Origin: Candidatus Gastranaerophilales bacterium
Lineage (GTDB): Bacteria > Cyanobacteriota > Vampirovibrionia > Gastranaerophilales > Gastranaerophilaceae
Direction: 5' to 3'
DNA length: 39,488 nucleotides
NCBI GenBank assembly: GCA_016280955.1
Contig: JAEEHV010000077.1
Location: 1-39,488 of the forward strand
Shown: positions 1 to 39,488 of the stretch, piece by piece
Layout: each line of letters begins with the position of its first letter
Position numbering within the stretch: position 1 is the first letter of the stretch
Notes under the pieces: model-generated
What the model was told of the DNA's origin: nothing
Databases searched by the model: none
Seen by the model: the letters and a program-made list of their open reading frames with translations, nothing else
Translations under genes and position numbers: made by a program

Positions 1-156
1 AAGTTTTTCGAAAACAGCATATATAGGATCTCCGCCGTTGTTGAATCTCATTTGTCTGTCTTTTTTGTTAAGATAATAAAACTGAAAGTCAGAAGGAATT
101 TCGATTGCTCCGGTCGGTTTTTTATTTCTTTCTATTGCATCGTATAAAGCTGTCAT
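1..156 (-). CDS. Unknown protein, N-terminal part only (runs off window edge)
   Basis: The first 52 residues of a protein begin at ATG 156-154 and continue past base 1. The visible part (MTALYDAIERNKKPTGAIE...) is hydrophilic and has no signal peptide or membrane segment. I do not recognise the family. A purine-rich stretch (GAGAG) upstream of the ATG can serve as ribosome binding site. Its upstream region carries one of the five copies of the bipartite promoter-like motif described at 191-222, which ties this gene to four other unlinked genes in the window. It is separate from the glycosidase gene behind it, since the motif lies between the two. Confidence 0.75.
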   Translation of the reverse strand, partial: MTALYDAIERNKKPTGAIEIPSDFQFYYLNKKDRQMRFNNGGDPIYAVFEKL

Positions 157-190
157 TTTTAATAATCTCTCTTTTAATATCTCTTACATA

Positions 191-222
191 TATATAAAGT
201 ATATGAGATTCAAAAAATTGCC
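191..222 (-). promoter_or_regulatory. Bipartite promoter-like motif, copy 1
   Basis: Read on the minus strand this is GGCAATT, 14 bases, TACTTTATATA, preceded by an A run. The downstream edge lies 34 bases before the ATG of the gene at the left window edge. Four further copies with the same 14-base gap exist in the window (3022, 19571, 30498, 36855). I infer an alternative promoter or a promoter plus activator site; the sigma factor is unknown. Confidence 0.75.
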
Positions 223-262
223 TTTTTGGTTGCCGAATATTAAGAAATGTTAAGACGAATTT

Positions 263-1078
263 TTAAGGTTTAACAATCATAAATGATTTTAATGCTCTGC
301 CGGTATCACCGGAATCCTGAGTTGAGATAACATTTATTTTTTTGTAATTAAGTGAAGTAGAACTTCCGCCGTCGAATGCCATTGCTGTATCAAGTTCGTA
401 CTGTTTGCACAAATCTCTTGCCTCAAAAATATCCATTGGGTGTTCATTTGTCACAATAAAAATATGAACCTGCTGATCGCCCTTTGGTAATGTTTTTATA
501 CCGATTAAAGTTCTCGGTGTTTTATGCAGCACAGATGCCGACTCACGTACAATATTTCCTTCTTTATCTTTAGCAATAAAAAATTCTTCTTCCAGTCTAA
601 GATTCGGCAGCAACTGCGGACCGCCCTGACCTGAAGTTACTATCGTACACATAAAATCTACACTTGCATTGTGTTGTGCAATTTCATATTTTAGTTTACT
701 GTCACAATCAAGAATTCTGAATTCGGTTCTGTTCAGAATTTTCTGCATATTTCTTCTAAGAACCGGATTTATCATCATGTTTTCATTAAAAATAGGATCT
801 TCGACTGTTTGTGAATTATTAACTATATATGATATTGTTTTTTGGTTATTCGGATCAAAAAAACCGGCATTAATAGTAAGCAGCGAACCGGAATTTAAGT
901 GAGCCTCTTTGTTGGTAATCAGGTTTTGGGAAGATATAAAACTAATTTGTTTTTTAATTTTATTTCCTGATAAAACAAAATGATAAATTCCGTCATTATA
1001 CTCCATATCAATAGGTGAAGCATATGCTGAACCGATTATAAATATTAAAGTATATAATAAAACTGCTATTTTTTTCAT
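263..1078 (-). CDS. Secreted phosphodiester glycosidase (NAGPA domain) family protein
   Basis: This 271-residue protein has a clear N-terminal signal peptide (MKK, hydrophobic core, cleavage near AYA-SP). The body shows hallmarks of the phosphodiester glycosidase/NAGPA (formerly DUF2233) family: INAGFFDPN near residue 70, RTLIGI near 190 and MAFDGGSSTSL near 235. Members are exported glycosidases acting on phosphodiester-linked sugars, often in envelope polymers; the substrate here cannot be told. The start has a good ribosome binding site (AAAGGAG). The gene begins one base after the LptF/G-family gene ends, so it is probably the third gene of an lptB-lptF/G operon, which fits an envelope role. 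I am confident of the family but not of the reaction. Confidence 0.85.
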   Translation of the reverse strand: MKKIAVLLYTLIFIIGSAYASPIDMEYNDGIYHFVLSGNKIKKQISFISSQNLITNKEAHLNSGSLLTINAGFFDPNNQKTISYIVNNSQTVEDPIFNENMMINPVLRRNMQKILNRTEFRILDCDSKLKYEIAQHNASVDFMCTIVTSGQGGPQLLPNLRLEEEFFIAKDKEGNIVRESASVLHKTPRTLIGIKTLPKGDQQVHIFIVTNEHPMDIFEARDLCKQYELDTAMAFDGGSSTSLNYKKINVISTQDSGDTGRALKSFMIVKP

Positions 1079-1079
1079 T

Positions 1080-2204
1080 TTACAACTCCTTTGTTTTATA
1101 AAAAGCGACTATAGCAAACGAGAATGCTATCGGCGGAAATGCCGCAGATATTATAGGAAGTAAAATACCTTTTTCTGCAAGCAAATCAAAAAACGGTAAT
1201 GTAATATAATATAAAAATATACATGCAATAGCAATTGTAAACCCGACAAGACGTTGTTCTCTGGGCTTACTGAAACCGAGCAAACATCCCATTATTGCAA
1301 GCAACACACATACAAACGGATGCAGAAAACGTTGATAATACTTATTCAGCATTAGCCTGTAGTCTTCATCCAGTCCTTCCTGTTTCAATAATTTTATATA
1401 ATATTTTAAATCTTTGTTATTAATCTCTCTGTCACGTTTCGTGGAATTCAGCATTATAGTATATGCCCCGTCTGCTTCCCGACCACTAAGAACTTCTACC
1501 GACGGTAGACTTCTAATATCATGGAAAATTCCGTTTTCATCAATGTTATATGACGTTACATCTTCAAGTCTCCAACATGATTTTCCGCCGCAATCTTTAA
1601 TATAGTATCCTTTTGCACCTACAAGGATATTTGAAACCCCATGAAGATCGTCATATATCTGTCTTGCAAAATTCATAACAATAACTCCGTCCATCTCACC
1701 ATTAAAATACCTTGATACAATAACAGCCTGATTCGGATACTGGTTCTCATCTTTTTTAGTATATATATATTGAGTTAATGCCTGACCGCCTTTAATCTCA
1801 ATGAGTTTTTGGCAGCAATACGGAATCCATTTATCGTATGTTACAAAGCATAGATAAGTAAATATTAAACTTAATACAAGCAGCGGTGCCAGAATTCTGC
1901 GAAATGACATCCCTACAGCCCGGAATATAGTAAGCTCTGAATCTTTACTTAGTTTATCAAATGTAAACAATGAGCCAAGCAATAATCCTACAGGGAAAGC
2001 TTTTCCGAGGATTTTGGGAAGTTCATACACAAGCACCAAAACTCCTGTTTTGACGGTGTACTCACCCTCTAATATTTTCTTAATTGTATTTAGTAGCATT
2101 TCCGGTGCTATCCATACTATTGTAAACAAAAGAATTGCAACAACAGTTGTAACCAACACCTGCTTAAAAATATATCTGTCATATACGGTAAAAAGTTTTT
2201 TCAT
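1080..2204 (-). CDS. LptF/LptG (YjgP/YjgQ) family LPS export permease
   Basis: The 374-residue protein has the family architecture: two or three transmembrane helices in the first 120 residues, a soluble periplasmic beta-rich middle (about 125-290) and three helices at the C-terminus. The N-terminal FDKLSKDSELTIFRAVGMS segment is the conserved cytoplasmic coupling region that contacts LptB. It would pull lipopolysaccharide from the inner membrane for transfer to the periplasmic bridge, powered by LptB. The ATG follows directly on the lptB stop codon (CTGTAAATG), so the two are translationally coupled. Only one permease gene is present, as in cyanobacteria where a single LptF/G-like gene is usual; a second copy elsewhere cannot be excluded. 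I leave the symbol open because LptF and LptG cannot be separated here. Confidence 0.92.
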   Translation of the reverse strand: MKKLFTVYDRYIFKQVLVTTVVAILLFTIVWIAPEMLLNTIKKILEGEYTVKTGVLVLVYELPKILGKAFPVGLLLGSLFTFDKLSKDSELTIFRAVGMSFRRILAPLLVLSLIFTYLCFVTYDKWIPYCCQKLIEIKGGQALTQYIYTKKDENQYPNQAVIVSRYFNGEMDGVIVMNFARQIYDDLHGVSNILVGAKGYYIKDCGGKSCWRLEDVTSYNIDENGIFHDIRSLPSVEVLSGREADGAYTIMLNSTKRDREINNKDLKYYIKLLKQEGLDEDYRLMLNKYYQRFLHPFVCVLLAIMGCLLGFSKPREQRLVGFTIAIACIFLYYITLPFFDLLAEKGILLPIISAAFPPIAFSFAIVAFYKTKEL

Positions 2205-2930
2205 TTACAGCTGGAAGTCCTTTCCTAAATAGAATTCTTTTGCAACAGGATCTTCCGCAACATCCTTGCTATTTCCTTCAATTTTAATTTTACCGTCAAA
2301 TATTACATAAGCCCTGTCAGTAATAGACAATGTAGCCTTAGGGTTGTGGTCTGTTATTAAAACACCGAGACCTTTTTCTTCAGAGATTTTTCTGATATTT
2401 GATTTAATATCGCCAATTGCAATCGGATCAATTCCGGCAAAAGGTTCATCAAGAAGCATAAAATCGGGGCTTGCAGCAAGTGCTCTTGCAATTTCAACAC
2501 GACGTCTTTCACCACCGGAAAGTGATACTGCCTGATATTTTCTTAACCTTTCTACACCAAACTCATTAAGTAATTCTTCCAGCTTAGCCCTCTTTTCATT
2601 AACCGTTAATTTATCATTCATCTCAAGAACAAGTTTAATGTTATCTTCTACCGTCAGTTTTCTGAAAATAGAATTTTCCTGCGGCAGATAGCCGATTCCT
2701 GCCTTTGCTCTTTTGTTCATAGGCCAGCTTGTAATATCTTTTCCGTCAATATATACCGTTCCGGAATTTGGTTTTACCAATCCGACAATCATGTAAAATG
2801 TAGTCGTTTTACCGGCACCGTTAGGACCTAAAAGACAAACTACTTCTTTTTTGTCCATATAAAATGTTACGTCATTTACAACACTTCTGTCACCGTATAT
2901 TTTAATTAAATTATTAGCCTCTATTCTCAT
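2205..2930 (-). CDS. lptB: LPS export ABC transporter ATPase LptB
   Basis: This is a compact ABC ATPase of about 241 residues. It has Walker A (GPNGAGKTT), the Q-loop segment GYLPQENSIFRKLTVEDN typical of LptB, signature LSGGERRRVEIARALA, Walker B FMLLDEP and the switch histidine in ITDHNP. LptB dimers power extraction of lipopolysaccharide by the LptF/G permease encoded just downstream. An upstream TTG would add five residues, but the ATG at 2930 is preferred because GGGGA sits seven bases before it. The gene starts a run of three closely packed minus-strand genes. Confidence 0.95.
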   Translation of the reverse strand: MRIEANNLIKIYGDRSVVNDVTFYMDKKEVVCLLGPNGAGKTTTFYMIVGLVKPNSGTVYIDGKDITSWPMNKRAKAGIGYLPQENSIFRKLTVEDNIKLVLEMNDKLTVNEKRAKLEELLNEFGVERLRKYQAVSLSGGERRRVEIARALAASPDFMLLDEPFAGIDPIAIGDIKSNIRKISEEKGLGVLITDHNPKATLSITDRAYVIFDGKIKIEGNSKDVAEDPVAKEFYLGKDFQL

Positions 2931-3021
2931 TAAAAATCCCCACAATATCTATTTTACAATGATACTACAAAATAAACCGATAATAAATTGTAAAGTTTTG
3001 TTACAAACATTTAGCAAAAAA

Positions 3022-3053
3022 GTCAATTTCCGAGAAGCAAAATACTTTATATA
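3022..3053 (+). promoter_or_regulatory. Bipartite promoter-like motif, copy 2
   Basis: GTCAATT, 14 bases, TACTTTATATA, preceded by an A run. It differs from the other four copies by one base in the upstream half (GT instead of GG). It lies 54 bases before the start codon of the Gly/Met-rich protein gene at 3108. Confidence 0.75.
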
Positions 3054-3107
3054 TGTGTAAGGTTAAAATTAGGTTAATTAAATACAAGTCATTGTAGGAG
3101 GTTCACT

Positions 3108-4082
3108 ATGAGCGGTGGTCAAAGCATATCACCATTAGGAAATATCGGATTGGGCGGCAGCGGAATGTACAGCTCATATGATCCTGCGATGATGGCTATG
3201 ATGAGCGGATATAACAGCGGCGGATATGGTTCCTACGGTAATTACGGAATGGGAATGGGCATGATGGGTATGATGGGTATGCCTGATTCCGTTATTAATC
3301 AGCAAATGGAAATGATTAAAAAAATGTATGAAACTCAGCATCAGATTGAAACGCAAAGATTACAGCAGGCAACTGATATGCACGCATTAACTCAGCAGGC
3401 TGAAGTTTATAATCTGTCAGCTCACGATAATGCATTTTTCCAGAAAGCAATGTTAGACGGATATGTTCAAAAGGGCATAAGAGAAATCTACGATGCAATC
3501 AGAGAAGGAAACAGCAAATACGCATTACAAAAATTTTATCAGTTAAAGCAAGGTATTTTGGTAAACTACAGTGATTATTTTAATTCTGAGCAGGGACAGA
3601 AAAATACAAGAGAAAACTTAGACAGATTAATACAGCTTTTATATACAAAAATCGCAGGCGGATACGATCCGAAAAATCCTGCACCGGATATGATTAATGA
3701 CATTCAGCAATACAGTGAATCGCCGGTAAAACAAGGATTCAACATGGCATTCCTGGGCGAACACGGTCATAACGACATATATGGCGATCAGGTATTAAAT
3801 CAGATGTTCGGAAGACACATTAATGATGCCGGCAGCAAACACAGAGCACAACAGGTCGGAGCATTGGGCGCACATATTACGGAAGGTGCTTTGGCAACAG
3901 GTGTAGGTGCAGCAGGCGCTACAGCAGCCGGTGGTGTAGCTTACGGTCTTACTAAAGGAATAGCTGCTCTGTTCGGTCAAGCTAAAAGAGTTAAATTCAG
4001 CGGAAAAGTTGCAGGAGCAGTTGCCGGATTAGGAGCATTACTCGGACTTGGAGCTGATATCTGGTGGCAATTTACAAGATAA
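3108..4082 (+). CDS. Gly/Met-rich protein with two C-terminal hydrophobic segments, unknown function
   Basis: I do not recognise this 324-residue protein. Residues 1-58 are low complexity, rich in Gly, Met, Ser and Tyr (GMGMGMMGMMGMP at the end), and no signal peptide is seen. Residues 60-180 are mostly helical and Gln-rich, with possible coiled coil around 65-100. Residues 250-290 form a Gly/Ala-rich hydrophobic stretch, followed by a basic spacer (AKRVKFSGK) and a second one at 300-320. This layout (disordered start, helices, paired hydrophobic segments) loosely resembles pore-forming or translocator proteins, but that is only shape similarity. A strong ribosome binding site (AGGAGG) precedes the ATG. 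It stands alone between motif copy 2 and a terminator at 4115. Confidence 0.85.
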   Translation: MSGGQSISPLGNIGLGGSGMYSSYDPAMMAMMSGYNSGGYGSYGNYGMGMGMMGMMGMPDSVINQQMEMIKKMYETQHQIETQRLQQATDMHALTQQAEVYNLSAHDNAFFQKAMLDGYVQKGIREIYDAIREGNSKYALQKFYQLKQGILVNYSDYFNSEQGQKNTRENLDRLIQLLYTKIAGGYDPKNPAPDMINDIQQYSESPVKQGFNMAFLGEHGHNDIYGDQVLNQMFGRHINDAGSKHRAQQVGALGAHITEGALATGVGAAGATAAGGVAYGLTKGIAALFGQAKRVKFSGKVAGAVAGLGALLGLGADIWWQFTR

Positions 4083-4114
4083 TAAAAAATCCTTTCTGTT
4101 TAACTTAATATAAA

Positions 4115-4146
4115 AACCCTTCTTTAAAAAGAAGGGTTAATTTTTT
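4115..4146 (+). terminator. Rho-independent terminator after the Gly/Met-rich gene
   Basis: An 11-bp perfect stem (AACCCTTCTTT / AAAGAAGGGTT) with a two-base loop is followed by a T run. It lies about 32 bases after the stop codon of the gene at 3108-4082. Confidence 0.85.
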
Positions 4147-4228
4147 AATACTATTTTATTTTTTGAATAAATGACAAACAATCACAAACTGTGATAGAAT
4201 GTTTCATAATCAAAAGGAACTTATAAAT

Positions 4229-4564
4229 ATGAAGTCAAAAGAAGAAGTAGTAAAAGAGATGCAGCTCGTCGTTGAACAGATGAGATTGGATGATATAGAA
4301 GAAAATCCTGACTGCGAACACGAATTTTTTACCTGTAATGCCTGCGGAGCGGTAAAAGATTTGGCAGGTTCGGTTCAGTACGGAATGTATCGTTTGTGTA
4401 ATGATTGTGTTTTGCTGGCAGAAGTCGGCTTTGAACTTGGGCAAATTAAAGATATTCAAGAATTAATTGATGCTATGGAAGATAAACGTCTTGAAGCAGA
4501 CTGCGAATTTATCAAAGAAGAAGAAAAAAGAAAACAGGCATTAGACAATGCCGAACTTAATTAA
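4229..4564 (+). CDS. Small zinc-ribbon protein, unknown function
   Basis: This protein of about 111 residues has two Cys pairs, CNAC and CNDC, separated by about 20 residues and preceded by CEHEFFT, which is a likely zinc ribbon. The flanks are acidic and helical, with a Lys/Glu-rich C-terminus. An ATG at 4199 is in frame, but it overlaps the probable -10 box TAGAAT (4194-4199; -35-like ATGACA at 4170), so I place the start at 4229, where AAGGAA stands upstream. The 3' end overlaps by four bases the converging frameshifted gene at 4561. Function unknown; a regulatory or nucleic-acid-binding role is only a guess. Confidence 0.75.
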   Translation: MKSKEEVVKEMQLVVEQMRLDDIEENPDCEHEFFTCNACGAVKDLAGSVQYGMYRLCNDCVLLAEVGFELGQIKDIQELIDAMEDKRLEADCEFIKEEEKRKQALDNAELN

Positions 4565-5096
4565 ACCTTAAACGATACTGTTGAATATTCGGGAAATACA
4601 TATTCTCTGACAAATCCGTTACTGTCAGTATTTACTTTATCAAGTATATCTTTTGCCTGAATATATGAAAGGCCGTATTCGTCAGCTATTTGATACGGGC
4701 TCATGGTTCTGTGCATACCATTCCTTTTCAGTTCAGTAATTATCGTACTCGAGTTCTTCGGTAATGTATATTTTTTTATTTCTGTCTTTATGTTTTTTAG
4801 GGCATCCGTTTGACGAAGTTCGGTTTTAACAGTCTGAATCGTTGTATTTGCAGCATCCTGACGGATTTTATTTTCAGCATCTTGAACATCTTCTTCTGTT
4901 CTGTTAATTCTTGTAAAATTACTCTTAATATCAGATAATGCACGTCTTGTTATCTGGTTTCTTTCAGTATTTACCTTTTTTCTTCTGCTTCGTCATTTGC
5001 ATCTTTGCTGCTTTTTGCATAGGAATTTAATGCAGATCTCATATCTGCTAACATCTGATGTGATACACTTTTTAATGAACCGGCACTATCAGTCAT
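4561..5096 (-). pseudogene. Unknown gene broken by a single-base frameshift
   Basis: Two minus-strand frames join into one protein of about 178 residues. The first 41 codons start at ATG 5096 (strong ribosome binding site, AAGG and GGGG upstream) and hit a stop right after an A6-GG run near 4977-4988. One extra A would continue the reading through about 137 more codons to a stop at 4561. The conceptual protein is helical and charged, with a C-terminal part (YQIADEYGLSYIQAKDI) that resembles a helix-turn-helix-like fold and ends in VSFKV. The family is unknown. It may be a true pseudogene, a sequencing or assembly error in a homopolymer, or a recoding site. Confidence 0.6.
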
Positions 5097-5266
5097 TAAC
5101 CTTCACCCCTAATGCAATTTATCTGGCAATATTATAAGTCTAAATAAAAATATTTAAACCTTATTTTATAAATTATTAATAAATAATTAAAATTTAACGA
5201 AAAAATGTAAAATTAAATTCGTTTGATATAGAATTATAAAAGAACTACACAAACGAGGTACAAATT

Positions 5267-6100
5267 ATGTGGGATTATTCGGAGAAAGTTTTGGATCACT
5301 ACAGAAACCCGAGGAATGTCGGCAAGATTGATAATGCAGACCTGATAGGAGAAGCCGGCTCGCTTGCCTGCGGTGATTCACTTAAATTATATTTAAAATT
5401 AGACGGCAATAAAATTGCAGATGCAAAATTTCAGACTTTTGGATGCGGTTCAGCAGTAGCATCATCAAGTATATTAACCGAAATGATTATCGGAAAAACT
5501 CTTGATGAAGCAAAAAAGATTACAAATAAAGATATAGCAGAAGAGCTTGGCGGACTTCCGCAAGAAAAAATGCACTGTTCTGTTATGGGACACGAAGCTC
5601 TTGAAGATGCACTAAAAAAATACTATGGGGGTAAGTATGAAGAAAATACTCCTGTTGAAACATCTGACAAAATAGTTTGTACCTGTTTTAACGTAACAGA
5701 AAACCAAATCTGGGAAGCTATAAAAATTAATAATCTCAAAACGGTTGAAGAAGTTACAAACTACACAAAAGCAGGCGGTGCGTGCGGAAGATGCAAAGGA
5801 TTAATCAAAGATATTATTGACACATATTATAAGGGATTAAATAAAGCTGAAATCAAAGAACCCTTAACAGCTACTCAAAAAATTCTGAAAATAAGCAAAG
5901 TTATTGAGCAGCAAATTTCTCCCGAGCTTCAAAAAGACGGCGGAGATATTGAATTAATAGATATTGACGGAAATAAAGTAAAAGTAAAATTAACCGGAAT
6001 GTGTCAGGGATGCAAAAATGCCCAAATGACACTCAAGAGCTTTGTTGAATCAATTTTGAGAGATAAAGTAGATACAAATATAGAAGTAGAACAGGTTTAG
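5267..6100 (+). CDS. nifU: Fe-S cluster assembly scaffold NifU (three-domain)
   Basis: The 277-residue protein has the complete NifU layout. Residues 1-125 are an IscU-like scaffold with cluster ligands Cys35, Cys60 and Cys104. Residues 135-182 are a BFD-like [2Fe-2S] domain with Cys138, Cys140, Cys173 and Cys176. Residues 205-277 are an Nfu-like domain with the CQGC pair (246/249). It receives sulfur from NifS and builds clusters for transfer to apo-proteins. No nitrogenase gene is nearby, so it probably serves general Fe-S assembly, as in Helicobacter. The ATG has an upstream GAGG. It starts an operon with two small unknown genes and nifS. Confidence 0.95.
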   Translation: MWDYSEKVLDHYRNPRNVGKIDNADLIGEAGSLACGDSLKLYLKLDGNKIADAKFQTFGCGSAVASSSILTEMIIGKTLDEAKKITNKDIAEELGGLPQEKMHCSVMGHEALEDALKKYYGGKYEENTPVETSDKIVCTCFNVTENQIWEAIKINNLKTVEEVTNYTKAGGACGRCKGLIKDIIDTYYKGLNKAEIKEPLTATQKILKISKVIEQQISPELQKDGGDIELIDIDGNKVKVKLTGMCQGCKNAQMTLKSFVESILRDKVDTNIEVEQV

Positions 6101-6109
6101 GAGAGATTA

Positions 6110-6367
6110 ATGTTTAAAATCCGTAATATTTACATGAATCCCTCCGGAACATATGCTATGACAAAAGGAACGGAAAATCTTTACAGAGTATATAAAAATC
6201 CTAAAGCCAGAGATTTATTCATAAAAGCACAAAGAGCTGAAACAATTGAAAAACGAAAAAAATTATTTGATGAAATGGGAGAATACGAAATTATTAATGA
6301 AACTCCCAAAACACACCGCAGCAACAGAATTAAACAATTTTTGAAAGGACTTTTTAATGTATATTAA
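6110..6367 (+). CDS. Small unknown protein A inside the nif operon
   Basis: An 85-residue basic protein with no known domain. Its middle shares a pattern with the next gene product: Y-x-NPKA near residue 27, then KAQ, a charged gap, K-x-x-(F/Y)-D-x-MG-x-YE. The two are therefore paralogues. It starts nine bases after nifU stops, with GGAGAG upstream, and its last codons overlap the next gene by 11 bases, so all are co-transcribed and coupled. Position between scaffold and desulfurase suggests an accessory role in Fe-S assembly, which is inference. No Cys residues are present, so it is unlikely to bind a cluster itself. Confidence 0.8.
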   Translation: MFKIRNIYMNPSGTYAMTKGTENLYRVYKNPKARDLFIKAQRAETIEKRKKLFDEMGEYEIINETPKTHRSNRIKQFLKGLFNVY

Positions 6368-6659
6368 TCCTATAAATAACCAAACATTTGAAGCAAAGAA
6401 ATTCAGATTGATTGTCGATGATCAGATATATACACGTGTTGGCACCATGATGACAAACTTTAAAACAACAGGAAAATACGTCAGAGAATATAGCAATCCT
6501 AAAGCTGAAAAATTATATAAAAAAGCTCAACAAACAAGAGATATGGAAGAAAAAATCCAATTATATGACCAAATGGGACACTATGAACTAAAACGTTTAA
6601 ACATAAAAGAACGATTACATAATACTATCAATAAATTATTAATGGATTATTTGTTTTAG
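6357..6659 (+). CDS. Small unknown protein B inside the nif operon, paralogue of protein A
   Basis: A 100-residue, Cys-free, basic protein sharing with its upstream neighbour the NPKA...KAQ...YDQMGHYE block (about residues 42-77). The family is not recognised. It begins inside the 3' end of protein A (11-base overlap) and is followed 21 bases later by nifS. The N-terminus (MYINPINNQTFEAKKF) resembles the Asn/Gln-rich leaders of some other small proteins in this window. Tandem duplication followed by divergence is the simplest explanation of the pair. Confidence 0.8.
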   Translation: MYINPINNQTFEAKKFRLIVDDQIYTRVGTMMTNFKTTGKYVREYSNPKAEKLYKKAQQTRDMEEKIQLYDQMGHYELKRLNIKERLHNTINKLLMDYLF

Positions 6660-6680
6660 CATTAAAGAGGTAAAATTTAG

Positions 6681-7871
6681 ATGATATATTTAGACAACAA
6701 CGCAACAACCGCAATCGATAAAACTGTTTTGGAAGATATGTTACCATACCTGAGTGGTGAGTACGCAAATCCTTCAAGTATGTATGATTTTGCAAAAAAG
6801 CCTGCCGCTGCAATAAGAGAAGCAAGGGCAAAAATGCGTGATTTCTTTGGTGCAAAAGATGAAAAAGAAATATTTTTTACTTCCTGCGGTTCTGAGTCAG
6901 CTAATATGGCAATAAAGGGTGTACTTAACTGCAACAAAGAAAAAAGACATATTATTACAACAAAAGTTGAACATCCTTGTGTTTTAAATACATATAAATA
7001 CTATGAAAAACAAGGTTATGAAATCGATTATATAGGAGTAAATGCTCAGGGAGAACTGAATTTTGAAGAATTAAAAGAAAAGCTCAGAAAAGATACGGCT
7101 CTTGTATCTGTTATGTGGGCAAATAACGAAACAGGAGTTATTCATCCCGTTGAAGAAATTGCTGAATACGTAAAATCACATTCTCCGGAGACAAGAGTTT
7201 ATGTTGACGGTGTTCAGGCAGCAGGTAAAATTCCTATCAATGTAAAAGAGACACAAATTGATATGGTTGGTGTTTCAGGTCACAAGTTCCACGCACCAAA
7301 GGGTATCGGCGCATTGTATGTAAAACCTGACGTTCGCTTAACTCCGCTTGTTAACGGCGGACATCAGGAAAGAGGTATGAGAGCCGGTACGGAAAATGTT
7401 CCGTATATTGTCGGTATCGGAAAAGCTGCAGAATTAGCAATGGAAAATATGAATCATGAGTTAACGGAAGTAAAAAGACTTCGTGATAAATTAGAAGCCG
7501 GTATTTTAAAAAGTGTATTTAACGCAAGACTAAATACGGGTATTTCGAACAGAGTTCCGAACACTACAAACATCGGTTTTGAATATGTAGAAGGCGAACT
7601 AATCTTATTACACTTGAGCGATATCGGCATTTGTGCAAGCTCCGGAAGTGCCTGCACATCAGGTTCTCTTGAACCAAGCCATGTACTTAGAGCAATGGGA
7701 ATACCATTTACCGCTCTGCACGGTTCGATAAGATTTTCACTTTCAAGATTCACAACAGAAAAAGATATTGATTTTGTTATTAAAAATATACCTGTTATAA
7801 TGGATAAATTAACAAAAATTTCTCCATTCCAAACTGAATTGGAAGAATTAAGAAAACGCAAAGGAGTTTAA
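6681..7871 (+). CDS. nifS: Cysteine desulfurase NifS
   Basis: A 396-residue class V aminotransferase-fold enzyme that takes sulfur from cysteine, giving alanine and an enzyme persulfide for NifU. It starts MIYLDNNATT, the typical NifS/IscS beginning. The PLP lysine is Lys202 in VSGHKFHAPKG. The mobile active-site cysteine is Cys325 in SSGSACTSG. The length and the CTSGSLEPSHVL segment place it in the NifS/IscS group rather than SufS. AGAGG precedes the ATG. It is the fourth gene of the nifU operon and stops three bases before the MscS-like gene. Confidence 0.96.
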   Translation: MIYLDNNATTAIDKTVLEDMLPYLSGEYANPSSMYDFAKKPAAAIREARAKMRDFFGAKDEKEIFFTSCGSESANMAIKGVLNCNKEKRHIITTKVEHPCVLNTYKYYEKQGYEIDYIGVNAQGELNFEELKEKLRKDTALVSVMWANNETGVIHPVEEIAEYVKSHSPETRVYVDGVQAAGKIPINVKETQIDMVGVSGHKFHAPKGIGALYVKPDVRLTPLVNGGHQERGMRAGTENVPYIVGIGKAAELAMENMNHELTEVKRLRDKLEAGILKSVFNARLNTGISNRVPNTTNIGFEYVEGELILLHLSDIGICASSGSACTSGSLEPSHVLRAMGIPFTALHGSIRFSLSRFTTEKDIDFVIKNIPVIMDKLTKISPFQTELEELRKRKGV

Positions 7872-7874
7872 TAA

Positions 7875-8735
7875 ATGATAGATATTACTTTTGAAAATAC
7901 GATAAAACCAATATTAATGTTTTTTGTAAAACATGCTCCGTTTATTTTCGGGGTAATAATCAATGTTATTATAATTATGGTAATCAATAAGATTATTAAT
8001 ATTTTTGAGGCAAAACTAACTGCAAGATTAAAGGAAAAACATTCCGATTCTACACTTTTAAATCTTTTGCCGATATTGGTAAAAGTACTAAAAGCCGTTA
8101 TTATATTTATGCTTTTGGTTGGATTTTTGGAAAGCTTTGGATATAATGTTTCTTCAATTATTGCAGGTTTCGGAATTACAGGTATCGCAGTAGGTTTTGC
8201 CGCTAAAGAAACTATCGGTAACATATTTGGCTCTCTCGGACTTCTGGGCGATAAAGTTTATAAAATCGGTGACTATATCAAGTTTAACGGGCTTGAAGGA
8301 TATGTTGAAAAAATTAACCTTCGTTCCACTTCCATAAGAACACTGGATAATTTTGTAGTCAATGTTGCCAATAATAAAATTGCAAACGAAGAAATTACAA
8401 ATGTTTCCAAGTGCAAAAAAAGAAAAATTGATATAACTGTCGGAATTGAATACGGAACTCCAAACGAAAAAATCGACAGAGCCATTGAAATATTAAAAGA
8501 GATTGCAACAAATAACGAACAGATAATCGGTTCGGGCATGTTTACCACCATTGATGAACTGAACAACAGTTCTATTGATATAAGATTTTTCGGATATACT
8601 ACGGAAACCACCTGGGCAAAATACAAAGTCGTCAAGGGAAATATTATAAGAGAAATTATTCACCGCTACCGTGAAGAAGGAATAAGCTTTGCATTCCCGT
8701 CCACAAGTGTTTATATTGAAAAAAACGGAAACTAA
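7875..8735 (+). CDS. Small-conductance mechanosensitive channel, MscS family
   Basis: A 286-residue protein with two N-terminal membrane helices (about 15-40 and 65-88) and the diagnostic Gly/Ala-rich pore helix SSIIAGFGITGIAVGFAAKE (about 92-112), followed by the NIFGSL and GDYIKFNG segments of the MscS beta domain and a C-terminal alpha/beta domain. It would open under membrane tension to release solutes during osmotic downshock. It follows nifS at three bases with AAAGGAG before its ATG, so it is probably read from the same transcript, although its job has no obvious link with Fe-S assembly. Its end overlaps the converging repressor gene by four bases. Confidence 0.93.
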   Translation: MIDITFENTIKPILMFFVKHAPFIFGVIINVIIIMVINKIINIFEAKLTARLKEKHSDSTLLNLLPILVKVLKAVIIFMLLVGFLESFGYNVSSIIAGFGITGIAVGFAAKETIGNIFGSLGLLGDKVYKIGDYIKFNGLEGYVEKINLRSTSIRTLDNFVVNVANNKIANEEITNVSKCKKRKIDITVGIEYGTPNEKIDRAIEILKEIATNNEQIIGSGMFTTIDELNNSSIDIRFFGYTTETTWAKYKVVKGNIIREIIHRYREEGISFAFPSTSVYIEKNGN

Positions 8736-9352
8736 CCGACAGATTTTATTATTGCAACAATCTTTCCGATTAAAATTAAATCAGTAAAACTCTTTGAACT
8801 GATTGTACGTACTCTGTACTCAGGATTATCTGATTTTATGATAATTTCATCTATATTTTTTGATAATCTTTTAACAAAAAATTCCGAATTATAACAAAAT
8901 ACATAAATTTTGTTATCCTGAATCTGATTACCGTTCCAGTGTTCGACAATAAGTTTATCTCCGTGTTCTATAGTCGGGGACATACTGTTACCGGTTGCAT
9001 TTATCATTGAATATAATTTATTTTTTGAATAATCACTAATCATAGATATTGAGATAGGCAATTTTGTTTTTTCACTGGAAAATACAATACTTCCTTCGCC
9101 GCAGCTTGCAAAAACGTCATTATAATAATCAATATAAATAATGTTGTGTTCTGTTTTCGGCATTGATGCAAACAATTTTACATTAAAAAAATCTTCGGCA
9201 CGTTTCAGTTCGCTTACCGTAACTTCACTGTCATTCTTAATCCTGTTACTGACAGTTTGTCTTGTAATACCTAAACTTTCTGCAAGCATAGACTGATTAA
9301 TTGTTTCACCGAGCTTTGAAGAAAGCAAACATATAAGTTCATCCAGTTTCAT
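8732..9352 (-). CDS. XRE-like HTH plus S24 peptidase repressor (CI/LexA-like)
   Basis: About 206 residues: a helix-turn-helix at 18-40 (QSMLAESLGITRQTVSNRI) and a C-terminal S24 domain. The catalytic serine is Ser123 in GNSMSPT and the base is Lys161 in FFVKRLS. A Cys84-Gly85 bond in ASCGEGS sits where such repressors cleave themselves, so RecA-stimulated self-cleavage and SOS-type induction are plausible. A GTG at 9373 would add seven residues; I prefer the ATG at 9352 with GGTGATG just upstream. It is divergent from two small genes at 9502 and 9723, with inverted half-sites between them (9379-9418). That layout resembles a phage-type control switch, but no phage genes follow. Confidence 0.88.
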   Translation of the reverse strand: MKLDELICLLSSKLGETINQSMLAESLGITRQTVSNRIKNDSEVTVSELKRAEDFFNVKLFASMPKTEHNIIYIDYYNDVFASCGEGSIVFSSEKTKLPISISMISDYSKNKLYSMINATGNSMSPTIEHGDKLIVEHWNGNQIQDNKIYVFCYNSEFFVKRLSKNIDEIIIKSDNPEYRVRTISSKSFTDLILIGKIVAIIKSVG

Positions 9353-9373
9353 CACATCACCATAAATTAGCAC

Positions 9374-9418
9374 TTGACATATTGTATCATATTATCTTAC
9401 AATATATATATAATTGTA
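9374..9418. promoter_or_regulatory. Divergent promoter and probable operator of the S24 repressor
   Basis: Three matching half-sites lie in the gap: ATTGTA (9381), TACAAT (9398) and ATTGTA (9413), forming ATATTGTA-N11-TACAATAT and TACAAT-N9-ATTGTA palindromes. They overlap a plus-strand TTGACA at 9374 with a weak -10 about 17 bases later. The simplest reading is a repressor-operator controlling both directions. Binding is inferred only from symmetry and position. Confidence 0.5.
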
Positions 9419-9501
9419 AATCGTTATTTGATATTTAAACATAATTAGCTTATTTTGTCAAATAACTATCACAAATATTTTGGGTTGGGGTAACAAATTT
9501 T

Positions 9502-9726
9502 ATGATATACAGATACAATGTATCATGCAGTGAAACAAATAGCAAAAACTGGACTCAGACAGCAACAGATTGTTATAACCTTGGTTGTAATTGTTCTAAA
9601 TGCACGATTTATAAATATTATTTTTCAAAAAGTTTATATAAATGCAAAATGAAATACACCGTAATTGAACTTATCCGGAAATTCGGGAAACCTGAAGATA
9701 ACTCAAAAGAGGTGAGTAATTATTGA
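9502..9726 (+). CDS. Small Cys-rich unknown protein
   Basis: A 74-residue protein with six cysteines, four of them in CYNLGCNCSKC (residues 24-34), plus C9 and C48. The central cluster looks like a metal-binding knuckle, followed by a basic helix (MKYTVIELIRKFGKP) that could contact nucleic acid. I know no named family for it. It is the first gene on the plus side of the divergent repressor promoter, with GGGG about ten bases before the ATG, and its stop overlaps the start of the next gene. It is probably under control of the S24 repressor. Confidence 0.7.
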   Translation: MIYRYNVSCSETNSKNWTQTATDCYNLGCNCSKCTIYKYYFSKSLYKCKMKYTVIELIRKFGKPEDNSKEVSNY

Positions 9727-10013
9727 ACAGGATTACAAGTGCGGAAAACGGGAAAAAGGGCGGAAGACCTTATGCAAGCAAATATGTTTCTTGTTTTATA
9801 ATTCCGGGTATTAACACAGTGGTTTTAACAAAAAGGCAGTATGATACCTTAAAGGAAAAATTCGGAAAGGAACTGTTGCAAAAAGCCTTATTAATACTGG
9901 ATAATTGGCTATGTACAAGTCCTGTCGGCATAAAACATAAGGGCAAAAATAACTATGCATATTTTCGCACCGACGGATGGGTAATAAATGAGGCAAGAAA
10001 TTTTATTACTTAA
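9723..10013 (+). CDS. Small basic unknown protein, coupled to the Cys-rich gene
   Basis: A 96-residue protein starting at TTG 9723, chosen because GAGGTGAG stands just before it and the start overlaps the preceding stop (TTGA). The beginning SAENGKKGGRP is a basic tail often seen in phage- and transposon-associated small proteins; the rest has one short helical region (TKRQYDTLKEKFGKELLQKALLILDNW) and no recognised domain. The 3' end overlaps the converging aminotransferase gene by eight bases. Its function is unknown. Confidence 0.65.
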   Translation: MNRITSAENGKKGGRPYASKYVSCFIIPGINTVVLTKRQYDTLKEKFGKELLQKALLILDNWLCTSPVGIKHKGKNNYAYFRTDGWVINEARNFIT

Positions 10014-11247
10014 AACAGAAACCGTCTGTTTTCATTCTGCTGATTACTTCTTTAATTTGTTCTTCCGGACAAACAATAGAAACACGGAAATATCCCTGTC
10101 CGTATTCACCAAATGCATCACCCGGAACAGCTACTACCCCTGATGTTTTCATTAAGTCATCCGTAAATTCCACTGATGTTTTATATCTTGGAGGAATCGG
10201 AAGCCAAAGGTAGAATGTTGCATCAGGTATATAAAAATCACCCCAGCCGAGTTCTTCTTTTAACCCTTTAACCAACAAATCCTGAGTTTTCTTAAACCTG
10301 AGATTTGACTCGGCAATATATTCATCCCCTTCTATAGAATTTATAATTTCAGCTCCGGCTTTTTGAATTGCCTTAAATAGCCCTGAATCTATTGTAGATT
10401 TGAGTTTTCCAAATATTTTAACCGCTTCGGAATTTCCGCAAATCCAGCCTAATCTCCATCCTGTCATTGCGTATGGTTTGGAAAAACTGAAAAATTCTAC
10501 CGCAATATCTTTTGCTCCTTCAATTTCCAAAATACTCAACGGTCTTAATTCGGGTTTAAAATACAACTCAATGTACGCAGCATCAGATATTAACAAAATG
10601 TTATGTTTTTTACAAAATGCTACAATACTTTCCAAATATTCTTTTGTTGCAGTTGCTCCAAGAGGATTGTTTGGGTAGTTAATTATTAATGCTTTAACTT
10701 TATCAGGATTGTATCCGTCACTGATAAGTTGTGCATATACCTTCTCCATGTCGGGCATATAATTGTTTTCGGGCAGAAGCGGAACTGAATATGCTATCCC
10801 GCCTGAAACCTTAACCATTTCTTTGTATGATGCATAACCGGGATCGGGAACCATTATAATTTCTTTTTCATTTTCTTTTGTTGAAGGATTTAAAAGAACT
10901 CTGATAAAATTTGCAAGACCTTCTTTTGAACCTATTAAAGAAAAAATCTCATTATCAGAATCAAGTTCAACATTAAACTTTGCTTTCATACGTTTTGCGA
11001 TAGCATCTCTGAGGTATTTTTCACCTTTGGGTGTTGAATACAAGTGTGCTCCCTTTTCATCCATAGCGGCTATTAAATCATTAATAACCTTTTGCGGAGG
11101 ATTAGCTGTAGGAGCTCCCATAGACAACATAATCGGAGCCCTGTTTTTTGCAGTCAGCTCAGGTGTAATTTTAGCAACAGTTTCCTTTATACGGAACATT
11201 ATATAAGTTTCTAAAGTCTGAACATAATCATTAAAAAATTCACGCAT
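10006..11247 (-). CDS. Class I/II PLP aminotransferase, LL-diaminopimelate aminotransferase-like
   Basis: About 413 residues of the fold-type I aminotransferase family. The PLP lysine is in FSFSKPYAMTGWRLGW, the substrate/cofactor segment NYPNNPLGA is present, and the C-terminus has GYFRVSIVCPEEQI. The size and pattern fit the DapL/AspC-like group making diaminopimelate for lysine and peptidoglycan, or an alanine/aspartate transaminase; specificity cannot be fixed from motifs alone. The start at 11247 has AGGAAG six bases upstream; an upstream ATG at 11262 lacks one. It stands alone and converges with the small gene at 9723. Confidence 0.85.
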   Translation of the reverse strand: MREFFNDYVQTLETYIMFRIKETVAKITPELTAKNRAPIMLSMGAPTANPPQKVINDLIAAMDEKGAHLYSTPKGEKYLRDAIAKRMKAKFNVELDSDNEIFSLIGSKEGLANFIRVLLNPSTKENEKEIIMVPDPGYASYKEMVKVSGGIAYSVPLLPENNYMPDMEKVYAQLISDGYNPDKVKALIINYPNNPLGATATKEYLESIVAFCKKHNILLISDAAYIELYFKPELRPLSILEIEGAKDIAVEFFSFSKPYAMTGWRLGWICGNSEAVKIFGKLKSTIDSGLFKAIQKAGAEIINSIEGDEYIAESNLRFKKTQDLLVKGLKEELGWGDFYIPDATFYLWLPIPPRYKTSVEFTDDLMKTSGVVAVPGDAFGEYGQGYFRVSIVCPEEQIKEVISRMKTDGFCFK

Positions 11248-11350
11248 TCTATACTTCCTCATTCTTCTAACAGTGAATATTCCATATCATAACAACTGCG
11301 GCTAACATAATTATGGATAAATCCACTTTTCCATTATATACCAATATATT

Positions 11351-11662
11351 TTAAAGTGAATAGTTTTTTATTATATTATGCTTAATACAACTGTTAAGAT
11401 ACTCGATAGTATTCATTTTTTCCTTGTAAAGATATTTTAAAAAATTTAGATAAGAGCTTTCCTGCGAACTGAACATAATATTAATTTCAAAACCTTCCGA
11501 ACAAAAAGGTTCATAGTCATAAACAACATAACTGTTGTATTTGCTTTTCCATTCTTTGCGTTCAACTCTGCAATTATTTTCTTCCGCAATATCTTCAAGC
11601 CAACCGACCAAATCACGGCTGATATTTTTTATTTCCAGATATTTATTTTGAATTTTTCCCAT
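11351..11662 (-). CDS. Small unknown protein
   Basis: A protein of about 103 residues (MGKIQNKYLEIKNISRDLVGWLEDIAEENNCR...), mixed alpha/beta in character, with no recognised motif or membrane segment. The frame stays open to a GTG at 11716 which also has an AGG near it, so the start is uncertain; 11662 is preferred because GGAGA lies nine bases before it and the extra 18 residues look less protein-like. It is flanked by gaps of roughly 100 bases on both sides, so probably monocistronic. Confidence 0.6.
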   Translation of the reverse strand: MGKIQNKYLEIKNISRDLVGWLEDIAEENNCRVERKEWKSKYNSYVVYDYEPFCSEGFEINIMFSSQESSYLNFLKYLYKEKMNTIEYLNSCIKHNIIKNYSL

Positions 11663-11772
11663 AATTACAAATCTCCATACAATGATTGTAAAAGAGTCTT
11701 TTTTGTCATAAATCACCTGATAGTTTAATTTATTATAAATATATGGAGTAATGCTTTAGTTTGTGATTTCAG

Positions 11773-12579
11773 TTATAAATTCAAATGAGCGGAACTTACA
11801 ATTTTATCTATATTAAGTTCAACGTCATCTCCCTCTGTTGCAAACCATATTAAATATTCGATATTCCCGGCAGGACCTTTGATTGATGAATATGTGAGTC
11901 CCTTTATAACGTAGCCGAGAGATTTTACATGGTCAGCAATTCGCTGAATAACCGATTTATGAGTGTCTTTATTTTTAACGACACCGCCCTTTTCTACCAA
12001 CTCCTTCCCTGCTTCAAACTGGGGTTTAATAAGACAAATCATCTCATGAAATTCCTCTGCAAGAAGTTTTTTTAAATTCGGAACAACCTTCTCAAGGGAA
12101 ATAAATGACAAATCGGAAACCAAAAGGTCGGCAATCGGTTCATTTTCATTGTATATATCCTGCCTGCTACATATTTTTAAATTTGTTTTTTCAATTGTCT
12201 TTACCTTATCAGAACTTCTTATTTTCCAGTCGAGCTGACCATATCCTACATCAACGGCATAAACAAATTTTGCACCGTTTTGCAGCAGGCAATCCGTAAA
12301 TCCTCCGGTAGATGCTCCGGCATCCAAACATATTCTGTCTTTTGGAGAAAAATTAAATGCATCCAGAGCTTTTTTTAACTTGAAACCGCCCCTTGATACA
12401 TAAGGCATTGTTTTAACTCTGAAATCGTATTCTTTAGTTGTGTCAATTTGATATCCGGCTTTTGTAATTACCTCTGTTCCAATCATAACATTGCCGGCAA
12501 GAATAGCTGCGGATGCCTTGCTTTTGTTTTCAAAATAACCTAAATCTACTAATATTTTATCTAATCTTTCCTTTTTCAA
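11773..12579 (-). CDS. tlyA: TlyA family rRNA 2'-O-methyltransferase
   Basis: A 268-residue protein with an N-terminal S4 RNA-binding domain (1-62) and an FtsJ-type methyltransferase domain whose SAM motif is DAGASTGGFTD (86-96), followed by YAVDVGYGQLDWKIR and LLVSDLSF. TlyA methylates 2'-hydroxyls in 16S and/or 23S rRNA and is named hemolysin A in some annotations. The start is TTG 12579, overlapping the tatD stop by four bases (TTGA), so the two genes are co-expressed. Catalysis is likely; target nucleotides are not known here. Confidence 0.93.
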   Translation of the reverse strand: MKKERLDKILVDLGYFENKSKASAAILAGNVMIGTEVITKAGYQIDTTKEYDFRVKTMPYVSRGGFKLKKALDAFNFSPKDRICLDAGASTGGFTDCLLQNGAKFVYAVDVGYGQLDWKIRSSDKVKTIEKTNLKICSRQDIYNENEPIADLLVSDLSFISLEKVVPNLKKLLAEEFHEMICLIKPQFEAGKELVEKGGVVKNKDTHKSVIQRIADHVKSLGYVIKGLTYSSIKGPAGNIEYLIWFATEGDDVELNIDKIVSSAHLNL

Positions 12580-13355
12580 ATCCTAAAAAACCTTTCAGCA
12601 TTTGTTGTTGTAACATCAATCAATTCGGCAAGAGGCATATTTCTTAATTCTGCTATTTGCTCCGCAACAAATTTGACATAAGCCGGTTTGTTTGGTTTTC
12701 CTCTGTACGGTACCGGAGTGAGATAGGGAGAGTCAGTTTCAAGTACAAGGTTACTAAGCGGAACTTCTCTTGCAACATCTTTCATTTTAACGGCATTTTT
12801 AAATGTTACTACACCACCCAGTGCAATATACCATCCTTTTTTTACACACTCTTTCATAAATTCAACACTTCCGGAAAAACAATGAAAAAGAACACCGTTT
12901 TTTGGATTTTCCTCATTAAGAATACCAAAACAGTCTTTGTGTGCTTCTCTGTCATGAACCACAAGGGGTAACTCCAATCGGTTTGCCATCCTTATTTGCC
13001 TTCTGAAAGCATCTTTCTGCATATCATTGTATGATTTGTCCCAGTAGTAGTCAAGCCCGACCTCTCCTACTGCGACAATTTTTGACTCGGACTTTGCAAG
13101 TTTTTCCATATAATTTTCAATATCATCATTATATATCTTTGCCTGATCAGGGAATAAACCTGTCATAGCATATATGTTTTCATGAGAATTTGCTATCTCA
13201 ATAACCTTTTCAAAAGTTTCAGCACTTACAGAAGGAATTATTGCTTTTTTTACACCAAATGCATCCATATCCGATAACACGGTTTCAATTGTTACATCAT
13301 TTTCTGCAATTATCATGTCTATGTGTGCATGTGTATCAATCAAATAATCTTTCAT
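12576..13355 (-). CDS. tatD: TatD family metal-dependent DNase
   Basis: A 259-residue TIM-barrel hydrolase with the full metal-ligand set: DTHAHID at 7-13 (His9, His11), Glu98 in VGEVGLDYYW, His134 in VVHDREA, His158 in LFHCFSG and Asp208 in LETDSPYLTP. TatD proteins are magnesium-dependent 3'-5' DNases linked with DNA repair or general quality control. It is the first gene of a two-gene unit with tlyA. No unusual features. Confidence 0.95.
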   Translation of the reverse strand: MKDYLIDTHAHIDMIIAENDVTIETVLSDMDAFGVKKAIIPSVSAETFEKVIEIANSHENIYAMTGLFPDQAKIYNDDIENYMEKLAKSESKIVAVGEVGLDYYWDKSYNDMQKDAFRRQIRMANRLELPLVVHDREAHKDCFGILNEENPKNGVLFHCFSGSVEFMKECVKKGWYIALGGVVTFKNAVKMKDVAREVPLSNLVLETDSPYLTPVPYRGKPNKPAYVKFVAEQIAELRNMPLAELIDVTTTNAERFFRI

Positions 13356-13526
13356 ATAAATGATTATAACATCAACAAAATATCTGAAATTTATCGTTGA
13401 TTGTATATAAAGAATAAAGAATTATACAAAATTATAACGTAACAAATATTTACACGGGTAAAATGCTTTAAAGACAAGTTGTTTGGTAACATAACTGTAT
13501 CAAATATAAAAACTCCCCACTATCTT

Positions 13527-13554
13527 TTGTTAATTTATATATTTGTGATAAGAT
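13527..13554 (+). promoter_or_regulatory. Probable sigma-70 type promoter for bamA
   Basis: TTGTTA at 13527 and TAAGAT at 13549 are separated by 16 bases, with a TG just before the -10 box (extended -10). The start codon is GTG at 13585, about 30 bases further. Position and pattern only. Confidence 0.5.
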
Positions 13555-13584
13555 ATTAATATACATTTCTGTGGAGTCCGGTAG

Positions 13585-15492
13585 GTGAAAAATCTATCAT
13601 TAATATATAAAAACTTAATAATTTCAGGATTGGTATTGTTTGCCCTTATAATACCATGCGTTTGTTGTTCTGCAGAAGAAAATGTTGAAGCTGAAAACGG
13701 TTTGGATTTTGCAGAAGAATCTACTTATGATGCAAATACAGCCTACATTAGCGATATTGAAATTTTAGGTGCTAATATTATAAAACCGGAATTCATTTTA
13801 TCCAAAATGTCATTAAAAAAAGGGGAACTTTATGACAAGGAAAAAATGCAGAAAGATTTAAAAACAATCTATAAACTCGGATTTTTCACTGAAAAAATGA
13901 AAGCCGTTCCTGTCAAAAATCCAAACGGTACTATTTCTCTAAAAATAATAGTAGAAGAAAACATCCCAATTACCGACTTCACAATAGAAGGAAATACCGT
14001 TGTTTCATCGGAAGAAATAATGCAATACCTTCTGCCCCTGAAAGGTAAACCGCAAAACATCGCTGCGATTAATCATGCAATGGAGCAGATTAACCAATGT
14101 TATTACAACAAAGGATATATCCTTTCAAAGATTGATTCAATTTATGATGATCCTGACGGAACACTAAACATAAGTATTAGCGAAGGAAAAATTAATTCCA
14201 TATCTATAACAGGAAATGAAAAAACAAAAGAATACGTTATAGAACGTAATATTATGACAGAACCCGGAACTGTTTACAACGAAAATCAAATGAAGCAGGA
14301 CCTGGTAAGATTATATTCCACACAGGCTTTCAAAGATGTAAACAGAACAATTGAAGCAACTCCTGATGATCCGGAAAAATATGATATTACAATTGAACTT
14401 AAAGAACAAAGAACCGCATCCGTTTCAGTCGGCGGCGGTTTGGATTCGGCAACCGGTGTTTTTGGTTCTCTCGCTATATCAGACAATAACTTCAGAGGAA
14501 GAAACCAAAGAATTTCGCTATCCGGCATGGTTGGTTCAGGTGTTCTTATGAGTGACTCCTCAATCCTCAATAAAATGAATTATCAGGCTGAAATCAGCTT
14601 TTTTGAACCGCATTTTCTGAATGCGGATAATTCTCTTATGAGTAAATTATACTTTAGAGATTTGGGCAGCTATCAGATACCGCTCGCAATGGAACGCAGA
14701 ATCGGTATAGAAGGAACTCTTGCTCACAGGCTTAAGATAAACAAAAGAATGTCCTCAACATTAACGGTCGGAGGCGAATATATTAATCTGAGCGAAGGTG
14801 ACTATGCAAGAATAGCAAGTTTATACAATTCTCACGGTTTAAGCATCGCAGACCGTGCCAAAGAACTTGAAGGAGGATACTTCCTTAAAATTGCACCGGG
14901 ATTATCTTATGATTCAAGAGATACAGTAATGAATCCAAGACACGGTGCATTAGCATCTATACGATATGAAGAAGCTTTCGGGCTGGACGGATTTAACAAA
15001 ACAAACGGCAGACTGTCAGGTATGGCGAAAAGATATTTCCCTGTAGCTAAGAAGTCATCTTTCACACTTACCGGAAGAGGCGGTTTGAAAATTCACGGTT
15101 CAAATATGCCTGAAGTTATGGCATATCGTTTAGGCGGACCATATACCATCAGAGGTTACAAGGTTAACGGTGTCGGTACAGGTACATCATTCATAATGGG
15201 TTCTGCAGAGCTGGCAACTCCAATACCATTCTCTGACAGACTGAAAATCAACTTCCTGCAAAATCTTAGAATTACATTCTGGGTTGACGCAGGTACAGTA
15301 TTTAACCCGACAATATCAAGTGCATTATATGACAGACCGTTGCATGCAATTACTGCCGGTGTCGGTTTGAAGATAAATATGCCGGGTGTAGGACCGTTAT
15401 CTATTGACTACGGTTTTCCGCTCACGAATCCGGGACCAAACGGAAACAGAAAAGGTTATTTTACGTTTGGTGTAGGAGATATGATGTACTAG
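13585..15492 (+). CDS. bamA: BamA/Omp85 outer-membrane protein assembly factor with three POTRA domains
   Basis: A 635-residue protein with an N-terminal signal peptide (about 1-30). Three POTRA repeats follow: about 50-125 (YISDIEILGANIIKPEFI), 126-200 (ITDFTIEGNTVVSSEEI) and 201-275 (INSISITGNEKTKEYVI). Residues 285-635 form the Omp85 barrel, with YDSRDTVMNPRHGA and the lid-loop motif IRGY in YRLGGPYTIRGYKVNG, and a final aromatic-ended strand. It inserts beta-barrel proteins in the outer membrane. Proteobacterial BamA has five POTRAs; three is typical of cyanobacterial Omp85. The start is GTG with GGAG nine bases upstream. The following gene encodes its usual partner, a Skp-like chaperone. 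Confidence 0.95.
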   Translation: MKNLSLIYKNLIISGLVLFALIIPCVCCSAEENVEAENGLDFAEESTYDANTAYISDIEILGANIIKPEFILSKMSLKKGELYDKEKMQKDLKTIYKLGFFTEKMKAVPVKNPNGTISLKIIVEENIPITDFTIEGNTVVSSEEIMQYLLPLKGKPQNIAAINHAMEQINQCYYNKGYILSKIDSIYDDPDGTLNISISEGKINSISITGNEKTKEYVIERNIMTEPGTVYNENQMKQDLVRLYSTQAFKDVNRTIEATPDDPEKYDITIELKEQRTASVSVGGGLDSATGVFGSLAISDNNFRGRNQRISLSGMVGSGVLMSDSSILNKMNYQAEISFFEPHFLNADNSLMSKLYFRDLGSYQIPLAMERRIGIEGTLAHRLKINKRMSSTLTVGGEYINLSEGDYARIASLYNSHGLSIADRAKELEGGYFLKIAPGLSYDSRDTVMNPRHGALASIRYEEAFGLDGFNKTNGRLSGMAKRYFPVAKKSSFTLTGRGGLKIHGSNMPEVMAYRLGGPYTIRGYKVNGVGTGTSFIMGSAELATPIPFSDRLKINFLQNLRITFWVDAGTVFNPTISSALYDRPLHAITAGVGLKINMPGVGPLSIDYGFPLTNPGPNGNRKGYFTFGVGDMMY

Positions 15493-15538
15493 TGTAAATT
15501 AGAATATAGTAAACGAATATAACGAAAGGAGTATTGAT

Positions 15539-15985
15539 ATGAAAGGAATTAAATTAGGTATTGCAACACTTGCAGTTATGTTAATAACAGGAATTGCAAA
15601 TGCCGGCGGTGTCGGATATATTGATTACGTTAAGGTAATTGATAACTATGACTATGCAAAACAAGCTACAAAGGAAGTTGACGCAAAAGGCTTAGAAATG
15701 CAGCAATTTCTTGTAGATAAAGAAAAAGAGTACAAATCTCTTGATACACCATTGAAGAAACAAACATTTGAAGAAAGAGTTTCTCAGGAATTCAAATCAA
15801 GAGAAGCTGCTTACATGGCTCTTAAAGAAAAAAAGGAAATGGAAGTATATAACAGAATAAAAGATGCTGCAAAAGCTGTTATGGTAGAACAAAAACTTGA
15901 TGCAATAATGGACTCAAGAGGAGTTTTTGTCGGCGGTGTTGATATTACACAAAGTGTAATAAGCAAGTTAAAAACTGTTAAATAA
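15539..15985 (+). CDS. OmpH/Skp-like periplasmic chaperone
   Basis: A 148-residue protein with signal peptide (cleavage after ANA near residue 22), the conserved start GGVGYIDYVKVID of the OmpH/Skp family, and a long charged coiled coil (about 40-125). Skp-type chaperones hold unfolded outer-membrane proteins in the periplasm for BamA, whose gene lies 46 bases upstream. AAAGGAG precedes the ATG. It is at the short end of the family. Confidence 0.9.
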   Translation: MKGIKLGIATLAVMLITGIANAGGVGYIDYVKVIDNYDYAKQATKEVDAKGLEMQQFLVDKEKEYKSLDTPLKKQTFEERVSQEFKSREAAYMALKEKKEMEVYNRIKDAAKAVMVEQKLDAIMDSRGVFVGGVDITQSVISKLKTVK

Positions 15986-16038
15986 TGTAATAACGCAGGG
16001 TTTTTACCCCGCTTATACAAAAGAATAGGGGAAAAGAT

Positions 16039-17514
16039 ATGTATAACAAGAAAATGCAATACGTAATAAAATCCGTTCAAACAGATGATAAGCAAGGATT
16101 GGAAGATTTGCTGAATCAAATGTCAGATGAAGGATGGGATTTATATACAATGCACGAAGTTGAGACAGAATCTTCGTACGATTTCAATTGCATTTTCATG
16201 CGTCAAAAACAGGAAGAAGAAAAAACTGATTTGGACGACATTGTTAACATTACCAGCTTCAAGTACCGTATGGAAAAAATGCTTGCTGCACCTTCAAGTC
16301 CGTATGCTTCATGCAAAGAGATTCAGCTGAAAATTTCAAATCAAAAAGAACGGATTAAAAAAATTAAATCACAGCTTGAAAGTGATAATCTTTCTCCTGA
16401 CGATAAAAACCAGTTAAACATTCAGATGTCTGACGAATTAAAGCAGCTCGAAAATTTAAAACAAACTCTTGTTAATGAAATTTCTCCGGACACAATGTTT
16501 GCTACTATTAAAGAAGAAAAATTTGTTGTTAATTTATCCGAAGAAATACTTGAAGTAATATCAATGGAAGCTAACGATAATCTTTTGGCTGAAACAGTTA
16601 AAATAAGGCAAAAACTTGCAGATACTCTCGGATATGTTATTCCACACATCAATTTTCATAACAGTGACGAACTGAATCAAAATGAATTCAGCATAAAAAT
16701 TCACGATATTGAACTTTTCAGAACAGTAGTTTTCCCCGGATATGTCGCATATTATAAAGACGAACTGAAGGGATACAAAATCACTGATGATGATATTGTT
16801 TTAACAGATGAAATAACCGGCAAAAAACTTATATGGATTCCTCAGCAAAAAGTTAAAAATTTCTGGCTGCACGGAATGACTGCCGTTCAGTACATAGGTA
16901 AAGCAATAGAGACTCTTGCTGTTGAAGAAGTTTCAGATATTATGGATTATAATGACATCAACAAGTATGTTGAAAAGGTTATGGAAACAAATTCATTCCT
17001 TGTAGATAATATTCTTCCTGACTTTATAACGGCTGCCGATTTAAAATATCTGTTAACTTGTCTGATAAGAGAACACGTTTCGGTTAAGAATATAGTATAT
17101 ATTTTCGAAAAAATTAATGATTATGCAAATGAACCCACCAAAGAAGATTTGCTTGATAAAGTAAGACTTGCTCTTTCCAAGCATATTATAAAAGATTTGG
17201 CAGAAAACGGAGAACTTAAAGTTATTGAATTTTCTGATGAAATACTTGAAAGTGTATATTCTTTCTTCGGCGGAGATAATGATGAAGATGATTCAATCAT
17301 AAGAATAGAAGCCAAAGATGTCGAAGATATAGGTAATCGTCTTGTTAAGTTTGCAAAATCAAAGAAAATTACCAAGCCTGTTGTCGTAGTACCAATGGAT
17401 ATAAGACACATGATATTTGTAATTCTGAGCGAATTTGTTCCCGACTTAACAGTTCTCGCTCACGAAGAACTTGTATCGGAATGCGACATTAAATTTATCG
17501 GAAAGGTTGAATAA
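16039..17514 (+). CDS. Soluble protein: DUF4177-like domain, coiled coil, FlhA/SctV cytoplasmic-domain-like C-terminus
   Basis: A 491-residue protein with no membrane helix. Residues 5-56 resemble DUF4177 (QYVIKSV...LLNQMSDEGWDLYTMH). Residues 93-146 are a likely coiled coil. Residues about 165-491 follow, block by block, the cytoplasmic domain of the FlhA/SctV (FHIPEP) export-gate family: LADTLGYVIPHINFHN (LGYVIP block), NEFSIKIHDIEL, KLIWIPQQ (where the family has LPAVWI), LIREHVSVKNIVYIFEKI (LLREGVSIRDL block), GELKVIEF and FVPDLTVLAHEEL (LP-LxVLSxxEI block). In true export gates this domain docks chaperone-substrate complexes but is fused to eight membrane helices, which are absent here. 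It follows bamA and ompH, with GGGG before the ATG, after a weak hairpin at 15992-16013. Role unknown. The C-domain call is by eye but repeated over several blocks. Confidence 0.8.
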   Translation: MYNKKMQYVIKSVQTDDKQGLEDLLNQMSDEGWDLYTMHEVETESSYDFNCIFMRQKQEEEKTDLDDIVNITSFKYRMEKMLAAPSSPYASCKEIQLKISNQKERIKKIKSQLESDNLSPDDKNQLNIQMSDELKQLENLKQTLVNEISPDTMFATIKEEKFVVNLSEEILEVISMEANDNLLAETVKIRQKLADTLGYVIPHINFHNSDELNQNEFSIKIHDIELFRTVVFPGYVAYYKDELKGYKITDDDIVLTDEITGKKLIWIPQQKVKNFWLHGMTAVQYIGKAIETLAVEEVSDIMDYNDINKYVEKVMETNSFLVDNILPDFITAADLKYLLTCLIREHVSVKNIVYIFEKINDYANEPTKEDLLDKVRLALSKHIIKDLAENGELKVIEFSDEILESVYSFFGGDNDEDDSIIRIEAKDVEDIGNRLVKFAKSKKITKPVVVVPMDIRHMIFVILSEFVPDLTVLAHEELVSECDIKFIGKVE

Positions 17515-17547
17515 CTTAACTAAAACCGTTCATTTTCAAAGCAGCAA

Positions 17548-18492
17548 TTACACATTACCTGTCGAACTATTTCTGTCATCTTCCAGTTGTTTAAGTTGTT
17601 TTGCATCAACTTTTTCGTCATCGGTTGAATAAGAGCTTATACGATTGTCCTCAATTTCAACATTAACGTCTGCATCAACCATCTCAAGTTCTTCTTTTGC
17701 GTATTCTTTAATTTTGCCATCCTCGTATTTTACGGCAACAGAATTATTAAGGAACTGTATAAAGCAAACTTTGCCCAATCCTGATGGTGTCATTACTGTA
17801 GATCCTACAGGCGGCATTCCCTTAGCTGCTTCTATATAACTTGAATATTCATAAGTAAGACAGCAGAGCAGTCTGCCGCAAGTCCCCGAAATTTTTGAAG
17901 GGGTAATCGGCATTCCCTGGTCTTTCGCAAGTTTTACATTTATTGACTCGAATTTTCTGAGATAAGATGAACAACAAAACGGCTTGCCGCAGATTCCGGT
18001 TCCGTCCATAATTGAAGATTCATCCCTGACACCTATATGACGGAGATCTATTCTCATTCGTTTAAAAACCTGTGTTAAATCTTTTAAAAGCTCACGAAAA
18101 TCTACACGTTCCGGAGCTGTATAATAAAAAGAAATTTTACGTCTGTCAAACGTAATACGACACTGAACCAGGTTCATTACGAGGTTATGTTTTTGTACAA
18201 GCTCCTTACATTTGAAAAATGATGTTACTTCTTCTTTTTTTAACTCCTCATATATCATCATATCTTCCTGTGTCATTAAACGCAGAAATTCAAATGGCTC
18301 GGCGGTTTTATCTGATTTTTCAAAGCAGGCTGAAATTTCTTTATTAACAAGAAAAGCTTTCATTACTTCTTCGCCCTTTTCAGTGCGGACAAGAACCAGC
18401 TTATCATTTATATCTTCCTGAATATCCTCCTGACCGTTTTGCACCAATGGGTGAATGGTATTTTTTAGATATTTAACCGCGTATTTTATCAT
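17548..18492 (-). CDS. ricT: PSP1 domain protein, RicT/YaaT family
   Basis: A 314-residue protein with the PSP1 C-terminal domain (about 75-225) and the six family cysteines: Cys168, Cys173, Cys174, Cys205, Cys210 and Cys211 (in GICGKPFCCSSYLRKF and GTCGRLLCCLTYEY). In Bacillus RicT joins RicA and RicF in an Fe-S-containing complex affecting mRNA maturation; partners have not been seen in this window. The C-terminal 40 residues are acidic and probably disordered. The start has AGGAAG upstream and lies within the end of gpsA (20-base overlap), so it is co-transcribed with it. The family assignment is firm, the function here is inference. Confidence 0.9.
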   Translation of the reverse strand: MIKYAVKYLKNTIHPLVQNGQEDIQEDINDKLVLVRTEKGEEVMKAFLVNKEISACFEKSDKTAEPFEFLRLMTQEDMMIYEELKKEEVTSFFKCKELVQKHNLVMNLVQCRITFDRRKISFYYTAPERVDFRELLKDLTQVFKRMRIDLRHIGVRDESSIMDGTGICGKPFCCSSYLRKFESINVKLAKDQGMPITPSKISGTCGRLLCCLTYEYSSYIEAAKGMPPVGSTVMTPSGLGKVCFIQFLNNSVAVKYEDGKIKEYAKEELEMVDADVNVEIEDNRISSYSTDDEKVDAKQLKQLEDDRNSSTGNV

Positions 18493-19486
18493 AACATTCT
18501 TCCTTTTTTAATTTTCTGTTCATAAGTTTTGACAAAACTTCCTGCGGAGTAATATCAGTGTATACAGCTTCATATATTGCACTTGATACCGGAACTTCAA
18601 GCCCAAGTTTTGCTGCAAGGTCGCAAACTGCTTTAGATGTTTTTACACCCTCAGCAACCGAGCCGAGTGTAGCTAATATATCATCAATTTTCTTACCCTG
18701 ACCAAGCATAGAACCGACAGTGTAATTCCTTGATAAAGGGCTGGAACAGGTTGCAATTAAGTCACCCATGCCGGAAAGTCCGTATAATGTAGAAGGATTG
18801 GCACCTAATTTAACCGAAAGACGAACTATTTCAGCCATTCCCCTCGTTAACAATGTTCCCATACAATTGTCTCCCAGATTCATTGAATGAGCAAATCCTG
18901 AGGCAATTGCTATTACGTTTTTAAGACTGCCGCCAAGTTCCACACCAATAACATCAGTATTTGTATATAGCCTGAACTTATTTGGCACATTAAGAGTCTT
19001 CTGAACAAACTCTGCAACTTCAATATCCTCACAAGCAACGGAAGCAGCTGTCGGCTTTCCTGCAAGTACTTCTTTAGCAAGTGTAGGACCGGATAAAATA
19101 ACAACCTTTTGGTTTGGCAGAACATCTTTTATAACTTCTGACATTCTCATAAGTGAATTTAACTCCAAACCCTTAGATGCGTTTACAAGCGGAGTATTCG
19201 GATTAATTCCGGCTTCTTTCAACTGCTCGCATACAGGTCTTACTCCGCCTGTTGCAACAACAGAAAGTATTATATCGGCACCGCTTATTGCGGATTTAAG
19301 ATTTGACGTAAACACAACTTTATTATCCAGCTGAACTTCTAAAGGTTTTGAGCAGTGTTTATTATTAACCAAATCTTCATTCAAATCACACTCTCTGCCC
19401 CAAACAGTTATTTCATCAAAATTATCATTCATTAACCAAGCTAATGTTAATCCCCAACACCCCGGTCCAAGTACAGTTAATTTCAT
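18473..19486 (-). CDS. gpsA: NAD(P)-dependent glycerol-3-phosphate dehydrogenase GpsA
   Basis: A 337-residue cytosolic enzyme reducing dihydroxyacetone phosphate to glycerol-3-phosphate for phospholipid synthesis. It has the Rossmann start VLGPGCWGLTLAWL, SKGLELN, LSGPTLAKEV, and the catalytic GGSLKNVIAIASGF and GLSGMGDLIATC segments. The family usually has WGTALA; here the T is an L, a conservative exception. AGGAGAGG precedes the ATG. The end overlaps the next gene (ricT) by 20 bases. Confidence 0.96.
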   Translation of the reverse strand: MKLTVLGPGCWGLTLAWLMNDNFDEITVWGRECDLNEDLVNNKHCSKPLEVQLDNKVVFTSNLKSAISGADIILSVVATGGVRPVCEQLKEAGINPNTPLVNASKGLELNSLMRMSEVIKDVLPNQKVVILSGPTLAKEVLAGKPTAASVACEDIEVAEFVQKTLNVPNKFRLYTNTDVIGVELGGSLKNVIAIASGFAHSMNLGDNCMGTLLTRGMAEIVRLSVKLGANPSTLYGLSGMGDLIATCSSPLSRNYTVGSMLGQGKKIDDILATLGSVAEGVKTSKAVCDLAAKLGLEVPVSSAIYEAVYTDITPQEVLSKLMNRKLKKEECYDKIRG

Positions 19487-19570
19487 ATTTTAACCTCTCC
19501 TAAAAAACTCAATCGATAACATAATTATACAATAAAAGACGCATTATTGTAAATTATTGTTAAATAAAAG

Positions 19571-19602
19571 GGCAATTATTTAACAATAAAATACTTTATA
19601 TA
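19571..19602 (+). promoter_or_regulatory. Bipartite promoter-like motif, copy 3
   Basis: GGCAATT, 14 bases, TACTTTATATA, after an A run. It lies 30 bases before the ATG of the double-hydrolase gene at 19633. Same spacing as the other four copies. Confidence 0.8.
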
Positions 19603-19632
19603 TATAAGGGATATTATACACAGGGAAATATT

Positions 19633-22338
19633 ATGGCAGTACAAAAAGCCGATAACACAAAGCGGACTGTTGTACCTAAAAAAACAACAGCAGTCAAAAA
19701 AGCACCGCATAAAAAATCAAAAGTAGAAATCAAATTTGCGACAAAGCCTGCGGAATCAAATAAGCCGCAAGCTGCTAAAGAATTAAGCATTGACTGCAAA
19801 AGTATTATTAACAGCATTACAGGTAAAGACAACTTAACCAAAGGGGTTGATTTAAATACTTATCCTGAAGTTTTGGTTAAAGATTTTAAGACTATGGTTA
19901 AAAAATCGCATCAGCATCTTTTGGGCTTAATTAAATTATACGAAGGCGATTCAGAGAATAATTATGAGGGGAAAGTCGGAAAAACATACAACGACAAGTA
20001 CGGCAAAAAGACAAAAGGTTTTGGGTGTACAAAAACACTTGTTAAAATGAACACACAAGAAGATGCTTATTTACAGTTGGAAAAAGATTTAAAAGAAGCT
20101 GCGGAAACTGCAAAAAATAAAATTAATAACAGGCTAGGAAAAGGAACATTTGAGAAACTTAAACTTTCAATAAAAGAAGCACTTATTGACTTGAGTTTTA
20201 ATAAAGGACCTGACAAAGTTGTAAAGCCTGAATTACTTAATGCAATAAAAAGAAATGATTATTCTGCCATTGTTGCAAATCTTTATTATGTCCATTCCGG
20301 AGAAAAGAAAAACGGTACGGAAGAAGATCCCGGATTATACAGAAGAAGCCTTAGCAGAATGATTCTTGCTACAAGAGATTTAACGGGAAAAGAAAAAACG
20401 GAAGCACAGGCTGAGATTGATAAATTTTACGAAAAAGCGAAAAGATGCTTTAAGAAAAATAATAAGCCCTCAACAGACCTTGATACAATTTATAATTATT
20501 ACAAAACCGGAAAATTTGAGGAAGTTAAACAAAACAATAACAGTAACAACAGTATAAAAATGACAATCGGCGATGTATTTAAAAGCAAGGGCGGATGGTC
20601 AATTGCAAGAGCCGCTTATCAGGCACAAGATACGAGCAAAATGTCATTCAAAGAATACTATGAACTATTCCTCAAAATTAACTCGAAAGACAATCTTGAT
20701 AATATAAGAGTTAATGGCGAGATAAACATTCCTGTTATTGATTCTAAAGGCACAGACAGCACAAAACTGATAGAAAACATTAACAAAATAGCAGAAAAAG
20801 ATTCTGTTAATAATAAAAAAACAGAAATAACCGAAACAGAAACAAAAACAGAAAACAAGGAATCGGGATTCTTAACACGCATCGGCCGCTGGTTCAAAAA
20901 CAAGTTGAAATCATTCGGCAGATGGGTAAAAGGTATTTTTACCCCGGATAAAGAAGCTTCCGGGATAGCCGGTTCAGAGGCTTTTCAAAAAGTAATAAAG
21001 GACGGTAATGCAAAAGAGATTGGTGAATTTACACTATACACTTTAGATTACACAGTCAAGAAAGGTGAAACCGTCTACGGAATATCAAAAGAATATGATA
21101 CGTCACAAGATTTGATAAAAGATGATAATAATTTAGAGGACATTGCTAAAATTAATGAAAATCAGGTTTTAAAAATCCAAAAACTCGGATATAAAATAAA
21201 AGACAAAGAAACTTTATCAAGCATTTCGCAAAAATTCGGTCTGACTTTAGAAATTCTAAAAGATATCAACGGAATTGAAGATGCTGACAGTGTAAAAGAA
21301 GGACAAACTTTAGAAATACCCGGCTTTAGTTATACGGTCAAACCGGGTGACACACTTACGCAAATTGCAAAAAAAGTAGGTGTTACAGTAAAACACCTCA
21401 GAGCCATTAACGGACTGGATACAGATATTATTCACCCCGGTGATCAAATAATTGTAATCTTCAATAACGCAGATTATGCTGTTCCTGACAGTCAGAAAAA
21501 AGTAACCGTAGATAAAGTAACAAAAACCGTAACAGAAACAATTGATATGACATCCCGTGTTAAAGGAATTAAAGGCAGACCGCTGCTGGCAACAAAACAA
21601 CGTGAAAACGGTAAAGTTGTTCCAACAAGAAAAGAATTTTCTTTAACTCCGGAACAAAAGAAAAAGGCAAAACACCCTCTGCCTCTGGACGGAAAAACGA
21701 TTATAGTAAACGCAGGGCACGGGTATTCTGAAGCACCCAATCCTGATGTAGGAGCATTGTCACTTGGTCGTGACGGAGTTGAGGACGAATGGATTTGCAA
21801 CCACGATAATGCATTAAAATTAAAAGATAAACTTGTCGCACAAGGTGCAAAAGTAATATATATACAAGGTGCTGTTAACGCAGCCGCTGCAGAAATAGAA
21901 AAAGCAAGAAATAAAGCAGACTTGTTTATATCTGTACATGTAAATGCTCACAAAGGAAATACACAAGACAGAACTCAAATATACTACACATCAAGCAAAC
22001 ACAGAGCAGGAACTTCTGTTAATAAAAAGAGCAAACAGCTTGCACAAATAATGGAAAAGAATTTTGATAACTGGATTCCTAAGCACGAAAAAATAAGTAA
22101 CGGTGATAAATTTGTATTTCAGGGAAAACAGGATTATGCTCAGACAAAATCCGAAGGGCTGCTTGTATGTAATACTGCAGAGGCAAAACATAATGCACCC
22201 AGTGTTCTTTGGGAAGTAGCATTTATGGGTTCTCATAAGGGAAGGTTGCGACTTAAAGATGAAAATCTTATGAATAACTACGCAAGCATTATGTCACAGT
22301 CCGTCGTCGAGTACTTTAAGCAGCAGAAAAAATCATAA
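19633..22338 (+). CDS. Leaderless lysozyme-like plus LysM plus N-acetylmuramoyl-L-alanine amidase
   Basis: A 901-residue multi-domain protein. Residues 1-50 are a Lys/Pro/Ala-rich tail, not a signal peptide. Residues about 85-260 look like a GH24/T4-type lysozyme (catalytic Glu104 in LYEGD, KTKGFGCT, then ALIDLSFNKGPDKV). About 305-368 is a LysM-like divergent repeat. Residues 411-438 form a cationic amphipathic helix rich in Trp, Phe, Arg and Lys. LysM repeats follow at about 468-515, 517-563 and 565-610. Residues 685-896 are an amidase_3 zinc amidase (His696 in NAGHG, Glu717 or Glu719, His769 in SVHVNA, Glu861 in LWEVAFM). It would cut both glycan strands and stem peptides. The ribosome binding site is weak. 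Motif copy 3 is its promoter candidate. The lack of a secretion signal is odd for a wall hydrolase. Confidence 0.88.
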   Translation: MAVQKADNTKRTVVPKKTTAVKKAPHKKSKVEIKFATKPAESNKPQAAKELSIDCKSIINSITGKDNLTKGVDLNTYPEVLVKDFKTMVKKSHQHLLGLIKLYEGDSENNYEGKVGKTYNDKYGKKTKGFGCTKTLVKMNTQEDAYLQLEKDLKEAAETAKNKINNRLGKGTFEKLKLSIKEALIDLSFNKGPDKVVKPELLNAIKRNDYSAIVANLYYVHSGEKKNGTEEDPGLYRRSLSRMILATRDLTGKEKTEAQAEIDKFYEKAKRCFKKNNKPSTDLDTIYNYYKTGKFEEVKQNNNSNNSIKMTIGDVFKSKGGWSIARAAYQAQDTSKMSFKEYYELFLKINSKDNLDNIRVNGEINIPVIDSKGTDSTKLIENINKIAEKDSVNNKKTEITETETKTENKESGFLTRIGRWFKNKLKSFGRWVKGIFTPDKEASGIAGSEAFQKVIKDGNAKEIGEFTLYTLDYTVKKGETVYGISKEYDTSQDLIKDDNNLEDIAKINENQVLKIQKLGYKIKDKETLSSISQKFGLTLEILKDINGIEDADSVKEGQTLEIPGFSYTVKPGDTLTQIAKKVGVTVKHLRAINGLDTDIIHPGDQIIVIFNNADYAVPDSQKKVTVDKVTKTVTETIDMTSRVKGIKGRPLLATKQRENGKVVPTRKEFSLTPEQKKKAKHPLPLDGKTIIVNAGHGYSEAPNPDVGALSLGRDGVEDEWICNHDNALKLKDKLVAQGAKVIYIQGAVNAAAAEIEKARNKADLFISVHVNAHKGNTQDRTQIYYTSSKHRAGTSVNKKSKQLAQIMEKNFDNWIPKHEKISNGDKFVFQGKQDYAQTKSEGLLVCNTAEAKHNAPSVLWEVAFMGSHKGRLRLKDENLMNNYASIMSQSVVEYFKQQKKS

Positions 22339-22339
22339 A

Positions 22340-23233
22340 TTATACGGGCATTAAGCTTTTAAGAGTTCTTCTTAAAACACCGCAATTTTTTCTGAGCGCT
22401 TCATTTGCCTCGTCCTTAGAGAGTTTGCATTTTAACATTGTAATTGCTGTTTTGACCTTCCAATCACAATTCATTAATGTCTCTAAAGCTAAAGAAGCCT
22501 GAACTCCTGCAATTTCTGATACTATTCTTATTGCTCTGTCTTTTAATTTTTCGTTTGTAGGCATCAGGTCTATCATAAAGTTTTCATAAGTTTTCCCAAT
22601 TTTAATCATAGCGCCTGTTGTGAGCATATTAAGCACCATTTTTTGTGCAGTTCCGGCTTTCATACGACTTGAACCGGCAATAACCTCAGGTCCTACTTCT
22701 ACACAAATACCGTGACCTGCTTCTTCAAGAATTGCGGCTTCATGGTTACAGGTTAAAGCTATTGTTTTACACCCCAATTCTTCAGCACGTTCAAGGACAC
22801 CAAGTAAATATTTCGGATTTCCGCTTGCGGATATTGCTACACAGACATCATCTTTTGTAAGAATTTCCGCATCTTTTCTGCCAAGTTCAAAATTATCTTC
22901 TGCTCCTTCTACTGCAAGTTTGAATGCTTTTTCACCACCTGCCATAATTCCCTGTACCATATCCGGTGAAACACCAAATGTAGGCGGACATTCTGATGCA
23001 TCTAATATTCCGAGTCTGCCTGACGTTCCGGCTCCGTAATAATACAGTCTGCCACCCTTTAAAAACTGCTTTGCTATAATATCAACAGCTTTTGCAATAT
23101 TTGGAGTTTCATCTTCTATCGCAAGTGCTACAAGTTTGTCTTCTTCATTAATTTTTCTCACAATATCAATCGTTGAAAGCAAATCAATGTTCTTTGTGTT
23201 TTCATTCCTGTACTCTGTAATAATTTCACTCAT
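22340..23233 (-). CDS. murQ: N-acetylmuramic acid 6-phosphate etherase MurQ
   Basis: A 297-residue SIS-domain lyase that splits the lactyl ether of N-acetylmuramic acid 6-phosphate, recycling cell-wall sugar to GlcNAc-6-phosphate. Family segments: TEYRNENTKNIDLLSTIDIVRKINEED at the start, GAGTSGRLGILDASECPPTFG, ISASGNPKYLLG and SSRMKAGTAQKMVLNM. The start at 23233 is supported by GAAAGGAG seven bases upstream. The frame stays open 38 more codons to 23347, and that extension (with SFYG inside it) lacks a ribosome binding site; it may be leader or a real N-terminal tail. It lies next to a wall-hydrolase gene but on the opposite strand. Confidence 0.94.
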   Translation of the reverse strand: MSEIITEYRNENTKNIDLLSTIDIVRKINEEDKLVALAIEDETPNIAKAVDIIAKQFLKGGRLYYYGAGTSGRLGILDASECPPTFGVSPDMVQGIMAGGEKAFKLAVEGAEDNFELGRKDAEILTKDDVCVAISASGNPKYLLGVLERAEELGCKTIALTCNHEAAILEEAGHGICVEVGPEVIAGSSRMKAGTAQKMVLNMLTTGAMIKIGKTYENFMIDLMPTNEKLKDRAIRIVSEIAGVQASLALETLMNCDWKVKTAITMLKCKLSKDEANEALRKNCGVLRRTLKSLMPV

Positions 23234-23349
23234 AGATGCACTCCTTTCGGGTTTTGGCTTATTATTCCTTTGAACTTTAGCTGCCCCATAAAAAGACCTG
23301 TTTACAATATACTGATTTTTATAACCTAAAATAGGACTTACTAACATTT

Positions 23350-23814
23350 TTAATTAATTTTGCCGATAAGACTAACCATCTCAATTGCCGATTTAGCGGC
23401 ATCAGAACCTTTATTGCCTGACTTCGTACCGGCTCTTTCAATAGCCTGTTCAATGTTATCGGTCGTTAACACACCAAATATAACAGGAATACCTGTTTCA
23501 AGACCAACGGAAGCAACACCTTTGGAAACTTCCGCACACACATAATCATAATGAGAAGTTGAACCTTTGATTACTGCACCTAAGGTAATTATTGCAGCAT
23601 ATTTAGAAGTTTTTGCACATTTTTTTGCTATTAAAGGTATCTCAAAAGCACCGGGGCACCATACAATGTCAATATTGCTTTCGCTGACACCGTGACGTTT
23701 TAATTCATCTAATGCACCGGAAAGAAGTTTATTTGTAATAAACTCATTAAACCTTGATACTACAATACAAAATTTTTCATTTGTGACAGTCAGTAAACCT
23801 TCAATAATACTCAA
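23350..23814 (-). CDS. ribH: 6,7-dimethyl-8-ribityllumazine synthase RibH
   Basis: A 154-residue enzyme of riboflavin synthesis joining 5-amino-6-ribitylaminouracil with dihydroxybutanone phosphate. Conserved segments: [34 protein letters not shown] and [16 protein letters not shown]. The start is TTG at 23814, chosen because GAAGGAG stands eight bases upstream and the length then matches the family; longer frames would overlap the -10 box TATAAT at 23848-23843. No other riboflavin gene is near, so it is a single-gene unit, apart from the following murQ, which may share the transcript. Confidence 0.95.
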
Positions 23815-23996
23815 TTTGTTAACTCCTTCATCTAACATTATTATTATACAACAAGAATTTCTGAAAATCTCCAATCATTAAGAGTTATTTACAATTAATT
23901 TATCAATGTTATGAAACAGACGTATCTTCCCGATACTTTACCGCAATATATTTTTATGATAATCTGATTCCGTAGAATATTGAGAGGAATAAGATT

Positions 23997-25094
23997 ATGC
24001 TTAGAGCCGGAATCGTAGGACTTCCAAATGTCGGAAAATCAACTTTATTTAATGCACTGACTGCAACAAAAAATGCACAGAGTGCAAACTATCCGTTTTG
24101 TACAATTGAACCGAACGTAGGGGTTGTAACCGTTCCTGACGAAAGGCTCAAAATACTTGCTGAAATGTGCAAGTCAAAAGAGATTATTCCTACAGTTATT
24201 GAATTTGTTGATATTGCCGGACTTGTAAAAGGTGCAAGCAACGGAGAAGGACTTGGCAACCAGTTTTTACATAACATAAGAGAAGTAGATGCAATAATTC
24301 AGGTAGTCAGATGTTTTGATGATGAAAATACAATTCACGTTGAAGGAAAAGTTGATCCTATATCCGACATTGAAACAATTAACACAGAACTGGCCCTTGC
24401 AGACATAGCCTCTATAGAAAGACGTCTTGCCAGAATCTCAAAACAGGCTAAAGGCGGAGATAAAGAAGCGGTTATTGAAAATAATGCTCTTATAAAGCTT
24501 AATGAACTGCTTCAGGAAGGACATTTTATAAACCTGAAAGAACATTTTAACGAAGATGAAATTGAAGTTATAAAACCACTCAATTTAATGTCAGTGAAAC
24601 CTGTTATTTATTGTGCAAATGTTTCGGAATTTGATTTAAAAGACGGAAATGATTATACAAAACGTGTTGAAGAATATGCAAATAAATACGGTGCTGAAAC
24701 AGTTATAATTTGTGCAAGAATAGAAGAAGAACTTGTAGAACTCGGTGAAGAAGGAGCAAAAGAATATCTTGCAGAGCTTGGTATTACAGACAGCGGAATA
24801 GATAAAATGATTAAGTCCGTATATTCACTATTAAACCTTATTACTTTTATAACAGCAGGCGAAAAAGAAACACGTGCATGGACTTGTGCAAATGGCACAA
24901 AGGCTCCGCAAGCAGCCGGTGTAATTCATACTGACTTTGAAAAAGGTTTCATAAGAGCTGAGGTTACGAGCTACAAAGATTTTGTTGAAAACGGTTCATA
25001 CACGGCTTGCAAAGATAAAGGTGTTACACGTCTTGAAGGCAAAGACTATATTGTACAGGATGGTGACATTGTACACTTCCGTTTTGCCGTTTAA
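23997..25094 (+). CDS. ychF: Ribosome-binding ATPase YchF (Obg family)
   Basis: A 365-residue protein with P-loop GLPNVGKST (8-16), effector loop NYPFCTIEPN, DIAGLVKGAS (the DxxG motif) and a C-terminal TGS domain containing DFEKGFIRAEV and YIVQDGDIVHFRF. The usual NKxD GTP motif is replaced by NVSE in YCANVSEFD, which is why YchF prefers ATP. It associates with ribosomes and stress responses. GAGAGG stands before the ATG. The gene ends six bases before the converging TPR gene. Confidence 0.96.
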   Translation: MLRAGIVGLPNVGKSTLFNALTATKNAQSANYPFCTIEPNVGVVTVPDERLKILAEMCKSKEIIPTVIEFVDIAGLVKGASNGEGLGNQFLHNIREVDAIIQVVRCFDDENTIHVEGKVDPISDIETINTELALADIASIERRLARISKQAKGGDKEAVIENNALIKLNELLQEGHFINLKEHFNEDEIEVIKPLNLMSVKPVIYCANVSEFDLKDGNDYTKRVEEYANKYGAETVIICARIEEELVELGEEGAKEYLAELGITDSGIDKMIKSVYSLLNLITFITAGEKETRAWTCANGTKAPQAAGVIHTDFEKGFIRAEVTSYKDFVENGSYTACKDKGVTRLEGKDYIVQDGDIVHFRFAV

Positions 25095-25099
25095 TCATT

Positions 25100-26182
25100 T
25101 TAAAAATTCAAAGGAGCATATCTGTCTTCATCGAAACTTTTAAGGAATTGGTACCTGTTTGAGCAATTTCCATCTTTGTCACTGAGGTCATAATTCTTTT
25201 CACAGAACTTATAATAATACTCCTGAGCATTTTCTTTTGATTTTTCATAATATTCGTCTGCGAGTTTTTTATTACCTCTGTATCTTTCAATATTTGCAAG
25301 CTGCCAGTATCCAATATATCCGTTATATTCATATCCGTTGTTAATCTGTTTTGCTATTTTTTCTGCTTCATCAATTTGATTTTTATGTAATAAAATTTTT
25401 ATTTTGTTTCTAAGCAAATACGAAGAATATCTGTTTAATTCAAGACCGTGATCTACATGCTTTTCTGCATTTTCAAAATCTCTTAAAGATATTTCACAGC
25501 CGGATATATTTACGAGTGTAGCTACATTGTTTGGATATTTTTCCAGATTCTTTTTATATGCATTTACTGCATCTTCATTTCTGTCCAAATCTGACAGAAT
25601 CCAGCCGTATAAAAAATAGTTGTCAAATTTACCTTTATCAATATCCATTGAACGTTCAATATACTTAAGTGCAGTTTTTGAATCATTCTTTGCATTACTG
25701 TATATATAAGCAAGTTGATTTAATCCGTATGTCCAACTCGGATCTCTCTTTAATGTAAGTTCATAATATTTGATTGAACTATCATAGTTTTCAAGCAAAT
25801 AATATGCATGCCCAAGCTGCGCAAGGATATGTGAATGATTCGGATGTTTTTTGAGTTCAATATACAGCCTGTCTATTGATTCATACAATTTCTTATCCCG
25901 GAATTCGCTTTTGGGCATATCCCAGCATTCTAAAATTGTATTTTTTGCAATATTATAATCAAGCCAGATTGTTTTGGAAGATGCTTTTTTGGCAATTTTA
26001 TAGTAAAAGTTTGATACTTCATACATTTCATTGCCGCTAAACCACTCCGCAATTTTAATATACATCATTGCGATACTTTTATCTATTCTAAGATAAGGCA
26101 TCTCATAACTGACTCTGACAATTATGCTGAATAAAAGAATAATTGCGAGAATTATGTATAATATCCGTTTACGCAAATTCAT
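25100..26182 (-). CDS. Membrane-anchored tetratricopeptide repeat protein
   Basis: A 360-residue protein with one N-terminal transmembrane helix (about 8-26, positive residues first) and then TPR motifs spanning roughly 95-310, for example LAQLGHAYYLLENYDSSIKYY and ALKYIERSMDIDKGKFDNYFL. The anchor probably leaves the repeats outside the cytoplasm. TPR domains bind partner proteins; no specific role is apparent. The start overlaps the end of the M48 peptidase gene by 14 bases, so the pair is an operon and may act together (inference). Confidence 0.85.
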   Translation of the reverse strand: MNLRKRILYIILAIILLFSIIVRVSYEMPYLRIDKSIAMMYIKIAEWFSGNEMYEVSNFYYKIAKKASSKTIWLDYNIAKNTILECWDMPKSEFRDKKLYESIDRLYIELKKHPNHSHILAQLGHAYYLLENYDSSIKYYELTLKRDPSWTYGLNQLAYIYSNAKNDSKTALKYIERSMDIDKGKFDNYFLYGWILSDLDRNEDAVNAYKKNLEKYPNNVATLVNISGCEISLRDFENAEKHVDHGLELNRYSSYLLRNKIKILLHKNQIDEAEKIAKQINNGYEYNGYIGYWQLANIERYRGNKKLADEYYEKSKENAQEYYYKFCEKNYDLSDKDGNCSNRYQFLKSFDEDRYAPLNF

Positions 26183-26939
26183 TATTTGTTTCCTTAGTAT
26201 AACTCATATCTGCAATATATTTAATTCGTGTTGCCAAACTCGGGTGTGTAGAGCTAATTTCGGCAAACCATCCCCAAAATCCTTTTTCCTGAGATGCATT
26301 GGCAATTAATATTTTTGAATCCACTTTTTTATATAATTTTTTACCAGCAGTTAATACCATAAGACCGTCAAGAGGAAGTTTATCTGTAATTGTAGCAGCA
26401 ATTCTGTCACATGTTGCTTCACAACCTCTGGAATATGCGAGTCCCAAATATGGAATAATCTCGGCAAGAACTATATATTTCTTTTTAGATAAATGATTTC
26501 TTTTAACATGTGCAAGCTCATGAGCAATTATAAACTCTACTGCAGCTTCACCCTGTTCATAAGCCATTTCAAGTACATCAGAATAAATTACAACAATATC
26601 GTTAAAAATAAATCTTGTTGCAAATGCATTAAGTAATCCGCCTGACTGCATAAGATATACATCCGGAACTTTCTTTAAATTCAGTTTATTTGAATATTCT
26701 TCAACTTTAGAATAAATATCCCCAAATTGTTCTCTTGTAATTTTTACGGAATTTTGGCGTATATTTCCCACAGCAAGTCCCTGCACAAAAAACAGACAAA
26801 GTGCTATTATTGCTGCATATATAATTCCGATAACACTGATAACAAGTATCAAATAAAAAAATATTGATATTATTAACATTATAATAAAATAAGCCGTTTC
26901 CTGTGGTGTTACCAAACTGTCAATTTTGTATTCTTCCAT
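26169..26939 (-). CDS. M48 family zinc metallopeptidase (HtpX/Ste24-like)
   Basis: A 256-residue membrane peptidase. Two hydrophobic helices (about 17-58) precede the peptidase domain with zinc motif HELAH at 140-144 and third ligand Glu174 in YSRGCEATCD; the C-terminus has STHPSLATRIKYI, typical of the family. Such proteins degrade or mature membrane proteins in quality control. The following TPR gene overlaps it by 14 bases. The frame begins with ATG behind AAAGG. Confidence 0.9.
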   Translation of the reverse strand: MEEYKIDSLVTPQETAYFIIMLIISIFFYLILVISVIGIIYAAIIALCLFFVQGLAVGNIRQNSVKITREQFGDIYSKVEEYSNKLNLKKVPDVYLMQSGGLLNAFATRFIFNDIVVIYSDVLEMAYEQGEAAVEFIIAHELAHVKRNHLSKKKYIVLAEIIPYLGLAYSRGCEATCDRIAATITDKLPLDGLMVLTAGKKLYKKVDSKILIANASQEKGFWGWFAEISSTHPSLATRIKYIADMSYTKETNNEFA

Positions 26940-27074
26940 AATTGCCTTTCTATATTAACTAATCAGATTAATATATCGGCAATTAACAAAAAGCTTTTAA
27001 TAATAAAATTAAAAATACATTATATAACTGACATTTAAAATCAATTTTTACCACATAAAAATATATAAGAATTT

Positions 27075-27245
27075 ACCTGCGGTGCTTTCGCAAGAACGGG
27101 GTAAATACTTCCCTTCTCCTGACGGGGGAAGGTAGAGTTTCCTGTTGAGAAACTTTGTTTCGAAACTTGGAAACTCGGTTGGGGGATATATCATTTACAG
27201 AATCAGCCCCCACCCTATCCCTCCCCCTATAAAGGGAGGGTATAA
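27075..27245. repeat. GC-rich palindromic intergenic element
   Basis: This gap (26940-27353, over 400 bases) is otherwise AT-rich. It contains several nested palindromes: CTTCCC paired with GGGGAAG (around 27109-27132), GAGTTTCC paired with GGAAACTC (around 27134-27176) with GAAAC-GTTTC inside, and CCCTCCC paired with GGGAGGG (27228-27240). Sequences like the CCCTATCCCTCCCCC block are common in repetitive intergenic elements. No gene seen here. Confidence 0.55.
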
Positions 27246-27300
27246 GTTTTTACATACAACACAACAAATTATAATTTATGTATTACATTGAAATATTAAA

Positions 27301-27329
27301 AATCGGAGAGGTTATTAACCTCTCCGATT
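27301..27329 (-). terminator. Rho-independent terminator after the 1035-residue gene
   Basis: A 13-bp perfect stem AATCGGAGAGGTT / AACCTCTCCGATT with a three-base loop; the minus-strand transcript continues with a T-rich run (TTTAATATTT). It lies 24 bases after the stop at 27354. Confidence 0.8.
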
Positions 27330-27353
27330 CTTAGAAAAACAACCATAGTCTGC

Positions 27354-30300
27354 TTATTTTCTGTATATTTCTTCAACGGTTACGTGTTCTGCTTCCGGAT
27401 GACTTTGTCTAAAATCCCAGTTTTGTTGGGTATTTTGTCTTTGAACTTTGTCACCGTTTACCTTTGCGTAGTAGTTTGTAGTTCTGCCTGCAACACCTCT
27501 GTCACCTGCTCTGCCGCCACCGTCAGCTTTTACGTATTTCGGATCTTTGTTGCGTTCGCATGTTGTTTCATTGTTGTAGTAAAGAACTTTTGGTGCTATC
27601 AATCTGTTGTTTTTATCACCGGGTACCGGTTCTGCAACAGCATTTACAAACTGTTCATATTTGAAGTTATAATTTTGAAGGAAATCAACTCCGCTGAATA
27701 ATTCTCTGATTTGTCTTTCGTAATCAGCTTTATCCGGAACTCTGTGTCCACGAACGGTTTTATATCTTAAATGTGCTTTTTGTGACAATTCAGCGAGTGT
27801 TGTAATTTGTTCTATTGTAAGAGCTGTTTCGTCCATACCCTGCATTACTTTAAACATTCTGATTGATTTATTTATATCATTTTGAGGGAAGCAGTCATAT
27901 ACTTTGATTAATTCCTTCCAAGTATATTTATTTGCTTTTTCAATGTATAAATCATCTTCTTCTGCCCAGTATGCAGGTTTTGCTTGAACCGGCTGTTGCG
28001 GTGCAGGTTGTACCGGTTGTACTACAGGTTCTACAGTCGGATTCGGTTGTTGAACCTGTTGCTGCGGTGCGGGTTGTTCCGGTGCTTTGTTTTTGTATTT
28101 TGTAATATCAACACCATAGTATTGGAATGCTCTGCATTCTTCAGGATTCAACTTAGAACCGTAACCTGCTGCTTCTCTTACCAAGTCGTTGAATATTTCG
28201 TGCCATTCATATCCTGATGATTCGGAGATTCTTGCACAAGCATCAGCTAATGATTTCATTGCTTCAGCTTTTTGAGGATTATGACCGAATCTTCTGTCAA
28301 CATATTCTTTGTATTTATCAATATTTGTGTACAGACTTTCAGTTATTGCATAATCTGAAACTGATATGCAGGATTTTTCATTTTTATTTTCACCGAATGC
28401 TAATGATACTAATGCAGGCAGAGCCGCAATTGCAACTGAGAATATTATGTTATGTAATGCATTGTCAGCATATTGTATACCTCTTTTAGCATTTTCTGTT
28501 GTATTATCATATTCGTTGTACATAATTAACAACTGCATATCGCTCTGGAATTTGCCGCTTAACACGTCTTGTGCAGTGTATTGCTGCATTTTTTGACCTG
28601 CTTCAGCAAGTGCTTTAATATCAATTCCGAATGCTTCCTTAATCCAATCGAGTTGTTGATCTCTTGTCATTTCTGCAAAGTGAGCCTGGAATGCATCAGG
28701 ATCGTTTGCTATTTGACTTATTACTTCATTTTCAAGTAAATCGTATGTTGTATCACTTACCTGTAATGACAATAACAAGTTGCTGCCCTGGTTACCGATT
28801 GCTTTTGTTGCAGCATTCATACCTGTGATTACTGCATTTGCAAAAGCACCCAATCCAAGCGGTAAACCTAATGCCAAATTCTTCAGGAAGTCACCTAATG
28901 AACGGCTTCTGTGTTCAATTGCGATGCAGCAAAGTTTACAAATTCTTTTTACTTCATTATCTGAGAAGGTTTTTCCGGGACATTTTCTTTGAAGAACCTG
29001 TCTTACGTTTTCAACTTCTGCCATTTGAATGTCATCATCATTTCTGCTCAACATATAGTCGAAACCTACTCTTGATACAACATCTTTAACTAACTGGTCA
29101 AAATCATAAGTGTTATCAGATTTTTCTAAGTTGTACGGATCGTTTTTATCATCACCGTTTTTGCCGTAAGTGTCATCTAATTTGCCTGTAAGTTTTTTAC
29201 CACCGCCGACATTAATTTTAAATAAACCTAAATTAAGTCGTTTATCCAATTCATTTACAACATCTTCGTAACTCATATCACTGAATTCACCATCTTCAAG
29301 TTTAGATGCAACTGTTGCAGTTCTTGCAAGAATTTTTCTGTCAGTTTTTAAATCCTGAATTGCATCTCTGAAAATGCCGTCTTCAGATAAAGCTCTGAGT
29401 TCTCTTCTGAAATCTTTCTTTGTAATTTTTTGATTTTCTTCGCGTCCGTCAACAAGTTTTTGGTAAACATCACCGGTTTGAGGATGCATTAATTTTGAAC
29501 AAAGTTCTCTTGCATGCTGTTTTGCGTATTGTTTCAACTTTTTAAATGCAGCTTTTGTATCAGCATCTTTATATTCTTTGGTTTCTTTTAATCTTGCTTT
29601 CATTCCGTCTAAAATGCCTTCGTATTCCGGAATTGTCTTGTTTTTAAGATTATCTTCAACTGAACCTGCTAATTTATCAAATGCTTCTTTAAGCGGAGTA
29701 AACTTAGCATCAACTCTTGATGTTTGAGCTGCATCTTCCATTCCTCTCTGGATTTTCTTAATGAAACTCTTTTGAGTATCGCTCAATTCAGACATAATTT
29801 CTTTTTTTGCTTCATAGTGAGCTTTATTATACCATTTTGAAGCAAATGTATATTTTCTTTTAACATTGAAGCCGAAAAGTGAATACTGGTGATCTGCACC
29901 GCTCTTTTCAACAACGTCATAGATTTTTTCGATATCTCTGAAAATTTCTTCATATTGAGGTTTTAAAACAGGTCTTTTTTTGCCGTCTACCATTTCGGTA
30001 ACAAAAACTGTTTCACCTTCCTCATTTGTTTCAGTCTGAACAAAAGTTCCGTCGTGATAAAGTCCGTTCATAATTCCATCAAAATCTTTTCCTTGATATG
30101 CAAGTCGAAGCACAGCTTTTGCAACTCTGTCTTCAAGTTCATCTTTCTGTGCTCTTGTCATAGGAACTTTTGTTCCGGTAACTACCTGGTCTTTTGCTTT
30201 AGTTTTTGATTTTTTATCACTGCTGAAATCGCCACCCATAAGCTGAGCAACAGTTTCATCACTCTTGGCAACTTCTGTTTTAAATAATTCTATATCTTTA

Positions 30301-30461
30301 GCATTAATTCCAAACAATTGTCCCTGCTGTTCAAATAACTCAATCTCCTTTGCTGAATTTAATATTTTTCCGTCATTATCTGTTGAAGCACCGGTCTTAA
30401 TGTTTTTATCGACCATTTGTGCTATTTCAGCTAACTTTTGATTCAATGTCGGTTCTCCCAT
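27354..30461 (-). CDS. 1035-residue unknown protein with two hydrophobic helices, Pro/Gln linker, no signal peptide
   Basis: I do not recognise this large protein. The N-terminus (MGEPTLNQKLAEIAQMV) is not a signal sequence. Residues 1-520 are mostly charged helices. There are hydrophobic segments at about 527-548 (LALGLPLGLGAFANAVITGM) and 671-690, a Pro/Gln-rich linker at 793-830 and a C-terminal domain (835-1035) ending in a Gly/Arg-rich stretch and a short helix. The two hydrophobic helices and lack of a leader recall translocator or toxin-like proteins, but no catalytic motif is visible. AAAAGGAG precedes the ATG. It is expressed from motif copy 4, alone, and ends at a terminator at 27301. 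Confidence 0.85.
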   Translation of the reverse strand: MGEPTLNQKLAEIAQMVDKNIKTGASTDNDGKILNSAKEIELFEQQGQLFGINAKDIELFKTEVAKSDETVAQLMGGDFSSDKKSKTKAKDQVVTGTKVPMTRAQKDELEDRVAKAVLRLAYQGKDFDGIMNGLYHDGTFVQTETNEEGETVFVTEMVDGKKRPVLKPQYEEIFRDIEKIYDVVEKSGADHQYSLFGFNVKRKYTFASKWYNKAHYEAKKEIMSELSDTQKSFIKKIQRGMEDAAQTSRVDAKFTPLKEAFDKLAGSVEDNLKNKTIPEYEGILDGMKARLKETKEYKDADTKAAFKKLKQYAKQHARELCSKLMHPQTGDVYQKLVDGREENQKITKKDFRRELRALSEDGIFRDAIQDLKTDRKILARTATVASKLEDGEFSDMSYEDVVNELDKRLNLGLFKINVGGGKKLTGKLDDTYGKNGDDKNDPYNLEKSDNTYDFDQLVKDVVSRVGFDYMLSRNDDDIQMAEVENVRQVLQRKCPGKTFSDNEVKRICKLCCIAIEHRSRSLGDFLKNLALGLPLGLGAFANAVITGMNAATKAIGNQGSNLLLSLQVSDTTYDLLENEVISQIANDPDAFQAHFAEMTRDQQLDWIKEAFGIDIKALAEAGQKMQQYTAQDVLSGKFQSDMQLLIMYNEYDNTTENAKRGIQYADNALHNIIFSVAIAALPALVSLAFGENKNEKSCISVSDYAITESLYTNIDKYKEYVDRRFGHNPQKAEAMKSLADACARISESSGYEWHEIFNDLVREAAGYGSKLNPEECRAFQYYGVDITKYKNKAPEQPAPQQQVQQPNPTVEPVVQPVQPAPQQPVQAKPAYWAEEDDLYIEKANKYTWKELIKVYDCFPQNDINKSIRMFKVMQGMDETALTIEQITTLAELSQKAHLRYKTVRGHRVPDKADYERQIRELFSGVDFLQNYNFKYEQFVNAVAEPVPGDKNNRLIAPKVLYYNNETTCERNKDPKYVKADGGGRAGDRGVAGRTTNYYAKVNGDKVQRQNTQQNWDFRQSHPEAEHVTVEEIYRK

Positions 30462-30497
30462 AATAAATACTCCTTTTCCTCGTGAAATTCTCTTAAC

Positions 30498-30529
30498 TAT
30501 ATAAAGTAATTTGTATTTTGATAATTGCC
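30498..30529 (-). promoter_or_regulatory. Bipartite promoter-like motif, copy 4
   Basis: On the minus strand: GGCAATT, 14 bases, TACTTTATATA, after an A run. It lies 36 bases before the ATG of the 1035-residue protein gene. Confidence 0.8.
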
Positions 30530-30632
30530 TTTTTTTATAATGCGTTGTAACATTTCTTAATAATTTGTCAGAAAGAACTTAATAATTCTAAATTTCAAAA
30601 TATTAATTTTATTTACAATACAGCAATAACGT

Positions 30633-30661
30633 TTGACATGGATTTATGTTCGGAATAGTAT
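30633..30661 (+). promoter_or_regulatory. Sigma-70 type promoter for rpsL-rpsG, with long leader
   Basis: TTGACA at 30633 and TAGTAT at 30656 are 17 bases apart. The start codon of rpsL is about 165 bases further, leaving a long leader (30668-30827) with a GC-rich section and a small hairpin GCCG/CGGC (30688-30702). The leader may carry ribosomal autoregulation, but no known motif was recognised. Confidence 0.6.
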
Positions 30662-30827
30662 ATAATTACCCTAGTCGAAATTTTCTTGCCGGATTTGACG
30701 GCTCAGGGGGCGGGGTAAATGTAACTCAGCTGTTTTAGAAACTACTAGCCAAAAGATTTTTAAATAGTTTGTATTATATTTATCTTGCAAGGTGGTACTA
30801 CAAGAAAAGCATAAAGGAGAAAAAGTT

Positions 30828-31211
30828 ATGCCTACAATGAATCAGCTGGTTCGTCAAGAACGTAAAAAGCTGTCAGACAAAACCAAATCACCGGCTCTTA
30901 TGGATTGTCCACAAAGACGCGGTGTATGTACAAGGGTTTATACAACAACCCCTAAAAAACCTAACTCAGCTTTGAGAAAGGTTGCCAGAGTCAGACTTAC
31001 TAACGGATTTGAAGTTACTTCATATATTCCGGGTATCGGACACAACCTTCAGGAACACAGTGTTGTTCTTATCAGAGGCGGCAGGGTTAAAGACCTTCCT
31101 GGTGTCAGATATCACATCGTTCGTGGTACTTTAGATACAGCAGGTGTTGCTAACAGAACTCAAAGCCGTTCTAAATACGGTGCTAAAAAAGCTAAGGGAG
31201 GTAAGAAATAA
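30828..31211 (+). CDS. rpsL: 30S ribosomal protein S12
   Basis: A 127-residue decoding-centre ribosomal protein. It matches the family throughout, with [34 protein letters not shown] and [15 protein letters not shown]; the lysines in PKKPNSA and RVKDLPG that are mutated in streptomycin resistance are wild type. The ATG at 30828 follows AAAGGAG; an upstream in-frame start would add 12 non-conserved residues. It is coupled to rpsG by a one-base overlap (TAATG). Confidence 0.98.
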
Positions 31212-31681
31212 TGTCCAGAAGATCTAAACCGGAAAGAAGAATCCCTGCAGCGGATCCTATTTACAACAGCATAGATGTATCTAAATTTATCAATCGTGTT
31301 ATGAGACGCGGTAAAAAGTCTTTAGCAGAAAAAATCTTCTATGCAACAATCGCAAAGATTGAAGAAAAAACAAATGAAAAAGGCTTGGAAATATTCCAAA
31401 AAGCAGTTACAAATGCAACTCCGTTATTGGAAGTTAAAGCAAGACGTATCGGTGGTTCAACTTATCAGGTACCGATTGATGTTAAACCTGACAGAGGTTT
31501 TGCACTTGCTTCTTCTTGGATTATTGCAGCTGCAAAGAACAGAAGCGGTAAATCATTCGTAGAAAAATTAACTAATGAAATGATAGATGCTTCTAACGGA
31601 AGCGGTCAGGCTTGCAAAAAACGTGAAGATACTCACAAAATGGCAGAAGCTAACAAAGCATTTGCACACTACAGATATTAA
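31211..31681 (+). CDS. rpsG: 30S ribosomal protein S7
   Basis: A 156-residue primary 16S rRNA-binding protein of the small subunit head, with [10 protein letters not shown] start, FINRVMRRGKKSLAEKIFY, NATPLLEVKARRIGGSTYQVP and KREDTHKMAEANKAFAHYRY. Length is normal. It is directly followed by a strong terminator, so fusA and tuf, which usually follow in the str operon, are not here. Confidence 0.98.
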   Translation: MSRRSKPERRIPAADPIYNSIDVSKFINRVMRRGKKSLAEKIFYATIAKIEEKTNEKGLEIFQKAVTNATPLLEVKARRIGGSTYQVPIDVKPDRGFALASSWIIAAAKNRSGKSFVEKLTNEMIDASNGSGQACKKREDTHKMAEANKAFAHYRY

Positions 31682-31692
31682 TCTATATAAAC

Positions 31693-31734
31693 AAAAAGAA
31701 CCGGCTTTTGAATATTCAAAAGCCGGTTCTTTTT
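31693..31734. terminator. Strong bidirectional terminator between rpsG and TPR gene
   Basis: A long near-perfect stem from AAAAAGAACCGGCTTTTGAA to the reverse complement TTCAAAAGCCGGTTCTTTTT, with A and T runs on both sides. It can stop both rpsL-rpsG and the converging gene at 31747. Confidence 0.9.
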
Positions 31735-31746
31735 ATACTATTTTTT

Positions 31747-33444
31747 TTAATCTTCTACAGATGTAAGCAGCATGTTAATCTCTGAGATTAAATCTTCATT
31801 TGTAGTCTTAACTGCATTTATAAGTGCTTTTTTAAGCAAGGATTTTGCTTTATTCGGACTGTTAAAGCTAATCATTAATTCTGCTGCAGATTTATAGTTT
31901 TGTGCAATTTCTTCGCTTGAATTTGTTTTTTCATAATTTTTAACAGCTTCTGCGTAATATTTTAATGCCTTATCATTTTTTCTGAACTGAACACAAGCAT
32001 CAGCCGTATTACTTAATACATAACCTTTCATGCAGGAATCTGTTGTCTGTTCAACCAATTTTCTTGCTGTATCATAATACTCAAAAGCTTCTTCATTATA
32101 CTTATCAGTAAAAATATTTGCCATTCTTGTAAGAGAGTCGGATTGTCCGATTAAATCATCTGATTTGCCTGCATAAGAAATTGATGTCATATAGTGATTT
32201 AATGCAGGTTCGATTTGGTTAACATCATCATAGATTTGTGCCATTGAAAAATGTGCATGAGATTTAACATTCACATCTGTTGTGTATTGGAGTGATTTAT
32301 TATAACTGCTCAATGCCTGAACAAAATGGTCGTTGTCATCATATATTTTACCAATTTCAAGACAAATTCTGGATTGTGTTTCATTGTCATTGATTTCACC
32401 GGCTCTGTTAAATGCTTCTTTGAAAATCATCATTGCTTTTTTTGGATTATTGTTAAAAGCCTGTTTTTTTGCTTCAACAAAAAGTGATTTTAATCTTGTA
32501 TCCTGAGGAACAATTGTTATATTCGGTTTCTGCGATATTGATTGTCTTGCCTGACTATATTCTTCATCAAGACTCAACTTCTGCGGTTCATCCTCTGTTT
32601 CTTCCTCTGCCTGAAAATCGTTTTCTTCTGCAGCCTGAAAATATTCCTCTTTTGCTGTATTTACTGCATCATCCTGTGCTAAATTTTCAGGTTCGGTTTG
32701 TATCTCCTGTGTTTTATTTTCTTGTTCGGGAAATTTTACAAGGAAATTCGGATTTATATCATCTTCGTTATAACTGTAGTCAATTCTTTGTAAAAATAAA
32801 GCATCGAGCCAGTTTTGAACAACTTTTGATTCTTTGTTTAATGTCTCTGATATATATTTATCAAGCAGAGATGCTGCAATTTTAAGGTTGCTTTGTACCA
32901 GATTGATTTGAGGATGCTCGGATTTTACTTGTTGTACAACAGTTTCAAGATATCTGTTTACCTGCTCCTCAATATCTTCAGGGGTTGCAATGGCTTTAAT
33001 TGTATTTCTGAAATCTTTTAATATTTGTGCAATATTAATTTTGTTACTTCTGTGCGAAACTGTACGTGTTTGAGCCGGCTGTTCCAATGGTTGTACCGAA
33101 TTTTGATATGAACCGCTGTAATTCTGATATTGAATCGGGTTTGGTGCATTGTGACGTATTGTCGGCGGTGTGTTAACGGCATAAGTTTGTCTTTGCTGCG
33201 GAAATGCCTGCGGATATGCGTTTGCAGCCGGTGAATACAACGGAACCCTGTTCTGAACCGGAGAAGTCTGTGTCTGTGCATCTTCGGCACGACCTCTTGC
33301 TACAGTTCGACGGTCATGTCCCTGCTGTTCATTAGGATTTTGTTGATTATGTCCGTCCTTGTCAGCTTCACTATTAGCTGATTTGAAATTTCCGTTAGCC
33401 TGCTGATACTGATGCGGGCGTATTGTATTCATTGTGTTAAACAC
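31747..33444 (-). CDS. Tetratricopeptide repeat protein with long disordered N-terminus
   Basis: A 565-residue protein. Residues 1-130 are rich in Gln, Asn and Pro with no signal peptide, then a helical domain (about 134-230), an acidic linker (240-295) and TPR motifs to the end (about 310-560), e.g. KAMMIFKEAFNRAGEINDN and ALSSYNKSLQYTTDVN. The TPR spacing of about 40 residues resembles Rapsyn/LGN-type repeats. It is probably an intracellular scaffold; the target is unknown. The start is GTG 33444 behind GGAAGGA; an ATG four codons later is possible. Confidence 0.82.
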   Translation of the reverse strand: MFNTMNTIRPHQYQQANGNFKSANSEADKDGHNQQNPNEQQGHDRRTVARGRAEDAQTQTSPVQNRVPLYSPAANAYPQAFPQQRQTYAVNTPPTIRHNAPNPIQYQNYSGSYQNSVQPLEQPAQTRTVSHRSNKINIAQILKDFRNTIKAIATPEDIEEQVNRYLETVVQQVKSEHPQINLVQSNLKIAASLLDKYISETLNKESKVVQNWLDALFLQRIDYSYNEDDINPNFLVKFPEQENKTQEIQTEPENLAQDDAVNTAKEEYFQAAEENDFQAEEETEDEPQKLSLDEEYSQARQSISQKPNITIVPQDTRLKSLFVEAKKQAFNNNPKKAMMIFKEAFNRAGEINDNETQSRICLEIGKIYDDNDHFVQALSSYNKSLQYTTDVNVKSHAHFSMAQIYDDVNQIEPALNHYMTSISYAGKSDDLIGQSDSLTRMANIFTDKYNEEAFEYYDTARKLVEQTTDSCMKGYVLSNTADACVQFRKNDKALKYYAEAVKNYEKTNSSEEIAQNYKSAAELMISFNSPNKAKSLLKKALINAVKTTNEDLISEINMLLTSVED

Positions 33445-33642
33445 TATTGCCGTCCTTCCTTTAATAATATCGGTATATTATTAAATGTTCTTTATTTATT
33501 GTCGTTAATTTCATCCGTTTAGATGATATTAGTTTAATGATGATTTTTCAAAAGTCATATTTTTGTAAATATATAGCCGATACGATTGGTAGAATTTTCT
33601 TTATTTATGGTATAATTATCGTGTTATGGAGAGGATTAGGAC

Positions 33643-36291
33643 ATGATTAGTTTTCTATTAAAATTAATGGGCGATCCCAACGAGAAAAAAATTAAAAAGA
33701 TGATGGGTATTGTCGAGCATATAAATAAACTTGAACCTGAATTTGAAAAAATGACAGATGATGAACTCAGGGCAAAAACGGATGAATTTAAGAAAATATT
33801 ATCCGAACGTCAGAAATCGGATAATCCGAAAGCAGATAAAATTCTGGAAAAAGAAGCTCTTGATAAAATTTTACCGGAGGCATTTGCTACAGTCCGTGAA
33901 GCCGGTAAACGTGTATTAAATATGCGACATTTTGATGTTCAGCTTATCGGCGGATATTTTTTGCATAACGGTCATATCGCCGAGATGAGAACAGGTGAAG
34001 GTAAAACTCTTGTTGCAACACTTGCGGCATATTTAAATGCACTTACCGGTAAAGGTGTCCACGTAGTTACTGTTAACGATTATCTGGCTAAACGTGACAG
34101 CGAGTGGATGGGTAAAATTTACAAATTCTTAGGGTTAACGGTTGGTGTTATTCTTTCTAATCAGCACGGACCTGATGAATTTGAACGCAAACGTGCTGCT
34201 TATGCCTGCGATATTACTTATGGAACAAATAACGAATTTGGGTTTGATTATTTGCGTGATAATATGGCAGCTTCAAAAGAAATGCTTGTACAAAGACCGT
34301 TTAACTATGCCATTATCGATGAAGTTGACAGTATTCTTATTGATGAAGCAAGAACTCCGTTAATTATCAGCGGCAGAGTTGAAAAATCAGCCGATACCTA
34401 CAATCTTATGGCTAAAGTTGCGCCGCAGCTTGAGAAAGAAAAAGATTATACCGTAGATGAGAAAAATAAAAATGTTATCTTCACCGAAGACGGTATTGAC
34501 AGAGCTCAGGAAATTATCGGCTGCAAAGATTTATTCGATATTAATAATCAGTATGCTCACGACTTATTAAATGCACTTAAAGCGAAAGAATTATACATAT
34601 TAGATACGGATTACGTTGTAAAAGACGGAGAAGTTATTATTGTAGATGAATTTACCGGCAGACTTATGCCCGGCAGACGCTGGTCAGACGGATTACATCA
34701 GGCAATTGAGGCAAAAGAAGGTGTTGACATTCAGGATGAAACACAAACTCTTGCAAGTATAACTTTCCAAAACTTATTCAGACTTTATCCGAAGCTCTCC
34801 GGTATGACAGGTACTGCGATGACGGAAGAAGCCGAATTCGGTAAAATTTATAACCTTGAAGTTACTGCAATTCCTACAAATAAACCTGATATCAGAATAA
34901 ATTATCCTGATGTAATATACAAAACAGAAAAAGCTAAATACAATGCTGTAGTAAAAGATATTATTGAACAGAACAAAATCGGCAGACCTGTTTTGGTTGG
35001 TACAGTCAGTATTGAAAAATCAGAATATATATCTTCTTTATTAAAGAAAGCAGGTATAAAGCATAACGTATTAAATGCGAAACAACACGAAAAAGAAGCA
35101 TACATAATCGCACAGGCAGGACGAATCGGAGCTGTTACCATTGCAACAAATATGGCAGGTCGCGGTACTGATATTCTGTTAGGCGGTAATGCCGAATTCC
35201 TTGCAAAAGAAGGTTTGGAAAAACAAAAAATCAGTATTGATACAAACGGTTATGAAGAATTAAAAGAAAAAGCTCTCGAAAAAGCAAGACAAATAACAGA
35301 AGCTGAACATGAAAAGGTTGTCGCTCTGGGGGGACTTCACGTAATAGGTACAGAAAGACACGAATCCAGACGTATTGATAACCAATTAAGAGGCCGTGCT
35401 GCTCGTCAGGGAGATCCGGGTTCTACAAGATTTTTCCTTTCTCTGGAAGATAATCTGATGAGAATTTTTGGCGGAGATAAGATTGCAGGTCTTATGGCAT
35501 TACTAAAGGTTGAAGAAGATATGGCGATTGAATCTTCCGTGATAACAAGACAAATACAGTCTGCACAAAAGAAAGTTGAAACTTATCACTTTGATATCCG
35601 TAAAAGTGTTCTTCAGTATGATGATGTCATGAATATTCAGAGAGAAAAATTCTATGTTCAGCGCAGAAAAGTACTGGAAGGCAAAAACCTTAGTGATGAT
35701 ATTAAATATATGATTGATAAGGAAATTGACAGATTATTAAAATCATATATTACTCCGGAAATGAATCCGGAAGAGTATATTCACGAAGATTTGGATACAC
35801 TGATAAAAGAATTGCATTCAAATATTCCGCAGCTTTCTTATATTAAAATCGAAGATATTAAGGACAGCCGTTATCATAAAATATATGATATGATACAGGA
35901 GGCTGCTCAGAAAGCATACAGAGATCACGAAGAAGAGATTGTAAGTTTCTTTAATACAATTTCATCACAATACGATCCGGATTTTGTACCACAGGAATTG
36001 TTTAGTGATGATAATGTTATGAGAACTCTGGAGCGTGATATATTGCTTAGAGTAGTTGATACTCAGTGGATTGACCATCTTCATAATATTGATATGCTGA
36101 AAGACGGTATCGGTCTAAGAGCATACGGACAAAAAGATCCTCTGATTGAATACAAAAAAGAAGCTTATGATTTATTTAATAAAATGATGTACGAAATCCA
36201 GAGCAATACAGTAAGATACCTGTTCCGTGCCAAATTCGGCATACAGTTTATCTCTGAAGACGGTGATGTAGAAGTTGTTGAAAGCAACTAG
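33643..36291 (+). CDS. secA: Preprotein translocase ATPase SecA
   Basis: An 882-residue motor that pushes preproteins through SecYEG. Walker A is GEGKT at 118-122 in [14 protein letters not shown], Walker B/DEAD-like [21 protein letters not shown], then [38 protein letters not shown] and the helical scaffold. The C-terminus ends at [13 protein letters not shown] with no Cys-rich zinc tail (SEC-C), as in a number of lineages. An extended -10 TATAAT at 33611 and GGAGAGG stand upstream of the ATG. It is alone on the plus strand. Confidence 0.97.
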
Positions 36292-36305
36292 AGAATAATT
36301 ATATT

Positions 36306-36608
36306 TTAGTCTTTAGCAGCTTTTTTAATGGCATCTTCAGCTATGCTTCCGCCGGCTACTCCGGTAGCTACTGTCGCAGCTGTTCCTATGGCACCTATTG
36401 CACTAACAAACGGTGTAGCAAGACCGCCTGTTGTTACAATGGCAACAATTCCGAGAGTTCCGCCTAATAAAGCGCCCCATTTGCCTTTAAAGCTGATATC
36501 ATTTTTGTTGCTTAAATTTGGTTGATAATTTGATGAATTATTGCTTTTTGATTTTGCCGGCAAATAGTTTTTCTGACAATACACGTTGTTGATTTGGTTT
36601 ATTTTCAT
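36306..36608 (-). CDS. Small Gly/Ala-rich hydrophobic protein with Asn-rich leader, unknown
   Basis: A 100-residue protein. Residues 1-43 are Asn/Ser/Lys-rich and end in DISFKGKW; about 47-93 are a Gly/Ala/Thr-rich hydrophobic segment (GALLGGTLGIVAIVTTGG..., likely two helices), and the last residues are charged. No family recognised. The ATG at 36608 has AAAAGGAG ten bases upstream (a GTG two codons earlier is also possible). Glycine-rich paired hydrophobic helices resemble those of the 324-residue protein at 3108. Confidence 0.65.
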   Translation of the reverse strand: MKINQINNVYCQKNYLPAKSKSNNSSNYQPNLSNKNDISFKGKWGALLGGTLGIVAIVTTGGLATPFVSAIGAIGTAATVATGVAGGSIAEDAIKKAAKD

Positions 36609-36854
36609 ATACACAAAACTCCTTTTGAATAATTATATTACTAAATATATTTATGTAAATAGCTTAAATTTATTTACTTTAGAGTTATTATTACGATATT
36701 ATAATTTATCCGCCGGTACGGGATTTGTTATTAAAAGAGTTTGCTTGATTTAAATTTTAATCTTATAAATACTGTACGAACTTGCTATTTTACCACTTGA
36801 TGACTTTAAAATGGGTTTTGTCGATATTGTTGCTTAATATTTTGTTACAAAAAA

Positions 36855-36886
36855 GGCAATTATTTAAAGATTAAATACTTTATATA
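36855..36886 (+). promoter_or_regulatory. Bipartite promoter-like motif, copy 5
   Basis: GGCAATT, 14 bases, TACTTTATATA, after an A run; 38 bases before the ATG of the EF-hand-like gene at 36925. The rest of this gap (36609-36854) shows nothing recognised. Confidence 0.8.
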
Positions 36887-36924
36887 TACATACAAAAAAA
36901 TTATTACAAAAAGGAGAGTAGTAT

Positions 36925-37734
36925 ATGACAGAGTATTCAATCAAATTGCCGCAAGGGAATAATGTAAAGACACCACAATTGGCTGACGAAACAGCAAGAA
37001 TCCACGGAGATATGAAGCTTGCATTATCAGCTTTTGATGTTGACGGACAAAAGGGGCTGAGTGCCAATGAACTGCTTCAGGCATTTGACTATTTTGTAAA
37101 TAAAGAAAAGGAAATTGCCGTTACAGGGAAAAAAGGCGATGGTATAATTACCAGTCAGGACATTGGAGAAATTATCAAAACCGACGATAAATTTGCAGCA
37201 ATAAGAGACAGTCTAAAAGACGATAATAAAGTTGTAGAGTTATTATCAAATATTGTAATGACACTTTCAGCTTTAGTACAAAAAAATAAAGATAACAATA
37301 ATGCTGTATTTATTAATTCAAAAACAATAGAATATACTACCGATAACGGACGTGTTATACGAGAATCCGATAAAATGGTTACAAATAGAAGAAGTACAAT
37401 TAAAGAAGTAGAAATAAACGGTAAAAAACATAAAGTTCAAATTTGCACTAATGAAAAAGGTGAAGAATATGTATTATCCGCAAACGGAGAATACAGATAT
37501 ACAACACCTTCTTTTGTGGCAAAATGTCTGGGTTATGAAACTGAATCTCATTGGTTTAAAGATGACGAATATTATGCACCTATCTCACAAGATGTCCGGG
37601 TTCCGGTCGAAGACAGCGAACACAGTGCTGCTATGTTAGGGAAACAATACAAAGTCTGGAATCCTGAAACAAACAGCTTTAATAACGGAAAACGAGAATT
37701 TAATCAAATGAGACACTTTATCGGCACCAAATAA
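36925..37734 (+). CDS. EF-hand-like unknown protein
   Basis: A 269-residue protein without signal peptide. Residues 38-49 (DVDGQKGLSANE) and 68-79 (ending GDGIITSQD) look like two calcium-binding loops: acidic position 1 and glutamate at 12 in the first, G-D-G and aspartate at 12 in the second. Both are imperfect at some canonical positions, so calcium binding is likely but not certain. The rest (about 125-269) is not recognised. AAAGGAG precedes the ATG. Expressed from motif copy 5, terminated at 37785. Confidence 0.8.
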   Translation: MTEYSIKLPQGNNVKTPQLADETARIHGDMKLALSAFDVDGQKGLSANELLQAFDYFVNKEKEIAVTGKKGDGIITSQDIGEIIKTDDKFAAIRDSLKDDNKVVELLSNIVMTLSALVQKNKDNNNAVFINSKTIEYTTDNGRVIRESDKMVTNRRSTIKEVEINGKKHKVQICTNEKGEEYVLSANGEYRYTTPSFVAKCLGYETESHWFKDDEYYAPISQDVRVPVEDSEHSAAMLGKQYKVWNPETNSFNNGKREFNQMRHFIGTK

Positions 37735-37784
37735 TATAATTCAGTATCCAAAACAAGTTGCATACAGTAATAAATATAATATTT

Positions 37785-37815
37785 AAATAGGACAGAATTT
37801 TATCTGTCCTATTTT
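37785..37815 (+). terminator. Rho-independent terminator after the EF-hand-like gene
   Basis: An 11-bp stem AAATAGGACAG / CTGTCCTATTT with an eight-base loop and a following T run, about 50 bases after the stop codon. Confidence 0.8.
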
Positions 37816-37857
37816 GATTTATATATCAAATAATAATATTAAAATATTAAGTAAATA

Positions 37858-37912
37858 GGTCGGGTTTCAACCCGACAAAATATAATAAAATGTGTCGGGC
37901 TAAAGCCCGACC
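37858..37912. repeat. Pair of GTCGGG palindromes
   Basis: Two hairpins, GTCGGGTT-AACCCGAC (37859-37876) and GTCGGGCT-AGCCCGAC (37894-37911), about 17 bases apart, similar in stem sequence and also pairable with each other. They look like a palindromic intergenic repeat rather than a terminator. Confidence 0.7.
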
Positions 37913-37950
37913 TGTTTTTTGAAAAATTTTTAAATTCTTGGCACAAAAAA

Positions 37951-38000
37951 TACCCATAGTTGACGAGTTCAGAACTTGGTTACTCAAAAACGTTCAATAA
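37951..38000 (+). repeat. Repeat copy 1 (diverged) of the TTGACGAGTT element
   Basis: This diverged copy reads TAGTTGACGAGTT, AGAACTTGGTTACT, then AAAA. It matches the two near-identical copies at 38537 and 39357 in most positions. It lies just past the 3' end of the minus-strand gene at 38029. Confidence 0.75.
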
Positions 38001-38028
38001 CTCACATATAGTGCTTATATTTTAAAGA

Positions 38029-38415
38029 CTATTTTAAAGTATTTTCAATCATTGTCCACAATGGATTATATTTATCAAATTTTGTCTTTTTTACAGGTAT
38101 TTGACTGCTTAATTCAGATTCTCTTTTGTAATACCAATTAAATTCTTTGCCTAATGGAAATCTGGTTGGAAATTCACCTTGGTGCAACTTTCCTTTAACC
38201 ATTGTATATACTGTCATTAACAAATTATCTGTATTTTGACAGGCATCAAAGACAACCACATCTTTATTGTTATTATTTTCAAGTTCCTTAATTCTGTTTG
38301 TTAATAATCTTTTTTGTGCTGGTGAAAATTTCTTTATAATTTTACAAGCACCGGGTGTCGTAAGTACTGTAGAACCAAAAGAAACAGGTTGATTATTACA
38401 TTGTTTAACTAACAT
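38029..38415 (-). CDS. Small unknown protein with N-terminal SFGS motif
   Basis: A 128-residue protein (MLVKQCNNQPVSFGSTVLTT...) with no recognised domain. The middle is helical and basic, then a short strand-rich part (KDVVVFDACQ) follows. The start at 38415 has AAAGGAG five bases upstream, whereas the ten residues further up do not. It lies in the accessory-looking end of the window, between two repeat copies, on the opposite strand from the neighbours. Confidence 0.65.
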   Translation of the reverse strand: MLVKQCNNQPVSFGSTVLTTPGACKIIKKFSPAQKRLLTNRIKELENNNNKDVVVFDACQNTDNLLMTVYTMVKGKLHQGEFPTRFPLGKEFNWYYKRESELSSQIPVKKTKFDKYNPLWTMIENTLK

Positions 38416-38505
38416 AAAATCTCCTTTATATTTGTAAATGTACAATTAACTAAAAAACAGTAAAAAATAAATTTGCTAGTACAATTACAAATCTTTGCAA
38501 AAAAA

Positions 38506-38539
38506 TTACAGAGGATAGGTTTGAACCTATCCTCTGTAA
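38506..38539. repeat. Perfect 15-bp palindrome
   Basis: TTACAGAGGATAGGT, four-base loop, ACCTATCCTCTGTAA. It lies between two divergent genes (38029 minus, 38624 plus), upstream of both, so it is not a terminator of either. Repeat copy 2 begins at its right edge. Confidence 0.85.
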
Positions 38540-38585
38540 TTTACCCCAGAGTTGACGAGTTTCGAACTTGGTTACTTGAAAATGT
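38537..38585 (+). repeat. Repeat copy 2, 49 bases identical to copy 3
   Basis: Identical over 49 bases to 39357-39405 (starts TAATTTACCCC, contains GAGTTGACGAGTTTCGAAC, ends GAAAATGT). It overlaps the end of a perfect palindrome and stands about 39 bases before the start of the next gene. Confidence 0.9.
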
Positions 38586-38588
38586 TGC

Positions 38589-38617
38589 TTGACGCATATT
38601 CAATAAATTAGTAGAAT
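38589..38617 (+). promoter_or_regulatory. Promoter placed six bases before ATG (leaderless transcript likely)
   Basis: TTGACG at 38589 and TAGAAT at 38612 are 17 bases apart; six bases (GAGCAT) separate the -10 from the ATG at 38624, so transcription should start at or next to the start codon. No Shine-Dalgarno is present. Confidence 0.65.
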
Positions 38618-38623
38618 GAGCAT

Positions 38624-39172
38624 ATGGAAGAAGTAAAAATTATCGAGCCTTATCATATTGCAAGAAGCACTGGACTACTATGTGTAGTTATATATTTTTT
38701 CTTTCTATTTGCTACTCAAATTTTTAAAACGATTTCTAATTTTAATAAAATAGAATTAATTATAATCTTGTTTTACTTTATTTTATTTGCAATATCGCTA
38801 ATTGCTTTTTTATATAAGATTTTAATTGATAAAATTAAACGAATTAAATTATTTGATAACTCTATAATAATCAGTTATATTAACTCTTTTAGATATAAAA
38901 AAATTCAACTTCCAAATGAGTTGATAGAAACAACTGTTTTTGAGATAAATACAGAAGAATGGACTGGCGGAACTCTGTATAAGATTAAATTAGTATTTAA
39001 CCTTAAGGATGGAAGAATAGTATATATTAAGCACCGCACAGAATCTGACTTAATAATCAAAAAAGTTTTTAGTATAGCAAATAAATTACCATCTTTTACA
39101 TTTGTCATAAATGATACCAATACTACGAAAGAGAAAATAAATCAGTTAGCAGAATGTTTAATTAATAAGTAA
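38624..39172 (+). CDS. Small membrane protein of unknown function
   Basis: A 182-residue protein with two hydrophobic helices (about 14-36 and 43-67) separated by a short polar loop, then a soluble domain with alternating strands (IKLFDNSIIISYINSFRYKKIQLP...) and a C-terminal helix. This resembles the shape of small bacterial PH-like membrane proteins, but I recognise no family. It is unusually AT-rich and lies between repeat copies, with a promoter six bases from the ATG and no ribosome binding site. Accessory cargo gene is a fair guess. Confidence 0.7.
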   Translation: MEEVKIIEPYHIARSTGLLCVVIYFFFLFATQIFKTISNFNKIELIIILFYFILFAISLIAFLYKILIDKIKRIKLFDNSIIISYINSFRYKKIQLPNELIETTVFEINTEEWTGGTLYKIKLVFNLKDGRIVYIKHRTESDLIIKKVFSIANKLPSFTFVINDTNTTKEKINQLAECLINK

Positions 39173-39189
39173 ATTGTCTGGCGCGATTG

Positions 39190-39310
39190 TCTTGACCTGT
39201 TCGCATTAAACGTGTCTACGGATTTTCTTTTCGTATGCTTACGCATACTCCAAAGAAAAGTCCTCCGCACTCTGCTCACAGGTCACTCGAACGCAGAAAA
39301 CGTTCAAATC
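39190..39310. repeat. Structured intergenic element with long imperfect hairpin
   Basis: More GC-rich than its surroundings. GTATGC and GCATAC (39233-39248) form the tip, TTTTCTTT and AAAGAAAA (39223-39259) the next stem, GGA and TCC below, and GACCTG with CAGGTC (39194-39284) an outer pairing. GAACG and CGTTC (39289-39305) form a smaller hairpin beside it. It could be a structured RNA or a repetitive element; no gene is seen in the gap 39173-39479. Confidence 0.5.
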
Positions 39311-39323
39311 TTTTCACAAACGT

Positions 39324-39362
39324 AAATTAAAAGGGACAGGATTGACCTGTCCCTTTTAATTT
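39324..39362. repeat. Perfect 17-bp palindrome
   Basis: AAATTAAAAGGGACAGG, five-base loop, and its exact reverse complement. It stands immediately before repeat copy 3, as the palindrome at 38506 stands before copy 2, though the stem sequences differ. It may also end transcription of the gene at 38624. Confidence 0.85.
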
Positions 39363-39405
39363 ACCCCAGAGTTGACGAGTTTCGAACTTGGTTACTTGAA
39401 AATGT
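39357..39405 (+). repeat. Repeat copy 3, 49 bases identical to copy 2
   Basis: Exact match to 38537-38585 over 49 bases, again joined to a perfect palindrome on its left and followed by a gene start on its right (39480). Confidence 0.9.
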
Positions 39406-39479
39406 GGCTTAAGCATTTTTACAGTTTGCAGTGAAAATAAAATGTTGATTTATTAAGTCAAAATGTATAGAATACTCAT

Positions 39480-39488
39480 ATGAATATA
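39480..39488 (+). CDS. Possible start of a further gene, cut by window end
   Basis: ATG AAT ATA at the window edge. It is preceded by TTGATT, 17 bases, TAGAAT (39468-39473), then six bases before the ATG, the same arrangement as at 38624. Only three codons are visible, so this is a weak call supported mainly by the promoter geometry. Confidence 0.35.

Follow-up and report, generated by a model that had tools for sequence, protein, structure and literature searches.

A soluble FlhA cytoplasmic-domain paralogue conserved throughout the Gastranaerophilales and its likely link to a second flagellar-type export system

Each export machine is usually regarded as containing a single membrane protein of the FlhA/SctV type, whose cytoplasmic ring serves as the docking platform. 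FlhX of Campylobacterota, in turn, is a soluble paralogue of the C-terminal part of the export-gate protein FlhB. For FlhA, the cleft between subdomains D1 and D2 has been described as the chaperone dock, and in SctV, conservation is found on the charged surface of D3/D4 as well as at the ring interface (PMC5932034). Furthermore, a GYXLI motif has been described for the cytoplasmic domain of FlhA, FlhA-C (PMC9431611). As for the Gastranaerophilales ("Melainabacteria"), an order of gut and groundwater bacteria, our literature search on FlhA retrieved only the genome paper by Di Rienzi et al. (2013), in which the flagellar genes of gut Melainabacteria, a set lacking the filament, were interpreted as ongoing genome reduction (PMC3787301); the search revealed no account of a role for the protein studied here.

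The gene in question spans positions 16039-17514 on the forward strand (ATG start, stop codon counted) of the window, i.e., the whole stretch of 39,488 nucleotides from a Candidatus Gastranaerophilales bacterium that was analyzed. Its 491-residue product is, with near certainty, a soluble FlhA-C paralogue, in which the membrane part of FlhA is replaced by a small β-α-β-β domain and a coiled coil. All parts lie on the forward strand: the highly conserved, DUF4177-like N-terminal domain comprises residues 6-56 (positions 16054-16206, delimited by the secondary structure elements of an AlphaFold2 model), the coiled-coil region residues 88-148 (16300-16482, with predicted helices at 88-113 and 120-148), and a complete FlhA/SctV cytoplasmic domain, D1 to D4, approximately residues 142-491 (16462-17511, delimited by Pfam, Foldseek, and VIA-align). 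The ordered sequence blocks of FlhA-C/SctV-C that the initial annotation had listed (LGYVIP, NEFSIKIHDIEL, LIREHVSVKNI, and FVPDLTVLAHEEL) are all found in the translation. The profile search recommended there places the protein in the FHIPEP domain family (PF00771) with 156.2 bits (E = 1.6e-45) against a curated cut-off of 29.1 bits, and the match is confined to the cytoplasmic part (profile positions 321-655 of 657), leaving positions 1-320 unmatched. The scores of the NCBIfam equivalogs TIGR01398 (FlhA, 135.9 bits) and TIGR01399 (SctV, 86.3 bits) are both below the respective full-length cut-offs of 772 and 692 bits. Moreover, a search for a membrane domain yielded 2 hydrophobic 19-residue windows (maximum 1.61) compared to 71 (maximum 3.04) in the same scan of a full-length paralogue, which bears out the proposed absence of membrane helices; the N-terminal membrane domain of FlhA/SctV export gates, with the FHIPEP loop, is lacking from the protein.

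The AlphaFold2 model, for which 37 sequences were used as input (mean pLDDT 78, pTM 0.63), predicts the four-subdomain cytoplasmic fold of FlhA/SctV export gates, as anticipated. Foldseek comparisons with FlhA-C crystal structures resulted in target-normalized TM scores of 0.82-0.85, and VIA-align superimposed the model on 6ch2 with a Z score of 29.4 (rmsd 3.0, 323 residues). For FlhA-C structures generally, the Z score is about 29 across approximately 325-340 residues, and therefore all four subdomains are covered. The same fold is found for SctV-type cytoplasmic domains, with Z scores of 22-28.

The N-terminal domain is predicted to consist of strands at residues 6-14, 34-42, and 47-56 and a helix at 18-30, with pLDDT values of mostly about 90 in this block. 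Its resemblance to DUF4177 (PF13783), as judged from sequence, is real though weak: the window protein scores 13.5 bits and thus falls outside the family at its curated cut-off of 25 bits, while the profile is matched by 8 of 24 orthologues (best E = 3e-4). A similar length and an LLN..GW pattern are common to both, but even the orthologue consensus reaches 21.6 (E = 2.7e-4) of the 25 bits needed. In the 8 genomes of the order that were searched, this domain is present in one copy per genome and only in the soluble paralogue, where its conservation equals or exceeds that of the remaining protein. A search for relatives in the PDB returned mainly coiled-coil matches and no convincing sequence or fold match to the domain.

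When 117 genomes from across the Gastranaerophilales were sampled, orthologues with the same two-part architecture were identified in 116 of them; within the window's genus, they are present in 37 of 38 genomes, with one copy cut by a contig end. The genomes without an orthologue, G065 and G012, are both only about 80% complete. Outside the order, samples of the class and phylum contained full-length FlhA or fragments thereof, whereas neither the two-part architecture nor any protein bearing the N-terminal domain was found. The records of the closest relatives are mostly labeled Candidatus Gastranaerophilales, Melainabacteria, or uncultured metagenome-assembled genomes and originate largely from rumen and gut. 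Since the same two-part protein is carried by 116 of 117 genomes, a frame or assembly artifact was rejected. The protein is under purifying selection: dN/dS between close orthologues is about 0.02-0.05, although dS is saturated for most pairs, and the sole unsaturated pair gives 0.053. The low dN/dS, together with 2 intact full-length flhA genes elsewhere in the genome and a conserved upstream domain unlike that of FlhA, also led us to reject a remnant of a decayed full-length flhA. Profile, predicted fold, and order-wide conservation support the initial annotation as a soluble FlhA/SctV cytoplasmic-domain homologue with a DUF4177-like domain.

The 2 full-length genes, whose presence the initial annotation had suggested looking for, are accompanied in the window's genome by a fourth, short soluble FlhA-type gene. 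One of them (L001) encodes the canonical FlhA, which is 54-88% identical to FlhA of other flagellated relatives within the class. The other (L002) is located in an operon of the order fliE-fliF-fliG-like-fliH-flhA, and its product is referred to here as second-system FlhA, as a second flagellar-type export apparatus is encoded in all examined Gastranaerophilales. Flagellin is absent in 17 of the 38 examined genomes of the order, and these 17 genomes retain both second-system FlhA and the soluble paralogue. The latter is therefore not dependent on the motility flagellum, and a function solely as part of it was rejected. FliP is present in one copy in the 17 flagellin-less genomes and in G131, which encodes a single flagellin, and in 2 copies in the others; likewise, rod-domain matches number 2-4 in the former and 5-9 in most flagellated genomes. 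The second system is largely complete in the flagellin-less genome G055 (5 contigs, 99% complete; loci L158, L218, L219, and L227), with FliI taken from a related genome, G044, in which it follows flhA. Besides the fliE-fliF-fliG-like-fliH-flhA operon, G055 encodes a FliMN_C protein, FliO, FliP, FliQ, and FliR; three proteins assigned by eye, namely FlhB, a FliJ-like one, and a short one resembling FlgE; and FlgB, FlgC, and 2 FlgF/G-like rod proteins. The FliG position of the operon is occupied by a conserved protein of 320-350 residues (L158:9294-10316, with homologues at L073:8992-10044 and L076:12372-13331), for which the one copy scanned, L158, gave no Pfam match. Because the gene set previously interpreted as genome reduction is found order-wide, beside or without a complete flagellum, its gene content suggests a second, maintained system.

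Phylogenetic analysis revealed that the soluble clade is monophyletic (support 100/100) and joins second-system FlhA (100/98), but the AU test did not reject two other placements, one next to canonical FlhA (p = 0.335) and one next to the single FlhA found in other orders (p = 0.327). Second-system FlhA is also the best-scoring full-length relative, at approximately 24% identity, and its linker aligns with the C-terminal part of residues 88-148, the alignment with this FlhA type reaching to residue ~126. The tree support, the common linker residues, and the higher pairwise scores thus favor a putative origin from second-system FlhA.

Additional proteins containing FlhA-C-derived sequences were observed. 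Soluble ones of 213-285 residues without the C-terminal part are encoded in several genomes of the genus (L004, L214, L215, L216, and L217), among them a 214-residue protein from the window's own genome (L004:1471-2115; G000:C81) and one of 285 residues (L217). Sporadically, second gate-like proteins occur in which a FliG-like N-terminal domain of the second system is combined with 2 or more hydrophobic segments and FlhA-C (L196:222-2306, G119:C1; L166:7374-9149, G111:C6). A 995-residue fusion (L167:7697-10684, G011:C17) comprises the same type of FliG-like N-terminal domain of the second system (30% identity), hydrophobic segments, FlhA-C, and a FliI-like ATPase part (35% identity). The Walker A lysine is missing from the latter (GSGVGKS vs QGCGLS), and the fusion as a whole suggests an export assembly built as a single chain, probably without ATPase activity. 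That FlhA-C is repeatedly combined with second-system parts provides indirect support for the notion that the FlhA-C domain stays within export in Gastranaerophilales.

Conserved residues were compared in Salmonella FlhA numbering across three clades, with 24 soluble-clade and 18 second-system FlhA sequences. The positions R391, G399, P403, W465, L544, E547, D553, E559, R579, I586, R655, and E676 are kept in the soluble clade, most of them being invariant across the three clades; this includes the charged D3/D4 residues common to all FlhA (E547, D553, E559, R579, R655, and E676). With respect to a nonameric ring as known for FlhA-C, the sequences thus show the core residues to be conserved. 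Within the D1/D2 cleft, Asp456 is likewise kept in 22 of 24 soluble-clade sequences. However, the position of F459 is aromatic in none of the 24 (T, S, or N instead) compared to Y or F in 18/18 second-system FlhA sequences, L461 is replaced by charged or polar residues (K, R, E, or Q), and T490 is not conserved, so that the set of dock residues is incomplete. The GYXLI motif is lost as well, with G changed to S in 23 of 24 sequences and the position of R370 being E in all 24. The altered cleft and the lost motif indicate that the soluble paralogue does not simply duplicate the dock for FliS/FliT. The earlier idea of a free chaperone-docking platform is thus supported only in part, namely with regard to the fold, the D3/D4 core, and Asp456, but not for F459, L461, T490, and GYXLI.

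In line with the initial annotation, no other flagellar or type III gene was found among the remaining open reading frames of the window, which were read or scanned. These include a 901-residue protein (19633-22338, forward strand) with a phage-lysozyme-like domain, three LysM domains, and Amidase_3, as well as frames of 1035, 324, and 269 residues (27354-30461 on the reverse strand; 3108-4082 and 36925-37734 on the forward strand) without a Pfam match, the last being EF-hand-like by eye. Directly upstream of the soluble paralogue gene are homologues of bamA (13585-15492, forward; Omp85 with POTRA, Pfam Omp85 148 bits) and skp/ompH (15539-15985, forward; Pfam OmpH 51 bits). The conservation of this gene order, another point the initial annotation had raised for checking, is confirmed within the genus, where bamA-skp is found directly or one gene upstream at 49/49 testable loci, and partly beyond it (29/46 other loci), but it breaks down in other families of the order (0/7 testable loci). 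Where checked, the intervening gene encodes one of two unrelated nucleoside phosphorylases.

In most genomes, the soluble paralogue gene is not adjacent to any flagellar gene, and its neighbors are mostly housekeeping genes. In G044 and G050, which belong to one genus of another family, it is located 147 bp upstream of fliJ (64.5 bits)-fliK-flgD-flgE. A distance of about 5-9 kb to a fliM/N-O-P-Q-R cluster in G051, G084, and G143 could be due to chance, considering how many such loci a genome contains; the adjacency to fliJ is the stronger link.

Considering what was computed, namely homology, predicted fold, the missing membrane part, conservation, selection, co-occurrence, and the fliJ-fliK-flgD-flgE neighbors in one genus, the soluble paralogue is likely linked to the second export system, although co-occurrence itself cannot discriminate, since both partners occur throughout the order. 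As other orders of the Vampirovibrionia possess second-system FlhA without the soluble paralogue, the latter is at most a lineage-specific accessory and not a core component. The reading that we favor, at about even odds, is that the paralogue acts as an accessory unit of the filament-less system, with a role in docking or in regulation/switching. For such a unit, we infer physical interaction, ring formation, and client recruitment: via its D3/D4 core and linker-like segment, the paralogue would assemble with the second-system FlhA-C ring or form its own adjacent ring, where it would meet the FliJ/FliH-FliI side of the apparatus, and the N-terminal domain and the remodeled cleft may recruit or order clients other than FliS/FliT chaperones.

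Alternatively, the paralogue could enter the second-system FlhA ring itself as a co-subunit or spare part, altering the makeup of this ring or capping it, instead of serving as a cytosolic receptor of its own. The linker-like segment and D3/D4 core in common with second-system FlhA and the neighboring tree position are consistent with this, and FlhX may be a comparable case, but an identity of only about 24%, the long stem of the clade, and the loss of GYXLI render it unlikely. Recruitment of the domain out of type III export, as a cytosolic scaffold or regulator in which the FlhA-C fold would serve solely as a surface for protein binding, is doubtful too. The soluble paralogue evolves faster than second-system FlhA and may therefore have moved to another job, and the degenerate cleft, the mostly housekeeping neighbors, and the strongly conserved N-terminal domain point in the same direction; nevertheless, FlhA core residues are retained, the fliJ-fliK-flgD-flgE link exists in one genus, and the paralogue was not seen without the second system. 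A soluble decoy or timer that restrains the second system by titrating FliJ or chaperones in the cytosol would agree with a cytosolic single-copy FlhA-C and the kept Asp456 but is quite improbable given the lost aromatic and Thr residues of the cleft. Finally, the recruitment to outer-membrane biogenesis that had been read from the neighboring genes is rejected, a partnership with BamA/Skp being hardly credible despite the conserved order within the genus, since this order is restricted to part of one family, unrelated phosphorylase genes intervene, flagellar genes are the neighbors in another family, and the paralogue has neither an export signal nor a membrane part, whereas the periplasm is the site of action of Skp and of the POTRA domains of BamA.

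Returning to an accessory unit of the second system, we tentatively propose, as a possibility that is itself rather doubtful, that the "reduced flagellum" of the order is not decaying but represents a dedicated filament-less exporter, whose own soluble docking ring replaces FliS/FliT-type docking and recruits lineage-specific substrates via the N-terminal domain. With a membrane-free, selected, order-wide copy that has a remodeled cleft, nature would have uncoupled the docking ring from the proton channel, which provides a testable handle on what the docking ring does alone. For common gut Melainabacteria, the filament-less flagellar gene set suggests a secretion system that has been retained and has accessory parts of its own.

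Compared to known systems, the soluble paralogue resembles FlhA-C (PDB 6ch1, 6ch2, 3a5i, and 7amy) in the predicted D1-D4 fold, the G/P positions of D1, W465, and the D3/D4 charges, but it lacks the membrane domain, adds the DUF4177-like domain and coiled coil, and has not kept the F459/L461/T490 cleft and the GYXLI motif. With SctV (YscV, CdsV, MxiA, and SsaV), it has the cytoplasmic fold and the conserved charged D3/D4 surface described there (PMC5932034) in common; however, the SctV model scores it with 86 bits compared to 136 for the FlhA model, and the Gastranaerophilales system features flagellar rod, FliE, and FlgB/C proteins instead of an injectisome. Second-system FlhA contains the same linker motif and is its neighbor in the tree, but is a full membrane protein that is 78-96% identical across the order and keeps Y/F at position 459 as well as the G of GYXLI. 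Lastly, while FlhX derives from FlhB rather than FlhA and has no added N-terminal domain, both proteins represent an additional, free copy of the cytoplasmic part of a protein of the export gate.
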